Part shown: positions 1 to 64,000 of the stretch, one piece after another
Numbering within the stretch: position 1 is the first letter of the stretch
How the letters are laid out: every line of letters starts with the position of its first letter
Assembly (NCBI RefSeq): GCF_000426645.1
Contig: NZ_AUFT01000015.1
Location: forward strand, 124,001 to 188,000
Direction of reading: 5' to 3'
From: Nakamurella lactea DSM 19367
Lineage (GTDB): Bacteria; Actinomycetota; Actinomycetes; Mycobacteriales; Nakamurellaceae
DNA length: 64,000 bases
Notes under the pieces: model-generated
Databases searched by the model: none
The model's input: only the letters and a program-made list of their open reading frames with translations
What the model was told of the DNA's origin: nothing
Program-made: the position numbers and the translations under genes

Positions 1-61
1 CGCCGGACTGAGCGCGCTGACTGGCGGACCAGCCGTCTTCGGCAGTGCCGGTATCCGGTAA
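1..61 (+). CDS. Possible 3' tail of a truncated gene
   Basis: Reading from base 2, an open frame runs off the left edge and ends at a TAA at 59-61, giving 19 small and hydrophobic residues (AGLSALTGGPAVFGSAGIR). A strong hairpin follows 25 bases later, as expected after a gene. The piece is too short to identify, and a chance open frame is quite possible. Confidence 0.3.
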   Translation, partial: AGLSALTGGPAVFGSAGIR

Positions 62-85
62 CGCCGCCCGGCCCGCACATGCAAC

Positions 86-121
86 GAGGCCCCCGACAGC
101 GTTTCCGCTGGCAGGGGCCTC
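86..121. terminator. Hairpin terminator beside the tRNA cluster
   Basis: Bases 86-93 and 114-121 form an 8-bp GC-rich stem. After a 3-nt internal loop on each side an inner 5-bp stem (97-101/106-110) closes on a TTTC loop. It lies just beyond the 3' end of tRNA-Val on the minus strand and just after the possible plus-strand gene end, so it may stop transcription from both sides. There is no long T run, which is common in high-GC actinobacteria. Confidence 0.65.
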
Positions 122-125
122 ATTG

Positions 126-200
126 TGGTGGGCGATACTGGGATTGAACCAGTGACCTCTTCCGTGTCAGGGAAGCGCTCTCCCGCTGAGCTAATCGCCC
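126..200 (-). tRNA. tRNA-Val (GAC anticodon)
   Basis: The minus strand folds as a full cloverleaf. The acceptor stem GGGCGAT pairs with ATCGCCC (130-136 and 194-200 on the plus strand), the loop carries GAC, and the T-arm has GGTTCAATCC. Discriminator A and CCA (126-129) are encoded. Apart from the anticodon arm and one T-loop base it matches the tRNA-Val(CAC) at 1204-1278. It is the most promoter-distal of three tRNAs that probably form one transcript (Gly, Cys, Val). Confidence 0.97.
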
Positions 201-229
201 GTATGTGGCCGGTGGATCGCCACATGCCG

Positions 230-300
230 AGGTGGGAACGGGATTCGAACCCGTGTACACGGCTTTGCAGGCCGTTGCCTCGCCTCTCGGCCATCCCACC
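230..300 (-). tRNA. tRNA-Cys (GCA anticodon)
   Basis: The 71-nt minus-strand cloverleaf has acceptor arms GGTGGGA/TCCCACC (231-237 and 294-300 on the plus strand), anticodon GCA and the U discriminator typical of tRNA-Cys. The 3' CCA is not encoded. It sits between tRNA-Gly and tRNA-Val, the usual Gly-Cys-Val grouping in actinobacteria. Confidence 0.97.
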
Positions 301-344
301 GAGTCGAGAGCCCCGGCACTACTTGGTACAACTAGGGCCCACCG

Positions 345-417
345 AGCGGACGACGGGATTCGAACCCGCGACCCCAACCTTGGCAAGGTTGTGCGCTACC
401 AACTGCGCCACGTCCGC
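345..417 (-). tRNA. tRNA-Gly (GCC anticodon)
   Basis: The 73-nt minus-strand cloverleaf has acceptor arms GCGGACG/CGTCCGC (346-352 and 411-417), anticodon GCC in an ACCTTGCCAAGGT arm and discriminator U. The CCA end is not encoded. It is the first of the three-tRNA minus-strand cluster; the promoter should lie in the 84 bases between it and the end of the ssgA-like gene. Confidence 0.97.
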
Positions 418-501
418 ACATCGCGGCGAGGTTCCTCGCCGTGCTGCCCAACTCTATCCGAGGATTCGGTCGGCAACCAAACCGGCTGCTCCGGGTATCA
501 A

Positions 502-942
502 TCAGTGCCCGTTGCTGTCCTGACCGGTGAGCATCGCCAGGTCGGCGAGCTCGGCGTCCAGCGAGAAGTAGCGATCCTCCTCGCCGAGCGGAACGGCCGC
601 CTCGATCGCGTCGGCGTAGCCAGTGAGCGCCGTCGTGTCGGCCAGGAGCTGCGCCTCACCGTCCGGCGAGTGCAACTCGATCACCACACCCTCGTGGATC
701 GGGTAGATCTGGATGTCGCCCTGGCCGGCCGGCAGTCGCACGCCCTGGATCAGCAGTTCGCGGGCGAACACCCACTCGACGGAGGGCGACTCGGCCAGGC
801 TCAGCGAGAGGCGGACGCTGAACGGCTCGTTGGTGAAGTACCGCAGCTCCGCCTCGACGAAGGGGGTGTCCGGGTCCGAGACCAACGACATCGTCGTGTC
901 CGCGTCGACCAGTCGTGGGGCCGAAATCGCTGAACGGAACAT
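502..942 (-). CDS. SsgA/SsgB family sporulation and cell-division regulator
   Basis: This 146-residue protein belongs to the SsgA-like (SALP) family, found only in actinobacteria. Characterised members localise FtsZ or steer peptidoglycan synthesis and septum placement. The signature is WVFAREL at residues 57-63, followed by a GxGD stretch (about 74-77) and a SPDGEA segment near 92-97. I chose the ATG at 942 because GGAGG lies 8 bases upstream; a TTG at 957 is the only longer alternative and lacks such a site. The length fits SsgB-type proteins. It stands alone between oppositely oriented tRNA genes. Which SALP subgroup it belongs to cannot be told by eye. Confidence 0.9.
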   Translation of the reverse strand: MFRSAISAPRLVDADTTMSLVSDPDTPFVEAELRYFTNEPFSVRLSLSLAESPSVEWVFARELLIQGVRLPAGQGDIQIYPIHEGVVIELHSPDGEAQLLADTTALTGYADAIEAAVPLGEEDRYFSLDAELADLAMLTGQDSNGH

Positions 943-1203
943 GCTCGAGTCCTCCAACTCTGTGGCGCCCTCCGGCTAGGAGGTCGTCGATCAGGTGCTT
1001 CGCTGGAGGGGACGTGGCGGATCGGTGCCGGTCACGCGGGTCCGGCAGTATTCACTCGTTCGGCCTAACAATCGGGCGAAATACGGACTCGACCGCCATT
1101 CGCCGGAAGGCTGCGGCCGGCGGCGCCACGACTGTCGATGACCTCGGCGACGATCGGGTAAAGTAACCGGTGCACTCGGCCCCAGCGGCCGGGAGCACAT
1201 CCC

Positions 1204-1278
1204 GGGCGATTAGCTCAGCGGGAGAGCGCTTCGTTCACACCGAAGAGGTCACTGGTTCGATCCCAGTATCGCCCACCA
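1204..1278 (+). tRNA. tRNA-Val (CAC anticodon)
   Basis: The plus-strand cloverleaf has acceptor GGGCGAT/ATCGCCC (1204-1210/1268-1274), anticodon loop TTCACAC and encoded A-CCA at 1275-1278. The body is nearly identical to tRNA-Val(GAC) at 126-200, so the two form an inverted repeat of about 75 bp separated by about 1 kb. Confidence 0.97.
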
Positions 1279-1942
1279 CTTCGACCAGCGGAAACGCCGG
1301 TCAGCAGCGTTGAATATCACCCGCGCCGCTCACATCCAGTCAGGCACTTGTTCCCGGGACCGGCTGCACCCAACGCCTGCCGCATCCACGTCCAGCCGAT
1401 GACGTAACGGACGAGCCCGACGGCGCACCGAAGTCAGGGCCGGTCCGCGACGTCGGGTCGGTTGTGCTGAACAGCCGGTTGATCCCGACAAGGAGCTGTC
1501 GGCGGCGTGCCGCCGGGACCTATGGTCGCGAATCGATCGTCATCGCCGAACGGCGCGACCCGGGCGCCGATGGCCCGGAGTCCCCTGGTCTCCCGACCCA
1601 GTGGGCCAGTTGACCGGCCACCCAATCGCCGCGCCGAGCCATCACGCCGAGTCCCTATCGGAATGCCGTTCGCCGGAAGACTTCCGTACCGCGGCATCGC
1701 GTCCCAAACAACCGAGAATCTCGCTCTTGCGCGCGGCCGCACTGCGGGATACCTTTCCGGCAAGCTGCCCGGAAAGCCAAAGAATCAATCGCCGAACGCT
1801 TGACCGCAATATGGCTGAGCGTTACTTTCCCCTACCACCAATTGGGGGAAGGCTCCGATCCCGGACCAGAGTCGTCGGCCTTTTCCGTCGCCTTACAGGT
1901 CCTTTCCCCCGTCCGTTTTTCCCGCGCACTGAGGAGCAAGGA
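1279..1942. other. Intergenic region with no recognisable gene
   Basis: There are 664 bases between tRNA-Val and the exported amidohydrolase. Open frames here have no ribosome site or familiar sequence. The last about 120 bases are richer in pyrimidine runs and probably hold the promoter and leader of the next gene, but no clear -35/-10 pair can be named. Confidence 0.5.
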
Positions 1943-3673
1943 ATGATCGACGAAGGCAACCTGCAGGACCGTGCCGCGCACGAGATGAGTCGGCGGAAGA
2001 TGCTGCAGGTTCTCGGGGTCGGGGCCGGAGCGACCGCCGCGGCCGCCCTGTCCGGTGATCCGGTATACGCTGCCACCCAAGGATTCGACGACCGTCTCGG
2101 CGTCACCGCCGCGACCTACGCACCACCGACCAAGGTCGCGAAGCCCTCCAGCGCCAAAGACATCGCGCTCGATTGGATTGACGGCAGTCGCTCCTCGATC
2201 ACCGACTTGAGCGACCAGATCTGGGAGTTCGCGGAACTTTCGCTGAGGGAATGGGACTCGTCGCTGGCCACAGCCGACTTGCTCCGCTCACACGGATTCA
2301 CGATTCGTTGGGGCACCGCCGGGCTGCCCACCGCATTCGTTGCCACCTATTCCCAGGGTCATGGCGGGCCCACCCTTGGCTTCAATGCCGAGTGTGACGC
2401 ACTACCCGGGCTGTCGCAGAAGAAGGGCGTGCCGATCCACGACCCGCTCAACTACAACTACGACGCGTACGGTCCGACATACGGACCCGGGCACGGTGAC
2501 GCCCACAACACGCTCGGCGCGGCTTCCGTCGGCGCGGCCATCGCGGTGAGCAAGGCGATCAAGAAGAAGCGTCTCAATGCCACCATCAAAGTGTTCTCTT
2601 CGGCCGGCGAGGAGCAGCTGGTCGGCAAGGCCTACGCCGTCAAGGCCGGCGCCTACCGCGACCTGGACGCGTTCCTTGACTGGCATCCCACGTCTGTCAC
2701 CAGCACCGGCTGGGGAACGAACAGCGCGCTGCTGTCGGCAACCTTCACCTTCCTCGGCTCCGCGGGCCACGGCGGCAGTCCGCTGGGCAACAAGTCCGGC
2801 CTGGACGGCGCCCTGCTGATGGCCACGATGACCGAATTCCTCCGGGAGAAGAACGTCGCAGCGTCCGGCCGGTTCCACTACGCGGTGATCAACGGCGGTG
2901 GCGCACCCAATGTCACGCCGGACATGTGCTCGATCTGGTACTACGTGCGAGAAGGCAGTCCCGCCCGGGTCAACGTCCTCTACGGGAAGATCCTCGCCTG
3001 CGCCCAGGCCGCCGCATCCGCGAGCCAGACGACACTGCAGTACCGAATGAACTCGGCGATCTGGAACACGTTGGGGAACAAGGCCGGCGCCGAGCTGATG
3101 TACGACAACATGCAGCAGATCGGGCCAACCGAGTTCACCGCTGCCGATCAGACCCTGGCCAAGGCTGTTCAGGCCTCGCTCGGTAAGCCGCAGGTCGGCA
3201 TGAACTCGACGATCTTCCCGCTGACGCCGCCGAACCCGACCTTCCTGGGTGGCGCGTCGTCGGACACCGCCGACGTCAGTTGGCAGACGCCGAAGATCTC
3301 CTGTGTGACGCCGACCTGGCCGCCCGGTACGCCGAATCACAACTGGGCGGCCACGGCCACCGCCGCCACCAACATCGCCCATCAGGCGCTGCTCTCCGCG
3401 TCCCGCTACCTGGCCGGTACAGCCATCGACCTGATCACCCAGCCGACCGTGCTGGCGGCGATCCGGCAGGAGTTCCACGACCGCACGGCGGGCATCACCT
3501 GGAACAGCCTGATCCCGGACGGCACCCAGCCGCCGATCTACCAACCACCGGCGTCGTTCCTGCGCAAGACCGGGCAGGCGTGGCCGCCACCGGGTATCAC
3601 CTGGCCGGTGCCCAGTCTGATCTCCCGCGAGAAGTTGGGCACCGACGGTCCCCCGCTACCGCCGGTCACCTGA
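1943..3673 (+). CDS. Tat-exported M20-family amidohydrolase (AbgB-like)
   Basis: This 576-residue protein resembles AbgB, the p-aminobenzoyl-glutamate hydrolase subunit, and related M20 amidohydrolases that use two metal ions to split amide bonds. A twin-arginine signal is visible (SRRKMLQ at 16-22, hydrophobic run to about 36, VYA near 41-43), so it should act outside the membrane, unlike cytoplasmic AbgB. Metal-site segments are D152 in AECDALPG, GHGDAHN at 183-189, GEE at 222-224 and H248 in DWHP. The usual GHGCGHN motif is changed to GHGDAHN. The ATG at 1943 follows GAGGAG at 1931-1936. It stands alone ahead of the acyl-CoA genes and may release their substrate from an amide outside the cell; that role is inference. 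Confidence 0.85.
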   Translation: MIDEGNLQDRAAHEMSRRKMLQVLGVGAGATAAAALSGDPVYAATQGFDDRLGVTAATYAPPTKVAKPSSAKDIALDWIDGSRSSITDLSDQIWEFAELSLREWDSSLATADLLRSHGFTIRWGTAGLPTAFVATYSQGHGGPTLGFNAECDALPGLSQKKGVPIHDPLNYNYDAYGPTYGPGHGDAHNTLGAASVGAAIAVSKAIKKKRLNATIKVFSSAGEEQLVGKAYAVKAGAYRDLDAFLDWHPTSVTSTGWGTNSALLSATFTFLGSAGHGGSPLGNKSGLDGALLMATMTEFLREKNVAASGRFHYAVINGGGAPNVTPDMCSIWYYVREGSPARVNVLYGKILACAQAAASASQTTLQYRMNSAIWNTLGNKAGAELMYDNMQQIGPTEFTAADQTLAKAVQASLGKPQVGMNSTIFPLTPPNPTFLGGASSDTADVSWQTPKISCVTPTWPPGTPNHNWAATATAATNIAHQALLSASRYLAGTAIDLITQPTVLAAIRQEFHDRTAGITWNSLIPDGTQPPIYQPPASFLRKTGQAWPPPGITWPVPSLISREKLGTDGPPLPPVT

Positions 3674-3715
3674 GCGGTGGTGGACGGGCGCCCGCAGCAA
3701 CGGCTGGCGGAGCGG

Positions 3716-3751
3716 CGGTGCCGGTGCGGCCCGATCGCAGCACCGGCACCG
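3716..3751. terminator. Hairpin terminator after the amidohydrolase
   Basis: A perfect 12-bp inverted repeat, CGGTGCCGGTGC (3716-3727) and its complement (3740-3751), encloses a 12-base loop. It lies 43 bases after the stop codon at 3673. No T run follows. Confidence 0.65.
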
Positions 3752-4460
3752 TAGGAGGGCGCCTCGCTCTATTTGCCCGCGCTCAGCGTCGACAGCCCGT
3801 GCCAGATGTCAGTCGTACCGTGGTGACACTTCGCGAAAGTCCCAGGTTGCTCATCGAAATGGCCATCTGGCGACACTGGGACCGGTATCCGGCGACGACC
3901 TCTCGGATCATTTGCCTCTCTTCGCCACTCTTCGACCGCTCCGACAGAAGCCAAGACCACCGGAAAGGGGCGCGCTGCCATCCAGACCACGTTTTTGAAG
4001 CTCTGCAGAGTAGACAGTGCCCAAACAACTTCGGCTCTCCGCCGTACCACTTGAGCCATCAGGCGGAATCCGACTGCGTTCGCTCCGAGCCACTGGGCTT
4101 CCCCTTGTCAGAAGCGTGACTGTGCTTACTCATCGAATTGCTGGAGCCTCTCGGACCGCGAAGCGTTACCAACACACTGATCCAGGAGTCTCCCGCATAT
4201 GACCGACGACCTGGTCCCGCCGTCCGATGTCGTCCTTCCGCTGATCCGATCGACCAGTCCTGATTTCTGGCGAAATTTGGTGGCCACCCAGCATGGCTCC
4301 CGGAGGAGGACTCGGGGCCGGTTGCGGGATCTGCGGATCGACGCCCGGCTTGGCCCCGGCGGAAGGCTGCCCTGCCCTACCATGAGGGTCGATGCCGGCG
4401 ACCGTCGCCGAAAGCGCCGCCGACGCCGGAACGCAGAGCCGGGGAATTGCAAGGAGAACC
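3752..4460. other. Long intergenic region without a clear gene
   Basis: There are 709 bases between the terminator and the CitE-like lyase. Several short open frames exist on both strands, for example from 4199, but none has a ribosome site or family features. The final bases contain the AAGGAG site for the lyase at about 4451-4456. The base composition is slightly less GC-rich than the neighbours. It may be a decayed gene or a long regulatory region. Confidence 0.4.
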
Positions 4461-5408
4461 ATGCCCGTCGTACCCTTCCAGGCGCTCGGACCGCGGCTCG
4501 AGCGGCCTACCCGGCTGCGCCGCTCGATCCTGTCCGTTCCCGGTTCCAGCGAGAAGATGCTGGCCAAGGCCGTGACCACCGAGGCCGACGAGGTGCTGCT
4601 GGACCTTGAGGATGCCGTCGCCGCGGCGGAGAAGCCCACCGCCCGTGCAAAGATCGTCGAGGCACTGAACACCCACGACTACTCTGGCAAAGTCGTCGCG
4701 GTCCGGGTGAACGACGCCGCCGGGCCGTTCCAGTACCGGGATGTGATTGAGCTCGTGCGAGGCGCCGGCGGCCACATAGACACTTTGGTTCTACCGAAGG
4801 TGCAACATCCCGGTGAGGTCTGGTTCGTCGAACATCTACTCAGCCAACTCGAGCGAGACCTGGGGCTGGATAACAGGATCGGCCTGGAGCTGCAGTTCGA
4901 GTCCGGCGCCGGTGTCACCTTCGTCTCCGCTATCGCCGAGGTCACCGACCGCACCGAGGCCTTGGTGTTCGGGCCCGGCGATTACGCCGCCGATCTGGGG
5001 CTCGACCAGACCGATATTGGCCGGATCGAACGCGGCTACCCCGGCCACCAATGGCACTACGTCCTGTCCCGACTGGTGACCACCGCCCGGGCGTTCGGGG
5101 CGGATGCGATCGACGGTCCGTTCGCCGATTTCCGCGACGAGCGCGGCCTACGGGAGTCCGCCGGCCTGGCCCGGCATCTGGGGATCGACGGAAAGTGGTG
5201 CATCCATCCTTCGCAGATCCCGGTGGTAAACCACACGTTCACCCCGTCCGCGACGGCGGTCGGACGAGCCAGGGAGGTGCTGGAAGCGTTGGCACAGGCG
5301 AAATCCGCTGGTGCCGGCGCGACCGCTCTGGACGGTGCGATGATCGACGAGGCCACTCGTAGGATGGCTGAGCGCATTGTCGCGCGCGGGGAGGCGGCTG
5401 GCATGTGA
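4461..5408 (+). CDS. CitE-like CoA-ester lyase, probable citramalyl-CoA/malyl-CoA lyase
   Basis: This 315-residue HpcH/HpaI-CitE family protein probably cleaves a 3-hydroxyacyl-CoA such as citramalyl-CoA to acetyl-CoA and pyruvate. Visible family marks are RSILSVPGSSEKM (21-33), LDLEDAV (about 48-54), a RVND strand, the Mg-binding Glu in ELQFESGAGV and the Asp in VFGPGDYAADLG. The C-terminal WCIHPSQI loop is also conserved. The ATG at 4461 has AAGGAGA just upstream; an upstream ATG at 4392 lacks one. The Mct-like and Meh-like genes lie within 5 kb and would supply citramalyl-CoA, which favours this substrate over malyl-CoA. The exact substrate is inference. Confidence 0.85.
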   Translation: MPVVPFQALGPRLERPTRLRRSILSVPGSSEKMLAKAVTTEADEVLLDLEDAVAAAEKPTARAKIVEALNTHDYSGKVVAVRVNDAAGPFQYRDVIELVRGAGGHIDTLVLPKVQHPGEVWFVEHLLSQLERDLGLDNRIGLELQFESGAGVTFVSAIAEVTDRTEALVFGPGDYAADLGLDQTDIGRIERGYPGHQWHYVLSRLVTTARAFGADAIDGPFADFRDERGLRESAGLARHLGIDGKWCIHPSQIPVVNHTFTPSATAVGRAREVLEALAQAKSAGAGATALDGAMIDEATRRMAERIVARGEAAGM

Positions 5409-5413
5409 CCGTT

Positions 5414-5432
5414 CGGCGGGGCCGCCCCGCCG
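5414..5432. terminator. Bidirectional hairpin terminator between convergent genes
   Basis: CGGCGGGG (5414-5421) pairs with CCCCGCCG (5425-5432) around a 3-base loop. It fills the 42-base gap between the stops of the lyase (plus) and the acyl-CoA dehydrogenase (minus). Confidence 0.7.
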
Positions 5433-5450
5433 TTCCGCGGATGGGTCACC

Positions 5451-6653
5451 CTACCCAGCGTCTTGCGTATAGAGCTGCATCAGCCGCCGCCCAATGATCA
5501 TCCGCTGGATGTCGGCCGTTCCCTCGCCGATCAGCAGCATCGGGGTATCCCGATAAAGCCGCTCGATCTCGTACTCGGTGGAAAAGCCGTACCCGCCGTG
5601 GATCCGCATCGACGCCTCGACCACCTGCTGGCCGTACTCGCCAGCGAGGTACTTAGCCATCCCCGCTTCCAGGTCGTTTCGCTCGCCGGTGTCCTTCTTC
5701 CTGGCGGCGTTCACCACCAGGGCATGGGCCGCCTCGATCTTGGTGGCCATCTCGGCCAGCCGGAACTGGATCGCCTGGTGCTCGGCGATCGGTTTACCGA
5801 AGGTCCGTCGCTGCTGCGCGTAGGCGATGGCAAGCTCGAACGCCCTGATGGCCACGCCGACGGCCCGGGCCGCCACATTCACCCGGCCGACCTCCACCCC
5901 GTCCATCATCTGGTAAAAGCCGCGGCCGGGGACGCCCCCGAGTACCTGGTCCGCCGACACCCTGTGTTCGTCGAGGATCAGCTCGGTAGTGTCGACTCCC
6001 TTGTACCCCAGCTTGGAGATCTTGCCCGGCACGGTGAGCCCCGGTGCGGTCTCGCCGAATCCGGGTTCCTTCTCGAGCAGGAACGTGGTCAGGTTCTGGT
6101 GCGGGCGCGGCGCACCCTCGTCGGTCCTGGCCAGCAGTGCCACAAGGTTGGCCGATCCGCCGTTGGTCAACCACATCTTCTGTCCGGTGATGGAGTACTG
6201 GCCGTCCGCCGGGCCGGCTGCGTGGGTGGTGATGGCGGCGACGTCGGATCCCAGAGCGGGTTCGCTCATCGAGAAGGCGCCACGCACATCCCCAGTTGCC
6301 ATCCGTGGCAGGTAGTGGGCGCGCTGTTCGTCGGTGCCGTGCTGCAGCAAGAGGTACGCCACTATGAAGTGAGTGTTGATGATTCCGGACACGCTCATCC
6401 AGCCGCGAGAGAGTTCCTCCACGACGAGCGCGTAGGTAAGGAGCGATTCCCCCAGGCCACCGTACTCTTCGGGGATCATCAGCCCGAACACTCCCAGATC
6501 TCGCATCCCGGCAACGATGTCGGACGGGTACTCGTCGTTTCTCTCCAACACCTTTGCCGTCGGTATGATCTCCCGGTCGACGAAGGTGCGCACCAGGTCC
6601 AATATCTCTTGCTGTTGCTCGGTCAGCCCGTCAGTGGTCGCAAGTCGGCGCAT
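5451..6653 (-). CDS. Acyl-CoA dehydrogenase
   Basis: This FAD enzyme of 400 residues oxidises an acyl-CoA to the 2,3-enoyl-CoA. It shows the three-domain family layout: helical N-terminus, beta domain with FSMSEPALGSD and WLTNGG (about 128-165), and a helical C-terminus with RIHGGYGFSTEYEIERLYRD. The catalytic Glu is present at 377 in IGEGTADIQ. The start is ATG 6653, preceded by GAAGGGA; it lies 23 bases inside the end of the CoA-transferase upstream on the same strand, so the two are probably translationally coupled. Beside the Mct-like gene, methylsuccinyl-CoA is an attractive substrate (giving mesaconyl-C1-CoA). However, known methylsuccinyl-CoA dehydrogenases are longer, so this is only a guess. 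Confidence 0.88.
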   Translation of the reverse strand: MRRLATTDGLTEQQQEILDLVRTFVDREIIPTAKVLERNDEYPSDIVAGMRDLGVFGLMIPEEYGGLGESLLTYALVVEELSRGWMSVSGIINTHFIVAYLLLQHGTDEQRAHYLPRMATGDVRGAFSMSEPALGSDVAAITTHAAGPADGQYSITGQKMWLTNGGSANLVALLARTDEGAPRPHQNLTTFLLEKEPGFGETAPGLTVPGKISKLGYKGVDTTELILDEHRVSADQVLGGVPGRGFYQMMDGVEVGRVNVAARAVGVAIRAFELAIAYAQQRRTFGKPIAEHQAIQFRLAEMATKIEAAHALVVNAARKKDTGERNDLEAGMAKYLAGEYGQQVVEASMRIHGGYGFSTEYEIERLYRDTPMLLIGEGTADIQRMIIGRRLMQLYTQDAG

Positions 6654-7944
6654 CGCGGATTCCCTTCGATCGTTCACTGCCGTCGAACACCACGCCGTCA
6701 CGACATAGGACGGCGATCACCTCCGGGTCCATGCTGAGCCGCTCGCGCAGCAGTTCCACGGTGTGCTCGCCCAACAGCGGCGCCGGTTGCGGCGCCCGGC
6801 GTGTAGAGATCAGGTCCAGGGGTGACGCGGGAGCCAAATACTGCCCGATCCCCGGCTGATCCAGGGAACGCATCATCGCACGATCGTGATCCCAGTCGGC
6901 CGGCTCGCTGCCGGCGGTGAGATCGGCGACGACATCGGTAAACGTTCGGTACCGTTCCCAGAGCACCGAGGTCTTCGCGAGTCCGGCCGCAGCAGCGTCC
7001 GCATCATGCCGAGAGAACCAGGCCTGCACTAGGTCCGCCAACACCTCGCGGTGGGTGTACCGGTCCGCCTCCAAAGAGAAGTCCACCGACAGCGCCGCTT
7101 CGAGCGCACTGACCAGGTTGGCGATGTCGGTTAGTGCCACCAGATCCCGCCAGTGTCGCTGGGTCAGCGCGACTACCATGATGCGCCCACCGTCGGCACA
7201 GGCGAAGTCACGGGCGAAGCTGCCGTACATGTGGTTCCCGACGCGAGGCCGGTCCACCCCGTTCACCTGCGCCTCGGCGAGCAGGCCCAGGTTGCCGGCG
7301 GTGGCCAACGCGACATCGGAAAGGGCCAGCCGAATGCGCTCGCCTGCTCCCGTGGTGCTGCGGCGCAGCGCAGCAGCGCAGATCCCCACGGCGGCATACA
7401 GTCCGCAAGCGACGTCCCAGGCCGGCAGCACATGGTTCACCGGGCCGGACCAGCCGTCCGGGCCAGTGATAGACGGGAATCCCAGGCCGGCGTTGACCGT
7501 GTAGTCCACAGCCGGCGAACCGTCCGGACGCCCGAGGATCTCGACGTGGATCAGGTCGGGGCACACCGCAGTCAGGTCGTCGGCGGCCAGTCCACCGCGG
7601 CCGGCCGAGTTCGTCAGCACCACTCCGGTGCCCGGTGCAAGTCCTGCGACCAGATCCCGAATCAGACCACGACCCGTCTCCGAGCGGAGATCGGCGACCA
7701 GCGATCGCTTGCCCTTGTTCAGCCCTGCCCAGTACAGACTCGCCCCGGACGAGGTGACCGGCCAGCGGTCCCGGTCTGCAGCACCACCGATCGGATCGAC
7801 CCGGATCACCTGGGCGCCAAGTTGCGCCAGCGTCATGCCGCCCAACGGCGCTGCCACGAAGGACGAGATCTCGACCACCCACAGACCGCTCAGCGGCCCG
7901 CGGGAATCGTCGACGCCCGGTGCCGACTCCGTTGATCCGGGCAC
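6631..7944 (-). CDS. CaiB/BaiF CoA-transferase resembling mesaconyl-CoA C1-C4 CoA transferase (2-methylfumaryl-CoA isomerase)
   Basis: This 437-residue family III CoA-transferase closely recalls Mct, which moves CoA within one molecule from C1 to C4 of mesaconate. Blocks that I associate with Mct rather than with other CaiB proteins are SSFVAAPLGGMTLAQLGA (27-44), DPIGG with RWPVT, YWAGLNKGKRS, AVDYTVNAGLGFPSITG around the presumed catalytic Asp147, PVNHVLPAWD (168-177) and LYGSFARDFACADG-type spacing. The start is GTG 7944 after a GAGGTGA site. It overlaps the following acyl-CoA dehydrogenase. A GntR gene and a 16-bp direct repeat lie upstream. Family membership is certain. The Mct function rests on remembered similarity and on the Meh-like and lyase neighbours. 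Confidence 0.78.
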   Translation of the reverse strand: MPGSTESAPGVDDSRGPLSGLWVVEISSFVAAPLGGMTLAQLGAQVIRVDPIGGAADRDRWPVTSSGASLYWAGLNKGKRSLVADLRSETGRGLIRDLVAGLAPGTGVVLTNSAGRGGLAADDLTAVCPDLIHVEILGRPDGSPAVDYTVNAGLGFPSITGPDGWSGPVNHVLPAWDVACGLYAAVGICAAALRRSTTGAGERIRLALSDVALATAGNLGLLAEAQVNGVDRPRVGNHMYGSFARDFACADGGRIMVVALTQRHWRDLVALTDIANLVSALEAALSVDFSLEADRYTHREVLADLVQAWFSRHDADAAAAGLAKTSVLWERYRTFTDVVADLTAGSEPADWDHDRAMMRSLDQPGIGQYLAPASPLDLISTRRAPQPAPLLGEHTVELLRERLSMDPEVIAVLCRDGVVFDGSERSKGIRDAPTCDH

Positions 7945-7970
7945 GTCTCACCTCATTCGTCCGGCCTCGC

Positions 7971-8005
7971 ATTTGTACGGCCATTAAGGATTTGTACGGC
8001 CATTA
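7971..8005. repeat. Direct repeat, candidate GntR operator
   Basis: The 16-base word ATTTGTACGGCCATTA occurs twice, at 7971-7986 and 7990-8005, 19 bases apart. It sits in the 93-base gap between the HutC-type GntR gene and the Mct-like gene, just upstream of the latter's ribosome site. Two same-face copies nearly two helical turns apart would suit a dimeric repressor; binding is inferred. Confidence 0.6.
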
Positions 8006-8037
8006 TGACCCGTAGGTCAGCGACTGTCCAGAGCGGT

Positions 8038-8796
8038 TCACTCCACCGCTGCGCGGAAAGGCTGTCGCCGCAAGGTGACCCGGTAGGCGTAGTGGCGGGG
8101 AACGAAATGGCTGATCGCCAGTTCCACTGCCACACCCGAGATGTCCTGGTACAAGCGCTCCACCAGCAGCAGTGGCTCGCGCGGCGACCCGCCGAGCACC
8201 CGACCCAGCTCCCGACCGGCCGATACCGCGGTGATCGTCTGCTCGGTGTGGGCGATCGGCACTTCCAACCGCCGGTCCAGCAGACCGAGGACAGTGTTCG
8301 GCGTCTTGCTGCCCGCCACGGCCAGCTCCTGGATGTCTGCCAGCAACGCGCCCACCGCCGGCGGCAGGTACACGCGGGTCTGGCAGATGACGTCCGCACC
8401 GTGGCGGCGTAGGAACCGCACGCTACTGACTGCAGCAGATCCCAGGCCGAGTCTGGCCGCTGGCCCCGGGTCGTCGTGCGTCCGAAGCGGCTCAAGGATC
8501 TCCAGTTCGGTGTCCTGAGACAGCGCCATCAGGTCATCGACGGAACCGAACTGCCGCAGGTACGGTGCATTCGGGTCGGCCGCGGCAAAGGTCCCCCGGC
8601 CTGGTACCCGGTAGATCACGCCCTCAGCCACCAGTTCCTGCATCGCCCGACGGACTGTCTGCCGGGACACCGCTTCGCGGCGCACCAGTTCGAGTTCGGT
8701 CGGCAGCGCGCTGCCGTCCGCCCACTCCCCGGCGCGCAGTCGTGCGCGGATCCCGTGGGCGAGCTGCCGGTACGCTGCCGGTCGTGACTTAGTCAC
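8038..8796 (-). CDS. GntR-family regulator, HutC/UTRA type
   Basis: The protein has 252 residues from the GTG at 8796. The N-terminal winged helix-turn-helix (about 5-70) includes LPTELELVRREAVSRQTVRRAM and a GRGTFAA wing. The rest (about 95-245) fits a UTRA ligand domain ending LYQDISGVAVELAISHFVP, a typical effector-pocket strand. GGGAGGAG lies about 11 bases before this GTG, whereas the longer ATG options at 8850 and 8853 have no such site. It is transcribed ahead of the Mct-like and dehydrogenase genes and diverges from the Meh-like gene across about 90 bases. It is therefore the likely local repressor, responding to an acid or CoA ester of the route. Confidence 0.88.
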   Translation of the reverse strand: MTKSRPAAYRQLAHGIRARLRAGEWADGSALPTELELVRREAVSRQTVRRAMQELVAEGVIYRVPGRGTFAAADPNAPYLRQFGSVDDLMALSQDTELEILEPLRTHDDPGPAARLGLGSAAVSSVRFLRRHGADVICQTRVYLPPAVGALLADIQELAVAGSKTPNTVLGLLDRRLEVPIAHTEQTITAVSAGRELGRVLGGSPREPLLLVERLYQDISGVAVELAISHFVPRHYAYRVTLRRQPFRAAVE

Positions 8797-8888
8797 CGAC
8801 TGTGTCTCCTCCCTGCCATCCAGGCGCACGGTCCCCCTGTCATCGTGCATCATGACCGGTGCACGTCCGCTATTCCTCGGAGTCGACC

Positions 8889-9725
8889 TTGAGCGAACAC
8901 TGCGCCCAGACCGATCATCTCGACTACCGCCGAGCGGCCGCTCTTGCCGGGCTGCTCGACCGGCCGGCGCCGGCTGTCGGGGATCCGCTGCCCCCCCTGT
9001 GGCACCTGATCTACTTCCTGCCGCTCGCCGCACAATCCGAGCTCGGCCCGGACGGCCACCCCCGTCAGGGCCTTCCGAGCCCGCCACGAGCTGGGATGCG
9101 GCGCTTGTTTGCCGGCGGGCGGATTACCTTCGCCGGCGCACTGATGGTGGGTGACGACGCCGAGGCACGCACAGACGTCATCCGCAGTGTCGACAAGGAC
9201 ACCCGCTCCGGCGGGCGGATCAGGTTCGTCACCAGCCGCACCGAGATCCGGGTTGACGACCGGGTGATCCTGACCGAGGAACGGGACATCGCCTACCTGG
9301 AACCGGCGACCCCGTCCACGCCCGCGCCCACGCCCACAGGACAGTCCGTCGGTACCGACACAGCGATCGAGCACCTGCGGGCCGAAGCGCTGCAGCACCG
9401 GTCGATCGCGGTGGATCCCACCCTACTTTTCCGGTTTTCGGCGCTGACCTACAACGCCCATCGCATCCACTACGACCTTAGCTACGCCCGCGAGGTCGAG
9501 GGCCACCGCGGGCTGGTGGTGCACGGTCCGCTACAGGCGCTGCTGATGGCCGAGCTGGCCGAGGCCGTTCGCGGGCCGATGACGGGGCACACCTTCGGCT
9601 ATCGGCTCGCATCGCCGCTGTATCTCGGAGAGGGCCTGACGGTCTTGGCCCGCTCGCCGGAGCAACTGTGCATCGCCGACGATAAGGGGCACATCACTGC
9701 TACGGCCGAGATCATCAGTATCTGA
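8889..9725 (+). CDS. Hot-dog fold dehydratase resembling mesaconyl-C4-CoA hydratase
   Basis: The protein has 278 residues and resembles Meh, which hydrates mesaconyl-C4-CoA to citramalyl-CoA, and the HTD2/FAS1-like dehydratases. The N-terminal half carries the characteristic GDPLPPLWHLIYFLP, AQSELGPDGHPR and GGRITF blocks. The C-terminal hot dog has FSALTYNAHRIHYDLSYA, with the Asn-His pair expected at the active site, and VVHGPLQALL. The TTG at 8889 follows CGGAG with good spacing, and the protein then begins as its relatives do; a GTG at 8859 would add ten residues. It diverges from the GntR gene and, with the Mct-like and lyase genes, completes a mesaconyl-to-citramalyl route. The substrate is inferred. 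Confidence 0.8.
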   Translation: MSEHCAQTDHLDYRRAAALAGLLDRPAPAVGDPLPPLWHLIYFLPLAAQSELGPDGHPRQGLPSPPRAGMRRLFAGGRITFAGALMVGDDAEARTDVIRSVDKDTRSGGRIRFVTSRTEIRVDDRVILTEERDIAYLEPATPSTPAPTPTGQSVGTDTAIEHLRAEALQHRSIAVDPTLLFRFSALTYNAHRIHYDLSYAREVEGHRGLVVHGPLQALLMAELAEAVRGPMTGHTFGYRLASPLYLGEGLTVLARSPEQLCIADDKGHITATAEIISI

Positions 9726-9726
9726 A

Positions 9727-9760
9727 ACATCTATAGGTCTTGATTCAAAGCTATAGATGT
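9727..9760. promoter_or_regulatory. Perfect AT-rich inverted repeat, candidate operator
   Basis: ACATCTATAG (9727-9736) is repeated as its exact reverse complement at 9751-9760, with a 14-base spacer. It begins two bases after the Meh-like stop codon and 67 bases before the crotonase start. The AT-rich arms and lack of a T tail argue against a terminator. Two half-sites 24 bases centre to centre suit a dimeric regulator. Confidence 0.55.
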
Positions 9761-9827
9761 ATGTACGCTCGCGTCAGGATGGTGCGGCGCACACAGGTGC
9801 GGCCACCCGATGGCACCGAGGAGCGGC

Positions 9828-10700
9828 ATGACCAAGCAGCAGATTCTGGTACAGCGCGACACCGACAACCATGTCGGCCGAATCACGTTGAACCGCCCGG
9901 ACAAGAAGAATTCCTACGACCTGACGATGCGGAACCAATTGGCGGATGCTCTGGATGAGCTGGCCGAGGACGACACAGTCAAGGCAGTGGTGCTGCGCGG
10001 TTCGAACGGAATCTTCTCCACGGGCGCCGATATGGGCAACGCCTACCGCTGGTACGCCAAGGGCGAAGAACTGGACCGGCCGTCCAAGTCACGCCCTAGT
10101 CAACGCACCCGGATCGCCGTGGACCGCAACACCTTCGACTTCTACCGGCGCCTAGGGTCGTATCCGAAGGTGACCGTCGCCGAGGTAACAGGATATGCCC
10201 TCGGTGGTGGGCTGGAGATGGCTCTGTATTGCGACATGTGTGTGATCGGCGAGGACACAAGGATCGGTATGCCGGCCACCCGCTTCCTCGGACCAGCCCT
10301 GGGATCGCTGCACCTGTTCTTTTACCGGCTCGGCCCGACGCTGACCAAGCGACTACTGCTGACCGGCGACATCGTGCAGGCGAGGGCACTCAGCCACTTG
10401 AACATCTTCACCGAAACCCTGCCGGACGAACAGGTTCCCGCCCGCGCCGCCTGGTTGGCCACAAAGGCGGCCAGGATGCCGGCGGACGGCATTGCCATTG
10501 CCAAGGAGGCGTTCCGACTGGTCGAGCAACTGCAGCACTACCAAGGTGAGGACGTGATCAGCCCGCTGATCCACGCGTTCGCGACGAACCTGCAGTTTTC
10601 CGCCGGAGAGTTCAACTTCGTCAAGACCCGGGCACTGCATGGCACCCGACAGGCCTTCGCCATGCGGGACGAGCATTTCGAGGTCCCCGAGCCGCAGTGA
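9828..10700 (+). CDS. Enoyl-CoA hydratase/isomerase family protein (crotonase)
   Basis: This 290-residue crotonase-fold protein binds an acyl-CoA. The CoA site and oxyanion hole are seen in NRPDKKNSYDL (near 22-32), STGADMG and GYALGGGLEMALYCD. The Glu equivalent to Glu144 of rat hydratase is present (GGGLEM). The position of the second catalytic Glu (Glu164) reads GMPATRFLG, with Ala instead, so it may not be a plain hydratase. An insert around YAKGEELDRPSKSRPS is longer than usual. The ATG at 9828 follows GAGGAG. It lies downstream of the Meh-like gene and of the inverted repeat at 9727-9760. Substrate unknown. Confidence 0.85.
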   Translation: MTKQQILVQRDTDNHVGRITLNRPDKKNSYDLTMRNQLADALDELAEDDTVKAVVLRGSNGIFSTGADMGNAYRWYAKGEELDRPSKSRPSQRTRIAVDRNTFDFYRRLGSYPKVTVAEVTGYALGGGLEMALYCDMCVIGEDTRIGMPATRFLGPALGSLHLFFYRLGPTLTKRLLLTGDIVQARALSHLNIFTETLPDEQVPARAAWLATKAARMPADGIAIAKEAFRLVEQLQHYQGEDVISPLIHAFATNLQFSAGEFNFVKTRALHGTRQAFAMRDEHFEVPEPQ

Positions 10701-10727
10701 CGTCTTTGCAGGTTCTGAAGGACGCGT

Positions 10728-10749
10728 ACCCGGGGCCGCGCCCGCGGGT
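10728..10749. terminator. Likely hairpin between convergent genes
   Basis: ACCCGGGGC (from 10728) pairs imperfectly with GCCCGCGGGT (to 10749) around a short loop. It lies at the junction of the crotonase and the minus-strand GntR gene, whose stop it touches. Confidence 0.45.
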
Positions 10750-11510
10750 CACTCGTGGTCGAGCAGGTCCACGACTGTGGATGCCCGCTGGCCGAGCATC
10801 ACCCTCCCCACCTTCTCCATGTGCAGCTTCCAGTGCTGCTCGGCAGCGCGTGTCTCGCCGTTCTCGATGCAGGCGACCAGCCGCTCCTGGGACCGTAGGC
10901 CCCGGCGCCGGACGGCCACCGGTTCGGCCGTGCCGTCGGACATACTTACCGCGGTGACGGCTCGTGCCACTATCTCGTCGAGCATCTGGGCGATAGTTGA
11001 GAGAGTCTCGTTGCCGGCGCAGGCGACCAGCCCGGTGTGGAAGCTAGCGTTCGCCTGTCCGTACAGAACCGGGTCCTCGATCACCAATCGCTGCGCCTCG
11101 ATCAGGTACCGCAGCCGTCCGACAATCCGCACGCGGTGTGGGAGCCCGGCGACCACCTTCACAGCGGCGGGTTCCAGAATCGCCCTAGCCGCGAACACGT
11201 CGTCCAACCGGATGTTCCTGGCCTGGAAGACCATTGCAGCCGCCCGCGCCAGGTGCTCCTGGTTCGGTCGATGGACCACCACCCCGCCGCTGGCGCCCCG
11301 CAGCACCGACACCAGGCCCTCCGCCTCCAGGATCCGCAACGCTTCCCGCAGCGATGGCCGGGATACACCGAACCGGTCGATTAATTCGAGTTCGCGACCA
11401 AGTAGGTCCCCGTCGCTGAATTGCCCGTCCAGAATCTGTGAACGGATCTGCGCCGCTACCTGACCGGGTTTGCCGCCCCTGCCGCCGTCTTGCGCCACTT
11501 GCTTCGCCAT
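10749..11510 (-). CDS. GntR-family regulator, FadR/FCD type
   Basis: The protein has 253 residues. The winged helix covers about 15-80 (DRFGVSRPSLREALRILE, then RGASGGVVV in the wing) and an all-helical FCD ligand domain about 95-235. ASFHTGLVACAGNETL and the C-terminal HWKLHM give the His positions that usually hold a metal. ATG 11510 is preceded by TAAGGA with almost no spacing, so the next in-frame GTG at 11498 is a reasonable alternative. It is the last gene of the minus-strand operon that starts at 18356 and probably controls it, responding to a carboxylic acid or acyl-CoA. Confidence 0.88.
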   Translation of the reverse strand: MAKQVAQDGGRGGKPGQVAAQIRSQILDGQFSDGDLLGRELELIDRFGVSRPSLREALRILEAEGLVSVLRGASGGVVVHRPNQEHLARAAAMVFQARNIRLDDVFAARAILEPAAVKVVAGLPHRVRIVGRLRYLIEAQRLVIEDPVLYGQANASFHTGLVACAGNETLSTIAQMLDEIVARAVTAVSMSDGTAEPVAVRRRGLRSQERLVACIENGETRAAEQHWKLHMEKVGRVMLGQRASTVVDLLDHE

Positions 11511-11577
11511 TCCTTACCGATCGTCCCGATGGGTCCGCATTGCCCGCCCGGCAGGCTACGCAGTCTAGTCGGCCGGT

Positions 11578-12705
11578 TCATAGTCCGATGGCGAAGGGAT
11601 AGGGCCAGTCGGCTCCCCGGGCGGCGGCGAGCGGGTCATCGCCGGCGAGTTCGCGGCGTAGTTCTGTCGGAGTCCCGCCGAGCACCCGGTCGACCAGTGC
11701 CCTGCGCAGGAACAGGTTCACCGGGCAGTCCCAGGTGAATCCGTAAGCGCCGTGTAATTCGACGGCCCGTCGGGTCACCGCGACGAAGGCCTCGACGGCT
11801 TGATTCCTGGCCATTGCGGCGAGCCGAAAGGCATTGTGGGCTTCTGTGCCCAGCTCTACGCCCGCCTGGTCGACCCGGTACGCCGCCCCGAGGGCGATCG
11901 CCCGGACCGGGCGGGCCTGCACGACAAGGTCGGCGATCTGGTGCTGCACCGCCTGGAACGCCGCGATGGGGCGGCCGAACTGCTGCCGCTCGGATACATA
12001 CGCCAGCACCTGGTCCAGGCAGGAGCGGCTGCCACCTATCGCGTCCGCGGTGGTCAGTGTGAGGGCCGCGGCCCGAATCAGAGCACCCACCCCCGGTCCC
12101 TGCGCCAGAATCCGCACGGCGCAGTCCTGCAGGCTGATCGCCCCGTGATCCCGCACCAGGTCCAGCCGGCCCAGAGACTGCGTCCGAACGCCGGCATCAG
12201 CCAGGTCGACCCACGCCAACAGGTGCGGACCGGCTACCAGGAGCGCGTCGGTCCCGGCAGCCAGCGCTACCGCGGGCAGTTCACCGGAGACCCGGCCGGT
12301 CCTGGTCGGTTGTATCGCGGTGTCAGGAACAGGGGCGACGGCAACCCGTGTCTGTCCAGCGATCAGGTTGCGCACCAGCTCCCGCGCAGGCTCCGTCGCA
12401 ACCGACACTGTTGCCAATGCCCAAGCAGCCAGCGCCTGATCGACCGGCCATGTCGGTGCAGCGAACCGCCCGAGGGTGACCGCGGTCAGGTATAGGTCAA
12501 CGAACGACCCGCCGGCGCCACCGCAACTCTCCGGCACCGCCAGCCCTACGATTCCCACCTGATTGGCCAGCCGGTCGATCGCCGCAGTCACGGTCCCCAG
12601 TGCATCGTCCCGGGTGAGCGCGCCGGGTAGGCCGGCTCTGGTGCAGGCCTGTTCGATCGTCCCGATCAGTTCAAGCTGGTCGGGCGACGGGCCGAAACCT
12701 GTCAT
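11578..12705 (-). CDS. Acyl-CoA dehydrogenase, probable non-catalytic subunit
   Basis: This acyl-CoA dehydrogenase-fold protein of 375 residues has a shortened, divergent middle domain. The C-terminal segment where the catalytic Glu or the FAD-binding EGT loop is expected reads LGGTPTELRREL, without Glu. FAD/dimer features such as YVSERQQFGRPIAAFQAVQH and VELHGAYGFTWD remain. Its start ATG (12703-12705) overlaps the stop of the next dehydrogenase by 4 bases. Adjacent pairs of this kind form alpha2beta2 dehydrogenases in mycobacterial steroid side-chain degradation; one subunit supplies the base and the other only binds FAD. This one is probably the supporting subunit. Confidence 0.82.
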   Translation of the reverse strand: MTGFGPSPDQLELIGTIEQACTRAGLPGALTRDDALGTVTAAIDRLANQVGIVGLAVPESCGGAGGSFVDLYLTAVTLGRFAAPTWPVDQALAAWALATVSVATEPARELVRNLIAGQTRVAVAPVPDTAIQPTRTGRVSGELPAVALAAGTDALLVAGPHLLAWVDLADAGVRTQSLGRLDLVRDHGAISLQDCAVRILAQGPGVGALIRAAALTLTTADAIGGSRSCLDQVLAYVSERQQFGRPIAAFQAVQHQIADLVVQARPVRAIALGAAYRVDQAGVELGTEAHNAFRLAAMARNQAVEAFVAVTRRAVELHGAYGFTWDCPVNLFLRRALVDRVLGGTPTELRRELAGDDPLAAARGADWPYPFAIGL

Positions 12706-13859
12706 TGGTCGGCTCTGCGCTGTTCAGGCATCCCCAGTCCGCGCCGGGCCAGGATGTCCCGCTGGATGTTCGAGGTGCCGCCTGCGATTGTCAGGCCCAA
12801 GGACCCGAGGATCTGCGTCACCCAACGGGCCTCAACCACTTCGGTGCGCGGCAGGTCGGCAGCGACCGACGGCAGCAGGTCCATGGCCAGTGCGGCCACC
12901 TTCTCCTGGAAAGCCGACTGGAACAGCTTGTCGGTCAGACGCAACACCGTGAGGTCCTGGGCGGTACCGAAAGCCTGTTCGATGGTCGCGAAACGCTTGA
13001 CCTCCACTAGTTCCCGCAGTTCCATCAGCCGCTGGGCCAGGGCCGGGTCGTGAGGGGCGCCGCGCGCGGCGTACGCCCGCAGTAGTGCACGGAACAGAGT
13101 GCCGAGCCGACCGGCGCCGCTGATCATCGTTCGCTCGTGCCGCAAAGTCGTGGTCGCGACGGTCCATCCGTTCCCGGGTTCTCCCACTACGTGGTCCAGT
13201 GGGGTGCGGGCATCGTCGAAGATGACCTCGTTGAAGGTGGCCGCGCCGGTGATCTGCCGAATGGGTTCGACCCGGACGCCCGGCTGGTCCATTGGTACCA
13301 GTATGTAGCTGAGCCCGTCGTGTCCGCGGTCTGCGGCATCGGTGCGCGCAAGCACGAAGACGTAGTCGGCGTCCGCGGCGTAAGACGTCCAGATCTTGCG
13401 TCCGTCGATCCGCCAGTACCGGTCGTCGGTAGCGGTGGCCCTGGTGGTCACACTCGCCAGGTCGCTGCCAACCCCTGGCTCGCTGTACCCCTGGCACCAA
13501 CGTATCTGTCCAACGATGGTGGGACCCGCGAAGGCTTTACACAGAGCGGGGTTGGCGTGCTCCAGCAGGGTCGGCACTACCATCCTGGCTCCGATAGAGT
13601 CCAGTTCACCCGGCGCCTGTACCGCGCGGAACTCGGCGTCGATGATCGCCTCGCTGATCACGTCGCTGTCCATCTCTGCCCCGCCGTAGGCTTTGGGCAC
13701 CCAGCGATACAGCAGCCCGGCGTCGATAGCGGTGCGCCGGAACGTTTCCGTCGATCCGGCGCGCTGCTCAACGGTGGACCAGTGGTCTGACAGAAACTCC
13801 TGGGCTCGCGCCCGCAGCTCCAAGTGGCTGTCGGTCAGATGCATAAAGGTTGCGGTCAT
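12702..13859 (-). CDS. Acyl-CoA dehydrogenase, probable catalytic subunit
   Basis: The protein has 385 residues from the ATG at 13859, one base after the upstream gene's stop, with GGAAG as ribosome site. The beta-domain motifs CQGYSEPGVGSD and IWTSYAADADY are clear. The usual C-terminal Glu is replaced (AGGTSNIQ), but LRHERTMISG carries a Glu at about 242, the position used as base by isovaleryl-CoA-dehydrogenase-like and heteromeric mycobacterial enzymes. Paired by a 4-base overlap with the next dehydrogenase-like gene, it likely forms a heteromeric enzyme acting on a bulky or branched acyl-CoA made by the upstream ligase. The substrate is inferred. Confidence 0.85.
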   Translation of the reverse strand: MTATFMHLTDSHLELRARAQEFLSDHWSTVEQRAGSTETFRRTAIDAGLLYRWVPKAYGGAEMDSDVISEAIIDAEFRAVQAPGELDSIGARMVVPTLLEHANPALCKAFAGPTIVGQIRWCQGYSEPGVGSDLASVTTRATATDDRYWRIDGRKIWTSYAADADYVFVLARTDAADRGHDGLSYILVPMDQPGVRVEPIRQITGAATFNEVIFDDARTPLDHVVGEPGNGWTVATTTLRHERTMISGAGRLGTLFRALLRAYAARGAPHDPALAQRLMELRELVEVKRFATIEQAFGTAQDLTVLRLTDKLFQSAFQEKVAALAMDLLPSVAADLPRTEVVEARWVTQILGSLGLTIAGGTSNIQRDILARRGLGMPEQRRADQ

Positions 13860-13860
13860 G

Positions 13861-14709
13861 TCAGCTTCCAGTGAACTGTGGTTGCCGTTTCTCACCGAAG
13901 GCCGCGATCCCTTCCTTGAAATCCCGGGAGCGGATGGTGAGCTCCACCGAGCGCGCTTCCCGGTCCATCGCGGCTGCCAACTGAGCCGAGGCGGCCGATC
14001 GCATCAGTTGCTTCGTCTCGCCGATGGCGACGGTCGGGCCGGCGGCCAGCTCATCGGCCCGCTGTCTGGCGACCTGGACAGCGTCGTCACCGGGGACCAC
14101 CTCGGTCACTAGACCCCACCTGGCCGCGGTGGCTGCGTCGACGATGCCGCCGCGCATCAGCATGTCGGTGGCGCGGGCCAGGCCGATCCGCAGCGGCAGC
14201 AGCAAGCTGCCGCCGGAGTCTACTGCGAACCCGCGCTGCGAGAATGGTTCCGAGAGTCTGGCGGAGCCGGCGGCGAAGATGAAGTCGCTGGCCAGCGCCA
14301 CATGGAGGCCTAGACCCATGGCACGGCCGTTCACCGCGGCTACCACCGGCAGAGGGCAGTCCCACAAAGACTGCACAAGTCGCGCCGCGCCGCGCCGCAG
14401 GCTCCGTTGCAGGTGTCCGATCCGCGGCGAGCTTTGCGCCCCGGCAGCTTCCAGGTCACCGCCGGTGCAGAAGTGGCGTCCTTCGCCGGACAGCAATACT
14501 GCCCTTACCGACGGGACCTCAGCGGTTCCCAGGTGATCGATAAGGGTGGCCAGTCGGGCACAGTCGACCGAGCGCAGCGCGTTGCCGCGGTGCGGGCGGT
14601 TCAGCTCGATGTGAAGCGTGCTCCCCTGCAGGTTCAACCGCAGGTCGGGTGAGGATCCCCCTGGCAAGATCTGTTCCATCTCCTGGATGGTGTCTGGTAC
14701 CTCAGGCAT
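13861..14709 (-). CDS. Enoyl-CoA hydratase/isomerase (PaaG-like crotonase)
   Basis: This 282-residue crotonase has HIELNRPHRGNALR and CTGGDLEAAG for CoA binding and the oxyanion hole. The active-site stretch FSQRGFAVDSGGSLLLP carries Asp where hydratases have Glu, as in PaaG and enoyl-CoA isomerases. The other catalytic Glu (Glu144) is replaced by His in GLGLHVAL. This points to double-bond isomerisation or a PaaG-like rearrangement rather than simple hydration. The ATG 14709 overlaps the ligase stop by 8 bases. It lies within the operon between ligase and dehydrogenase subunits. Confidence 0.86.
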   Translation of the reverse strand: MPEVPDTIQEMEQILPGGSSPDLRLNLQGSTLHIELNRPHRGNALRSVDCARLATLIDHLGTAEVPSVRAVLLSGEGRHFCTGGDLEAAGAQSSPRIGHLQRSLRRGAARLVQSLWDCPLPVVAAVNGRAMGLGLHVALASDFIFAAGSARLSEPFSQRGFAVDSGGSLLLPLRIGLARATDMLMRGGIVDAATAARWGLVTEVVPGDDAVQVARQRADELAAGPTVAIGETKQLMRSAASAQLAAAMDREARSVELTIRSRDFKEGIAAFGEKRQPQFTGS

Positions 14710-16237
14710 CGCGGATCTCCGTTCGGGTTGCGGCCACCTTGGCAGCCAGTTCCTGGGCCAGAGTGGATTCCGAGAGTTTCATCATCTCGTTGCGGGGGAG
14801 GGTGCTCCGAACGTCGATCAGGACTGGGATCTCGTACTTCTTCAGCCGCTGCCGACACCAGTCCAGCAGTTCGCCCGCGGTGACTGTGGATTCCGGTTTC
14901 ACTTCGACGGCCGCCGCCGGCACCTGACCAAGCCGCTCGTCGCCCAGCCCGAGGCAGACGGCATGGGCCACTGCGTCATGGGCGTTGAGCACGGCGGCCA
15001 CATCGCCGCGGGAGACCTTGAAGCCCCCTCGCATCAGCACATCGTCGGTGCGGCCCTGGATCCACAGGAAGCCGTCTGCGTCGAGACGTCCGAGATCGTT
15101 GGTGGACACCCACTGCGGGGGCTCGTCGGCGGTCAGGACCGCGACCCGGACTGTCCCGACGTGGTCGGGGGGCAGTACCTGTCCGGTGACCGGGTCGACG
15201 ATCTCCACCGCCTTCCCCGGGATCGGCCGTCCCACCGACCCGAGTTTGCTGCGCCCGAAGGTGTCCCAGTCCTCCATGGTGTGCCTGGCGACCGGGCCGA
15301 GGAATTCGGAGGCCCCGTAGGACTGCAACACCGGGAGGTGGTAGATGCGTTCGAACTCCTGCGCCGTTGCCATCGACATAGGCGCCGAGCCGGTGTAGAA
15401 GCACCGGACTCCCTCGAATGTCTTCGGATCGATGCCGGCATCGATCACCATGCGGGCCACGGCGGGCGGCGCGCCGGCGATGCGCGGCCGGTACCGCCGG
15501 ACCAGTCCGGCCCACTCCCGGACGTCGAAGCGATCCATGATCGCCAGTGGGCGGCCTCGCCAGACCGAATTGACGATGGCCATGGCGCCGCCAATGCTGG
15601 CGAACGGCAGGGTGTTGATGGTGGCGCCCTTGGCCTGTCGCGGGTCACCGGCCAGGGTGCCCCTGTCCGGCTTGGCGATCTTGGTGCGCGGCACGGGGAT
15701 CCGCTTGGGTCGACCGGTGGTGCCGCTGGTGGTGATCGAGTAGGCGACCGTGTCGTCGTGGGCGAACACATCCCTGTCGTGGACGGGGGTCGCGGCCCTG
15801 ACTGTGCCGGCAGGCCGATTCAGTCCTTGCAGGCTGACCAGATGAGTGCCTGCAGCGTCCAGTGCCTCCGATACGGCAGGCTCCACCGAATCGACGTCCA
15901 TCACCACTGCGCGCAGCCGCAGCCCGCGCAGTTCGTCCGCCAGCGCCGTCGCACCCTGCAGATAGTTGATCAGGGCGACCGGACGGCCGGTGCGGAGCAA
16001 CGCGAGGAAGGCGGCAACGCTGTCTGGCCGGGTGCGGATCACTAAGCCGACGGTGCCGCTGCCGGCTCCGACAAGGGCAAGGGTGTCCAACACCCGTTGT
16101 CCGGCGTCACCTATTTCGTCCCAGGTAATCTGCGTCCCCCCGGCATCCAGTGCCGCAACGTCGCCGTAGGCGACGAACAGCGCTTCCAGGCGCTGCGCAA
16201 AGGCACTCTGCCGATCCTGTTTCACCTTTTCGGTCAC
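14702..16237 (-). CDS. AMP-forming acyl-CoA ligase
   Basis: This ANL-superfamily enzyme of 511 residues activates a carboxylic acid to its CoA thioester with ATP. Core motifs are intact: TTSGTTGRPK (169-178) for phosphate binding, YGASEFLG (A5), STNDLGRLDADGF and GRTDDVLMRGGFKV (A7-A8), and the C-terminal Lys region in PRNEMMKL (about 482-489). The GTG start (16235-16237) overlaps the dehydratase stop in a GTGA arrangement. It probably makes the entry step of the operon, supplying the dehydratase, crotonase and two-subunit dehydrogenase around it. The acid is unknown. Confidence 0.9.
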   Translation of the reverse strand: MTEKVKQDRQSAFAQRLEALFVAYGDVAALDAGGTQITWDEIGDAGQRVLDTLALVGAGSGTVGLVIRTRPDSVAAFLALLRTGRPVALINYLQGATALADELRGLRLRAVVMDVDSVEPAVSEALDAAGTHLVSLQGLNRPAGTVRAATPVHDRDVFAHDDTVAYSITTSGTTGRPKRIPVPRTKIAKPDRGTLAGDPRQAKGATINTLPFASIGGAMAIVNSVWRGRPLAIMDRFDVREWAGLVRRYRPRIAGAPPAVARMVIDAGIDPKTFEGVRCFYTGSAPMSMATAQEFERIYHLPVLQSYGASEFLGPVARHTMEDWDTFGRSKLGSVGRPIPGKAVEIVDPVTGQVLPPDHVGTVRVAVLTADEPPQWVSTNDLGRLDADGFLWIQGRTDDVLMRGGFKVSRGDVAAVLNAHDAVAHAVCLGLGDERLGQVPAAAVEVKPESTVTAGELLDWCRQRLKKYEIPVLIDVRSTLPRNEMMKLSESTLAQELAAKVAATRTEIRDA

Positions 16238-17523
16238 CGAGGTCCCTCCGGGTCCACCTGACGCCCCGGTGGCGGTGGGCTAGGCAGGACGACGGGGCCG
16301 CGCTCCCGAGACGGCAGCAGCACGGTAGCCGACCCGCGGATGTTTTCCTCGCCGCGCTGGTTGGTACCTGTGATCTCCAACTCGACACTCGGCCCGAGTT
16401 CGGGGTGGATGAGTTGCTCAATCACTCGGCCCTGCAGCCGGGTGGTGTCGCCGACGAAGTTGAACTTGCGAAACTCGCAGCGTGCCCGGTAGACCCATCC
16501 GTCGTCGCCGCACCAGTTGGTGCAGTAGTGCAGGAGCCATGACCAGCGCATAGGTCCGATGTCGTAGATGGTCGGCACCCCCACCTCCCTGGCCAGGTCC
16601 TCTTCCCAGTGCACCCGTTGCATCACATCCCAGGCGTTGTTCCGGTTGCGGGAGTAGAAGCCGGGCATGGCCTGACGTTGCGCGGCAGCCAGCTTCAGTG
16701 CCGGGTTGCCGTACACCAGCCAGCCCGCACCCATATGGAAGTTGAACATGTCGGTGACGGTGAGTGGCCCCTTGGCCATCACCGGCATCCTCATGTTCTC
16801 GGTGACGTCCTCCCAGTACCGGGTGTCCGCGCCACGGACGAACTCCGATCGGTACAGCTCGTCGATCTCTTCGATCTCAGCAACGGTGTATACGTACGGC
16901 TCCCACTCCCCCGAACTATCGGCCCCGCCGGTCCGGGTGGTCCCGTTCGCTGCTTCGGCACTCCCTGCCGGGTCGCGCGGCTTCTTCGGCTTGCGTTCGG
17001 CGTGCACGAACCACTTGTCGAGGTCGACGTACAGCTGTCCGCCAGAGAACCACTGGTAGTTGTTAGTGACGATTACCGAGCGGCCGGCAAAGGTCGAGCT
17101 CTTGGGCGTGACCTCGGTAATAGCGTAGGTGCGGTCCAGGGTGGTGCCCGGAGTGATCGGGCGGTAGTACCGCGCCTCGTTACCGGAGTGGTACAGCTGC
17201 ACCCCCCGCAGCGCTCCTCGGGTTTCCCGACGCAGGTCCGCCGGCACCTTCGGGGAGCGGTCCATCCCCATAGTCGCCTCGAAGCCCGGCGGTGCCACCA
17301 TGCTTCCCCACCGGGTTCCGACGCCGTGCTCCGGATCGACGAACATCGGGTTGTCGTCGCCGTACCCCTCGGCGAAGTGTCGGATCGCGTCGACGGTAGC
17401 CTCCGTGTTCCATGGCAACGTGACCCGGCCGCTGCGAATCGTGGGATTGGGGTAGCCGATCAGCAGACGCATCTTTTCGATGCCCTCGTCGGTGATCCGG
17501 CCGTGGTCGACCTGCTGCTTCAT
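16234..17523 (-). CDS. Double hot-dog MaoC-like acyl-CoA dehydratase
   Basis: This 429-residue protein contains two hot-dog domains. The first (about 35-165) resembles FAS1-like/MaoC N-terminal dehydratases (FAEGYGDDNPMFVDPEHG and an RYYRPITPGTTLDRTY strand). The second (about 260-410) ends in REFRKFNFVGD-type strands with a LIHPELGPSVELEITGTNQRGE segment. A linker rich in Pro, Gly and charged residues (about 185-215) separates them. It should hydrate or dehydrate an enoyl-CoA. Start ATG 17523 overlaps the upstream stop (ATGA) and its own stop overlaps the ligase start (GTGA), so it is tightly coupled inside the operon. Substrate unknown. Confidence 0.8.
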   Translation of the reverse strand: MKQQVDHGRITDEGIEKMRLLIGYPNPTIRSGRVTLPWNTEATVDAIRHFAEGYGDDNPMFVDPEHGVGTRWGSMVAPPGFEATMGMDRSPKVPADLRRETRGALRGVQLYHSGNEARYYRPITPGTTLDRTYAITEVTPKSSTFAGRSVIVTNNYQWFSGGQLYVDLDKWFVHAERKPKKPRDPAGSAEAANGTTRTGGADSSGEWEPYVYTVAEIEEIDELYRSEFVRGADTRYWEDVTENMRMPVMAKGPLTVTDMFNFHMGAGWLVYGNPALKLAAAQRQAMPGFYSRNRNNAWDVMQRVHWEEDLAREVGVPTIYDIGPMRWSWLLHYCTNWCGDDGWVYRARCEFRKFNFVGDTTRLQGRVIEQLIHPELGPSVELEITGTNQRGEENIRGSATVLLPSRERGPVVLPSPPPPGRQVDPEGPR

Positions 17524-18356
17524 GTGGTGTTCCTCCGTTCAGTGCAGTTCTCGGGTCCCGGCGCCGACACTCGCGGGGGACGCCCAATTCCGGGTGCCCC
17601 TGCGTAGCACTGGGCGACGCGGAGCCATTCCTCCGCTCCTGGTGTTGTGGTCAGGGTGGTGTCCAGCAGGTGGCGACGTTGGGTGACGACTAGACAGAAG
17701 TCGACCGCCGACCCGGTGATCCGCTCCGCCGCCAATTCCGGCCCGAAACTCCACCGCCCACCACCAGCGGGAGGGTCCAGTTCCACCCGAACATCGTCGT
17801 CGGGCGGCGTGAGATCACGGACCTGGTAGCTCCACCGCCGGGTGATGAAGCCGAGTTCGGCCACGTGGTACAGCCGATCAGTTTGCGGGAGCCGGCCGCC
17901 GAGCGCATCGACAATGTCCATGCCGTGGGCCCAGTGCTCCATCACTCGGGCACCGACCAGCCGCACGAGCCGCATCGGGGGCCCGTACCAGCCGACCCGG
18001 GTTTCCGGATCACTTTGGCGGGCACCACTTTCGAAAACGGTGACCGAACGCAGCCATTCGTCCACCACCCCGCGCCCAAGTTTCCGACCCCTGCGTCGCT
18101 GCTCCTCTCGCAAGGCGGTGTTGCCCCTGGCCACCTCTGCCCAGGCAGCGAACTTGGCCGGATCCTTCACCGCCAGCGCAGCCTCGTCGTTGGTGTGCCA
18201 CAGGTGCGTGATGGTGTCCGCGACGGTCCAGTCGATCGCTGCGGAATCCGCCGACAGGTCCGGGCAGCGGTTCAGCACCGCCTCGAGATCGCTGCACTGC
18301 GCCACGAAGTCGTCGATGGCCCCGGCCAGCGCCACGTACGGATCAGCAGCTTGCAT
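17520..18356 (-). CDS. DinB/maleylpyruvate-isomerase-fold protein, TIGR03084-like
   Basis: The protein has about 278 residues. The N-terminal four-helix bundle has DWTVADTITHLWHTND (about 44-59), and a later VMEHWAHGMDIVDALG supplies His residues. These are the metal-binding positions of the mycothiol-dependent maleylpyruvate isomerase/DinB superfamily. TIGR03084 proteins travel with acyl-CoA degradation genes in actinobacteria; their reaction is not known to me. I take ATG 18356 (GGGAG 11 bases upstream); GTG 18374 is possible. It heads a minus-strand operon of seven genes down to 10749. It may use mycothiol on a reactive intermediate, which is only a family-based inference. Confidence 0.8.
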   Translation of the reverse strand: MQAADPYVALAGAIDDFVAQCSDLEAVLNRCPDLSADSAAIDWTVADTITHLWHTNDEAALAVKDPAKFAAWAEVARGNTALREEQRRRGRKLGRGVVDEWLRSVTVFESGARQSDPETRVGWYGPPMRLVRLVGARVMEHWAHGMDIVDALGGRLPQTDRLYHVAELGFITRRWSYQVRDLTPPDDDVRVELDPPAGGGRWSFGPELAAERITGSAVDFCLVVTQRRHLLDTTLTTTPGAEEWLRVAQCYAGAPGIGRPPRVSAPGPENCTERRNTT

Positions 18357-18564
18357 GTCGACACGAACTCCCACCTGTCAATAGATAACAACATACCCAT
18401 ACTGGGTCGCCGCGGGCAAGGTGGAGGAAATTGCCCTACGATGAGGCGGAGAGTTTCGCGTTCTGGAAGCTAAATAGCCTTCTCTTCTACAATGGACCGA
18501 GTCTCTCGTTGCCCTGTAGAGTATGCTATTTTATTTTGGCCCTAGTTCGCCGGAGGGAGCGACT
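18357..18564. promoter_or_regulatory. Divergent promoter region
   Basis: These 208 bases separate two divergent transcripts. They are visibly AT-richer than the surroundings (for example around 18370-18400 and 18505-18540, with TATGCTATTTTATTTT near the plus-strand gene). Both promoters and the site of the tandem GntR protein probably lie here; no perfect palindrome longer than 5 bp per arm was found. Confidence 0.5.
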
Positions 18565-19959
18565 GTGGACGACGAATCGGCGGGGGCGTCGACACTCACC
18601 CCGGCACCCAAGCGCGCTGCGGTCCTGTGTGCCCAGATCGAAGACGAGATCATTTCCGCCAACCTAGGTTCCGGCCACCTGCTCGGTTCTGAGAGTGAGC
18701 TATCCCAGCGGTACGACGTCAGCAAAGCGGTGGTCCGGGAAGCGGTTCGACTGCTCGAACACCGACGGGCGGCGGTCGCCAAACGCGGCCGCAACGGCGG
18801 GATCTTCGTACTGGCCTCGGCGCGCGATATGGCCATCAGCCTGGTTTGCAACTACATCGACTTCGCCGGGGTCTCGACGCGCGAATTGAACGAGCTGCGC
18901 GGACCGTTGGAGGTGTTGGCGGTGGAACGGGCCGCCGAGCACATCGACGACGACGACATCACGAAACTGCGTGCCCTACTGCGCACCTCCCGCGGCGGCG
19001 GGCGGCCCTGGCTCAACATGCACCGAGCCCTGGTGGCGGCATCGAAGAACCCGGCGCTGGATGTTCTGCTTGGTGCGATCCTGGATTCCATCTGGAAGCG
19101 GGTTCCTGTGGGCATCATCGCCCCGAAGGGAACCGACGACGACCACACTGCCATCGTAGAGGCGATCATCGCCGGGCGGGCGGCCGATGCCGCCGTGCTG
19201 ATGCGCGAGCACCTGAACACACTGGCACGACAGACCACCCGCGGAACGGTGACTACCCCGCGACCGATGGCCAAATTGCCGGCGCGTCTGGCAGAGGCGA
19301 TCGCCCGGGAGATCCACTCGGGTGGCCACGTTCCCGGCGACGTCCTCGGTTCGGAGGCCGATCTGCTGGAGCAGCACGGAGTCAGCCGGGGAGTGCTGCG
19401 GGAGGCCGTGCGGATCCTGGAGCACCACGGCGTCGCGGCGATGCATCGTGGCCCGGGCGGCGGGCTGGTAGTTGGTCGGATGAGCTCGGCCCGGGCAGCG
19501 CAGGCGGTACGCCGGTATCTGGACATGATGGACATCCCGTCCGGGAGCCTGTCCGAGGTCCGCAACGCAATCGAGTTGGCAACTGTTGAGTACGCCACCA
19601 TGCGGCTGTCCGACCAGGACCGCAAAACCCTGTTGCAGCACCTGGAGTTCGAAGACGCCGAGCGCAGCGACCAGCTAGAGATCGGCTACCAGTTCCATCG
19701 AGTGCTCTCTCGAATGACCGACAACCGCGCCATCGAACTGTTGGCCGACGTGCTCAGCAGCGTCCAGGGCGCCCGGGTCAGCGAGAAGGGGGATCCCGGC
19801 GCGCTGCTAGACGCCATGCACCGCGCGCACGGCCGGATTGCCCAGGCGATGTTGGACGGCGACGTGGCGGTCGCCCGGCGCCGGATGACGCGACATCTGC
19901 AGGACGGAGTCGATCCATTGGTCGGGCCAAGCCGGAGCACGGGCGGGTCGGCCGCGTGA
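18565..19959 (+). CDS. Tandem GntR regulator: two FadR/FCD modules in one chain
   Basis: The protein has 464 residues, about twice the normal GntR length. Module 1 has a winged helix at about 15-80 (QRYDVSKAVVREAVRLLE, wing GRNGGIFV) and an FCD-like helical domain to about 222. Module 2 repeats both: winged helix about 238-305 (EQHGVSRGVLREAVRILE, wing GPGGGLVV) and FCD domain to about 450. Both recognition helices and both ligand domains look intact. The GTG start follows GGAGGGAG at 18552-18559. It faces the seven-gene operon across an AT-rich gap and is translationally coupled to the thioesterase by a GTGA overlap. A covalent dimer binding as one chain is the obvious inference. Confidence 0.88.
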   Translation: MDDESAGASTLTPAPKRAAVLCAQIEDEIISANLGSGHLLGSESELSQRYDVSKAVVREAVRLLEHRRAAVAKRGRNGGIFVLASARDMAISLVCNYIDFAGVSTRELNELRGPLEVLAVERAAEHIDDDDITKLRALLRTSRGGGRPWLNMHRALVAASKNPALDVLLGAILDSIWKRVPVGIIAPKGTDDDHTAIVEAIIAGRAADAAVLMREHLNTLARQTTRGTVTTPRPMAKLPARLAEAIAREIHSGGHVPGDVLGSEADLLEQHGVSRGVLREAVRILEHHGVAAMHRGPGGGLVVGRMSSARAAQAVRRYLDMMDIPSGSLSEVRNAIELATVEYATMRLSDQDRKTLLQHLEFEDAERSDQLEIGYQFHRVLSRMTDNRAIELLADVLSSVQGARVSEKGDPGALLDAMHRAHGRIAQAMLDGDVAVARRRMTRHLQDGVDPLVGPSRSTGGSAA

Positions 19960-20807
19960 GCGCACTGACAGACATCCTGTCCGTGCGGCGGCTCGGACCC
20001 GGACAATTCACGGCCATCCCGCGCACCCTTGGCCGCGGCGGTCGCCTCTACGGCGGCGAACTGGCCTCTCAGGCGCTCATGGCCGCCAGCGCAACGGTTC
20101 CCGATGACCGCACCAATCATTCCCTGCACGTGCGATTCCTGCGCCCGGGGCGGCTGGACGAACCGTTGAACATTGCCGTCGCCCCGCTGCACGACGGCGG
20201 CTCCTTCAGCGTGCGCACCGTCACCGTCGCCCAGCAGGGCACTCTGGCCCTGCACGTATCCGCCTCGTTCCACGTCGCCGAGGACGGTTTCCGACATACC
20301 GATCCCGACGAAGAACCGGTACCCGATCTGGCCACCGCCTGGCCGGCGGCAGATGTCGCGGAGTTAGCCGGAGGCCCGACCTCGGACTGGATCCTGCGGC
20401 TGCTCAAGTGGTTTCCCCTGGAATTCTCCTTCCCCCGCCCGCCGACCCGCTTAGACAGCAGGCCAGAAACGGTCCTGCCGCCACGTGAGCAGATGTGGAT
20501 CCGCATCCCAGAGCTGCCGACCAACGCTGCGCGGATCGGTGCCCTTGTGTACGCCTCCGACCTCGGGCTGATGGGGGCAGCAGCGTTGCCGCACGGGCAC
20601 ACCATTCCCGGCAGGGGGATTCGGGGCACGTCGCTGGAGCACATCGTGTGGTGTCACCGGCCGGATCTGCTGGTCGGCTGGCTGTTGTTCGATCATCTCA
20701 GCCCGTGGGCCGACCGGGGACGAGCCTTGTGCCGCAGCACGGTGCGCTCCCCCGACGGACAGGCTGTCGCCACCATCACCCAGGAGGCCCTGATCCGTCG
20801 TTCCTGA
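19956..20807 (+). CDS. Acyl-CoA thioesterase II (TesB-like)
   Basis: This 283-residue double hot-dog thioesterase hydrolyses acyl-CoA to free acid and CoA. TesB marks are RLYGGELASQALMAAS (about 30-45), HSLHVRFLRPGRLDEP, FSVRTVTVAQQG and, in the second hot dog, LVYASDLGLMGAAALPHG and SLEHIVWCHRP, which hold the Asp and Gln/Thr-type catalytic positions. The GTG start overlaps the GntR stop by 4 bases. It may relieve CoA trapping or hand back an acid from the neighbouring pathway; its specificity cannot be read. Confidence 0.88.
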   Translation: MSALTDILSVRRLGPGQFTAIPRTLGRGGRLYGGELASQALMAASATVPDDRTNHSLHVRFLRPGRLDEPLNIAVAPLHDGGSFSVRTVTVAQQGTLALHVSASFHVAEDGFRHTDPDEEPVPDLATAWPAADVAELAGGPTSDWILRLLKWFPLEFSFPRPPTRLDSRPETVLPPREQMWIRIPELPTNAARIGALVYASDLGLMGAAALPHGHTIPGRGIRGTSLEHIVWCHRPDLLVGWLLFDHLSPWADRGRALCRSTVRSPDGQAVATITQEALIRRS

Positions 20808-20812
20808 CGCCG

Positions 20813-20832
20813 GCGCCCCGGACGGCGGGCGC
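20813..20832. terminator. Short hairpin between convergent genes
   Basis: GCGCCC (20813-20818) pairs with GGGCGC (20827-20832) around an 8-base loop in the 24-base gap between the thioesterase and the minus-strand crotonase. The stem is short, so support is modest. Confidence 0.4.
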
Positions 20833-21641
20833 TACGATTCGGGCGCCGTCCAGTCTGACGGCAACGGGGGCGGCAGCCCCAGCCGACGATTCGGGTTACC
20901 GCGCAACTCACGGAACTCGGCGCGATCCAAGGCAATCCGGGTGTAGCCCATCGCCCGCCGCACTGCCTCCGGGTAACTGCCCTGCAGGTCCCGCTGGAAC
21001 TGCTGTTTGATCATCGCCATCGACCAGGGGCTGATAGTCCCGGCCAGCTCGGATGCGTACTCTAGGGCCCGCCCCTGCACCCGGCCCGGTTCGGTCACCT
21101 CCGACACCAGGCCGATCCGCGACGCCTCGTCGGCCCCGACCTTGCGCGAGGACAACAGCAGGTCAATCGCCACCCCAGGGGAACAGGTGTGTGTCAACAA
21201 CCACGAGAGGCCGCGTTCGGCCACCAGCCCCAACCGCGAGTAGGCCGTGGAGAAGGTGACGTCGGCGGCGGCAAACCGCACATCGCAGGAGAGTGCGATG
21301 ACCATGGCGATGCCTGCGCAGTTACCACCTATTGCGGCGATCACCGGTTTCGGGATCCGCCGCGGCACGTCCCAACGCCCGATGTCCTCCGGGATCTGCG
21401 GCGGAGCGGGATGGTTTGCGAGTTCGGCCAGCCGCTTCCGGTCGGCACCCACCGACCAGTGGTCGCCCGACCCGGCCACAACGATCGCTCGGACCGACGG
21501 ATCCCGGCCGGCGTCGACCAGCAGGTCGGCAAACAGTTCCGTCATGGCCGGGGTGAAAGCGTTGCGCCGATCGGGCCGGTTGAGGGTCAATTGCCTGACG
21601 GGGCCGTGGTTCTCGACCAGGACGGTTGGCTCCGGAGTCAT
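20832..21641 (-). CDS. Enoyl-CoA hydratase/isomerase family protein
   Basis: This 269-residue crotonase has LTLNRPDRRNAFTP near the N-terminus, SVGADRKRL and GNCAGIAMVIALSCD (oxyanion hole) and an active-site loop YSRLGLVAERGLSWLL with a Glu. Position Glu144 is Ala-Met rather than Glu, so one catalytic residue is retained. The ATG 21641 has GGGAGGAGG upstream and overlaps the CoA-transferase stop as ATGA. It is the last gene of the probable operon ABC transporter, acyl-CoA synthetase, CoA-transferase, crotonase. Substrate unknown. Confidence 0.86.
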   Translation of the reverse strand: MTPEPTVLVENHGPVRQLTLNRPDRRNAFTPAMTELFADLLVDAGRDPSVRAIVVAGSGDHWSVGADRKRLAELANHPAPPQIPEDIGRWDVPRRIPKPVIAAIGGNCAGIAMVIALSCDVRFAAADVTFSTAYSRLGLVAERGLSWLLTHTCSPGVAIDLLLSSRKVGADEASRIGLVSEVTEPGRVQGRALEYASELAGTISPWSMAMIKQQFQRDLQGSYPEAVRRAMGYTRIALDRAEFRELRGNPNRRLGLPPPLPSDWTAPES

Positions 21642-22927
21642 CGGCCCTCCTCCCGGGAACTGCCGAGGCCGATTGCACCGGAGTCGACCATCCGGGTGAT
21701 GGCCGAGCCATTCAGGCCGAGCAGGTCCCGCAGGATCTCCTCGGTATGCCCCCCGACCGGCGGGAGTGGCAACACCGGCGCGGCCACGCCGTCTATCAGG
21801 ACCGGCTGCCGTACAGCCGGCACCGAACCACCCAGCGGGTGCCGATAGTGCCGGACCAGACGGCGGTGCCGCACCTGAGGGTCGGCCAGCACTTGTTCTA
21901 TGTCCAGCACCGGAGCACATACCAGACCGGCTTCGTCCAGCAACTCGCACCACTGCGCGCAGGTCCTGGCCCCGAAGTGTTCTTCCAAGGTACGCAGCAG
22001 TTCGGCCTTGCCCGCCAACCGCTCCTCCCGGCAAGCGAACCGCGTCGCCAGGTCCTCGCGGTCGATCGCCCGGCAGAGCAGGGCGAACCTGGCATCGGTG
22101 GAGGCCTGCACCATGATGATGCCGTCCTGGCAGCGGATCGGCCCGCCGATCGGCACCGCCGTACTCTCGTTGCCTGCCCGGGTCGGCACCAGTCCGCTCA
22201 ACAGGTACTCCTGGGTGCGGTGCGCCATCGCCGAGATCGCTACATCCAGCAGCGATACATCTAGGTGCACACCGCTTCCGCCCGCCTTGACGCCGACTAG
22301 AGCGGCCAGGATGGCGGCCGCCGCCTGTTGCCCGGCCAGGATGTCCACTGCGTAGAAGCCGGCACGCTGACCGTCACTGTCAGCTGGCCCGGTCAACGAC
22401 ATCATCCCCGATCTGGCCTGGACTACTGTGTCCACCGCGGCTCTGTCCCGGTGCGGCCCATCCTGTCCGTACCCGGAGATCGAGCAATACACCAGCGCCG
22501 GGTTCACTGTGCGCAGCGACTCAGCATCCAGTCCGTAGCGGTGCAGCGAGCCGACCTTGTAGTTCTCGATTAGCACGTCGCTGATGGCTGCCAAATCTCG
22601 GATCACCCGTTGGCCATCCGGCAGGCTGTGGTCCACCTGGAGGCTCCGCTTGCCGCGGTTCACTGTGGAAAACAGCGATGATTCGTCGCGCATCTGCCCC
22701 GCGTCGCTGGTCACGTACGGTGGTCCGAGCTGTCGGACGTAGTCGCCTCCGCCGGTGCGTTCGATCTTGATCACGTCGGCCCCCCACTCGGCGAGCGTCT
22801 GCGCTGCCAGCGGCGCGGCCACCGCCCGTCCCATCTCCAGCACCCGGATGCCGGCCAGCGGACCTACTATGGCACCGGGGGTTTCGGCGGTGTCAGAGTC
22901 GGCGGCAACAGGGTGGGGGGAGCGCAT
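21638..22927 (-). CDS. CaiB/BaiF family III CoA-transferase
   Basis: The enzyme has 429 residues and moves CoA between acids. Family signatures are LEMGRAVAAPLAAQTLAEWGADVIKIE (about 30-56), FSTVNRGKRSLQVD, LIENYKVGSLHRYGL and AAVDTVVQARSGMMSLTG with the presumed catalytic Asp166. The C-terminal GGHTEEILRDLLGL is typical. ATG 22927 lies 61 bases inside the upstream synthetase gene and has no clear ribosome site, so coupling by re-initiation is likely. Neighbouring importer and synthetase genes suggest that it charges the imported acid with CoA; donor and acceptor are not known. Confidence 0.88.
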   Translation of the reverse strand: MRSPHPVAADSDTAETPGAIVGPLAGIRVLEMGRAVAAPLAAQTLAEWGADVIKIERTGGGDYVRQLGPPYVTSDAGQMRDESSLFSTVNRGKRSLQVDHSLPDGQRVIRDLAAISDVLIENYKVGSLHRYGLDAESLRTVNPALVYCSISGYGQDGPHRDRAAVDTVVQARSGMMSLTGPADSDGQRAGFYAVDILAGQQAAAAILAALVGVKAGGSGVHLDVSLLDVAISAMAHRTQEYLLSGLVPTRAGNESTAVPIGGPIRCQDGIIMVQASTDARFALLCRAIDREDLATRFACREERLAGKAELLRTLEEHFGARTCAQWCELLDEAGLVCAPVLDIEQVLADPQVRHRRLVRHYRHPLGGSVPAVRQPVLIDGVAAPVLPLPPVGGHTEEILRDLLGLNGSAITRMVDSGAIGLGSSREEGR

Positions 22928-25005
22928 GTCTGACTGTCCGTTCTGCGTAGGAGTGCGTCCAGGGCGACGAGGCTTCCGTCCTCGCCGACCGCCAGTGGGT
23001 TGATCTCGCACTCGATGACGCCGGGGTCGGTCCGCATGAGAGCGGCCATGGCGTCCATCACAGCCACAACGCTGTCCGCCTCCGCCTCGCTCAGACCGCG
23101 GTGGTGGCCAACCAGGCGACCGTCGCACAGGGACCGCACGGCATCTGCGAAGTCGGCGGTGGTCCCGGTGGCCAGCACCGTTGCCACGCGGTCGACAATC
23201 TCCACCAGTCGCCCGCCAAGTCCGACAGTCAGCACCGGACCGAAGTCTGGATGCCGGGTGGCACCCACCATCAGCTCGACCCGGGTGCCGGAATGCATCG
23301 GTTGCATCAAGATCACTCCGTCGCCGGGGCCGAAACGACGCAAGTCGTCTAGGGCAGCGAACGCCTCGTCGACGGCTGCCGCTGAAACGAGGTTCAGGCG
23401 GACCGCCCCTGCCTCGCTCTTGTGCGGCAACCAGCCGGCGCTGAGCTTCAGCACTACCGCGCCATCGGTCTCATGGAACCGCTCAGCTGCCTGTGCCGTG
23501 GTGTGTACCTGCCAGGACGGGATCACCGGCACCCCGATCGATTCCAGTAGCGGCAGTGTCTGGTCCTCGACCAGTGTCACCGGTTCACTCCAGTCGTCCA
23601 CTGGCGACATCGCCATCGCGATCTCTGGTGCCCTGTCTATTGCCCGTATCTGGTTGATGCCGTGGCTCACAGCCAACACCGGCGAGAAGGGATGCCTGAA
23701 CGCCGGAACACCGGCCTCGACCAGGAGCGGCACGCTGGCCTCGTCAGCCCACACCAGGATCGGCACTCCGTGCTCGGCGGCGATCCACGGCAGGAAGCTG
23801 CGGGCCGCGTCGATCTGGCTGGGCGGGATCCCGCCGAGTACCACGGCGTCGAACTCCTTGCTGGCAACGACCTCCGTGATCACGTCACGGAGCAGCCTGG
23901 CGTCGTTGACCACCTGCCCGGTGTAGTCGATGGGGTTCATCACGGAGCCGTAGGCCGGGATCCGGCGGCCCAGCGCCATGGCCAGTTCCGGCGAGGTCTC
24001 CGGGATCTGCAGGCCCAGACGCTCGGCCTCGTCGGTGAGCATGACACCGATCCCCCCGCTCGCCGACAGTATCGCCACCCTGGGTCCGACCGGTGGGGTC
24101 ACTGCCAGCCCGCCGGCGATGTCGACCAGTTGCAACGGATCGGCGACCCGCAGCACCCCTGCCTGAGCGAACGCGGCGTCCAGCACTCGGTCGTCGACCG
24201 CCAGCACACCGGTATGGCTGGCAGCTGCAGCCGCGGCCCGGCGCCCGCGGCCGGCTTTGAAGGCGACCACCTTGGTGCCCGATCTCAGGGCCCGCAGGGC
24301 AGCTTCATGCCAGCGTCGCCCGTTCCGCAGCCCCTCCAGATGCACCAGCACCACGTCGATCTCGATATCCGCTGTGACCAGGTCCAACAGGTCGGCGACG
24401 TCGACGTCCGCCTCGTTGCCTCCGGTCAGCAGATACGAGACACCAATGCCCTGGTGCTGCGCCTGGGCGAAAAGGCGGGCACCCACCGCCCCACTCTGGG
24501 CGACGATCGCCACTCGACCGGACCGGTAAAAGTCGGCGACCGGCACGAAGGTCCCGAACAACCGGTTGCGGGTGTTGATCACTCCGACACAGTTCGGGCC
24601 CAGCACCCGCACGCCCGCCTGCCGGGCCCTGTCCATCAGCTCCTGTTGTGCACGTAGCCCTTCCGGGCCGGTCTCGGCGAAACCGGCGGAAAGGATCACC
24701 AAGCAGCGTGCCCCGGCCTCGATCGCCTCCCCGGCGGCGGTCAACACCTGGCTGGCTGCAACCGCCAGGAACACCAACTCCGGCCGTTCTGGCAGGTCCG
24801 CCAGCCGGGCGTATGCCCGGTCACCCTGCACCTCCGGGCTGCCAGGGTTCACCGGGTAGACCCTGCCGGTAAAGCCACGACGCGTCTGTCCGTAGACCCG
24901 GCCGCCGATCCGCTGTTCGTTCCCGGAAGCGCCGACCACCGCGACAGTCTCCGGCCAGAGCAGGGATCCGAGCTCGGATTCCGCCGGCGACTTCTGCTGC
25001 ACCAC
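22867..25005 (-). CDS. ADP-forming acyl-CoA synthetase (CoA-binding plus ATP-grasp)
   Basis: This single-chain NDP-forming acyl-CoA synthetase has 712 residues. The CoA-binding Rossmann domain covers about 15-115 (VAVVGASGNEQRIGGRVY). The succinyl-CoA-ligase-like domains (about 140-450) carry ASHTG with the phospho-acceptor His264 and GPNCVGVINTRN. A C-terminal ATP-grasp (about 480-690) has VVLKLSAGWLPHKSEAGAV and a CEINPLAV end. Unlike AMP-forming ligases, such enzymes work reversibly with ADP. The GTG 25005 follows AGGGGA. The Pro-rich C-terminal tail (about 695-712) is encoded within the overlap with the CoA-transferase start. It probably activates the acid brought in by the adjacent ABC importer. 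Confidence 0.88.
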   Translation of the reverse strand: MVQQKSPAESELGSLLWPETVAVVGASGNEQRIGGRVYGQTRRGFTGRVYPVNPGSPEVQGDRAYARLADLPERPELVFLAVAASQVLTAAGEAIEAGARCLVILSAGFAETGPEGLRAQQELMDRARQAGVRVLGPNCVGVINTRNRLFGTFVPVADFYRSGRVAIVAQSGAVGARLFAQAQHQGIGVSYLLTGGNEADVDVADLLDLVTADIEIDVVLVHLEGLRNGRRWHEAALRALRSGTKVVAFKAGRGRRAAAAAASHTGVLAVDDRVLDAAFAQAGVLRVADPLQLVDIAGGLAVTPPVGPRVAILSASGGIGVMLTDEAERLGLQIPETSPELAMALGRRIPAYGSVMNPIDYTGQVVNDARLLRDVITEVVASKEFDAVVLGGIPPSQIDAARSFLPWIAAEHGVPILVWADEASVPLLVEAGVPAFRHPFSPVLAVSHGINQIRAIDRAPEIAMAMSPVDDWSEPVTLVEDQTLPLLESIGVPVIPSWQVHTTAQAAERFHETDGAVVLKLSAGWLPHKSEAGAVRLNLVSAAAVDEAFAALDDLRRFGPGDGVILMQPMHSGTRVELMVGATRHPDFGPVLTVGLGGRLVEIVDRVATVLATGTTADFADAVRSLCDGRLVGHHRGLSEAEADSVVAVMDAMAALMRTDPGVIECEINPLAVGEDGSLVALDALLRRTDSQTCAPPTLLPPTLTPPKPPVP

Positions 25006-25075
25006 AACTATTCCCCTGTTCCTTCCGTGATCGGTCGCGGCCGGTACCCGGCCGCATGCGATCGTGACCTTCCGG

Positions 25076-26353
25076 TCAGCCGGCGGCGACGCCCAAAGCC
25101 TCGTACATCAGTGACTGGTCGACCACCTTGTCCTCTGGGATCGGCTGGTCGTACTTGAGCACGCCCAACTCGATAAAGGCCTGCTGCAGCAGATCGGTGG
25201 TGCCGTCGCGGATCAACCAGTCGAAGATCGGCTCCGGTGTCTTGGCCAGCGCCTCCGGCTTGCTGTCCATCACGGTGGCGAGTTCTGCCACGAAGTCGGC
25301 GTTGTCCTTCCACCCGGGCCGGAAATAGGTGAATTGGGTGCGGGCGATCGCTCGCATCAGGGCAACGCCGGCCGGCCTGTTGGCTTCAAGCAGACTCGGC
25401 CCCGCGACGCAGCCATACAGGCTGGAGCCCACAGGTACTACGCTGCCGAGAAACTCGAACTCGGTGCTGCCGTCTTCCTTCATCAACGTCAGCCATGCCG
25501 GGGTGGTCAGTACCCCTGCGTCGATCACACCGTTCTGCAACGCGAGCGACATGTCTGTGGACGGCACTTGGGTGATGGTCACGTCCTTCAGCGACAGCCC
25601 AGCGCCCTCAAGCATCTGCTTCAGCCTGGCCATCGACGAGGTAGTGGCACCCAACGCTGAGCCGATGGTGCCGCCCTTCAGCTTTTCCAGAGTCATCCCC
25701 GGCCGGCCCCACAGACCGCCGTACTCGCCCTCAGGCTCGTAGTACTTGTTGAGTACCCATTTGACGTCGAAACCCTGTTCGATGGCATTGAAGTAGGACG
25801 AGTGAGGTCCCGAGCAGGCCAGATCGAGCTCGCCGGAGGCGATCATTGGCAGCGCGTCTGTGAACGGCAACGTGACGGTCGAGATGTCGAGATTCTCCGC
25901 CACGAACTCGCCCTTCTCGATGGCCATCATGTACAGGCCGTTGGTCTCCACACTCGCATCGCCGAACGAGACCTTCAAGGATGTCTTCTCCGCCAGCGGT
26001 TGCGCGGCCGGGGCGCCGGCGCTACAGACCGGGGACTCCGAGCCCACGGCGGTGTCGATCACCAGGGACTCGCATCCGGCGACCGTGGAGATACCGGGCG
26101 CCGCACCGGAATCGCCGGTCGCGCCGGCACCACCGGACGCAGTTCCTGCCCCGGACGTTTGGACAGCCGACCCGGATCCGTTTTCCGCCAACGATTGTGC
26201 GGTCGTGTCCGCCGCCGAGCTGTCCACGCCACTCGACGATCCCTGGGCGGTGGACCCCTGGGGCTGGCCGTCGTCAGTGTCGCTGCCACAGGAGGCCAGC
26301 AGCAGGAGCGGAACGACGGCGGCGGCCACCGTCCGGAGAATTCTTGACTTCAT
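25076..26353 (-). CDS. ABC transporter substrate-binding lipoprotein (NMT1/SsuA-like)
   Basis: The protein has 425 residues. A lipoprotein signal is clear: MKSRILR, a hydrophobic run and the lipobox LASC at about 19-22. About 100 residues of Ser/Gly/Ala/Thr-rich linker follow, unusually long, before the NMT1/THI5-type binding domain (LKVSFGDASVETNGLYMMAI to the end). Family features include FTDALPMIASGELDLACSG and GLWGRPGMTLEKLKGGTIG. Relatives bind nitrate, sulfonates, pyrimidine precursors or aromatic acids. I chose ATG 26353 (GGATGG upstream); ATG 26365 is possible. Adjacent acyl-CoA genes make an organic acid ligand more likely than a sulfonate, by inference. Confidence 0.86.
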   Translation of the reverse strand: MKSRILRTVAAAVVPLLLLASCGSDTDDGQPQGSTAQGSSSGVDSSAADTTAQSLAENGSGSAVQTSGAGTASGGAGATGDSGAAPGISTVAGCESLVIDTAVGSESPVCSAGAPAAQPLAEKTSLKVSFGDASVETNGLYMMAIEKGEFVAENLDISTVTLPFTDALPMIASGELDLACSGPHSSYFNAIEQGFDVKWVLNKYYEPEGEYGGLWGRPGMTLEKLKGGTIGSALGATTSSMARLKQMLEGAGLSLKDVTITQVPSTDMSLALQNGVIDAGVLTTPAWLTLMKEDGSTEFEFLGSVVPVGSSLYGCVAGPSLLEANRPAGVALMRAIARTQFTYFRPGWKDNADFVAELATVMDSKPEALAKTPEPIFDWLIRDGTTDLLQQAFIELGVLKYDQPIPEDKVVDQSLMYEALGVAAG

Positions 26354-26447
26354 GGTCCATCCCATCTCTGATCGTGACTGTCCAACCGCCGGGGGGTCCC
26401 GGTGGGTACTCGTGTGCTGCGATCGATACTGAGTCGTTCGCCGGTGG

Positions 26448-27341
26448 TCAGCCGCCCAATCCACGGAGCCGGGCTCGGTCCGCAGCCATCCACGGCGTGG
26501 CCCACCGCCCCAGCCCGGTGACCACCGCAGCCAGAATCACGCCCATCAGGGCCACCAGCAGGATCCCGGCATACATCCAGCCGTAGATGAACAGCGCCCT
26601 CGAGTGAAAGATGAGGTACCCAAGCCCCGAGTCGCCGACAACAAACTCGGCGGCGACGATCACCAGGATGGCGATCGTCATCCCCACTCGGAGGCTGACG
26701 AACAGGTTCGGCAGCGCTGCCGGGATCGTCACGTGCCGCAGGGTGGCCACCCGGCCCAGGCCCAGCGACTGGGCCGACTCACCGAAACCGCCCGGGATCG
26801 ATACCACCGCCTCCATCGTGCCGATCCACACGAAGAAGAAGACCGTCACAGCGATCAGCGCGATCATCGGCGGTTCCCCGAAGCCGAGGATCGACAAGAA
26901 CACCGGCAGCAGCGTGATCTTTGGGACCACATACAAGCCGTTGAGCGTCGGTTCCAGCGCAGCCCGGATCCGCGGACTGGTACCCATAACCACGCCGACA
27001 AAAAGACCGACCGCGGCTCCGATCGGATACCCGATGAGGATCCGCCGTAGGGTGGCCCAGACGTGACGCTGCAATTCGCCGTCGCGGGCCAGGTTCACCA
27101 TCTCCCCCAGCGCAGTGGTCGGCGCCGGGAACGTGCGGTGATCGATCAGTCCCGTCCGTGAACTGACCTCCCACAGGGCCAGCAGTACCAACGGGACACC
27201 GATGGCCAACCCAGTGTTAATCAACCGGTGACGACGCTCATAAACCCGTTGACCCTGGATCGATCGCGCCGGCTGGCGGCGCAGTGCAACAACAAAGTCG
27301 TCGCGCACCGGCGTGGTGTCGGAACTCATGCCTGCGCTCAC
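26448..27341 (-). CDS. ABC transporter permease (SsuC/TauC type)
   Basis: The protein has 297 residues and about six membrane helices, starting LINTGLAIGVPLVLLALW (about 40-57). The BPD-type permease loop, with EAVVSIPGGFGESAQSLGLG followed by IPAALPNLF, contacts the ATPase. The GTG at 27341 overlaps the ATPase stop as GTGA and is preceded by GAAGGG, so it is preferred to the internal ATG at 27329. It forms the membrane channel of the importer with the ATPase upstream and the lipoprotein downstream. Confidence 0.9.
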   Translation of the reverse strand: MSAGMSSDTTPVRDDFVVALRRQPARSIQGQRVYERRHRLINTGLAIGVPLVLLALWEVSSRTGLIDHRTFPAPTTALGEMVNLARDGELQRHVWATLRRILIGYPIGAAVGLFVGVVMGTSPRIRAALEPTLNGLYVVPKITLLPVFLSILGFGEPPMIALIAVTVFFFVWIGTMEAVVSIPGGFGESAQSLGLGRVATLRHVTIPAALPNLFVSLRVGMTIAILVIVAAEFVVGDSGLGYLIFHSRALFIYGWMYAGILLVALMGVILAAVVTGLGRWATPWMAADRARLRGLGG

Positions 27342-28183
27342 CGGCCCTTCGTCGTCTGTGGGCGGGACACCTGGCCCTTGAGGTGCTCCCACAAGGTGCC
27401 CCGCAAGGTGTTGAACTCCAGGGATTCTCGGATCGAGGCGTCCCGGTCCCGAGGGAAGGGCACTTCGACGTCGTCGAGTACCGTCCCCGGCCGGCTACTC
27501 ATCACGATCACCCGATGGCTGAGGAATATCGCCTCCTCCAGGCTGTGGGTGACGAATACGACGGTCCGTCCCACGTCCTGCTGCGCGATGGTCAACAGAT
27601 CCTCCTGCAGCAACTGTCGCAGTGAGGCGTCCAGTGAGGCAAAGGGCTCGTCCATCAACAAGACGTCCGGCTCTGTGGCAAGGGCGCGAGCAATGGCCAC
27701 CCGCTGCTTCATGCCGCCGGACAGCGTTGACGGGTATGCCTTCTGGAAGCTCTCCAGTCCCATCCGTTCCAGCCAGTGCACCGCCCGAGAACGGGCGGTC
27801 GGCGCGTCGACACCCTGCGCGCGCAAAGCCAGGGCGACGTTGTCAAGCACCGTCTTCCAGGGGAAGATGCCGAAATCCTGGAATACGGTGGCGATCGTTG
27901 GCGGACGTCCGTCCGGGGTAGCGATGGTGAATTCACCCTCTGTCGGGGTGAGTAGGCCGGCGATCAGCTTGACCAGAGTCGACTTGCCGCACCCGGACGG
28001 TCCCACGAGCGAGACAAATTGTCCGGCCCCGATGGTCAGCGAAACCGGGCCTAACGCGTGCACCTCCGAGCGGCGACTACGGAAGACCCGCGTCACCGAC
28101 TCCGCCCGCAGTTCCGCCCTGCCCATCGGACGGTCGAGGTTGCTGTCGGTACTCAACCGGCGGACCTTAACGGCGTCACCCAA
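27338..28183 (-). CDS. ABC transporter ATP-binding protein (SsuB/TauB type)
   Basis: This 281-residue ATPase has all ABC motifs: Walker A GPSGCGKST (about 61-69), Q-loop VFQDFGIFPW, signature LSGGMKQR, Walker B VLLMDEPFASLD and the switch His in VTHSLEEA. The start is TTG 28183, strongly supported by GAGGAGG 8 bases upstream. It heads a likely six-gene minus-strand operon running to 20832: ATPase, permease, lipoprotein, ADP-forming acyl-CoA synthetase, CoA-transferase, crotonase. Confidence 0.92.
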   Translation of the reverse strand: MGDAVKVRRLSTDSNLDRPMGRAELRAESVTRVFRSRRSEVHALGPVSLTIGAGQFVSLVGPSGCGKSTLVKLIAGLLTPTEGEFTIATPDGRPPTIATVFQDFGIFPWKTVLDNVALALRAQGVDAPTARSRAVHWLERMGLESFQKAYPSTLSGGMKQRVAIARALATEPDVLLMDEPFASLDASLRQLLQEDLLTIAQQDVGRTVVFVTHSLEEAIFLSHRVIVMSSRPGTVLDDVEVPFPRDRDASIRESLEFNTLRGTLWEHLKGQVSRPQTTKGR

Positions 28184-28317
28184 CGTCGTCGCCTCCTCGC
28201 GAAACGAACATCACAATTTCGGTGCGTGCTTGGCTCAAACTATCCACTCTTCTCCGGAACGTCAACAGAGACAGGCGCTGTTTGTCGCTGGGAGTGTTGA
28301 GCAATTGCGCCCCGATC

Positions 28318-28330
28318 GCCTACTGTAGGC
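28318..28330. promoter_or_regulatory. Short perfect palindrome upstream of an acyl-CoA dehydrogenase
   Basis: GCCTAC-T-GTAGGC occupies 28318-28330, 29 bases before the GTG of the plus-strand dehydrogenase, in the 176-base divergent gap facing the ABC importer operon. It is followed by CTAAT...ATTAG half-repeats (28333-28351). It is a candidate operator near the transcription start. Confidence 0.4.
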
Positions 28331-28359
28331 ATCTAATAGCTCACTAATTAGGAGGCTGT

Positions 28360-29526
28360 GTGGACAGCTCAGACTTCGCGAAGATCCTCGAATCGGTCCG
28401 GACCTGGGTACACGAACGCGTGCTCCCCCTGGAGGATCGGATCGAGTCGGACGACTGCGTGCCCGATGCTGTCGTCCAGGAGGCCAAAGACATGGGCCTT
28501 TTCGGCTTCGCACTGCCGGCCTGGGCAGGAGGGTTGGGCCTGTCGATGAGCGAAGAGGTGCGCTTGGTCTTCGAACTGGGATACACGACTCCAGCTCTGC
28601 GCTCGCTGTTCGGCACCAACAATGGCATTGCCGGGCAGACTCTGGTGCATGGCGCGACCAGGCAACAACAGCGGGATCACCTGCCGGCGATGGCCACCGG
28701 GGAGCGAATCGCCTCGTTCGCTCTCACAGAGGAGGCGGCCGGTTCGGACCCCGCTTCCCTGCGCACTCTCGCCGTTCGAGACGGATCCGGCTGGATCCTC
28801 AACGGCAGCAAGCGATACATCACCAATGCCCCGGTGGCTGACCTGTTCGTGGTCTTCGCCCGCACCGACACTCAACAGACGAGCGGCCGCGGAATCTCGG
28901 TGTTCCTGGTGCCCAGCGACAGGCCCGGGCTCTCGGTCGGGCCCAAGGACGGGAAGATGGGGCAGCGCGGCGCGTGGACTGCCGATGTCCATTTCGCCGA
29001 CGTGCGGCTGTCCGATGATCAGCTGCTCGGTGGCCAAGACCAGCTGAATAACGGCTACCGGCTGGCGTTGTCCAGCCTCGGCCATGGTCGTTTGCACATC
29101 GCCGCCCTGTGCACCGGCTTGATCCGCCGGCTCATCGACGAGGCCAGAACGTATGCCAACGAACGCATACAGGGGGGGCGGCCAATCTCCCAGCACCAGC
29201 TGATCCTGGAGATGCTGGCTGACATGTCCACCGACTATCGGGCCAGCCGAGCACTGGTGCTGGACGCCGCCGACCTGTACGACCAGGGTGCCGACACTAA
29301 GGTGGGGCCGGCGCAGGCCAAGTACTTCGCCAGCGAGGCGCTGGCCAGGGCAGCCGACCGGGCCGTTCAGATCCACGGCGGGTCCGGCTACATGCACGGC
29401 GTCCCTGTCGAGCGGTTCTACCGCGATGCCAGGCTGTTCCGGATCTACGAAGGGACTTCGGAGATCCAGAAGCTGATCATCGGTCGGGCAGCGACACAGG
29501 GGAACATCGGGCTGCCGGTCGACTGA
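28360..29526 (+). CDS. Acyl-CoA dehydrogenase
   Basis: This 388-residue FAD-dependent dehydrogenase shows FALTEEAAGSD and YITNAPVADLFVVFA (beta domain, about 121-170), the IQGGRPISQHQ segment, VQIHGGSGYMHGVPVERFYRD and the C-terminal IYEGTSEIQ with catalytic Glu364. The start is GTG 28360 after TAGGAGG. It is monocistronic: a strong hairpin overlaps its stop codon and the next gene converges. It lies opposite the ABC importer operon, so it may share control and substrate with it. Chain length or branching of the acyl group cannot be read. Confidence 0.9.
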   Translation: MDSSDFAKILESVRTWVHERVLPLEDRIESDDCVPDAVVQEAKDMGLFGFALPAWAGGLGLSMSEEVRLVFELGYTTPALRSLFGTNNGIAGQTLVHGATRQQQRDHLPAMATGERIASFALTEEAAGSDPASLRTLAVRDGSGWILNGSKRYITNAPVADLFVVFARTDTQQTSGRGISVFLVPSDRPGLSVGPKDGKMGQRGAWTADVHFADVRLSDDQLLGGQDQLNNGYRLALSSLGHGRLHIAALCTGLIRRLIDEARTYANERIQGGRPISQHQLILEMLADMSTDYRASRALVLDAADLYDQGADTKVGPAQAKYFASEALARAADRAVQIHGGSGYMHGVPVERFYRDARLFRIYEGTSEIQKLIIGRAATQGNIGLPVD

Positions 29527-29536
29527 CCGGCAGCCC
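29509..29536. terminator. Strong bidirectional terminator overlapping a stop codon
   Basis: GGGCTGCCGGTC (29509-29520) and its exact complement (29525-29536) form a 12-bp stem with a 4-base loop GACT. The plus-strand dehydrogenase ends inside it at 29526, and the minus-strand thiolase ends just beyond at 29539. Confidence 0.85.
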
Positions 29537-29538
29537 GC

Positions 29539-30756
29539 TCAGCGGACCGATTCCAATACCATCGCAATCCCTTGGCCGCCGCCGATGCAGAGCGTCACCA
29601 GGGCGTATCTCGCGTCGCGGCGGCGCAACTCGTGGGTGACGGTCGCAAGGATGCGGCCGCCGGTGGCTCCCACCGGATGGCCCAAGCTGATTCCGGAGCC
29701 ACTGACGTTCAGCCGCTCGAAATCGTCAGCCCCAAATCCCCAACTGCGAGTCACCGCTAGCACCTGCGCCGCGAAGGCTTCGTTCACCTCGATCAGATCC
29801 ATGTCCGACAGTTGCAGGCCTGCCTGTTGTAGGGCCGAGGCTGACGCCGGCACCGGACCGATACCCATCGTGCGGGGCGGCACCCCGGACACTGAACACG
29901 AGACGATCCTGGCGATCGGGGTGATACCGAGACGGTCGGCGGTGTCCGCCGCGGTCACCAAACACGCCGAAGCGCCGTCGTTCTGGCCACTGGCGTTGCC
30001 GGCCGTGACGGTCGCTCCGGGATCCGCGTGGGCCAGCACCGGCCGCAACCCGGTGAGCTTCTCCAGGCTGATGTCGCGTCGAGGGTGCTCGTCCAGAGTA
30101 ATCAGCCGCTCTTGCTGACGCTCGAAGACCGAGACCGCGACGATCTCGTCGTCGAACCGCCCCGCGTCCTGGGCCTGCAGCGCCCTGCGGTGCGATTCCA
30201 AGGCCAACTCGTCTTGCTCACGGCGCAGGATCTGGAACTCGCGACGGAGATTCTCCGCGGTTTCCAGCATCCCGCCCGGCACCGGGTGGTTGCGCCCGCC
30301 AGCCGTCACCCTGCCTCGACCCAGCGCGTCGTGGAGGGTGGCGTCGCCGGCGCGGGTTCCCCATCGCTGGCCAGTGGTGTAGTACACGGCGTTCGACATA
30401 CTTTCCGCCCCACCGGCGATCACTATCCTGGCCTCGCCGGCCCGGACGGCGTTCGCGGCCTGGGAGACGGCCTGGATGCCGCTGCCGCAACGGCGGTCGA
30501 CCTGCATACCCGGCACAGACACGGGGAGTCCTGCGTCAAGGGCGACGACCCGGCCCAGGGCCGGGGCCTCCATCGTCGGGTAGCAGTGCCCCATCACGAC
30601 GTCGTTCACCATATCCGGATCCACGCCGGTGCGGCGCAGCACCTCCCGCACCACTACCGCGCCGAGGTCGGCGGCCTCCAGCGAGCGCAGGTCGCCGCCG
30701 AACCTGCCGACTGGGGTGCGAACAGGTTCGCAGATCACGATGTCTTTGGTGTCCAT
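29539..30756 (-). CDS. Acetyl-CoA acyltransferase (thiolase)
   Basis: This 405-residue thiolase cleaves a 3-oxoacyl-CoA with CoA. Nucleophile Cys90 is in DRRCGSG, the NEAFAAQVL loop is present, catalytic His is in GHPVGATG and the second Cys in CIGGGQG. ATG 30756 starts the familiar DIVICEPVRTPVGRFGG. The length is normal. It follows the CaiB gene at 30802-32010 on the same strand, 45 bases away, suggesting a two-gene unit that charges an acid and later thiolyses the chain. Confidence 0.92.
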   Translation of the reverse strand: MDTKDIVICEPVRTPVGRFGGDLRSLEAADLGAVVVREVLRRTGVDPDMVNDVVMGHCYPTMEAPALGRVVALDAGLPVSVPGMQVDRRCGSGIQAVSQAANAVRAGEARIVIAGGAESMSNAVYYTTGQRWGTRAGDATLHDALGRGRVTAGGRNHPVPGGMLETAENLRREFQILRREQDELALESHRRALQAQDAGRFDDEIVAVSVFERQQERLITLDEHPRRDISLEKLTGLRPVLAHADPGATVTAGNASGQNDGASACLVTAADTADRLGITPIARIVSCSVSGVPPRTMGIGPVPASASALQQAGLQLSDMDLIEVNEAFAAQVLAVTRSWGFGADDFERLNVSGSGISLGHPVGATGGRILATVTHELRRRDARYALVTLCIGGGQGIAMVLESVR

Positions 30757-30801
30757 GGCTTTCCCTAACTCTCGGTGCCGTCGTCTGTGCCTAATGCGCC
30801 C

Positions 30802-32010
30802 TTATTCGGCGCCCCGGGGACCGGATCCGATGACTCCGGCACTACGCCACTCCTGCAGTTCTGCCGAGGAGTAGCCGCACTCGCGCAACACCGACTCGGT
30901 GTGCGCCCCGAGTGCTGGCACGTCGCCCAATCGGAAACTCCAGCCTGGCACTTGCGGGACGGGCAGCAGCGCAGCTACCGGTCCCACCTCGGTGCCGATC
31001 TCTTGCCAACGTCCGCGGTCGACCAGCTGCGGATGTGTGAGCAGTTCTCGCGGCGTGTTCATCCGACCGTGGGCGACCCCGGCTCGCTCCAGAACCGTGC
31101 ATGCCTCATCGAGGGTCAACTGCTGCACGGCATCCGCCACCAGTCCGTGGATCTGCTCGCGATGCTCCGCCCGATTCTTCGCCCCGAGGTGGTCTGGAAC
31201 GTCCACCAGATCCGGGCGGTGCAGCAGTTCGACGCACAGCCGGCCCCACTCGCCGTCGTTCTGACACCCGAGCACCAACTGCTGTCCGTCGGAGGTTTCG
31301 AAGGCCCCGTACGGCACGATGGCATGGTGGCCGACGCCGTAGGGACGGTGGTCCTGCCCGGTGTAACGGGCGTAGTACAGGCTGTAGCCCATCCAGTCGG
31401 CCATGGCGTCGAACATGCTCACCGAGATGGGAGTACCGCGTCCGGTGCCCGCCCGCTCGAGCAGAGCGGCCAGCACGGTCGAGTAGGCGTACATTCCGAC
31501 CGCGATGTCGGCGACCGCAATGCCGGGTTTGGCCGGCGCGCCAGGGGTGCCGGTGATCGCCACCGACCCGGTCTCCGCCTGCACCACCAGGTCATAGGCA
31601 CGCCGACCGGACATCGGCCCGTCCTGGCCAAACCCGGAGATATCTACCGCGACCACAGTCGGATGTCGTGCCACCACGTCGGCGGCGGCCAGCCCGTATC
31701 GGGCGGCGACGCCGGGGCCGAGGTTCTGGACATAGATGTCGGAGCGGGTCAGCAATCGTTCGAGCGCCTGTCGGCCCTGCTCGGACCTGGTGTCGAGTTC
31801 GATGGATTCCTTGCCCCGGTTGAGCCAGACGAAATAGGTCGCCAGGCCGTTGACGTGATCGTCGTAAGCGCGACCAAAGTCGCCCCTGCCCGGACGTTCG
31901 ATCTTGATCACCCGGGCACCGAGGTCGGCGAAGTGTCGGGTCGCCAGAGGGGCGGACACCGCCTGCTCGATCGACACGACGGTCAAGTTCCGCAACGGCA
32001 GTGATCCCAT
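30802..32010 (-). CDS. CaiB/BaiF CoA-transferase, itaconate/citramalate-type relatives
   Basis: This 402-residue family III CoA-transferase begins LTVVSIEQAVSAPLATRHFADLG and carries FVWLNRGKESIELD, YVQNLGPGVAARYGL, and AYDLVVQAETG with the presumed catalytic Asp140. The opening recalls the mycobacterial itaconate/dicarboxylate CoA-transferases, which would fit the citramalyl-CoA lyase at 4461-5408; this is from memory and unproven. ATG 32010 follows GGAGGTG. Its promoter shares a divergent gap with the SDR gene, where a 9-3-9 palindrome lies at 32066-32086. Confidence 0.87.
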   Translation of the reverse strand: MGSLPLRNLTVVSIEQAVSAPLATRHFADLGARVIKIERPGRGDFGRAYDDHVNGLATYFVWLNRGKESIELDTRSEQGRQALERLLTRSDIYVQNLGPGVAARYGLAAADVVARHPTVVAVDISGFGQDGPMSGRRAYDLVVQAETGSVAITGTPGAPAKPGIAVADIAVGMYAYSTVLAALLERAGTGRGTPISVSMFDAMADWMGYSLYYARYTGQDHRPYGVGHHAIVPYGAFETSDGQQLVLGCQNDGEWGRLCVELLHRPDLVDVPDHLGAKNRAEHREQIHGLVADAVQQLTLDEACTVLERAGVAHGRMNTPRELLTHPQLVDRGRWQEIGTEVGPVAALLPVPQVPGWSFRLGDVPALGAHTESVLRECGYSSAELQEWRSAGVIGSGPRGAE

Positions 32011-32065
32011 CGACACCTCCTGTGCAGCAGCGCATTGGGGCTGACTCCGCACCCGCGGGCCAGCT

Positions 32066-32086
32066 AATATGTATAAGATACATATT
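32066..32086. promoter_or_regulatory. Perfect 9-3-9 palindrome in a divergent promoter
   Basis: AATATGTAT (32066-32074), spacer AAG, and ATACATATT (32078-32086) form an exact inverted repeat in very GC-rich surroundings. It lies between the divergent CoA-transferase (minus, from 32010) and SDR (plus, from 32137) genes, 56 and 51 bases from the two starts. It is a good candidate operator for a dimeric repressor controlling both. Confidence 0.65.
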
Positions 32087-32136
32087 CTTAGGAGCGCAGC
32101 GAGCAGCGCCCCCTGCGCAAGGCGGAAGGAGCCCGC

Positions 32137-32994
32137 GTGGAAGTCCGTTCAGTCCCCGGAGACGCCGTACCGCGCACACTCAAGGGCCGTACCGTCGTAA
32201 TCTCGGGTGGAAGCCGGGGCATCGGGTTGGCCATACTGCTCGCCGCAGCCCGGCGCGGTGCTAATGCGGTGATCTTGGCCAAGACCGACACCCCGGATCC
32301 CCGGCTACCCGGCACCGTGCACACGGCGACGCAGCAGGTCCAAGACGTCGGTGGCCGTGCGGTAGCGGTGGTCGGCGACGTCCGCAATGAGGACGACGTA
32401 CAGCGTGCGGTCGACGCCGCGATCACGGAGTTCGGCGGGATCGACATCTGCATCAACAACGCCAGTGTGCTCAACAAATCCGGCACGGCTGACATCGATC
32501 TGCGACGGTTCGATCTGATGCAGCAGGTGAATGTCCGCGGCACCTTCTGCATGACAAGGGCGGCCCTGCCGGCGTTGCGGCGCTCCGACCGGGCCCGCAT
32601 CCTGACCCTGTCCCCACCTCTGAATCTGGCGCCGCAGTGGCTGGGCAAATTCCCGGCCTACACGCTGGCCAAGTACGGCATGACACTGCTGACTCTGGGC
32701 TGGGCTGCGGAGTTCGCCGCCGACGGCATCGATGCGAATTGCCTCTGGCCGCAAACCAGAATCGCCACCGCCGTCGTGCAAAATCTGCTCGGCGGCGCCC
32801 AAGCCATTGCTACCTCCAGGGACCCGAGCATCGTCGCCGACGCCGCGATGGTGCTCCTAGAACGCGAACAGGGAGCCACCACCGGACAGGCCCTGATCGA
32901 CGCCGAGGTGCTCGCGGCCGCCGGCATCGACGACCTGACCCGCTACGGCGGCGGCCCACACCCCACCCTGGATCTGTATGTCGATACGCCCTAG
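32137..32994 (+). CDS. Short-chain dehydrogenase, HSDL2-like
   Basis: The protein has 285 residues and a classical SDR Rossmann fold. The cofactor motif is SGGSRGIGLAI (about 24-34), followed by NNAS, a Ser in LTLSPPLNL and YTLAKYG as the catalytic Tyr-Lys. ILAKTDTPDPRLPGT and LWPQTRIATA are blocks shared with hydroxysteroid dehydrogenase-like protein 2 rather than with FabG. The start is GTG 32137 after GGAAGGAG. It overlaps the following crotonase gene by 17 bases, so they are co-translated. The hydroxyacyl or carbonyl substrate is unknown. Confidence 0.88.
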   Translation: MEVRSVPGDAVPRTLKGRTVVISGGSRGIGLAILLAAARRGANAVILAKTDTPDPRLPGTVHTATQQVQDVGGRAVAVVGDVRNEDDVQRAVDAAITEFGGIDICINNASVLNKSGTADIDLRRFDLMQQVNVRGTFCMTRAALPALRRSDRARILTLSPPLNLAPQWLGKFPAYTLAKYGMTLLTLGWAAEFAADGIDANCLWPQTRIATAVVQNLLGGAQAIATSRDPSIVADAAMVLLEREQGATTGQALIDAEVLAAAGIDDLTRYGGGPHPTLDLYVDTP

Positions 32995-33835
32995 GAAGTT
33001 CAACGACCGCGAGTACACCGATCTCCGCTCCGATCTGCAGGACCGGGTGCTGATCGTGACCCTGGACCGGCCGGACCGCCTCAACGCCTACACCCCGCAG
33101 ATGGGCGCCGAACTGCTCGACGTGCTTGACGTGGCCGACGCCGACGACGTCGTGCGGGCGGTCGTCCTGACCGGGGCCGGGCGGGCATTCTGCGCCGGGG
33201 CCGACCTCGCAGCCGGCGCCGAACGGTTCCACTACGCCGAAGGCATCGAGCACGAGGATCCCGGCGGCCAAATCACCCTCCGCATGTTCAACTCGCGCAA
33301 GCCGCTGCTCGTCGCCCTCAACGGCCCGGCCGTGGGAATCGGCGCGACGCTGCCATTGGCGGCCGACGTGCGGTTGATGTCAACCACGGCCCACGTCAGC
33401 TACAACTTCGCCCGGATCGGCATCATTCCGGAAGCGGCCTCGGGATGGTTCCTGCCAACGGTCGTGGGGATCTCGCGTGCCCTGGAATGGACAATGAGTG
33501 GTCGGCGCATCACCCCCGACGAAGCACTGGCCGCCGGGCTCGTGGCCTCCGTACACCCGCCCGACGAGTTGCTGCCCGCTGCGCTGGACACCGCCCACCG
33601 GATCATCGACCACACCGCGCCGGTCTCCGTGGCGATGACCCGCCAGCTGCTCTGGCGAACCGCTGGGGCGACGGATCCCCGGTGGGCACAACGGCTGTCC
33701 TCCCGCTTGATGCAGGACCGAGGCCGGTCCGACGATGCCAGAGAAGGCATCACCGCGTTTCTCGACAAGCGGCCGGCTCGGTTCCTGGACCGGGTCTCGA
33801 CGAACATGCCACGCTGGCTCGACAACGATCGGTAG
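32978..33835 (+). CDS. Enoyl-CoA hydratase/isomerase family protein
   Basis: This 285-residue crotonase has VTLDRPDRLNAYTPQM, FCAGADLAAG (oxyanion hole), LNGPAVGIGATLPLAADVR and the active-site FARIGIIPEAASGWFLP with Glu. The Glu144 position is non-Glu (GIGATL). This is the form common in actinobacterial hydratases annotated as EchA paralogues. ATG 32978 lies within the SDR reading frame (17-base overlap). A hairpin closes the two-gene unit at 33839-33856. Confidence 0.88.
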   Translation: MSIRPRKFNDREYTDLRSDLQDRVLIVTLDRPDRLNAYTPQMGAELLDVLDVADADDVVRAVVLTGAGRAFCAGADLAAGAERFHYAEGIEHEDPGGQITLRMFNSRKPLLVALNGPAVGIGATLPLAADVRLMSTTAHVSYNFARIGIIPEAASGWFLPTVVGISRALEWTMSGRRITPDEALAAGLVASVHPPDELLPAALDTAHRIIDHTAPVSVAMTRQLLWRTAGATDPRWAQRLSSRLMQDRGRSDDAREGITAFLDKRPARFLDRVSTNMPRWLDNDR

Positions 33836-33838
33836 CCT

Positions 33839-33856
33839 CCCTGCCAGGCGGCAGGG
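33839..33856. terminator. Bidirectional hairpin between convergent genes
   Basis: CCCTGCC (33839-33845) pairs with GGCAGGG (33850-33856) around AGGC. It lies between the stops of the crotonase (plus, 33835) and the SDR (minus, 33864). Confidence 0.65.
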
Positions 33857-33863
33857 GACGGAG

Positions 33864-34619
33864 CTAGTTCCGGGGACCTCCAGCCACGTAGAGCACCTGG
33901 CCAGACACGAATCCGGATCGTTGGTCGGCGAAGAACGACACCGCGTTGGCGATGTCCTCCGGGGCACCGACGCGGCGCACCGCAATCTCAGCGGCGGCGC
34001 TTTCCTGGTGCTCTTCGAAGCTGACGCCCATCCGATTCGCCGTCGCTCTGGTCATGTCGGTGACGATGAATCCGGGCGCGATCGCGTTGACGGTGACGCC
34101 GAACTGCCCCAGTTCGATCGCCAGCGTCTTGGTGAACCCCTGAATGCCGGCCTTGGCCGCGGAATAGTTGGCCTGGCCGCGGTTTCCCAATGCCGAGGTA
34201 CTGGACAGGTTGATGATTCGGCCGTAGCGGGCCCTCACCATGTGGGTTTGCGCCGCCCGACTCATCAAGAATGCGCCACGGAGATGGACTGCCAGTACCG
34301 AATCCCAGTCCTGGGCCGACATCTTGAATAGGAGGTTGTCCCGAGTGATCCCTGCGTTGTTGACCAACACCGATGGAGCACCCAGTTCCTGGACGACCTG
34401 GGCCATCGCGTTGGCCACCGAGGCTTCGTCGCTTACGTCGACACCCACGGCGACCGCACGCCCGCCCTGGCCGGTGATCCGTTGCACCGTACCCGCTTGC
34501 GCCCCTTGCTCCAGATCGAGAACTGCAACGGAGAAGCCGTCCGCGGCCAGACGTTCAGCGGTACCCGCTCCGATCCCCCGGGCGGCTCCGGTGACGATCG
34601 CGACCCGATTCTGTGCCAC
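33864..34619 (-). CDS. SDR-family 3-oxoacyl reductase (FabG/PhaB-like)
   Basis: This 251-residue SDR has TGAARGIGAGTAE (cofactor loop), NNAGITRDNLLFKM, Ser in INLSSTSALGN, YSAAKAG (Tyr-Lys) and VNAIAPGFIVTDMT, the FabG pattern. It should interconvert 3-oxoacyl- and 3-hydroxyacyl-CoA with NAD(P)H. The start is GTG 34619 after GGAAGGAAG. A FadR-type GntR gene lies 139 bases upstream on the same strand. In this setting it probably oxidises 3-hydroxyacyl-CoA before a thiolase. Confidence 0.9.
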   Translation of the reverse strand: MAQNRVAIVTGAARGIGAGTAERLAADGFSVAVLDLEQGAQAGTVQRITGQGGRAVAVGVDVSDEASVANAMAQVVQELGAPSVLVNNAGITRDNLLFKMSAQDWDSVLAVHLRGAFLMSRAAQTHMVRARYGRIINLSSTSALGNRGQANYSAAKAGIQGFTKTLAIELGQFGVTVNAIAPGFIVTDMTRATANRMGVSFEEHQESAAAEIAVRRVGAPEDIANAVSFFADQRSGFVSGQVLYVAGGPRN

Positions 34620-34758
34620 AGCATCTTCCTTCCGTCGATCTCGCTATCATCTACATCATTAGACAGTTGCGGCCGAATGGCAAGGGCGGACCACCGGTCG
34701 GACTGTCGATGTCGGAGGCGGATCGCCAGTGCCGCAGCGGGTTCGATACTGGTAAAGG

Positions 34759-35535
34759 TCAGTGTGGGCCGGCAACCAAGCTGGCCAACACTGAGCCCCC
34801 TGCACCGATGGTGTTGTGATGTGAGGCGTTCAGATGAGTGGCCGTCAACCGGCGGGCCCGGTCGACATTGCCGGCCTCGATCGCCTCCACCAGTTTCTCG
34901 TGTGCCCGCAGGGCTTCGCGACGGCGCTTCGGCTCCAGCCTCTGTGTTCCTCGGGGGACGTCTGCATCGGCAGGATCCGCCCAGACCATCGACTCGTGCG
35001 CCGCCCAGATCGCCTGCAAGGAACTGATCACCACGATCAACGCCTCGTTGCCACACCGTCCGACCACAGCGGCGTGGAAGTACCGGACGGCGGCCAGATA
35101 GCCATCGGTGTCCTCCAGCGCCGCCCGCTGGACGGCGACTAGCCGGCGCAGCTCGGGCACGACCACGTCGGCGCGATCCTCCCTGGCTGCACACATTCCC
35201 GCACAGATCGGTTCCAGGTGGTTGATGGCCTCGCTGACCGCAAGGGGCGAAGTCTTGCGGCTCTGCAGCACCATCGCGATCATCTGTGCCGCGCGCTTTG
35301 GGGAGGGCGCAAATACGACAGCGCCACCGACATTGCCGCGCTGCACAGTGATCAGCCCGTCGGTTTCCAGGATGCGCATCGCCTCCCGCAACGCGGGCAG
35401 GCTGACCTTGAACTCCTGGAACAGCTCCGCCTGGGTGGGGATCCGGTCGCCCTCCTTCAGCCGTCCGGACAGGATGTCCTCGCGCAGTCGCGAAGCAACC
35501 ATCTCGGCCAGCCGGGGTTGCCGCATCTGGGGCAT
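34759..35535 (-). CDS. GntR-family regulator, FadR/FCD type
   Basis: The protein has 258 residues. The winged helix covers about 5-75 (IPTQAELFQEFKVSLPALREAMRILE with RGNVGGAVVF in the wing) and an FCD ligand domain follows to about 235 with EPICAGMCAAREDR, FHAAVVGRCGNEAL and a final HLNASHHN rich in His. ATG 35535 follows GGAGGAAGGGG. The palindrome at 35591-35603 lies in its upstream region. It lies just upstream of the FabG-like gene and beside a decayed crotonase gene, so its original target set may have been partly lost. Confidence 0.9.
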   Translation of the reverse strand: MPQMRQPRLAEMVASRLREDILSGRLKEGDRIPTQAELFQEFKVSLPALREAMRILETDGLITVQRGNVGGAVVFAPSPKRAAQMIAMVLQSRKTSPLAVSEAINHLEPICAGMCAAREDRADVVVPELRRLVAVQRAALEDTDGYLAAVRYFHAAVVGRCGNEALIVVISSLQAIWAAHESMVWADPADADVPRGTQRLEPKRRREALRAHEKLVEAIEAGNVDRARRLTATHLNASHHNTIGAGGSVLASLVAGPH

Positions 35536-35590
35536 CGTTCCCCTTCCTCCGCCCGTCGCAGGTCTCTGACCTGCTTGCGTTTCAATCATT

Positions 35591-35603
35591 ACTATCCTAG
35601 TAG
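35591..35603. promoter_or_regulatory. Small palindrome upstream of the GntR gene
   Basis: TACTA-TCC-TAGTA spans 35591-35603, 56 bases before the GntR start, in a short AT-rich patch. It is a candidate autoregulatory site. The arms are only 5 bp, so chance occurrence is possible. Confidence 0.4.
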
Positions 35604-35669
35604 TCACAGTGCGGTAGTTCGGCCCGCCAGTTGTAGGCAAGGTGCACACCGACAGCTGATGTACTGACG

Positions 35670-36437
35670 ATGCGTCCTGATCGACGAGATCGACCAGCAG
35701 GTGATCGCCATCGCATGAACCACCCGGACGTCTGAAATGCCGTCGATGCCGCCCACACCCACGGCATTGGCGACGCTGTAAAGCCCACGCACTACAACTC
35801 GATGGTAGCGGTGGTGGTACTGACCGGCACCGGCGAGCTGGCCTTCTGCGCCGGAGCAGACCTGAAGGCCAGGGCCCGCGGGGAGTGTCTGCGCCTGGAC
35901 GAGGGTCGCTTCCACGGGTGAGGCTTCGCCGGGGTGACCCGGCATCCCGTTGACAAGGCCGGTGATTACAGCGGTCAACGGGGTACGCAAGCGGCTGCGT
36001 GGAGTTGCTGCCCGCGGCGCACTTGGCGCTGGCGGCCTCGCACGCGACTTCGCCCAGCCCGGATACGGATCGACGCGCCGACCGAAGCGTGCGGATCGGC
36101 CGGCTGGCGCGGCGAATCCCGCCAAAGGCTGCGACGGCGATGCTGTTGCCCCGATCGACGCCGGCACCGCGGCCGAAATCGCCCTGGTGAACCAGGCGGT
36201 TCCTGACCCCGGCGTGCACACGGTGGCCAGGAATCTAGTGCTGGCATCGCAGCAACTTGATCGCGGTACGCGCCGGCAAGCAACTGATATGCGCATCCCG
36301 GACCGTCCCGCGCTGGATGAATAGAAGCGCCGGGCGGCCTACCACAGCGACTGGCCGTGTTCCGGGCATCGGAGGGCGTCCGGAACAGCCGGGCGGCCGT
36401 TCTGCACGAGTGGCCGCCGCTGTGGACCGAGTGGTGA
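35670..36437 (+). pseudogene. Decayed enoyl-CoA hydratase gene
   Basis: A crotonase can be read across this stretch only by changing frame several times. In order: DQQVIAIA (about 35690), then MNHPDV-stop-NAVDAAH (35715 on; the TGA stands where relatives have Arg), then VVVLTGTGELAFCAGADLKA (about 35810-35870), a stop at 35919, GFAGVTRHPVDK in a second frame, PVITAVNG (about 35960) in a third, VELLPAAHLALAAS, LVNQAVPDPG (36190 region), AVRAGKQLI and SEGVRNSRA...PPLWTEW up to a TGA at 36435-36437. The total length (about 770 bases) matches a 250-residue hydratase. At least one nonsense codon and several indels make it non-functional. Confidence 0.82.
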
Positions 36438-36482
36438 CCACCTGCCTTGACTCCGGTGCTGATACCTCTGCATGATTCGACC

Positions 36483-36980
36483 ATGAGCCATCCGCAGACT
36501 CACGGAACCGGATCATCACCGGCAGCGCGTGAGTTCCCCGACATCGATGAATTCGCGGCCGCCACAGGAACTCTTCTGGGTCACAGCTCGTGGGTGCCGA
36601 TCACGCAGGAGCGGGTGAACACCTTCGCCGACGCCACCGACGACCACCAGTGGATCCATGTCGACCCTGACCGTGCCGCCACCGGCCCGTTCGGCAGAAC
36701 AGTCGCCCACGGCTACCTGACCGCGTCCTTGATCCCGCGGCTCAGCTCGGAGGTATACCGGGTCGTTGGACTAAGCATGCGCATCAACTACGGCAGCGAC
36801 AAGTTCCGCTTCCCCGCCCCGGTGCCGGTCGGCGCGCGTGTCCGGGCCGCTGTCGAACTGCTCGCGGTCGAAACACGGCCGCAGGGCGTTCTGGCCCGCA
36901 CCCGGGTGACCGTTGAGATTGAGGGCAGCGACAAGCCGGCCTGCGTCGCCGAGATTCTCGGACTGATGGTCACCGACTGA
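36483..36980 (+). CDS. MaoC-like (R)-specific enoyl-CoA hydratase
   Basis: This 165-residue single hot-dog protein carries the hydratase motif FADATDDHQWIHVDPDRAA (about 60-78), with the catalytic Asp and His, followed by GPFGRTVAHGYLTASLIP. It should add water to a trans-2-enoyl-CoA. The ATG at 36483 starts a natural N-terminus; the nearest upstream ATG at 36447 belongs to the decayed gene's end. No clear ribosome site is visible. It follows the crotonase pseudogene by 45 bases and could have taken over its reaction with (R)-stereochemistry; that is speculation. Confidence 0.88.
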   Translation: MSHPQTHGTGSSPAAREFPDIDEFAAATGTLLGHSSWVPITQERVNTFADATDDHQWIHVDPDRAATGPFGRTVAHGYLTASLIPRLSSEVYRVVGLSMRINYGSDKFRFPAPVPVGARVRAAVELLAVETRPQGVLARTRVTVEIEGSDKPACVAEILGLMVTD

Positions 36981-37198
36981 TGGTCGGGCGCTGGCGACAA
37001 CGTCTTCGAGCCACGCCCATGAACATTTGTTGGAAGGTCGCGTCGCGCACGATTCCGTTTGTTCACAACTCGGCGTGGCCGTTCGAAGGCGTACGCGACG
37101 AGTCGACCGGCGAGTACTACCCCGGCGCTCGCCCTGGTCCCGGGGAGGAGGCGGCCTTGGCTTCTATGTTAGCCTCCGCGGTCTGCCATTCAGGACGC

Positions 37199-38383
37199 TC
37201 AAAGACGCTCGAACAACGACGCGAAGCCCATGCCGCCTCCGACGCACATGGTCACGACACCGTACCGGCCTCCGCGCCGGCCGAGCTCTCGCAGGAGATG
37301 ACCGGTGCAGCGAGATCCGGTGGCGCCAAACGGATGTCCGATCGCGATAGCTCCGCCGTTGACGTTCAGCTTCTCTAGCGGGATGTTGAGCTCCCGCTGA
37401 CAGGCCAGTACCTGGGATGCGAAAGCCTCGTTGAGTTCGAACAGGTCGATGTCGTCCACAGACAGATTGAACCGGTCGAGCAGCTTGGGTACCGCGTGGA
37501 TAGGGCCGATTCCCATCTCGTCGGGAGCGCAGCCAACGTAGGCCGACCCCAGATACCGCCCGATCGGGTTGATGCCGTTCCGTGCTGCGTAGCCGGCTTC
37601 CATCAGCAGCGTCGCGGACGCGCCGTCGGCCAGCTGAGAACTGTTCCCCGCAGTAACGGTGCCGCCGTCCAGGAACGATGGCCTCAGCTTGGCGATGTCC
37701 TCGTAGGTCGTGCCGGGACGATTGGCCTCGTCCCGGAGGATGGTGTGTTCTTCACAGACCATTTCGTTGTCGCCGGCACCGGGCTTCAATCGCACCACCT
37801 GGAACGGCACGATCTCCTCGTCGAACACGCCGCCGTCCTGGGCCGCGGCAGTCCGGCGCTGGCTCTCGACGCCGTACCGATCCTGTTCTTCACGCGAGAT
37901 CCCGTATCGGGCAGCGACATTTTCCGCCGTGATCCCCATCGGCAGGTAGATGCCAGGAAAGCGTTCGGAGACGACGTCGTTCTTGATCTTGGCTTCGTTG
38001 TAGTTGCCATCGCGGATCATAGTGACCGTCTCAACGCCAGCCCCTATGACGACATCGGCTGCGCCCTCGGCGATCGATGCTGCGGCGATGGCGATCGCCT
38101 GGGATCCTGAAGAACAGAACCGGTTTACTGTGACCCCCGTGGTCCGCTCGGGTAGGCCGGCCAGCAACGCGGCGACCCGAGCGATATTGTTTCCCTGAGG
38201 TCCTTCGGGAAAGGCGCAGCCGACCGAGACATCATCGACGGCAGCCGGATCGAGGTCGTTACGTCGGACGACCGCCTGGATGACGAACGCCAGTTGGTCG
38301 TCGGGCCGTGTGTTGTTGAGTGAGCCGCGAAATGCCTTGGTCATGCCGATCCGGGCGCTGTCCACGATGACTGCATGTCTCAT
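37199..38383 (-). CDS. Acetyl-CoA acyltransferase (FadA-like thiolase)
   Basis: This 394-residue thiolase has Cys90 in [18 protein letters not shown], His in GHPFGATG and Cys in CVGGGMG. The length and the opening [20 protein letters not shown] are typical of fatty-acid thiolases. ATG 38383 has AAGGA about 12 bases upstream; longer in-frame starts lack support. It stands alone at the far end of the catabolic region, and a second thiolase lies at 29539-30756. It may finish a different chain or serve general beta-oxidation. Confidence 0.92.
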
Positions 38384-39030
38384 TCGGTTGCTGATCCTTT
38401 CCAGAGAAAGTCGGTCAGGGCGAATAGTCGACCTTTCCGTTCGTATGCCAGAGGATAGTCGCCGCCAGATTGCCGGAAGTGCCATTCGCGACGCGACAGG
38501 TGCATCCGCGCTACCTCCCGCAGTCAGGAGACTCCGTGACCTCGTCGACGTCGTCGATCACCACCATCTCCGACTTGGCTCCGGCCGGGGTTGCAGAGCG
38601 GTGGTTGCGGCGAGTCCCCAGGAAGTCTACGGCGATGACCTGGCTGGCCACTGACCCAGTCGGCCAACGGGCTGCGTGACCCGGCACAGCACATTCGCTG
38701 CGTTGGACCGGCTTCTGGGCAACCACTTCGACTGCCGTGGTGTCCTAAACCTGCTCACCGCAGCTCCAACCCCCAAGGCACTGCGGACCGTGGCCATGAC
38801 GGCAACTCTGAGCTACTGCGGTAGAGCCAAGCGGCTGACCAAGACACACACGCGCCGCCGGGATACCCGACAATGATCTGCATCCGTTGCGATGCACAAA
38901 TTGTCCCGAATTCTCAACGGTCGCGATACGCTCTGGGTCGACGCTGGTCCTTCCTGGTCTGGCCCTCACACCGCAATCAGACTCATGTCTCCGGCGCTGG
39001 GTGTCCCGGCGAGCGTTTGTTGATGGGTGC
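38384..39030. other. Gene-poor junction between accessory and core regions
   Basis: There are 647 bases without an intact gene. The only recognisable item is the possible transposase fragment near 38676-38876. Composition and stop-codon density are irregular compared with flanking genes, as expected of decayed mobile DNA. Confidence 0.5.
38676..38876 (+). pseudogene. Possible IS110-like transposase remnant
   Basis: A 66-residue open frame reads TFAALDRLLGNHFDCRGVLN and then LLTAAPTPKALRTV. This recalls the region of IS110-family transposases where a chain-closing Leu-rich segment is followed by PTP.ALR. The rest diverges (Arg/Lys/Thr-rich), as if after a frameshift. No terminal repeats or second domain were found. 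The match is from memory of the family style only. Confidence 0.3.
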
Positions 39031-39396
39031 TCAGAGTCGTTCGCGGGCCAGCACCTTGCGGTGCACCCTCTTCTCCACCACGAAGCTCAAGATCGGCACC
39101 ACGCCCGCCAACAGCACACCGATGATGCCCTTGAAGCTCCACCGTTCCCGGTAGCCGAGATCGAACGCCAGCAGCACATACGCGGCGTACAGCACGCCGT
39201 GGATCGGTCCCCACACCGCCGTCGCCCAGCGCAGGTCGAAGGCATATCGCAGCACCATCGCCAGCACCAGGATCAGCAGGCCGACACCGACCACGTACGC
39301 CGCGATCCGATAGCGCTGCAATGCCTTTGCCGTCTTCTCGGGCAGCGCTGCAACGGTCGGCCCAGCAGCCGATCCTGATGATGATTCAACGGCCAC
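39031..39396 (-). CDS. DUF3817 membrane protein
   Basis: This 121-residue protein has three hydrophobic helices: YRIAAYVVGVGLLILVLAMV, a middle helix through GVLYAAYVLLAF, and IIGVLLAGVVPILSFVVEK. The core WGPIHGVLYAAYV with RERWSFKG is the DUF3817 pattern. The GTG at 39396 follows AGGGA and lies 11 bases inside the end of the upstream gene. Function unknown in the family. It is transcribed after cofC and a second membrane protein. Confidence 0.85.
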   Translation of the reverse strand: MAVESSSGSAAGPTVAALPEKTAKALQRYRIAAYVVGVGLLILVLAMVLRYAFDLRWATAVWGPIHGVLYAAYVLLAFDLGYRERWSFKGIIGVLLAGVVPILSFVVEKRVHRKVLARERL

Positions 39397-39991
39397 GTCG
39401 TTCGTCCCTCTCGGCAAGTGCAGCCAGCGCCCGGTTGTACGCGGCCAGTTCTGGGTCGTCGTCGTCATCGACCACCTCGACGGTGCCGACGAACGTGCCC
39501 TCGTCATAGGAGTCCTCGTCGGCTTCGCCTTCCGCATCGTCATCGACGTTGGCGCCGTCGGTTTCGGCGTCGGCGTCGCCGGAATCGGTCTCGCGGGCAT
39601 CGCCCGCGCGGACCCCGCCGGCCGCGGCTCCTGCCGATCCGTCGCCGACCGGGGCGGCGTCAGCCCCGAGGTTCTCATCATCAGCGGCGCCGTCGCTCAG
39701 AATGGCCGCCAGCCCGTCGTCCAGCTCCTGGCTCTCGGCGGCGTCCTTCGCCGTCTCCAGACGCAGGAACTTGATCCACATGTAGATGAAGGCGATGCCG
39801 AATGCCGGCCAGAGGATCGCGTACGAGAGGTTCTGCAGCGTTCCGTCCGCGTCCTTCGTGCGGTGCCACTGCCACAGCCCCAGCCGACAGCAGACCAGGA
39901 ACGCGACCACCACCAGTAGGTGGCCGAAGATCCACCCCGGCCTCAGGAAGCGACGGTCCACAGTGGCGACGGTAGCACCGGCGGTCAGCAT
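39386..39991 (-). CDS. Membrane protein with acidic cytoplasmic tail, function unknown
   Basis: This 201-residue protein has two membrane helices (WIFGHLLVVVAFLVCCRLGL at about 19-38 and a second about 52-72 ending FIYMWIKFL). A long tail (about 80-201) made largely of Asp, Glu, Ala and Gly follows, ending in RALAALAERDERRGR. The ATG 39991 overlaps the cofC stop by 7 bases. The start of the N-terminal part (RRFLRPGWIFGH) is often seen in actinobacterial genes next to DUF3817. No function can be assigned. Confidence 0.75.
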   Translation of the reverse strand: MLTAGATVATVDRRFLRPGWIFGHLLVVVAFLVCCRLGLWQWHRTKDADGTLQNLSYAILWPAFGIAFIYMWIKFLRLETAKDAAESQELDDGLAAILSDGAADDENLGADAAPVGDGSAGAAAGGVRAGDARETDSGDADAETDGANVDDDAEGEADEDSYDEGTFVGTVEVVDDDDDPELAAYNRALAALAERDERRGR

Positions 39992-40650
39992 GCCTGCTCC
40001 ACGCACGCACGGGCGGACATGGACAGTTCGGCGACCAGCACACCGGTCCGCCCGGTGGTGATCTCGGCCAGGTCCTCGGCGGTGTCCACGTCCCGGCGGA
40101 TCCAGTTGTCGGGCGGCACCTCCAGCGCCAGCGCCCCCGCCGCCAGGTGGCGGCGGTAGGAGTCCGGTCCGTACCGCGGGCGCAGCGACGCCGGGTCGAC
40201 GCCGGCCAGCAGCGTGCTGCCGACCCCCTGTCGATCGGCGACCACGGCCATCGGCGCCGACTCGCTCGCCCAACCGGCGACGGCCAGGGCCAACGCCGCA
40301 TCGATGTCGCTGCCGCGGACGCCCGGCAGATCGCCCGGCAGCACCGCCACCAGCCCGCTGACCCCGTCCAGCCCATCGGTGATCGCCTCGTTCAACGACG
40401 TCGCCGCGGTCAGCCGCACCCGGACCCCGGCCACCTGGGACAGCAGCGCACCGTCCGGTTCGTTCTCGACGATCACCACCAGGGTGGTCACCGTCCGGGC
40501 AGCGGCCGCCGCGGTCACGGTGTCCAGGGCGAGTGCCCTGGCCACCCGCCGCCGATCGGCGGGCGCGAGCGCGATCCGGCTCTTGCCGCGCGAAGTCGCC
40601 TTCACCGGGACGATCAACGTCCAGCCGGTACCGGCCTGCTCAGGGGTCAC
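39985..40650 (-). CDS. cofC: 2-phospho-L-lactate guanylyltransferase (coenzyme F420 biosynthesis)
   Basis: This 221-residue CofC/FbiD-like nucleotidyltransferase couples GTP to phospholactate or phosphoenolpyruvate in F420 assembly. Marks: IVPVKATSRGKSRIALAP (nucleotide loop), VLPGDLPGVRGSDIDAAL with the metal-binding Asp, and RYGPDSYRRHLAAG near the C-terminus. The start is GTG 40650. It heads a three-gene minus-strand set with two membrane proteins. The presence of F420 may matter for redox steps elsewhere; no F420-dependent oxidoreductase is seen in this window. Confidence 0.88.
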   Translation of the reverse strand: MTPEQAGTGWTLIVPVKATSRGKSRIALAPADRRRVARALALDTVTAAAAARTVTTLVVIVENEPDGALLSQVAGVRVRLTAATSLNEAITDGLDGVSGLVAVLPGDLPGVRGSDIDAALALAVAGWASESAPMAVVADRQGVGSTLLAGVDPASLRPRYGPDSYRRHLAAGALALEVPPDNWIRRDVDTAEDLAEITTGRTGVLVAELSMSARACVEQAC

Positions 40651-40716
40651 CGCCCCATTGTCCCCAGTGCGGCAGCCGGCCGACACACCGGTGCTGTGAC
40701 ACTCACCTCCCAGCGA

Positions 40717-41703
40717 TCAGCTCTCCTGCACCCGCCGGCGCTGTTCGTCGATGTCGTATCCGGCCGGCGGGTACTGCGGATCCAGGCCGGCCAGCGTCGA
40801 GAACAGCAGCGAGGCGACCGCCCAATTCCGGTACCACTTCTTGTCCGACGGGATCACGTGCCACGGCGCGCCGACCGTGCTGCACTTGGCCAGCACATCC
40901 GTGTACGCCGTCTGATAGTCGTCCCACAGCAGCCGCTCGTCGACGTCGGCCGGGTTGAACTTCCAGTACTTGGTCGGGTCGTCGAGCCGAGCGAGCAACC
41001 GCTCCGCCTGCTGCTCTTTGGACACGTGCAGGAAACACTTGAGCACAGTGACGCCGCTCTTGGCCAACTCCCGTTCGAAGGCATTGATCAGCGCATAGCG
41101 CTTGGACCACACCGCTTTCGGCACCAGGTCGTGCACCCGGACGATCAACACGTCCTCGTAGTGCGACCGGTTGAAGATGCCGATCTCACCGGCCCGCGGA
41201 ACCGCCTTGCGGACCCGCCAGAGGAAGTCGTGGGCGAGCTCCTCGGCCGTCGGGGTCTTGAACGAGGTGAGCCGCACACCGCCCGGATCGAGCAGCCCCA
41301 TCGCGTGGTTGATCACCCCGTCCTTGCCTGCGGTGTCCATCCCCTGCAACACCACCAGCACGCTGCGGCGGTTGCCGGCGACGCTCTGCGCGTACAGCTT
41401 CTCCTGCAGGTCGGCCAGGCCGGGGCCGAGCTTCTCCAGCGCCGAGAGCGCGTGCTCCTTGTTCTGCGGCCCGATATCCAGCGGCATGGTGGAGAACGCG
41501 GCGAGATCTACCGGCCCGCGCGGCACCCGCAGCGCATCGGCCAGCTCCGGCGCCGCCGCCCCGGCCGACGACTTCGCGTCGCCGATGAGCCCGTCCTGAG
41601 CCGTTGCCACCGCCTTGGCCGACGACTTCGCGGACGACTTTGCCGACTTGCCGGCTTTCTTGCTCGAGGAGTGCTTGTCCTTCACGGACTTCTTCTTGGC
41701 CAT
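40717..41703 (-). CDS. ppk2: Polyphosphate kinase 2 family protein
   Basis: This 328-residue PPK2 transfers phosphate between polyphosphate and nucleotides. Walker A is GMDTAGKDG (121-129), the lid FNRSHYEDVLIVRVH and the Walker-B-like VLKCFLHVSKEQQ follow; RLDDPTKYWKF is also typical. The N-terminal about 50 residues are Lys/Ser/Ala repeats (KKKS, SSKKAGKSAKSSAKSSAK), a disordered basic tail not needed for catalysis and possibly a polyphosphate or nucleic-acid contact. The ATG at 41703 is clear. It is transcribed divergently from the aminotransferase. Confidence 0.9.
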   Translation of the reverse strand: MAKKKSVKDKHSSSKKAGKSAKSSAKSSAKAVATAQDGLIGDAKSSAGAAAPELADALRVPRGPVDLAAFSTMPLDIGPQNKEHALSALEKLGPGLADLQEKLYAQSVAGNRRSVLVVLQGMDTAGKDGVINHAMGLLDPGGVRLTSFKTPTAEELAHDFLWRVRKAVPRAGEIGIFNRSHYEDVLIVRVHDLVPKAVWSKRYALINAFERELAKSGVTVLKCFLHVSKEQQAERLLARLDDPTKYWKFNPADVDERLLWDDYQTAYTDVLAKCSTVGAPWHVIPSDKKWYRNWAVASLLFSTLAGLDPQYPPAGYDIDEQRRRVQES

Positions 41704-42019
41704 GGCACACCCTGACACGACTGCACCGCCCGCGCATCCGGCCCGCCGACGCCGGGCGGGGCCCGATCGGCGCTCCCCCGGAACGTCGATCGGCGTTCCG
41801 GGAGGATCAGGCACGCAACAAACGCGGTGTCGTCATCCCCGACGACGCATCGAACGGTCCGTGGGAAGGCATCGGTAGGCACCGATCGCTGTGCACACGC
41901 CCCGTAGTCTGACGAATACCTCCGGCACCGCCGGAGATCGTGGCGACCCCGCACCACCCGGGCAGCGGGTCGTCCGGCAATGCCACCGACCCGGCAACCC
42001 CAGATGCAGGAGACGCGAC
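41704..42019. promoter_or_regulatory. Divergent intergenic region with an inverted repeat
   Basis: These 316 bases separate ppk2 (minus) and the aminotransferase (plus). CCCGGAACG (41777-41785) and its complement CGTTCCGGG (41794-41802) form a 9-8-9 inverted repeat, a candidate operator or leader hairpin. Nothing else recognisable was found. The ribosome site for the aminotransferase is AGGAG at about 42008-42012. Confidence 0.5.
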
Positions 42020-43255
42020 GTGACCAGCAGCACCGACACCTCGACCACCGGCGGCAGCTCAGCGGGGCTGATCGCCCTTGACGAGCAGTGGTGCGCGCAC
42101 AACTACCACCCGCTGCCGGTGGTGATCGCCGGCGCCGAGGGAGCATGGGTCACCGATGTCGACGGCAAGCGCTATCTGGACCTGCTGGCCGGCTATTCGG
42201 CGCTGAACTTCGGCCACCGGCACCCGGCGTTGATCGCCGCGGCCGTGGAACAACTCGGCCGGGTCACCCTGACCTCGCGGGCCTTCCACCATGACCAACT
42301 GGGGCACTTCGCCGCCGAACTCGCACAGCTCACCGGTACCGAGATGGTGCTGCCGATGAACTCCGGCGCCGAGGCCGTCGAGTCCGCCCTCAAGGTGGCC
42401 CGCAAGTGGGCCTATCAGGTCAAGGGCGTGCCGGAGAACCGGGCGCAGATCATCACCGCCGGCGGCAATTTCCACGGCCGGACCATCTCGATCGTCTCGT
42501 TCTCCGACGACCCGGTCGCCACCGCCGACTACGGCCCGTTCACCCCGGGTTTCGTCAGCGTCAAGTACGGCGACCCAGAGGCGCTGGCCGCCGCCTTCAC
42601 CGCGGACACCGCGGCGGTCCTGGTCGAGCCGATCCAGGGTGAGGCCGGCGTGATCGTGCCGCCGCCGGGATACCTGGCCGAGCTGCGCCGGCTGTGCGAC
42701 GAACACAACGTGCTGCTGATCGCCGATGAGATCCAGTCCGGCCTCGGCCGCACCGGCGAGCTGCTGGCGCTGGATCATGAGGGCGTCCGGGCAGACCTCT
42801 ACACCCTCGGCAAGGCACTCGGCGGCGGCATCCTGCCGGTCTCCGCCGTGGTCGGGCGGGCCGACGTGCTCGGCGTGCTGACGCCAGGGACCCACGGTTC
42901 GACGTTCGGCGGGAATCCGCTCGCCTGCGCCGTCGGACGGGCAGTGGTCAAACTGCTGGCGACCGGTGAGATGCAGCAGCGCGCAACGGATCTCGGTGCG
43001 CACCTGCACGCCAGACTGGGCGAACTGGTCGGCAACGGGGTGGCCGAGGTCCGCGGTCGCGGGCTGTGGGCCGGTGTCCAGCTGGCCCCCGGCGCCCCGG
43101 CCGGCCGCGCGGTGTCCGAGGCGATGATGCACCGCGGGGTGCTGGTCAAGGAGACCCACGAATCGACGCTGCGGTTCGCCCCGCCACTGGTGATCACCCG
43201 GGACGAGATCGACTCATCGGTGGACGCGCTGGCGGCGGTCCTCGGCGGGTCCTGA
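42020..43255 (+). CDS. rocD: Ornithine aminotransferase (class III, PLP)
   Basis: This 411-residue class III aminotransferase probably converts ornithine plus 2-oxoglutarate to glutamate semialdehyde. Marks: YLDLLAGYSALNFGHRHP, MNSGAEAVESALKVARKW, GNFHGRTISIVSFS, LIADEIQSGLGRTGE (Asp contacting PLP) and TLGKALGGG with the Schiff-base Lys, then HGSTFGGNPLA. The YSALNFGH and NFHGRT blocks fit RocD better than acetylornithine transaminase. The start is GTG 42020 with AGGAG. No other arginine-degradation gene lies nearby. Confidence 0.88.
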   Translation: MTSSTDTSTTGGSSAGLIALDEQWCAHNYHPLPVVIAGAEGAWVTDVDGKRYLDLLAGYSALNFGHRHPALIAAAVEQLGRVTLTSRAFHHDQLGHFAAELAQLTGTEMVLPMNSGAEAVESALKVARKWAYQVKGVPENRAQIITAGGNFHGRTISIVSFSDDPVATADYGPFTPGFVSVKYGDPEALAAAFTADTAAVLVEPIQGEAGVIVPPPGYLAELRRLCDEHNVLLIADEIQSGLGRTGELLALDHEGVRADLYTLGKALGGGILPVSAVVGRADVLGVLTPGTHGSTFGGNPLACAVGRAVVKLLATGEMQQRATDLGAHLHARLGELVGNGVAEVRGRGLWAGVQLAPGAPAGRAVSEAMMHRGVLVKETHESTLRFAPPLVITRDEIDSSVDALAAVLGGS

Positions 43256-43325
43256 CCCGCGCGTCCCGACCCGGCCTCGGCTCGATTCCGGTCGGCCCGA
43301 TCCCGACTCGTGATGCAATGGCCGG

Positions 43326-44156
43326 GTGCAGATCTTCCGCCCCGGTTCCGTGACGGCCGGCCACCTGTCCACCATCTCACTGACCGACGCCGGCACGTTC
43401 ACCACCGATGCCGAGGATCTGCTGGCCGCCGCCATGGCCTGGCCGTCGCTGGAACCGGACCCGAACGCGAACCCGGACGCGGTCGACAACCGTCCGCCAT
43501 GGACGTTGCGGGCCAACATGATCGGTTCGCTCGACGGCGGCGCGACGATCGATGGACGATCGGCCGGCATGGGCACCCTGATCGACCAGAAGCTGATGGG
43601 TCTGCAGCGCGACCTGGCCGACGTGGTGCTGGTCGGCGCCGGCACGGTGATCGCCGAGAACTACCCGGGCGCGAAGGTATATCCGCGGCGGGCCGCCCGG
43701 CGCCGGCGCTGGGGCCGCAGCGAACTCCCGCGATGGGCGATCGTCGCCTCCCGTCCGTTGCCCGCCGATCTGCCGGCGATCGTCGACAGCGCCGAGCCGC
43801 CGTTCGTCATCACCGCGGACGGGGTGGACCAGCCGGCCGGCACCGAGGTGATCAGCACCGGGAGCAGCGTGGACGTCGGGGCCGCGCTGCCGTTGCTGGC
43901 CGACCGCGGCCAGCGCCGGATCCTCTGTGAGGGCGGCCCGACACTGCTCGGGCAACTGGCCGTCGGCGATCACGTCGACGAGCTGTCGCTGACCATCGCG
44001 CCGACCCTGCTGGGCACCGGGTCGACCACGCCGATGCTCGGCGGTGTCGATCTGCTTGCGCAACGGGCGGCCGACGGCGGGGCCGATCGGTGGCGGTTGG
44101 TCACCCTGCTCGCGGACGGCGATCACCTGTTCACCCGGTACCGGAGGGAGCGGTGA
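43326..44156 (+). CDS. Pyrimidine reductase family protein (RibD C-terminal domain)
   Basis: This 276-residue protein has a dihydrofolate-reductase-like RibD C-terminal domain: LRANMIGSLDGGATIDGRS (about 62-80), VLVGAGTVIAENYPGA (NADPH pocket) and ILCEGGPTLLGQL. It lacks the deaminase half of RibD, so it could reduce the riboflavin precursor only with a partner, or another substrate. The start is GTG 43326. It overlaps the following lipoprotein gene by 4 bases (GTGA). Confidence 0.85.
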   Translation: MQIFRPGSVTAGHLSTISLTDAGTFTTDAEDLLAAAMAWPSLEPDPNANPDAVDNRPPWTLRANMIGSLDGGATIDGRSAGMGTLIDQKLMGLQRDLADVVLVGAGTVIAENYPGAKVYPRRAARRRRWGRSELPRWAIVASRPLPADLPAIVDSAEPPFVITADGVDQPAGTEVISTGSSVDVGAALPLLADRGQRRILCEGGPTLLGQLAVGDHVDELSLTIAPTLLGTGSTTPMLGGVDLLAQRAADGGADRWRLVTLLADGDHLFTRYRRER

Positions 44157-45736
44157 GACGACGGCCGCCGATCCGGCCGGCCGGCGTCACCGCCGCCGTG
44201 GTCGCGGTGGCAGCGCTGGTCACCGGCTGTACGGTCGGCCCGTCCAGCCGGCCCCCGCTGGCGACCTACGGCCAGCAACCGACCACCGTGACCAGTGCGT
44301 CGCCCTCGGCCAGGCCGACCGGGCCCGGTGGCTCCGGCCAGCAGGCCGATCCGCTGAGCTGGGGATCGTGCCCGTCGGACCTGGCGACCGAGAGCGTGGA
44401 CGGCGTCGCGTTCACCCTGGAGTGCGCCCACCTGCCGGTGCCGGGGAGTTACACCGAGAGCGGTTCCGGCTCGGAGGATCTGGCCGTCGTCCGGGCCCGC
44501 ACCGACAAGACCCCGGCCGACGCGCCGAACCTGGTCCTGCTCAGCGGTGACCCGGGCGCGAACGGCACTGCGCAGATCGCCGACCTGGCCGGCGCGCTGC
44601 CCGCCGACCTGCGCGCCGGGCACGCGATCGTCACCCTCGATCTCCGCGGAACTCTGCCGACCAATCCCCGGATGGACTGCCTGCGCTCGGACACCCTGCA
44701 GGAGGTGCTGGCGCCGCCGACCGACCCGTCCGACCCGGACCAGGCCGCCGCGATCGGCACGCTGAGCACGGCGCTCACCTACGACTGCGGAGACGAGGTG
44801 GGTACCACCATCACCGATTTCGGCACGGTGAACGCCGCCGACGACCTCGACACCCTGCGCGCCGCGCTCGGCGACGACCGGCTGCAGTTCGTCGGCCAGG
44901 GCTTCGGCGCCACCCTCGGCGCGGTCTATGCCAACCGCTACCCGGGCCGGGTGCAGCGGCTGGTGCTCGACTCCCCCACCGACCCGGCGGCGTCGCTGAC
45001 GGACACCGCCCTGGCCAGGGCGATCGCGCTGGAGTCGGCGCTGGACGACTACGCCGACCAGTGTGCTGCCGACTCGTGCGCGCTGGGCGCTGACCCGAAG
45101 AAGTACGTCACCGAGCTGATCGCCACCCTCGGCGATACCGGCGGGTCGGCCGGCGGGCTGCTGATGACGGGCGGCAGCGTGCTCCTGCTGTTGAGCCGAG
45201 AACTCGGCGATCCCGAGGGCTGGCCGCAGCTGACGAAGGCGCTGGCCGCCGCGGACGGCGGCAACGGAGATCTGCACCCGATGATGGCCCTGCTGCTCCG
45301 CGACCTCGGACTCGACGACGACCGCCACCTGCTCGAATCCAACATCGCCTACACCTGCAATGACGCCGGCCAACGGCTTTCCGAGGCCAGTCTGGCGCAG
45401 AACGCCGCGGCGGCGAAGAAGAAGGCTCCGGTCTTCGGCGCCTTCCTGATCGGCCAGGCCGGGCTGTGCAGCGACTGGCCGACGGCGGTGTTGCCGCTGG
45501 GCAGGGTCACCGGTGCCGGGGCGCCGCCGATTCTGGTCGCCGGGTCGAACGCGGACCCGATCAGCCCCTACAGCGGCGTCCAGTCGGTCGTCTCGCAGCT
45601 GTCCTCGGCCCAGCTGATCAGCTGGCAGTCCGGCGCCCACGGCACGTTCCCGGCCAGCAGCTGCGTCGGCAATGCCGTGCAGAGCTATCTGATCGACGGC
45701 ACCGAGCCGGCGGCCGGCCTGTTGTGCCCGCCGTGA
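44153..45736 (+). CDS. Alpha/beta-hydrolase lipoprotein with altered nucleophile
   Basis: This 527-residue protein resembles actinobacterial tripeptidyl aminopeptidase-type hydrolases. The lipoprotein signal is ALVTGC with Cys26. The hydrolase core begins near 123 (LVLLSGDPGANG). The nucleophile elbow, normally GxSYG, reads GQGFG at 248-252, with Gly250 (codon GGC) in place of Ser. The acid site (NADPISPYSG) and the His in SGAHGTFPASSC are retained, as are several Cys residues. So it is membrane-anchored outside the cell and probably not a serine hydrolase. The GTG start has GGAGGGAG upstream and overlaps the previous stop. Confidence 0.83.
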   Translation: MRRRPPIRPAGVTAAVVAVAALVTGCTVGPSSRPPLATYGQQPTTVTSASPSARPTGPGGSGQQADPLSWGSCPSDLATESVDGVAFTLECAHLPVPGSYTESGSGSEDLAVVRARTDKTPADAPNLVLLSGDPGANGTAQIADLAGALPADLRAGHAIVTLDLRGTLPTNPRMDCLRSDTLQEVLAPPTDPSDPDQAAAIGTLSTALTYDCGDEVGTTITDFGTVNAADDLDTLRAALGDDRLQFVGQGFGATLGAVYANRYPGRVQRLVLDSPTDPAASLTDTALARAIALESALDDYADQCAADSCALGADPKKYVTELIATLGDTGGSAGGLLMTGGSVLLLLSRELGDPEGWPQLTKALAAADGGNGDLHPMMALLLRDLGLDDDRHLLESNIAYTCNDAGQRLSEASLAQNAAAAKKKAPVFGAFLIGQAGLCSDWPTAVLPLGRVTGAGAPPILVAGSNADPISPYSGVQSVVSQLSSAQLISWQSGAHGTFPASSCVGNAVQSYLIDGTEPAAGLLCPP

Positions 45737-45788
45737 CCGGTGCGGCCGCCCGGACCGTGCTCCCGGCCCCGGCGGGTAGCTTGGGTGG

Positions 45789-46214
45789 ATGACCGAGAGT
45801 CCGAGCAAGCAGCAGGTCGTCAAGACCGAAGAGGAGTGGCGCGCCGCCCTCGACCCGGCCGCTTACCACGTGCTCAGGGAGGCCGGCACCGAACGTCCGT
45901 TCACCGGCGAGTACACCGACGTCGACACCGTCGGCGTCTACCGCTGCCGGGCCTGCGGCGCCGAGCTGTTCCGGTCCGAGACCAAGTTCGCCTCGCACTG
46001 CGGCTGGCCGAGCTTCTACGCGCCCAGCGAGTCCGACAACGTGGTGTTGCTGACCGACACGTCGTTGGGAACGGTCCGCACCGAGGTCCGCTGCGGCACC
46101 TGCAACTCGCATTTGGGGCACGTGTTCGCCGGTGAGGGCTACGACACCCCGACCGACCAGCGGTACTGCATCAACTCGGTGGCGCTGACCCTGGAGCCGG
46201 CCGAACAGGACTGA
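45789..46214 (+). CDS. msrB: Peptide-methionine (R)-S-oxide reductase
   Basis: This 141-residue MsrB repairs methionine-R-sulfoxide. Zinc ligands C53/C56 (CRAC) and C102/C105 (CGTC), the SHCGWPSFY block and the catalytic Cys127 in RYCINS are all present, so it is a complete form. ATG 45789 lies 52 bases after the hydrolase gene. The shuffling of a second (resolving) Cys appears absent in the usual Ser/Thr-containing position (SETKF), suggesting that reduction passes directly to an outside thiol; this is an inference. Confidence 0.95.
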
Positions 46215-46275
46215 ACCGGACGATGGTCGGCGCGCTTCCCGGCGACTGTCGGCGCCCGCCCGTAGGGTCCTGTCC

Positions 46276-46848
46276 ATGACCGTGTCGGCCACTTCGACCG
46301 CACCCGGGGAGTTCGACCTCGCCGTTGCAGGCCTCGCGTCCGTGATTCCGCGCAGGGAGATCGTCCTGGGCTCGCTGCCCGCGCCCGCCCGGCTGGCGCC
46401 GTTCAGCCACGCGATCTCCGCGACCCTGTACAACTCGGAAGACATCGAGGTCGGCTCCGGCCGGCTGGTTCTGCTGCACGACCCGAACGGCGTCGACGCC
46501 TGGGACGGGACGCTGCGGATCGTCATCTTCGCGACCTGCGAACTGGAGAACGAGGTCGCCAGGGATCCGCTGCTGCCCGAGGTTGCCTGGAGCTGGTTGG
46601 TGGACGCCGTCTCGGCGACCGACCACACGGCGCTGGGCGGCACCGTGACGGCCACCGCATCGACCCGTTTCGGCGATATCTCCGGTCCGGAACACGCCGA
46701 CGACCTCGAGGTCAGGGCATCGTGGACACCCCGGTCGACGGACACCGCTCCGCATTTGGCAGCCTTCCTGGAGTTGTTGTCGGCCGCCGCGGGCTTGCCC
46801 CCTGAGGGTGTGTCGGCCATTCGAGGGACGTCACGCTCGAATGCCTGA
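46276..46848 (+). CDS. DUF3000 family protein
   Basis: This 190-residue protein of an actinobacterial family of unknown function has the core IPRREIVLGSLPAPARLAPFSHAISATL and FGRLV-like strand GSGRLVLLHDPNG, then WDGTLRIVIFATCELE and PEVAWSWLVDAV. ATG 46276. Its place just before a LuxR-type regulator and an HRDC-type RNase D is conserved in actinobacteria, which supports the identification. Confidence 0.88.
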   Translation: MTVSATSTAPGEFDLAVAGLASVIPRREIVLGSLPAPARLAPFSHAISATLYNSEDIEVGSGRLVLLHDPNGVDAWDGTLRIVIFATCELENEVARDPLLPEVAWSWLVDAVSATDHTALGGTVTATASTRFGDISGPEHADDLEVRASWTPRSTDTAPHLAAFLELLSAAAGLPPEGVSAIRGTSRSNA

Positions 46849-47017
46849 TGATCTGTCCCGCTAAGTCCGGAAAGGGCGGTAAACATGCTTGACCAAGCGG
46901 GTCCATGTCAGTGACACTGCTACCGGAGGTATCAGCGCGTTCGGCTCGGTGCCTTGCGCGATCTGTGATCCGGCCGGAGCATTCTGCGACCGGCCCGTCA
47001 GCGGAACAGGAGCCCTC

Positions 47018-47704
47018 GTGAACACGTCCTTCCCTCAAGGGACAGGTGTGGGCTCCTACGCAGCCGAGACAGCTGCCTCGCACAGCCTTGCCCGGCCCCG
47101 CAGTGGCGTTCTGCCGGGACCGCGGGTGCCGGCCGAGGCCGTCGATCCCGAACAACTCACCCAGGTCCGGGCGATGGTCGCCGATCCCGACGTCGGTTCT
47201 CGCGAATCACTGGCCCGCACGCTGGCGGCCAGCGGTATCGGCGTCGTGGACCACACCGGTGATGCCGTCGAGGCCGCCCGGCAACTGGCGGCCGCACCCG
47301 GCGGCGACCTGCTGCTGGTCAGCCTCGGCTTCGGCGCCCAGGCCGCTGCTCTGGTGACGGCGGCCAAGGAGGCGGGCTGGGCGCGGGTGATCGCGTTGGC
47401 ACCGGTGGCCGAGATCGGTCCGGTGATCGACGCGGTCGGCGCAGGAGCCCACGGCGTGCTGATCGGCCGGCGGGCCAATCCGGCGGCCTCGAACCTGCCG
47501 AGCACCATCCACGATCTGTCCGCCAGGGAGATCGAGGTCCTGCGGCTGGTCGCCGACGGCCGCTCCAACAAGTGGATCGGCGATTCGCTGTCGCTGTCCG
47601 CGCTCACCGTGAAGAGTCATCTGGCCAGGATCGGCCGCAAGCTCGGCACCGGCGATCGCGCGCACATGGTGGCGCTGGCGCTGCGGGCCGGAGTCATCTC
47701 CTGA
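47018..47704 (+). CDS. LuxR-type response regulator with degenerate receiver
   Basis: The protein has 228 residues. A receiver-like domain (about 50-150) starts VRAMVADPDVGSRESLARTL but has Ser102 where the phosphorylated Asp should be (DLLLVSLG), so ordinary phosphorylation is unlikely. The C-terminal LuxR helix-turn-helix (about 165-226) is clear: LSAREIEVLRLVADG, then LTVKSHLARIGRKLG. The GTG 47018 follows AGGAG; an upstream GTG-frame extension has no site. It overlaps the RNase D reading frame by 4 bases at its end. Probably a constitutive or ligand-controlled regulator. Confidence 0.88.
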   Translation: MNTSFPQGTGVGSYAAETAASHSLARPRSGVLPGPRVPAEAVDPEQLTQVRAMVADPDVGSRESLARTLAASGIGVVDHTGDAVEAARQLAAAPGGDLLLVSLGFGAQAAALVTAAKEAGWARVIALAPVAEIGPVIDAVGAGAHGVLIGRRANPAASNLPSTIHDLSAREIEVLRLVADGRSNKWIGDSLSLSALTVKSHLARIGRKLGTGDRAHMVALALRAGVIS

Positions 47705-49008
47705 CTCCGGCACCCGCAGCAGAGGCCGCTCAACCGGAGGGCGCCGACGGGACTCCGGAACCGGTCCCGTTACTGGTGCCACGCAATGGATTTCGCGGTC
47801 CGCTGAGTGACCCGCTGGAGATTCAGCAGTTGGCCAGGGAGCTGGCCGCCGGCAGCGGGCCGATCGCCCTGGACGCCGAACGCGCCTCCGGCTACCGGTA
47901 CTCACAGCGCGCCTATCTGGTGCAACTGCACCGGGCAGACATCGGCACCGTGCTGATCGATCCGATCCCGCTCGGTGACCTCGAGGTACTGGCCGGGCCA
48001 TTGGCCGACGCCGAGTGGGTGCTGCACGCTGCCACCCAAGATCTCGCCTGTCTGGCCGAGATCGGCCTGCGCCCTCGCACCCTGTTCGACACCGAGCTGG
48101 CCGGCCGGCTGGCCGGACTGCCAAGGGTCGGCCTCGGACCGCTGGTCGAGCAGATGCTCGGGCTGAGCCTGCGCAAGGGACATGGCGCCGACGACTGGTC
48201 GCGTCGACCGCTGCCGGACTCCTGGTTGGTGTACGCCGCGCTGGACGTCGACGTGCTGATCGAGCTGCGGGACGCGATGGAGGACCTGCTGCGCCGGCAG
48301 GGCCGCCTGGATTGGGCCCGGCAGGAGTTCGCCGCCATCGTCGCCGCGCCCGATCCGAAACCGCGCGCCGATCCGTGGCGACGGACCTCCGGCATCCACA
48401 AGATCCGCGATCGCCGGACGCTGGCGGCCATCCGCGAGCTGTGGCTCGAACGGGACCGCGCGGCCGCCCGGCGGGATGTGGCGCCGCACCGGGTGCTGCC
48501 GGACTCGGCGATCGTCCAGGCGGCGACGGTGCGGCCGACGACCGCGGCCGAACTGGTCGAGCTGCCGGTGTTCGGCGGCCGGTCCCAGCGGCGGAACGCC
48601 GACATCTGGCTGGCCGCGCTGCGGCGCGCCGCTGCCCTGCCCGATTCCGCACTGCCACCCCAGCACCTGCCGGCGGACGGTCCGCCGCCGGCCGCCCGCT
48701 GGGCGAGCAAGGATCCGTCGGCGCACGCCCGGCTGGTCGCCGCGAAGGCCGCGCTCGGCGACCTGTCCGAACGGATCGGCATGCCGGTGGAGAACCTGAT
48801 GACGCCCAGCCTGGTCCGGCTGATGCTCTGGCAGCCACCGCCGGCCGCGGAGCTCCCCGACCGGCTGCGCGCCGAGGGCGCCCGCGAGTGGCAGATCGAG
48901 TTGGTGGCCCCGATCCTGGTGGCGGCCCTCGATGCCCGCCCCGAGCCGCCGAGTGGCCCGGCCGAGCCGCCGGGTGGCCCGGCCGAGCCGCAAGTTACTG
49001 ACGGGTAG
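47701..49008 (+). CDS. rnd: Ribonuclease D-like 3'-5' exonuclease with HRDC domain
   Basis: The protein has about 435 residues. The DEDD exonuclease core has Asp and Glu in IALDAERASGYRYSQRAYLVQLHR, HAATQDLACLAEIGLRP (second Asp), and DDWSRRPLPDSWLVYAALDVDVL (DEDDy Tyr-Asp). An HRDC domain follows (about 235-300) and a C-terminal about 130-residue extension. The start is unclear: a CTG at 47701 overlaps the LuxR stop and has GGAG 7 bases upstream. Otherwise the first GTG is at 47776, which would trim the family N-terminus (EPVPLLVPRNG) but keep the exonuclease core. RNA processing or decay is the expected role. Confidence 0.87.
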   Translation: MTPAPAAEAAQPEGADGTPEPVPLLVPRNGFRGPLSDPLEIQQLARELAAGSGPIALDAERASGYRYSQRAYLVQLHRADIGTVLIDPIPLGDLEVLAGPLADAEWVLHAATQDLACLAEIGLRPRTLFDTELAGRLAGLPRVGLGPLVEQMLGLSLRKGHGADDWSRRPLPDSWLVYAALDVDVLIELRDAMEDLLRRQGRLDWARQEFAAIVAAPDPKPRADPWRRTSGIHKIRDRRTLAAIRELWLERDRAAARRDVAPHRVLPDSAIVQAATVRPTTAAELVELPVFGGRSQRRNADIWLAALRRAAALPDSALPPQHLPADGPPPAARWASKDPSAHARLVAAKAALGDLSERIGMPVENLMTPSLVRLMLWQPPPAAELPDRLRAEGAREWQIELVAPILVAALDARPEPPSGPAEPPGGPAEPQVTDG

Positions 49009-49072
49009 CATTGCCGTATCGCACCGCACGCGGCGCCGCATTCTTCGCGACCCGCACGGCAAGGAGGCTGAC

Positions 49073-50287
49073 GTGGCAACTACTCGCACCCTGCAGGATG
49101 TGGTCTTCGTCGACGGGGCCCGCACCCCGTTCGGCAAGGCCGGCCCCAAGGGCCAATACGCGCAGACCCGCGCCGATGACCTGATGGTGAAGGTGATCCG
49201 CGAACTGCTCCGCCGACACCCGGAACTGCCGCCGGAGCGGATCGACGAGGTCGCGGTCGCCGCCGCTACCCAGACCGGCGACCAGGGCCTGACCATCGGC
49301 CGGACCAGCGCCCTGCTGGCCGGCCTCCCCCGCAGCGTGCCCGGCTTCGCGATCGACCGGATGTGCGCCGGTGCGATGACGGCCGTCACCACCGTCGCCT
49401 CCGGCATCGCCGTCGGCGCCTACGACGTGGCCATCGCCGGCGGCGTGGAGAGCATGACGAACCACCCGATCGGCCAGGGCGCCGACCCCAATCCGCGGTT
49501 CGTGGCCGACCGGCTGGTCGACCCGGCGGCGCTGAACATGGGCAACACCGCGGAGAACCTGCACGACAAGTACCCCCAGCTGACCAGGGAACGGGCCGAC
49601 GCCTATGCCGCCGAGTCGCAGCGCAAGTACGCGCAGGCATTGGCGGCCGGCAAGATTGCGCCCGATCTGGTTCCGGTGGCGACCCGCTCGGTCGAGCAGG
49701 GCTGGGGCCTGGCCACCGCCGACGAGCCGCCGCGGCCGGGAACCACCGCCGAGAGCATCGCCAACCTGAAGACCCCGTTCCGTCCGCACGGCCGGGTGAC
49801 TGCCGGTAGTTCGTCACCGCTGACCGACGGCGCCACCGGCTGCCTGCTGGCCGCCGCCGACGTCGCCGCCGAGCTGGGACTGCCGGTGCGGATGCGGATG
49901 GTCGGCTTCGCCTTCGCCGGGGTCGACCCCGAGACGATGGGCGACGGACCGATTCCTGCCACCGAAAAGGCGCTGGCCAAGGCCGGTCTGACGATCGACG
50001 ACATCGGCCTGATCGAGATCAACGAGGCATTCGCCGTGCAGGTGCTGGCCTTCACCGACCACTTCGGCCTGGCCGACGACGACCCCCGGCTGAACCAGTA
50101 CGGCGGCGCCATCGCCATCGGGCACCCGCTGGCCTCCTCCGGCGTGCGGCTGATGACCCAACTCGCCCGGCAGTTCGGCGAACGACCGGACGTGCGCTAC
50201 GGCATCACCACCATGTGTGTCGGCCTCGGCATGGGCGGCACCGTGATCTGGGAGAACCCGAACTTCGTCGAAGGAGACGCCAAGTGA
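49073..50287 (+). CDS. fadA: Acetyl-CoA C-acyltransferase (FadA)
   Basis: This 404-residue thiolase forms the terminal step of beta-oxidation. Cys98 is in DRMCAGAMTAV, NEAFAVQVL and GHPLASSG (His) follow, and Cys is in CVGLGMGG. The GTG 49073 has AAGGAGG upstream. Its stop overlaps the fadB start by 4 bases (GTGA), so the two subunits of the oxidation complex are co-translated. The gene pair sits in the conserved chromosomal block between RNase D and dxs, so it is the housekeeping set, distinct from the catabolic-region thiolases. Confidence 0.93.
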   Translation: MATTRTLQDVVFVDGARTPFGKAGPKGQYAQTRADDLMVKVIRELLRRHPELPPERIDEVAVAAATQTGDQGLTIGRTSALLAGLPRSVPGFAIDRMCAGAMTAVTTVASGIAVGAYDVAIAGGVESMTNHPIGQGADPNPRFVADRLVDPAALNMGNTAENLHDKYPQLTRERADAYAAESQRKYAQALAAGKIAPDLVPVATRSVEQGWGLATADEPPRPGTTAESIANLKTPFRPHGRVTAGSSSPLTDGATGCLLAAADVAAELGLPVRMRMVGFAFAGVDPETMGDGPIPATEKALAKAGLTIDDIGLIEINEAFAVQVLAFTDHFGLADDDPRLNQYGGAIAIGHPLASSGVRLMTQLARQFGERPDVRYGITTMCVGLGMGGTVIWENPNFVEGDAK

Positions 50288-52413
50288 CCAGCAGCACGGA
50301 GCCCAGCACCACCGCGGCGGCCGATACCCACGCGCTGGAGCTGCCCGGCGAGGTCGTCACCACCGCCACCACCCGGCTCATCGACGTCCCCGGCGTCGAC
50401 GGCAAGGTCGCGTTGATCAGCCTGGACAACGGCCAGGACCACACCCGGCCCAGCACCTTCGGTCCGGCCGGGCTGCGCAGCCTGGATGCCGCGCTGGACC
50501 AGGCTTTCGAGGCTGCGCCGGCCGCGATCGCCGTCACCGGCAAGCCGTTCGTCTTTGCCGTCGGCGCCGACCTGGGCGGCATCGGTCTGCTCCCGAACCG
50601 GGACGCGGCCAAGGCCATCGGGCAGCTCGGCCACGCGGTGTTCCGTCGGCTGCACGATTCGCAGATCCCGACGTTCGCGTTCGTCAACGGCGCCGCCCTC
50701 GGCGGCGGTGTCGAGGTCGGCCTGCACTGCCACTACCGAACGCTGGCGAGCAACGCGGCGATGATGGCGCTGCCCGAATGCTTCCTGGGCATCCTGCCCG
50801 GCTGGGGCGGCACCCAGCTGCTGCCGAAGATCGCCGGCCCGGAGAGCGCGGTCACGGTGATCATCGAGAACGCGCTGAATCAGAACCGGATGATGAAGCC
50901 GAAGGACGCGCTGAAGCTCGGCGTGGTGGACGTGGTACTGGACGCCGCCGACTACCTCGAGCAGTCGCTGGCTTGGCTGGCCGGCGTACTGGACGGCTCG
51001 ATCACCGTGCAGCGCAAGGAATACGGCGAGGCAGACTATGCGGCGGCCATCGAACGCGGCCGGACGATCAGCGGGATGCGCACCCACGGCGCCTCCGCAG
51101 CGCCCGATCGGGCACTGGACCTGATCGAGCTGTCCAGGACCGCCGATCTGGCCGTCGGCTTCGCGGCCGAGGACGATGCCCTGGCCGACCTGATCACCTC
51201 GAGTGAGTTCCGGGCCGGGCTGTACTCGTTCAACCTCACCCAGAAGCGGGCGCGCAAACCCGTTGGCGCACCGGATGCCTCGCTGGCCAGGCCGGTGAGC
51301 AAGGTCGGCGTGGTCGGCGCCGGGCTGATGGCCGGGCAGCTGGCGCTGCTGTTCGCCCGCCGGCTGCACGTGCCGGTGGTACTGACCGAGGTCGACCAGG
51401 ATCGCCTCGACCGGGGCATCGCCGCCGTGCACGCGGAGATCGCGAAACTGGCCGGCAAGGGCCGGATCAGCCGCGACGAGGGCAATCGGCTGACCGCCTT
51501 GGTATCCGGGTCGCTGGACTACGCCGTCTTCGCCGACGCCGACTTCGTGATCGAGGCCGTCTTCGAGGAACTCGAGGTGAAGAAGCAGGTCTTCGGCGAG
51601 CTGGAGAAGTTCGTCAGCCCCGAGGCGGTGCTGGCCACCAACACCTCCTCACTGTCGGTCGCGGCGATGGCCGACGGCCTGCAGCATCCCGAACGGGTCG
51701 TCGGCTTCCACTTCTTCAATCCGGTCGCGATGATGCCGCTGCTGGAGATCGTCAAGATCGAGGGCACCGACGATGCCGCGCTGGCAACGGCTTTCGCCCT
51801 CGCCAAGCAGTTGAAGAAGGGCCCGATCCTGACCGCAGATGCCACCGGCTTCGTGGTGAACCGACTGCTGCTGCGGTTCATGGGCGAGATCCTGGCCGCG
51901 ATCGACGAGGGCACCCCGCCGGAGGTCGCCGACGGCGCGCTGGCCCCGCTGGGCCTGCCGATGACGCCGATCATGCTGCTGCAGTTGGTCGGACCGGCGG
52001 TGGCGTTGCACGTGCAGGAGACGCTGAACGCTTCGTTCCCGGATCGGTTCGTGGTGTCGGCCAACCTGCGCCGCACCGTCGATGCCGGTGTCAAGGCGCT
52101 GATCGCCTGGAATCCCGATGGCAGCCAAGGGATCTCCCCCGAGGTGGCGGAGCTCTGGCAGCTGGGCGATTCGCCCTCCACCGCCGAGCAGGTGCGCGAA
52201 CGGGCCTTGGCGGCGCTGGCCACCGAGGCCCGTCTGATGCTGGACGAGGGCGTGGTCGCCGAGGCCGCCGACATCGACCTGGCAATGCTCACCGGGGCCG
52301 GCTGGCCGTTCTGGCTCGGCGGCATCACCCCGTACCTGGACCGCGAAGGCATCTCGGAGAGAGTGACCGGCCAGCGCTTCAACCCGCCCGGTGTCGCCAC
52401 CCTCCCCGCCTGA
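50284..52413 (+). CDS. fadB: Fatty-acid oxidation multifunctional protein: enoyl-CoA hydratase/3-hydroxyacyl-CoA dehydrogenase
   Basis: This 709-residue FadB-type protein has a crotonase half (about 30-300: FAVGADLGGIG, NGAALGGGVEVGLHCHYR, ALPECFLGILPGWGGTQLLP with both catalytic Glu). The NAD-binding half has VGVVGAGLMAGQLALLFA (about 340-357), TNTSSLSVAAMADGLQHPERVVGFHFFNPV with the catalytic His, and a C-terminal helical domain. It hydrates enoyl-CoA and oxidises the product. The GTG 50284 overlaps fadA. A long hairpin follows at 52431-52537. Confidence 0.95.
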   Translation: MTSSTEPSTTAAADTHALELPGEVVTTATTRLIDVPGVDGKVALISLDNGQDHTRPSTFGPAGLRSLDAALDQAFEAAPAAIAVTGKPFVFAVGADLGGIGLLPNRDAAKAIGQLGHAVFRRLHDSQIPTFAFVNGAALGGGVEVGLHCHYRTLASNAAMMALPECFLGILPGWGGTQLLPKIAGPESAVTVIIENALNQNRMMKPKDALKLGVVDVVLDAADYLEQSLAWLAGVLDGSITVQRKEYGEADYAAAIERGRTISGMRTHGASAAPDRALDLIELSRTADLAVGFAAEDDALADLITSSEFRAGLYSFNLTQKRARKPVGAPDASLARPVSKVGVVGAGLMAGQLALLFARRLHVPVVLTEVDQDRLDRGIAAVHAEIAKLAGKGRISRDEGNRLTALVSGSLDYAVFADADFVIEAVFEELEVKKQVFGELEKFVSPEAVLATNTSSLSVAAMADGLQHPERVVGFHFFNPVAMMPLLEIVKIEGTDDAALATAFALAKQLKKGPILTADATGFVVNRLLLRFMGEILAAIDEGTPPEVADGALAPLGLPMTPIMLLQLVGPAVALHVQETLNASFPDRFVVSANLRRTVDAGVKALIAWNPDGSQGISPEVAELWQLGDSPSTAEQVRERALAALATEARLMLDEGVVAEAADIDLAMLTGAGWPFWLGGITPYLDREGISERVTGQRFNPPGVATLPA

Positions 52414-52430
52414 CAACCCCTAACCCCCAC

Positions 52431-52537
52431 CCCGGCGCTTATCAACTTCCGTCGCGCTTGCGAACGTCGTCCTTTTGTGACGGGAGTGACGAAAGTCGAC
52501 GACTTCGGAAGCGCCTGCGACGTTGATAAGCGCCGGG
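52431..52537. terminator. Large inverted repeat between convergent genes
   Basis: The 16-base arms CCCGGCGCTTATCAAC (52431-52446) and its exact complement (52522-52537) enclose 75 bases that themselves pair partly (CTTCCGTCGCGCTTGCG against CGGAAGCGCCTGCGAC). It fills the 124-base gap between fadB (plus) and the DUF1963-like gene (minus), whose stop begins at 52538. It probably stops transcription in both directions; its size and sequence are unlike the other terminators here. Confidence 0.65.
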
Positions 52538-53083
52538 TCAGGACTGCCAGAGCCAGGCGGCGGCGGAGCACAGCGAGCAGTCGAAAAGGTAGGCCCGGCC
52601 GTAGTCGCCGAAGTTGAACTGGTGCGGGCCGGGATCTAGTTGGGCGACGAAGCGCATCGGGCCGGCCGGGCAGTTCGGGCAGTCGGGTGTCTCGTCATCC
52701 TGGATCCACGACGGGTCGCCGCCGAACTGCCCGAAGATGTCTTCGTCGTCGACCGAGGAGTAGTCGCCGTCGAGCCGACCGACGCCGACCAGGATCGGTA
52801 GATAACTCAGCACCCCGTCGGGGGTGGTCGCCCGCACGGTGGCGTCGGTGAACACCACCGCCGCATTTCCGCCGGCGAACGGCTCCCAGTCCTCGCACAT
52901 GCCGGGGTCGTTCTCGCACTGGAACGCCGTCAGCAGTCGACCGTCGACGCTCAGCTGGGCCAGATGCGTCATCCGTCCGTCGCAGCTGACGCACGTCGGC
53001 CACTGGAAGCCGTTCGGCACCAAGGGGTTTCCGCCGAGCTGACCGACCGGATGGGCAGCGTCCGGTACCAGCACCTGGATCAC
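52538..53083 (-). CDS. DUF1963-like Cys-rich protein
   Basis: This 181-residue protein has three Cys pairs: CVSC (near 38), DCPNC (near 133) and DCSLC (near 168), with [18 protein letters not shown] and [20 protein letters not shown]. Such Cys pairs and the repeated LAQL/AQLD strands match DUF1963 (YwqG-like) proteins and suggest a zinc-stabilised fold. The GTG 53083 overlaps the dxs stop by 4 bases (GTGA), which fixes the start. No function known. Confidence 0.78.
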
Positions 53084-55005
53084 GCCTGCAGGCTTTCGTC
53101 CGATCCTGCCGCCGAGTCGGCCACCGGACTGCCCAGATCGCTGCTGGACACGTGGCCGGCGATCTGGATGGCCACCGCCTGACCGCTCAATCCCTTGTCC
53201 ACCAACAGCTCGGACCTCGAACCCGGCTCCAGGAATTCCTGCGGCAGGGCGATCACCAGGACATCGGCGGCGGGCCCGAGGGCATCGCGCACCGCCGACC
53301 CGACACCGCCGGACCGGCCGCCGTCCTCCAGCGTCACCACGTGTCGGTAGCCGCCGGCCAGCTCGACCAGCGCCGGCGACACCGGCAGCACCCACCGAGG
53401 ATCGACCACCGTCACGCCGATCCCGTGATCGGCCAACCGCCCGGCCGCCTCCACCGCGCTACCGGCCAGTGCCCCGACGGAAACCAGCAGCACATCGGGC
53501 GAATCCTCCGGCGCCTGCGCCAGCACGTCCACGCCGTCGATCCGGCGGATCGCCGGAACCGTCTGCGGCACAGCACCTTTCGGATACCGGATGACGGTCG
53601 GAGCGTCGCCGACCTCGATCGCCTCGGCGAACTCCTCCACCATGCTCGGCTCGTCCCGCGGCGCCGCGAGGCGTAGCCCGGGCACGATTCCGGCCAACGA
53701 CATGTCCCACATCCCGTGATGGCTGGGGCCGTCCTCTTGGGTGATGCCGGCGCGATCCAACACCACCGTCACCCCCAGTCGGTGCATCGCACAATCCATC
53801 AACAGCTGGTCGAACGCCCGGTTCAAGAAGGTGGAGTAGACCGCGAAGACCGGGTGCAGCCCGCCAAGGGCGAGCCCGGCCGCCGACGTCATCGCATGTT
53901 GTTCGGCGATGCCGACGTCGAAGAACCGCTCCGGGTACTTCTTGGCGAACGGTCCCAGCCCGGTCGGGCCGGTCATCGCCGCGGTGATCGCCACCAGATC
54001 GTCCCGCTCGGCTGCGTGCCGGACCAGCTCCCGGCCCATCACCTTGCCCAACGAGAGCCCACTGGCCGACAGTGGTTTGCCGGTCGCCGGGTCGAAGGCC
54101 GGCGGTCCGTGCATCAGATCCTCGGCGTCAGCCAACGCCGGCGCATAGCCGTGACCCTTGTTGGTGATGCAGTGCACCAGTACCGGGCCGCGGAAGCCCT
54201 TCGCCCGGCGCAGTGCCCGCTCCACCGCCTGCACATCGTGCCCGTCCACCGGTCCGACGTACTTCAGGCCTAGATCGGCGAACAGGGTCTGCGGCAGCAG
54301 CCAGTCCTTCATCGCGGTCTTCACCGCGTGGAACATCCCGTACAGCGGGCCGCCGATCACCGGCGCCTTCGGCAGCGTCGACTTGACCGAGTCGAGCATC
54401 CGCTCGTACCCGGGCTTGAGCCGCAGCGCGGCCAGCCGCTCGGCCATCCCACCGGTGGTCGGAGCGTACGACCGACCGTTGTCGTTGAAGACGATCACCA
54501 GCGGGCGGTTCTTGCCGGCCGCGATGTTGTTCAACGCCTCCCAAGCCATCCCGCCGGTCATCGCGCCGTCACCGATCACCGCGACCGGGGTGCGGCCCGT
54601 CTCCCGCCGCACCGCGAACGCCTTGGCCAACCCGTCGGCGTAGCTCAATGCGGTCGAGGCGTGCGAGTTCTCCACCCAGTCGTGGGCGGACTCCGCGCGG
54701 CTCGGGTACCCGGAGAGCCCACCGCGTACCCGCAGGTCGTCGAAGGCGGCGGCCCGGCCGGTGATGATCTTGTGCACGTATGACTGGTGCCCGGTGTCGA
54801 ACACGATCGGGTCCGCCGGCGAGTCGAACACCCGGTGGATGGCCAGGGTCAGCTCCACCACGCCCAGGTTCGGTCCGAGGTGCCCACCGTGTCTGGCCAC
54901 CTTCTCCACCAGGAACGCGCGGATCTCGCCGGCCAGCTCGTCCAGTTGCTCCGGGGTCAACGTACGCACGGAGGACGGAGAGGTGATGCGGTCGATCAGC
55001 GACAC
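53080..55005 (-). CDS. dxs: 1-deoxy-D-xylulose-5-phosphate synthase
   Basis: This 641-residue thiamine-diphosphate enzyme joins pyruvate and glyceraldehyde 3-phosphate for the MEP isoprenoid route. Marks: [51 protein letters not shown] with [13 protein letters not shown] (ThDP motif), the transketolase-like [20 protein letters not shown] and GIAEQHAM with the catalytic Glu. The start GTG 55005 follows GAGGAG. It overlaps the DUF1963-like gene downstream. The length is normal. Confidence 0.97.
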
Positions 55006-55096
55006 AGAACGGCTCCTCGTTTCGGCTCCGATTCACGGTACTCGGGACTCCTCGACGCTACTGCCCACAACTGTCCGAGCACATAGGATCCGCTGC

Positions 55097-55882
55097 ATGT
55101 CGCAACCGCAGTCCGCCCTGACCGACGATCCGACCCCGCGGCCGCTGGTCGTCGGGCATCGCGGGGCCAGCGCCGCCGCGCCGGAGAACACCATGGCCGC
55201 GTTCCGGGCCGCCTGGGATGCCGGGGTCCGCTGGCTGGAGACCGACACCCAGCCCAGCATCGACAACGTCCCGGTGCTCATCCACGACGACGACGTCGAC
55301 CGGACCACCTCCGGCACCGGCGCGGTCCGCGAGTCCAGGGCACTGGATCTGGCCACCCTGGACGCCGGTTCCTGGTTCGGCGACGCGTTCGCCGGCGAGC
55401 GGATCCCGGAGCTGAGTGCGCTGCTGGCCGAGCTGCCGGCGGACGGCCGGGTCTTCCTGGAGATCAAGGGTCAGCACACCCGGGAGCAGCTGGTGGCGAT
55501 CCTGGAGGTCAGCAGGGCGTCCGGCGCCGACGACCGGGTGCTGCTGCAGTCCTTCGAACGCGATGCGCTTGCCACCCTGCGCAGCATCAGCCCCGACCGC
55601 CCGCTGGGGCTGCTGACCGTCGGGTGGGACACCGATCCGGTGGCGGCGGCGCGGGAGCTGGGCGCCGTCACCTACAACCCGCACCACCTGCTGCTGCGCG
55701 GGCAGCCGGACCCGGCCGGCGCGGTGGCCGCCCTGCACGACGCCGGCATCGCAGTCTCGGTGTGGACGGCCGACGAGGTCGCCGACTGGGAGGTCCTCAC
55801 CGACCTCGGGGTGGATGCGATCATCACCAACAAGCCGGCCGAGCTGGCCCAGTGGCTCGCCGCCCGGGTCACCGGCGGCTGA
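55097..55882 (+). CDS. Glycerophosphodiester phosphodiesterase
   Basis: This 261-residue GDPD TIM-barrel hydrolyses glycerophosphodiesters to glycerol 3-phosphate. The catalytic HRGASAAAPENTMAAF (about 22-37) provides His and Glu, WLETDTQ and HDDDVDRTTSGTG provide Glu/Asp and His, and the barrel ends VWTADEVADWEVLTDLGVDAIITNKP. No signal peptide, so it is cytoplasmic. ATG 55097; divergent from dxs by 91 bases. Confidence 0.92.
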   Translation: MSQPQSALTDDPTPRPLVVGHRGASAAAPENTMAAFRAAWDAGVRWLETDTQPSIDNVPVLIHDDDVDRTTSGTGAVRESRALDLATLDAGSWFGDAFAGERIPELSALLAELPADGRVFLEIKGQHTREQLVAILEVSRASGADDRVLLQSFERDALATLRSISPDRPLGLLTVGWDTDPVAAARELGAVTYNPHHLLLRGQPDPAGAVAALHDAGIAVSVWTADEVADWEVLTDLGVDAIITNKPAELAQWLAARVTGG

Positions 55883-55904
55883 GCTCCGCCTGAGCACTTC
55901 CCAA

Positions 55905-55965
55905 GTAGCGGAAACCTCGCCAGGTAGCGCAATGTCCACCGGCGCGTCCCCCAACGTTCCGCTAC
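55905..55965. terminator. Inverted repeat between convergent genes
   Basis: GTAGCGGAA (55905-55913) and TTCCGCTAC (55957-55965) pair across 43 bases, with a further internal GTAGCG copy at 55924-55929. It overlaps the stop of the RNA methyltransferase (55962) and lies 22 bases after the GDPD gene. It probably acts as a shared terminator. Confidence 0.5.
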
Positions 55966-57248
55966 CTGCTGGAGGGGTCAGGCACAAATCTGGCCACGCA
56001 CTCGATGTGGTGGGTCTGCGGGAAACAGTCGAACGCGCGCAGGGTGTCCAGCCGGTACCCGGCCTCGGCCAGGGCAGCGGTGTCGCGCGCCAAGGCAGCC
56101 GGATCACAGGCGACGTACACGATCACCGAGGGCTGACGAGCCGCCAGCGCGACACAGACCGCCCGGCCGGCGCCGGACCGCGGCGGGTCGAGCACCACGG
56201 CATCCACCCGGTCCGCCAATTCGTCCAGCACCTGCTCCACCCGGCCGTTGACGGCTCGCACCTGCGGCAGGTCGGCCAGATTGGCCGCGGCCGACTCGGT
56301 GGCGGTGGCGTCACCCTCGACGGTCAGCACCGCACCCGTCGGTCCGACCCGATCGGCCAGTTCGGCGGCGAACAGGCCGACCCCGCCGTACAGATCCCAC
56401 GCCGTGCCGCCCGTCAGTTCCACCCCGTCGAACGCCTCACCGACGGCCGCGTACAGCACCGCAGCGGCCTCCGGATGCACCTGCCAGAAGCCGTCAGCGG
56501 CCACCGAGAAGTCCCGGCCGGCAACGGTTTCGGTGATCAGCGGCACCTCGGCTCCGGCGCCGGCCCAGACCGCGATCGGCGCACCGTCGGCGGCGTGGGT
56601 CAGCGTCACCTCCGGCAGCTTCCGGTGGCCGCCGCCCCGCAGTCGGCGCACCCGCTCCGGCACCTCGAGCACCGTCGCGAGCTCGGTCAGGCCGGGCGCG
56701 GCGATCTCGCAGGGCGCGGCCACCGAGATGCCGACCACCTGGTGCGAGCGGGCCGCCCGTGGCCCGATCCGGCCGTCGGCGTCCAGCGCCCAGCGCACCC
56801 TGGTCCGCCAGCCGTACCCGGCGTCACCGTCCACCCGGCCGGGCAGTGCCTCGACCTGCACCTGTCGCTCGATGCCGGCTATCCGGGACAACTGCTCGGC
56901 GACCACCGCAGCCTTCAGCTCGAGCTGCCGCACCGGGTCGGCGTGCTGGAAGTCGCAGCCGCCGCAACCACCCGGCCGGAAATGTCCACAGCGCGGTGTC
57001 ACCCGCCGGGCATCGGGCCGCAGGATCGCGATGGCGTCAGCCCGGAAGTACCCGGCATGGCTGACGTCGGTGAGCCGTACCCGGGCCCGCTCCCCGGGTA
57101 GCGCGTGCCGGACGAACACCACCCGGGTGTCCCAGCGGGCCACGCAGTGCCCGCCGTGGGCGACAGCACCGATCTCCAACTCCACCTCGTCGCCGATCCG
57201 GGGTTTGCGGCCCGATCCCGAATCGGCCGGCAGGTGCTCAGTTGTCAT
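55962..57248 (-). CDS. Class I SAM-dependent RNA methyltransferase (RumA/TrmA family) with TRAM domain
   Basis: The protein has 428 residues. An N-terminal TRAM RNA-binding domain (about 15-75) precedes an iron-sulfur-type Cys set C87, C95, C98 (CGHFRPGGCGGCDF). The SAM-binding motif is WDLYGGVGLFA (about 290-300), DPPRSGAGR follows, and the catalytic Cys381 is in VYVACDP. It should form 5-methyluridine in rRNA or tRNA. ATG 57248 lies 11 bases inside the KimA-like gene's end. Synteny with the actinobacterial block (permease, methyltransferase, dxs) supports it. Which RNA base is methylated cannot be read. Confidence 0.9.
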   Translation of the reverse strand: MTTEHLPADSGSGRKPRIGDEVELEIGAVAHGGHCVARWDTRVVFVRHALPGERARVRLTDVSHAGYFRADAIAILRPDARRVTPRCGHFRPGGCGGCDFQHADPVRQLELKAAVVAEQLSRIAGIERQVQVEALPGRVDGDAGYGWRTRVRWALDADGRIGPRAARSHQVVGISVAAPCEIAAPGLTELATVLEVPERVRRLRGGGHRKLPEVTLTHAADGAPIAVWAGAGAEVPLITETVAGRDFSVAADGFWQVHPEAAAVLYAAVGEAFDGVELTGGTAWDLYGGVGLFAAELADRVGPTGAVLTVEGDATATESAAANLADLPQVRAVNGRVEQVLDELADRVDAVVLDPPRSGAGRAVCVALAARQPSVIVYVACDPAALARDTAALAEAGYRLDTLRAFDCFPQTHHIECVARFVPDPSSR

Positions 57249-59223
57249 CTCGACCGGTCTGGTGCAGCGTGATCTGGGTCGGTACGTCGCGGAGCCGTCG
57301 ATCGGCGTTCTCCGATGAGGCCAGCTGCCACGGCACGCTGGTCACCATCACCCCGGGCGTGAACAACAGCCGACTCTTGAGCCGCAACGCGGTTTGGTTG
57401 TGCAGCACCTGTTCCCACCAGTGGCCGACCACGTACTCCGGGATGAACACCGTGATCAGGTCGCGCGGCGAATCCTTCCGGACCCGCCGGACGTACTCGA
57501 GGATCGGCTTGGTGATCTCCCGGAACGGCGAGTCGATCACCTTGAGCTGCACCGGGATCTGCCGGTCCTCCCACTCCCTGGCCAGGTTCGCCGTCTCCTG
57601 CTGGTCGACGTTCACCACGACCGCCTCCAGGGTGTCGGCCCGGATGGCCCTGGCGTAGGCCAGTGCCCTGATCGCCGGCAGGTGCAGCTTCGAGATCAGC
57701 ACAATGGCGTGGATCCGGCTGGGCAGCACCATGTCGTCCTCGTCGGCCGCCAGCTCGGTGGCCACCCGGTCGTAGTGCCGCCGGATCGCCTTCATCATCG
57801 CGAACAGCAGCGCCATCGCCAGGATGGCAATCCAGGCGCCGGCCAGGAACTTGGTGATCAGGACGATCACCAGCACCACCGAGGTGAAGCACAGGCCGAT
57901 CGTGTTGATGATCTGGCTGCGGCGCATCCGCCGCCGGGCTGCCGGGTCCTTCTCCACCCGCAGATGCCGGTTCCAGTGCCGGATCATCCCGGCCTGCGAG
58001 CATGTGAAGGACACGAAGACGCCGACGATGTACAGCTGGATCAGTGCGGTCACGTTGGCCTGGAAGGCGATCAGCAGGATCAGCGCGACCACCGCCAAGA
58101 AGACGATGCCGTTGGAGAAGGCCAGCCGATCGCCGCGGGTGCGCAGCTGACGGGGCAGATAACTGTCCTTGGCCAGAATCGACGCCAGCACCGGAAAGCC
58201 GTTGAACGCGGTGTTGCACGCCAGGATCAGGATCAGTCCGGTGGCGAAGGACACGACGTAGAACGCCGGGCTGAACCCGGAGAACACGGACTGCGCGATC
58301 TGCGCGATCATCGTCTTCTGGTAGTAGTCGGCGGGCGCGCCGATCAGCTGGGTACCCGGCTCCACGATGTGCGTCTTGGTGATCTGGGCGAGCGCCACCA
58401 GACCGAGGATCATGGTGACGGCGATCAGCCCCATCAGCGCGAGGGTGGTGGCCGCATTCTTCGATTTCGGTTTGCGGAAAGCTGGTACGCCGTTCGAGAT
58501 CGCCTCCACGCCGGTGAGCGCTGCCGACCCGGTGGAGAAGGACCGCAACAACAGGAAGACCAGGGCCAGCCCGGACAGCGAATGCGTCACCGGGATCTCG
58601 AATCCGGCGCTCTCCGCCCGCATTTCGGAGCCGAACAGCCAGCGGCCCAGCCCGGCGCCGATCATCACCAGCATCGAGGCGATGAACAGGTAGACCGGGA
58701 TCGCGAACGCCATGCCGGATTCGCGCACCCCCCGCAGGTTCGCGGTGACCACCAGCAGCACGATGACCACCGACGAGAGCACCGGGTGTTCACCCACGAC
58801 CGGGATCGCCGAACCGATGTTGGCCACCCCGGACGCGGTGGACACCGCGACCGTCAGGATGTAGTCCACCGACAGCGCGCTTGCCACCACCAGCCCCGCG
58901 GTCGGCCCGAGGTTGGTGGTGGCGACCTCGTAGTCGCCGCCGCCGCTCGGGTAGGCGTGCACGTTCTGCCGGTAGGACAGGACGACAACGATCATCACCA
59001 CGCAGACCAGCACGGCGATCCATGGCGCGTAGACGTAGGCGGCGATGCCGGCCACCGACAGGGCGGCGAAAACTTCCTGCGGCGCATAGGCCACGCTGGA
59101 CATCGCGTCCGAGGCGAAGACCGGCAATGCGATCCGTTTGGGCAGCAGCGTGTGCGCCAGCCGGTCGCTGCGGAACGGGCGCCCCAACAACAGGCGCTTG
59201 GTAGCAACCCTTACCTTGGACAC
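57238..59223 (-). CDS. KimA-like APC-family potassium/amino-acid permease
   Basis: This 661-residue protein has about 12 membrane helices followed by a C-terminal about 170-residue cytoplasmic USP-like domain. It matches Bacillus KimA closely in layout: SSDAL-like ASDAMSSVAYAPQE, SYRQNVHAYPSGGGDYEVA, VDYILTVAVSTASGVANI, STGSAALTGVEAISNGVPAF, NTAFNGFP and a C-terminus with HNQTALRLKSRLLF. KimA is a proton-coupled K+ importer inhibited by c-di-AMP. The start is GTG 59223 after GGAGGTGG. It diverges from two TrkA genes by 71 bases, which supports a potassium role. Function in this organism is inferred. Confidence 0.88.
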   Translation of the reverse strand: MSKVRVATKRLLLGRPFRSDRLAHTLLPKRIALPVFASDAMSSVAYAPQEVFAALSVAGIAAYVYAPWIAVLVCVVMIVVVLSYRQNVHAYPSGGGDYEVATTNLGPTAGLVVASALSVDYILTVAVSTASGVANIGSAIPVVGEHPVLSSVVIVLLVVTANLRGVRESGMAFAIPVYLFIASMLVMIGAGLGRWLFGSEMRAESAGFEIPVTHSLSGLALVFLLLRSFSTGSAALTGVEAISNGVPAFRKPKSKNAATTLALMGLIAVTMILGLVALAQITKTHIVEPGTQLIGAPADYYQKTMIAQIAQSVFSGFSPAFYVVSFATGLILILACNTAFNGFPVLASILAKDSYLPRQLRTRGDRLAFSNGIVFLAVVALILLIAFQANVTALIQLYIVGVFVSFTCSQAGMIRHWNRHLRVEKDPAARRRMRRSQIINTIGLCFTSVVLVIVLITKFLAGAWIAILAMALLFAMMKAIRRHYDRVATELAADEDDMVLPSRIHAIVLISKLHLPAIRALAYARAIRADTLEAVVVNVDQQETANLAREWEDRQIPVQLKVIDSPFREITKPILEYVRRVRKDSPRDLITVFIPEYVVGHWWEQVLHNQTALRLKSRLLFTPGVMVTSVPWQLASSENADRRLRDVPTQITLHQTGRDDN

Positions 59224-59294
59224 TCGTCCACCTCCAGCGCGGAAGCCTACGTCCACTTCACCCTGCACGAGTGCTTGGCGTTAGTGTTCACCAC

Positions 59295-59960
59295 GTGCAC
59301 ATCGTCATCATGGGCTGCGGCCGGGTCGGCTCCGCGCTCGCCAAGGGTCTGCACCGGTTCGGTCACTCGGTCGCAGTGATCGACCGGGACGACTCGGCGT
59401 TCCGCCGGCTCGGTCCGGACTTCACCGGTGAGCAGGTGCTCGGCGTCGGTTTCGACCGCGACACCCTGCTCAAGGCCAGGATCCGCGATGCCCACGCCTT
59501 CGCCGCCGTGTCCTCGGGCGACAACTCGAACATCATCGCCGCCAGGGTGGCCCGCGAACAGTTCGGCGTGGAGACGGTGGTGGCCAGGATCTACGACGCC
59601 AAGCGGGCCGCCGTCTACGAGCGGCTGGGCATTCCCACCGTCGCGACGGTGCCGTGGACCACCGACCGGTTGCTGCGGGCGATCCTGCCCGACGGCATGA
59701 TCACCGAATGGCGCGATCCCTCCGGGACGGGCGCGATCATCAACCTGCCCTACCACCCGGGGTGGGCCGGCCGCCCGCTGGTGCAGCTCGAGGAGGCCAT
59801 CGGGGTGCGCACCGCCTTCATCGTGCGATTCGGCAAGGGCGTCCTCCCGGACGTCGACACGGTGGTGCAGGAGGGTGATGTGATTTACGCCGCAACACTT
59901 TCTGGCGAAACCAAGCAGGTTGCCGAGCGGGCCGCCGACTCGCCGGCGGAGGCAAGCTGA
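59295..59960 (+). CDS. TrkA-type potassium channel/transporter regulatory subunit (RCK)
   Basis: This 221-residue protein has an NAD-binding TrkA-N domain: HIVIMGCGRVGSALA, VIDRDDSAFRRLG with Asp at the second strand, and GDNSNIIAARVAR. A TrkA-C domain (about 140-210) follows with VLPDVDTVVQEGDVIYAA. I chose GTG 59295, giving the canonical start (VHIVIMGCGRVG); a GTG at 59271 is longer but unsupported. It couples to a second TrkA gene by TGATG, like mycobacterial ceoB/ceoC, and faces the KimA-like gene. Confidence 0.92.
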   Translation: MHIVIMGCGRVGSALAKGLHRFGHSVAVIDRDDSAFRRLGPDFTGEQVLGVGFDRDTLLKARIRDAHAFAAVSSGDNSNIIAARVAREQFGVETVVARIYDAKRAAVYERLGIPTVATVPWTTDRLLRAILPDGMITEWRDPSGTGAIINLPYHPGWAGRPLVQLEEAIGVRTAFIVRFGKGVLPDVDTVVQEGDVIYAATLSGETKQVAERAADSPAEAS

Positions 59961-60613
59961 TGCGCGTCGCCATCGCCGGGGCCGGCTCGGTCGGACGGTC
60001 GATCGCCTCCGAGCTGCTCGAGAACGGCCATCAGGTGCTGCTGATCGACCGGGATCCCGGAGCCATCAAGCCGGAGCGGATCGAGGCGGCGGAGTGGGTG
60101 CAGGCCGACGCCTGCGAGGTGTCCTCGTTGGAGGAGGCCGGGCTGCAGACCTGCGATGTGGTGATCTCCTGCACCGGGGACGACAAGGTGAACCTGGTGG
60201 TCTCGCTGCTGGCGAAGACCGAGTTCGCCGTCGACCGGGTGGTGGGCCGGGTCAACGACCCGCGCAACGAATGGCTGTTCAACGACTCCTGGGGCGTCGA
60301 CGTCGCGGTCTCGACACCGCGAATCCTGGCCGCGCTGGTCGAGGAAGCGGTGACGGTGGGCGACCTGGTCCGGCTGTTCACCCTGCGCCAGGGCCAGGCG
60401 AACCTGGTGGAAGTCACGCTGCCGCCGAACACCGCGATGGCCGGGCGCCCGGTGCGGGATCTGCGGCTGCCGCGGGACGCGGCGCTGGTGACGATCCTTC
60501 GCGGCGGCCGGGTGATCGTGCCCTCGCCCGACGAGCCGGTCGAGGCCGGTGACGAGCTGCTGTTCGTCGCCTCCCCGGACGTCGAGGACGACGTGCGCCG
60601 GGCCCTGCTGTAG
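59960..60613 (+). CDS. Second TrkA-type regulatory subunit (RCK)
   Basis: The protein has 217 residues. TrkA-N: VAIAGAGSVGRSIASELL, LLIDRDPGAIKPE, GDDKVNLVVSLLAKTEF. TrkA-C: NLVEVTLPPNTAMAGRPVRDL and SPDEPVEAGDELLFVA. ATG 59960 shares a base with the previous stop (TGATG), so the two are made in equal amounts, probably as a hetero-octameric ring that senses NAD(H) or nucleotides to gate K+ transport. No Trk/Ktr membrane subunit lies in this window. Confidence 0.92.
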   Translation: MRVAIAGAGSVGRSIASELLENGHQVLLIDRDPGAIKPERIEAAEWVQADACEVSSLEEAGLQTCDVVISCTGDDKVNLVVSLLAKTEFAVDRVVGRVNDPRNEWLFNDSWGVDVAVSTPRILAALVEEAVTVGDLVRLFTLRQGQANLVEVTLPPNTAMAGRPVRDLRLPRDAALVTILRGGRVIVPSPDEPVEAGDELLFVASPDVEDDVRRALL

Positions 60614-60621
60614 CCGGGCCG

Positions 60622-61509
60622 TCAGCCCTGCCGGTCCTGCTTCTTGCGGTCCATCCGCTGCTCGGCCAACGCCATCCGTTCCTTGAACGTCAACGGCTTG
60701 GCCTTCGGGTTTTCCTTGCGTCGTTCCCGCAGCTCCTGCCACTGCTGACGGGGGTTCTTACCGGACCCGGAGTTGACGATCAGCACGGTGCCGATGATCA
60801 CCAGGATGAACAGCGGGTAGCCCATCGCAATCCTGGCGAACGCCAGCCAGCCGACCTGGTCACTGTCGTACAGCCAGCGCTGCACGACGAACCTGGCCGC
60901 GCAGACCAGCACCCACAACGCGGTCGCCAGGTCGTATTTCCGGACCAGGGCGCGGTCCTTGCGCCAGGCGTTGCCCCGGCCGTTCAGGTTCTCCCAGATC
61001 ACCCCGATCAGCGGCCAGCGGACCAGGATCGAGATCAACAGGGCGACGCCGTAGACCACGAACGACCAGATGCCCAGCAGGAAGAATCCCTTGGCCGAAC
61101 CGGACCGGTTCGCGATGAACGCGGCGACCGCCACCGCGAACAGGCCGCCGAGGGCCTGACCGACCGGCTCGTGGCGCAACAGCCGGATGACGGCGATCAC
61201 CACCGCGGCGGCGATGGCCGCGCCGATCGCCCAGCCGAGTCCGGCTGCGGCGTTGGCGATCACGAAGACGATCACCGGCAGCGCGGAGTCGAGCATTCCG
61301 CTCAGGCCGCCCATCTGTTCCCAGGTGGAGGGCAGCGGTCGCTCGCTCGGTGTACTCGGCTGCGTCGGCTCCGGCGGGTGTTCCGGGGTGGCTGCTTCGC
61401 TCACGAAGTACTCCCCGCTTGTCGTCCCCCACTCGCTGCGCTCGCGGGCGGTACCCGCACGCGGGTTGTCCTCGTTCTGTGCCGATGGTTCGTGCGCAAG
61501 CTCGCTCAC
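60622..61509 (-). CDS. DUF3159 membrane protein
   Basis: This 295-residue protein has a hydrophilic N-terminal about 60 residues and five or six membrane helices (first LPVIVFVIANAAAGLGWAIG at about 79-98; FVVYGVALLISILVRWP; LATALWVLVCAARFVVQRWL; FILVIIGTVLIV). A Lys/Arg-rich C-terminal tail (about 255-295) follows. DUF3159 is an actinobacterial family of unknown function. GTG 61509 overlaps the OB-fold gene stop by 4 bases. It is located as in mycobacteria (next to trkA and the OB-fold gene). Confidence 0.87.
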   Translation of the reverse strand: MSELAHEPSAQNEDNPRAGTARERSEWGTTSGEYFVSEAATPEHPPEPTQPSTPSERPLPSTWEQMGGLSGMLDSALPVIVFVIANAAAGLGWAIGAAIAAAVVIAVIRLLRHEPVGQALGGLFAVAVAAFIANRSGSAKGFFLLGIWSFVVYGVALLISILVRWPLIGVIWENLNGRGNAWRKDRALVRKYDLATALWVLVCAARFVVQRWLYDSDQVGWLAFARIAMGYPLFILVIIGTVLIVNSGSGKNPRQQWQELRERRKENPKAKPLTFKERMALAEQRMDRKKQDRQG

Positions 61510-61871
61510 GAATTCGTGTGCAGCTCGTACTCGGGGTTGTACATCACCTTGGCGCCGTTACGGACGGCAATCCGGCCGCGGGCCTTCAGGGTGCGACCCG
61601 GCTCGATACCCCGGATCGACCGGCGGCCGAGCCAGATCAGTTCGACCGCGTCCGTCCCGTCGTACAACTCCGCGGTGAAGGCCGGCAGTGAGTCGGTGGG
61701 CCGCAGGTCGACCGAGCGGAGCCGACCGAGCAGGGTCACCTTCTCCCCCTGGCAGCAGACTCCCGCCGCCCTGGCCTCGTCGTTCGCTTCGACCTCCGAG
61801 CTCAGGATCTCCGCCTCGACCTGGTCCTGGTCGGTGGTCAACTGCCGCAACCAGGTTCCGACCTTCGTCAC
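61506..61871 (-). CDS. OB-fold nucleic-acid-binding protein
   Basis: This 121-residue protein has an OB fold (about 45-115): GEKVTLLGRLRSVDLRP, AELYDGTDAVELIWLGRRSI and GIEPGRTLKARGRIAVRNG, like the RecG-type OB domain. The start is GTG 61871 with GGGAG upstream, giving the N-terminus TKVGTWLRQLTTDQDQVEAE; longer frames to 62054 lack a site. It shares a 4-base overlap with the DUF3159 gene. Role unknown. Confidence 0.85.
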   Translation of the reverse strand: MTKVGTWLRQLTTDQDQVEAEILSSEVEANDEARAAGVCCQGEKVTLLGRLRSVDLRPTDSLPAFTAELYDGTDAVELIWLGRRSIRGIEPGRTLKARGRIAVRNGAKVMYNPEYELHTNS

Positions 61872-62080
61872 TGTTGTCTCCCAAACGCTGGACCTGCGTG
61901 CCCGGACGCGTCCGGCCGGACGCGTTCCCGTGATGACATCCACGGTAACCCGTCCGGCCGGGGGCCGAGCGTCTTCGGTGCTCACGGTGTGCGTTCCGGC
62001 ACACCCGCGGCGAGCAGCCTTCTGTTGCAGCGCCGTCGAGTCACGCGCTTGCATTCACGGTGCGGTCGCGGGCGGTCGGC

Positions 62081-62380
62081 TCAGGCACAGTCGACGCAGA
62101 TCGGGCGGCCGTTTCGTTCGGATGCCAGCCGGCTGCGGTGCTGCACCAGGAAACAGGAGCTGCAGGTGAACTCGTCCGCCTGCTTCGGAATCACCTTCAC
62201 GGTGAGTTCCTCGCCGGACAGGTCGGCGCCGGGGAGCTCGAAGGATTCGGCGGTATCGCCCTCGTCGACGTCGACGACGGCCGACTGGGCCTCGTTCCGA
62301 CGAGCCTTCAGCTCTTCCAGCGAATCCTCACCGACCTCGTCCGACTCGTTGCGGCGCGGGGCGTCGTAATCGGTAGCCAT
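62081..62380 (-). CDS. DUF4193 family zinc-ribbon protein
   Basis: This 99-residue acidic protein has an N-terminal Asp/Glu-rich half (MATDYDAPRRNESDEVGEDS) and a C-terminal CSSCFLVQHRSRLA ... CVDC zinc ribbon, the pattern of actinobacterial DUF4193. ATG 62380 follows TAAGGA. It lies next to the cei-like gene as in mycobacteria. No function known. Confidence 0.9.
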   Translation of the reverse strand: MATDYDAPRRNESDEVGEDSLEELKARRNEAQSAVVDVDEGDTAESFELPGADLSGEELTVKVIPKQADEFTCSSCFLVQHRSRLASERNGRPICVDCA

Positions 62381-62635
62381 CGGTCGTTCCTTACCTCGTT
62401 GCTTTGATCGGGTGGTTCGCGGGTGATAACGCAGGGAGGGTCGATTTTGTGCCCGAGTCGCAGTGATCTTCGTCGGACGAACTTGCGTACGGAGATTCCC
62501 CGGATATTGCGGTCGGCGGCAGCACCATAGCGGACTGCCGCTCCGACCGCATCCGGGACCCCCCGATACGCCCGTCCCGGACCGGCCCGCCGCGTCGCGG
62601 CAGGCGCCCGGCCGCCGTGCCTCTACCCTGGCAGC

Positions 62636-63397
62636 GTGACTTCCGACCCCGCCGCCACACGGTACCGCCGCCGACGCCGTTGGCCGGTGCTCGTGGTGAC
62701 CGTCGTGCTGCTGCTGGCAACCGGCATCATCTGGTTCCAGGCCCTCAAGCCCGTCGCCGCCGAGAGCACCGGCTGCAACACGCCCGGCCCGGCCCCCAGC
62801 ACGCAGACCCAGACCAGTCGGACGAAGACACCGACCACCACCTTCGGCGGCGCGCCGTCGACCACCAGCAAGAAGGCGACGACCTCCAGCAGCGCCACCC
62901 GGAAGGGTCCGACCACCCTCGGAACGCTCACCGACAAGAACACCCTGGCGAGTGTCCGGCCGGCCCCGCCGGCCGGGATCACCCTGAATGTGTTCAACGC
63001 CTCCCAGCAGCGCGGGATGGCGAAGACGATGTCGGACGAGCTGCGGAACGTCGGGTTCGCGTCGATCGGTGCGGTCGACAACGATCCGCTGTATCCGGCC
63101 GGCGATCTGCGGTGCGTCGGCGAGATCCGCTACGGCGCTGCAGGTGTCGCCGGTGCCCGGACTGCGTTGATCATGATGCCGTGCGCCCAGCTGGTAGTGG
63201 ACAGCCGGGTGGACGACTCCGTCGACATGGCGATCGGCGCCCGTTTCGAATTCGCCGACACGCCGGAGACCGTCAAAACCGAGTTGAAGGCCATCAGCGA
63301 GGCGGCGACGCCGCCGGCCGTCATCGACGGGCGCACGCTGGCGCCACGTTCCACCATGCCCATTCCACCCCTGCCGACCGCGGCCTGCGCAAGCTGA
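62636..63397 (+). CDS. Cei-like envelope protein with LytR C-terminal domain
   Basis: This 253-residue protein has a basic start (RYRRRRRWP), a single membrane helix (VLVVTVVLLLATGIIWFQAL at about 19-38), a Thr/Ser/Pro-rich linker to about 105 and a LytR_C domain (ITLNVFNASQQRGMAKTMSDEL ... GEIRYGAAG ... CAQLVVDSRVDDSVDMAIG). Thus it is anchored with its globular part outside the membrane. Cei of mycobacteria (envelope integrity) has the same neighbours (DUF4193, ppgK). GTG 62636; no clear ribosome site. Confidence 0.85.
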   Translation: MTSDPAATRYRRRRRWPVLVVTVVLLLATGIIWFQALKPVAAESTGCNTPGPAPSTQTQTSRTKTPTTTFGGAPSTTSKKATTSSSATRKGPTTLGTLTDKNTLASVRPAPPAGITLNVFNASQQRGMAKTMSDELRNVGFASIGAVDNDPLYPAGDLRCVGEIRYGAAGVAGARTALIMMPCAQLVVDSRVDDSVDMAIGARFEFADTPETVKTELKAISEAATPPAVIDGRTLAPRSTMPIPPLPTAACAS

Positions 63398-63457
63398 TCG
63401 AGAGAGTGAGCCCGCCATGACACCGAGGAACCCGCCGAAGACGCCGAGAGGCCGGCG

Positions 63458-64000
63458 GTGACCGCCAGGAAGCCGACCAAGGCCTTCGGGATCGACGTCG
63501 GCGGCACCGGGATCAAGGGCGGCATCGTCGATCTGTCGACCGGTGAACTGATCGGTGAGCGCTACCGGTTGGATACCCCGCAGCCGTCGACGCCGGAATC
63601 GGTGGCCAAGACCTGCGGAGCGGTCGCGGAGAACTTCGACTATGCCGGCCCGGTCGGGCTGACGTTTCCCGGAGTGATCCAGAAGGGCACCGTGATGACG
63701 GCCGCCAACGTGGACCACAGCTGGATCGGCACCTCATTGGTGACCACCGCCGACCCCCACCTGCCCGGCCCGGTGACGGTGCTCAACGATGCCGACGCCG
63801 CCGGGCTCGCCGAGGTCCGCTACGGCGCCGGCGCCGGCCAGAGCGGGTTGGTGATGATGGTGACGCTCGGCACCGGAATCGGAACCGCGCTGATCCACGA
63901 CGGGGTGCTGATCCCGAACGCCGAACTCGGCCACATCGAGATCGACGGCCACGATGCCGAGCGCCGGGCCGCCGCCTCCGTCAAGGAGCGCAAGGACCTG
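63458..64000 (+). CDS. ppgK: Polyphosphate glucokinase (ROK family), 3' end outside window
   Basis: The first 181 residues are present; the frame is open to the right edge. It phosphorylates glucose with polyphosphate or ATP. Marks: AFGIDVGGTGIKGGIVD (phosphate 1), LTFPGVIQKG, VLNDADAAGLAEVRYGAG with the catalytic Asp, and GTGIGTALIHDGVLIPNAELGH with DAERRAAASVKE, typical of PpgK rather than other ROK kinases. The start is GTG 63458 after GAGAGG; a tiny 14-codon open frame (ATG 63418) precedes and overlaps it. The position after the cei-like gene is conserved. Confidence 0.92.
   Translation, partial: MTARKPTKAFGIDVGGTGIKGGIVDLSTGELIGERYRLDTPQPSTPESVAKTCGAVAENFDYAGPVGLTFPGVIQKGTVMTAANVDHSWIGTSLVTTADPHLPGPVTVLNDADAAGLAEVRYGAGAGQSGLVMMVTLGTGIGTALIHDGVLIPNAELGHIEIDGHDAERRAAASVKERKDL

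Follow-up and report, generated by a model that had tools for sequence, protein, structure and literature searches.

The closest described system is the itaconate/methylsuccinate cluster of Pseudomonas aeruginosa and Cupriavidus necator, which comprises ich, mcd, mmgE, ict, and ccl (PMC12290011). In that cluster, activation of the free acid by the transferase is followed by a dehydrogenase step that leads directly to mesaconyl-C4-CoA, so that a C1-to-C4 shift is unnecessary there; Ich shows mesaconyl-C4-CoA hydratase activity, and methylsuccinate utilisation has been characterised in proteobacteria (PMC12290011). In addition, itaconate dissimilation is reported for Mycobacterium tuberculosis (PMC6689899). 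The original prediction for the locus analysed here had taken half of the 3-hydroxypropionate bi-cycle as its closest precedent, but the pseudomonad ict-ich-ccl-mcd cluster proved to be closer.

The window, that is, the whole stretch of 64,000 nucleotides that was analysed, is a large acyl-CoA catabolic island. The five genes considered here are listed in Table 1, and the open frames of all module genes are intact and without internal stops at those coordinates. HMM and phmmer matches bore out the prediction of four enzyme families around a GntR gene, with HpcH_HpaI for the lyase (139 bits), Acyl-CoA_dh_1 for the dehydrogenase (163 bits), CoA_transf_3 for the transferase (196 bits), and GntR plus UTRA for the regulator. 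The transferase and dehydrogenase genes overlap by 23 bp, the lyase gene is convergent to the dehydrogenase gene, and the hydratase gene is divergent from gntR. Inverted repeats were also seen at 4396–4410, 8844–8865, and 9727–9760. With moderate confidence, we read the five genes as an actinobacterial equivalent of the cluster for itaconate/methylsuccinate degradation, with the route and the GntR repression set out below.

Table 1. Genes and predicted operator copies of the module, with two further genes of the window (positions within the window).
Feature	Position	Strand	Remark
CitE-superfamily lyase, Mcl1 type (malyl-CoA/beta-methylmalyl-CoA lyase); probable citramalyl-CoA lyase	4461..5408	+	
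Acyl-CoA dehydrogenase; probable methylsuccinyl-type CoA dehydrogenase	5451..6653	-	
Class III CoA-transferase, Mct superfamily (CaiB/Mct-like), gate residue absent (Ala56)	6631..7944	-	
Operator copy 1 (predicted), TTTGTACGGCCATT	7972..7985	+	
Operator copy 2 (predicted), TTTGTACGGCCATT	7991..8004	+	19 bp from copy 1
GntR/UTRA regulator	8038..8853	-	start codon unsure: 8853 or nearer 8799
Hydratase, itaconyl-CoA hydratase family; probable mesaconyl-C4-CoA hydratase	8889..9725	+	
Crotonase-family protein, 3' of hydratase gene	9810..10700	+	
Second class III CoA-transferase, kin of characterised itaconate CoA-transferase; possible activating enzyme	30802..32052	-	

The lyase matched 5ugr (221 bits), 4l9y (218 bits), and 8khl (84 bits), and keeps every catalytic residue (the equivalents of MclR D42, E44, D45, R76, E141, D168, and D299), with a Gly at position 167 that is smaller than the Ala of Mcl. 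It belongs to the CitE superfamily but is of the Mcl1 type, and the two other CitE paralogues of the genome were discarded as close kin, being only 31% identical. The dehydrogenase matched FadE3 (4iv6) at 369 bits and 47% identity, is 69–74% identical to five copies adjoining Mct-like or Mcl-like genes elsewhere and 41% identical to 6es9, and keeps the catalytic Glu motif GEGT; its proposed part as maker of the unsaturated CoA ester holds as probable. As for the hydratase, expected to be Meh-like, a MaoC-type hydratase is indeed present, but it was assigned to the itaconyl-CoA hydratase family (E 2.4e-41 by phmmer to the solved enzyme 8khg; 36% identity to PaIch). It passed no Pfam cut-off and keeps the motif FSALTYNAHRIHYD.

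A genome-wide search detected no crotonyl-CoA carboxylase/reductase (Ccr) over cut-off (best 79 bits against 378.55); there is thus no sign of the ethylmalonyl-CoA pathway in the genome, and a role in it was ruled out. No MmgE was recognised among the window genes scanned, the one MmgE/PrpD (PF03972) match of the genome lying on another contig. The second class III transferase of the window is 44% identical to PaIct and 49% to the Ict of a Streptomyces plasmid and lies 23 kb from the module; it could be the acid activator instead of the module's own transferase.

The original prediction had given the transferase of the module an intramolecular Mct activity, and we now regard as rather unlikely the corresponding alternative, in which a true Mct would convert mesaconyl-C1-CoA to mesaconyl-C4-CoA and the Ict-like enzyme or an acyl-CoA ligase would activate the acid. 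The Mct-like assignment itself stands insofar as Mct is the nearest solved enzyme (47% identity) and its catalytic Asp165 and carboxylate/mesaconyl-binding Arg47 and Tyr136 are present as D177, R60, and Y148, but the best NCBIfam match, TIGR04253 (2-methylfumaryl-CoA isomerase, or Mct), reached 379.6 bits, below the curated cut-off of 725. D165, R47, Y136, N100, and D135 (Mct numbering) are kept in the window transferase and in 91/91 actinobacterial rows, and the window transferase also keeps R75 and R104. At gate position 43, however, where all the intramolecular members named in PMC9813914 are reported to have Leu or Ile, the window transferase has Ala56, and intramolecular transfer is therefore unsupported. 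Neither Leu nor Ile was found at this position in any of the 91 actinobacterial rows examined, from all of which, as from the window transferase, Phe101 is also absent; Arg314 is present in five of the 91 and lacking in the window transferase. Leu/Ile43 was found in all eight non-actinobacterial plasmid rows, picked among 25 listed of 906 records (13 matches were taken as annotated regions, and record L146, which has no annotation, was left out). Two observations on gene neighbourhood remain consistent with an intramolecular Mct beside an Ict-like gene, namely the Paraburkholderia plasmid described below, where a Leu43 transferase accompanies the other three families, and the presence of Ict-like genes at most 10 kb from Mct-like ones in 7 of 80 named loci. 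In the tree, 18 actinobacterial rows, the window transferase among them, form a supported group that leaves out the two characterised Mct, whose place among the other rows the tree does not fix, with a warning of long branches from the tool. The transferase was also rejected as an Ict orthologue, showing 27% identity to PaIct.

The sequence TTTGTACGGCCA is present in two copies directly upstream of the transferase gene. With the 15-letter pattern at no more than one mismatch, the 5.8-Mb genome yielded two sites and no others, both at 7972–8004, and the reversed-pattern control found none. At up to two mismatches, no site was detected before the lyase or the hydratase gene, so that in the window the site stands only before the transferase-dehydrogenase operon; at up to three, the window has 4 matches against 3.71 expected by chance, which is no enrichment, and the two exact copies are the sole standouts. 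Most GntR homologues (35–52% identical) are accompanied by an identical or similar site. Among 142 pre-motif loci, the exact site was found in 9 of 10 with a GntR homologue and in none of the 132 without one, a count that omits seven own-genome loci, rests on loci that are not independent, and includes, among the nine, seven that had helped define the site. Across 394 genomes, the exact site was found in four, the window's included; in two of the other three, a GntR gene lies beside it, and in one (G748) nothing was recognised. The reversed pattern gave three sites in two of the 394 genomes. The bare site led to a row of Ict, FadE3, and GntR genes and to a pairing of MmgE/PrpD with GntR. The figure of 26/29 for the consensus TTTGTACGKMCA is partly circular, since the consensus was widened after inspection of 16 GntR loci; the sites independent of the motif definition are those in L098 and L148, the bare-site search matches, and the exact sites in L180, L181, and L185.

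In Streptomyces, Rhodococcus, Gordonia, and other Actinomycetota, genes of the Ict, Mcd, FadE3, or MmgE type occur together with an identical site and a GntR homologue. Of 16 loci with GntR homologues, 14 contain a dehydrogenase (10 at 58–70% identity to PaMcd, four at 73–76% to the Streptomyces FadE3-like protein), seven an MmgE (62–66% to that of P. aeruginosa), and seven a relative of the Streptomyces Ict transferase (62–65%, one of them in pieces of 56–76%). In the stretches read, by BLAST to the reference set, a lyase was recognised only in L185 and an Ich-type hydratase in none, so that the likeness to the window is limited to the regulator and the early steps. Of the 80 named loci, 71 yielded no GntR homologue within the stretch retrieved, and thiolase and SDR genes are present in many, so that the transferase family seems to serve other acids too.

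This last point bears on a second, unlikely alternative, namely that the module takes another 2-substituted succinate, or else a larger dicarboxylate stemming from a ring, and cleaves it to acetyl-CoA and another 2-oxo acid. The many thiolase/SDR clusters with Mct-like and dehydrogenase genes, the catabolic island around the module, and the small Gly167 of the lyase would all fit such a substrate; nevertheless, the regulator and the site are common to clusters of methylsuccinate/itaconate-type enzymes. That only the transferase, the dehydrogenase, and GntR form a unit, with no functional link to the adjacent lyase and hydratase genes, appears improbable. The restriction of the site to one operon, the convergent and divergent orientations of the two genes, and the 15 GntR loci in which no lyase was recognised are in line with this smaller unit; however, nine related named loci with the same regulator have an Rv0216-like hydratase gene in every case and a CitE-type lyase gene in seven, and the Streptomyces plasmid cluster pairs the regulator with an Ich-type hydratase and a lyase. 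A glyoxylate/propionyl-CoA branch, with C1-side hydration to beta-methylmalyl-CoA and cleavage by an Mcl-type lyase to propionyl-CoA and glyoxylate, is very improbable, for despite the Mcl1 type of the lyase and the distant similarity (80 bits) of the Rv0216-like hydratases of related modules to the beta-methylmalyl-CoA dehydratase 8hgn, the window hydratase is of the Ich type and the genome has no Ccr over cut-off.

The counterpart of the itaconate/methylsuccinate cluster thus remains our preferred reading. The module of this soil-type bacterium probably degrades a branched acid with five carbons, for example methylsuccinate, to acetyl-CoA and pyruvate, and the predicted C5 branched-dicarboxylate module ending at a CitE-type lyase finds support here. 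The class III transferase would move CoA intermolecularly from a donor, for example succinyl-CoA, onto a 2-methyl-C4 dicarboxylate, most likely methylsuccinate; the dehydrogenase would form mesaconyl-CoA, the Ich-type hydratase would convert it to citramalyl-CoA, and the CitE-type lyase would split the latter into acetyl-CoA and pyruvate. The GntR/UTRA protein may act at TTTGTACGGCCA and keep the transferase-dehydrogenase operon repressed as long as neither the acid nor its CoA ester is present. Evidence against this route is the position of the site before that operon only, the scarcity of lyases in the GntR loci, the low identity of the dehydrogenase to PaMcd (31%) and of the lyase to PaCcl (32%), and the absence of a recognised MmgE in the window.

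A wider reading, which we advance tentatively and as a whole, would make the GntR/UTRA protein and the operator TTTGTACGKMCA an Actinomycetota-wide regulon for methylsuccinate/itaconate-type acids. It would involve free swaps between Ict and Mct transferases, Ich and Rv0216 hydratases, and PaMcd and FadE3 dehydrogenases; in the branch of the window, an Mct-fold enzyme without the cork would have become an intermolecular activating transferase, and the mycobacterial FadE3- and Rv0216-like pair would stem from the pathway of the TTTGTACGKMCA regulon. If true, this would add a regulon spanning the Actinomycetota with its own regulator and site, and would give a testable role to actinobacterial FadE3, to Rv0216-like hydratases (Rv0216 being termed conserved hypothetical in one title), and to the Mct-like branch. 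With the natural gate-less relatives of Mct, the cork model of intramolecular CoA transfer could readily be tested.

Compared with the P. aeruginosa/C. necator cluster, the window shares a class III CoA-transferase, an acyl-CoA dehydrogenase, an Ich-family hydratase, and a CitE-superfamily lyase, but its transferase is of the Mct type, its dehydrogenase FadE3-related, and its lyase of the Mcl1 type; no MmgE was seen beside the module, and the regulator gene is GntR/UTRA instead of the LysR beside the P. aeruginosa cluster. From Mct itself, with which it shares the catalytic Asp, R47, Y136, R75, and R104, the transferase differs in the Leu43 gate, Phe101, and Arg314. M. tuberculosis also has an actinobacterial itaconate route, but the solved CitE-like proteins 6aq4 and 1z6k, presumably the lyase of that route, reach no more than 80 bits when compared with the lyase of the window. 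On the Paraburkholderia sp. D15 plasmid (L140), all four enzyme families are found within 8.7 kb; its Ich-like hydratase, CoA ester lyase, and transferase are 39%, 30%, and 45% identical to the window proteins, the transferase having Leu43 and 59% identity to Mct, while its dehydrogenase has 569 residues (33% to that of the window) and a LysR gene is present, with no GntR annotated. The nine GntR-dehydrogenase-(CitE)-Rv0216-like-Mct-like modules of Rhodococcus, Gordonia, Streptosporangium, and others share with the window the regulator, the site (exact in eight of nine), the transferase type, and the dehydrogenase gene, and the lyases of the three compared are 36–39% identical to that of the window, but their hydratase is Rv0216-like instead of Ich-type. 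The plasmid cluster of Streptomyces sp. NBC_00564 (L148) has Ict-Ich-lyase-FadE3-like genes flanked by the regulator and two exact sites, and resembles the window in the regulator (50%), the Ich-family hydratase (41%), the CoA ester lyase, and the dehydrogenase, whereas its transferase is of the Ict type (58% to PaIct). In conclusion, this is probably a known pathway in a variant form, for which the new evidence is regulatory, consisting of the site and its association with GntR.

The original prediction had set five genes in this module (a CitE-like lyase, an acyl-CoA dehydrogenase, an Mct-like CoA-transferase, a GntR regulator and a Meh-like hydratase), and all five were found there as described. 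The transferase gene shares 23 bp with the dehydrogenase gene, an arrangement like that of a coupled operon; the lyase gene is directed towards this pair and the hydratase gene away from gntR.

The top NCBIfam model for the transferase was Mct, with a score only half of the model cut-off. Its closest solved structures were two Mct enzymes (8apq, 360 bits; 7xkg, 354 bits), the next enzyme scoring 95 bits, and identity to the P. aeruginosa itaconate CoA-transferase (Ict) was 27%. Across 61 genomes (its own, same genus, same order), Mct-like matches of at least 319 bits were separated by a gap from other class III transferases, at no more than 108 bits. Active-site positions, taken from the available parts of PMC9813914 and PMC9196870, were compared in 112 rows, among them 91 strong ones (all from Actinomycetota, the window included) and 19 weaker ones. 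Asp165, Arg47, Tyr136, Asn100 and Asp135 were invariant in the strong rows, whereas the weaker ones showed Arg47 once and Tyr136 once, most likely both in the Mct-like row L012. The window protein also carries Arg75 and Arg104, present in 87 and 72 strong rows, respectively; Arg314 appeared in five of the 91 and Phe101 in none. The scheme first proposed called for a true intramolecular shift from mesaconyl-C1-CoA to mesaconyl-C4-CoA. In the part of PMC9813914 available, all intramolecular members named have Leu or Ile at the gate, position 43; the strong actinobacterial rows have Ala (as in the window), Pro, Ser, Thr or Gly. In a tree built without plasmid rows, the window protein fell in a supported group of 18 rows from Actinomycetota, and the two Mct took no fixed position.

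Leu or Ile at position 43 was found in all eight Mct-like plasmid proteins chosen among the matches listed (seven from proteobacteria, one from an uncultured bacterium), and a Pseudonocardia plasmid row had Ser. A dehydrogenase of about 560 residues adjoined the Mct-like gene or sat two genes off in five of these eight loci, and none was annotated in the stretch around it in the other three. The Azospirillum brasilense one (L144 copy) was 74% identical to 6es9, presumably a methylsuccinyl-CoA dehydrogenase, although its database entry reads acyl-CoA dehydrogenase; those of Paraburkholderia, Variovorax and pAKD34 reached 42–43%. In two Azospirillum loci (L144, L149), a dehydrogenase of about 566 residues and an Mct-like gene with Ile43 lie near a 2-oxoglutarate dehydrogenase E1 gene. 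On the conjugative IncP plasmid pAKD34 (L145), the segment with the dehydrogenase–Mct-like pair is flanked on both sides by transposase genes, so the pair looks mobile. The Paraburkholderia plasmid holds all four enzyme families inside 8.7 kb, with Leu43 in the transferase, and judging from these genes the intramolecular scheme may well apply there.

Among 80 named loci with Mct-like genes, several of whose stretches end at contig ends, a dehydrogenase clustering with that of the window (single linkage, 40% identity) lay within 6 kb in 34, and a homologue of the window GntR in nine. Each of the nine also encodes a dehydrogenase and a hydratase of the Rv0216-like kind, and seven encode a CitE-type lyase. 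The sequence TTTGTACGGCCA was common to intergenic gaps of the window and seven GntR-bearing named loci. In the window, two copies spaced 19 bp apart lie 28–60 bp upstream of the transferase start, and the genome holds no further one when a 15-letter pattern is allowed at most one mismatch. In 142 loci collected before the motif, own-genome loci left out, the exact site occurred in 9 of 10 with a GntR homologue and in 0 of 132 without; the tenth (L035) has a GntR gene truncated at the contig end.

A Streptomyces plasmid cluster (L148), which like L098 played no part in finding the motif, encodes a GntR sharing 50% identity with that of the window, a transferase sharing 58% with P. aeruginosa Ict, an Ich-family hydratase, a CoA ester lyase and a FadE3-like dehydrogenase. 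Two copies of the site stand between its transferase and hydratase genes. An exact search of 394 genomes of the class returned three besides that of the window: in one, the site precedes an Ict–FadE3–GntR–ETF gene row (Ict 70% identical to the Streptomyces one); in the second, an MmgE/PrpD–GntR pair with a tricarboxylate transporter nearby; around the third, nothing was recognised. The bare site alone is little proof, since the reversed pattern also matched three sites in two genomes. Locus L157 combines four MmgE/PrpD-like genes (two by Pfam, two by BLAST at 32–33%), a TctABC transporter, an IclR regulator, and a GntR homologue with the site.

The GntR protein matched in 16 of 396 genomes of the phylum, the window's included, and 16 loci were fetched, a further match (G1071, contig 370) being left out. 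Fourteen had a dehydrogenase, 58–70% identical to P. aeruginosa Mcd (10) or 73–76% to the Streptomyces FadE3-like one (4, family f7); of the other two, L189 stops at a contig end and L193 shows none of these genes. Seven had an MmgE (62–66% to the P. aeruginosa one) and seven a transferase related to Streptomyces Ict. A lyase was recognised in L185 alone (49% identical to that of the window), and an Ich-type hydratase in no locus. The palindromic variant TTTGTACGTACA was the site in 7 of the 12 other loci. With a consensus widened after the fact, 26 of 29 GntR loci (all but L035, L179 and L190) had a site no more than 3.5 kb away with one mismatch at most, against one control match over all 29. 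In L178–L181 (G047, G118, G022, G100; family f7), the GntR homologue is common to FadE3- and Rv0216-like genes, with the site at 0–2 mismatches, pointing to a dicarboxylate role of these two genes. Family f7 probably represents mycobacteria, as its member G055 stands beside M. interjectum in the transferase tree.

The window hydratase was 36% identical to P. aeruginosa Ich; among homologues from other Actinomycetota whose genes neighbour an Mct-like or Ict gene, identity was 41–42% to four and 33% to a fifth. The lyase was closer to 5ugr (41%) and Rhodobacter Mcl (40%) than to the P. aeruginosa lyase (32%), and has every catalytic residue named in the accessible text of PMC3832036, where the Rhodobacter lyase is also reported to form citramalyl-CoA. 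The top lyase match in 397 genomes of the order (G054, 49%) and the lower-scoring G045 (46%) adjoin a class III transferase 32–33% identical to P. aeruginosa Ict and a dehydrogenase, with an MmgE/PrpD-like protein (33–34% to the P. aeruginosa one) and small, putatively MaoC-like proteins; lyases scoring in between had other contexts in the three stretches read. Four other loci of the order (L124, L126, L128, L129) carry a window-type dehydrogenase (68–71%) next to or a few genes from Mcl-type lyases (42–47%), and no Mct-like gene was recognised in their stretches.

Regulator and site link the window transferase–dehydrogenase operon to gene clusters whose enzymes are of the methylsuccinate/itaconate type, and the surrounding enzymes fit the same four steps (class III CoA-transferase, acyl-CoA dehydrogenase, Ich-family hydratase, CitE-superfamily lyase) in a module whose substrate we infer. 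Against a shared pathway count the window lyase and hydratase genes, which are without the site, and the GntR loci elsewhere, most of which show no lyase. Alternatively, a separate Ict-like activator may work with a real C1–C4 shift, since an Ict-like transferase, clustered with thiolase, SDR and crotonase genes, lies 23 kb from the module, and Ict-like genes occur near Mct-like genes in 7 of the 80 named loci.

Other features of the window near the module or in its acyl-CoA gene region
Feature	Position	Description
Inverted repeat, hydratase–crotonase gap	9727-9760	Perfect 10-bp repeat, ACATCTATAG + 14 bases + CTATAGATGT; could be a regulator site
Large acyl-CoA catabolic island	11578-38485	AMP ligase, FAS1-type hydratase, NDP-type acyl-CoA ligase, ABC transporter, thiolases
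Two adjacent dehydrogenase genes	11578-13895	Matching C-terminal and middle domain only, respectively, at the cut used
Class III CoA-transferase, Ict-like	30802-32052	44% to P. aeruginosa itaconate CoA-transferase

No such regulon appeared in the titles and abstract openings of the papers listed on itaconate/methylsuccinate degradation, regulators, actinobacteria and CoA transferase. Itaconate dissimilation has reportedly been described in M. tuberculosis. According to the available part of PMC11275114, the Yersinia itaconate regulator ItcR is of the LysR type. Haloarchaeal mesaconate enzymes have actinobacterial homologues, as stated in the accessible text of PMC5592240, but the transferase of that route is put there in another class III family (37% to YfdE).
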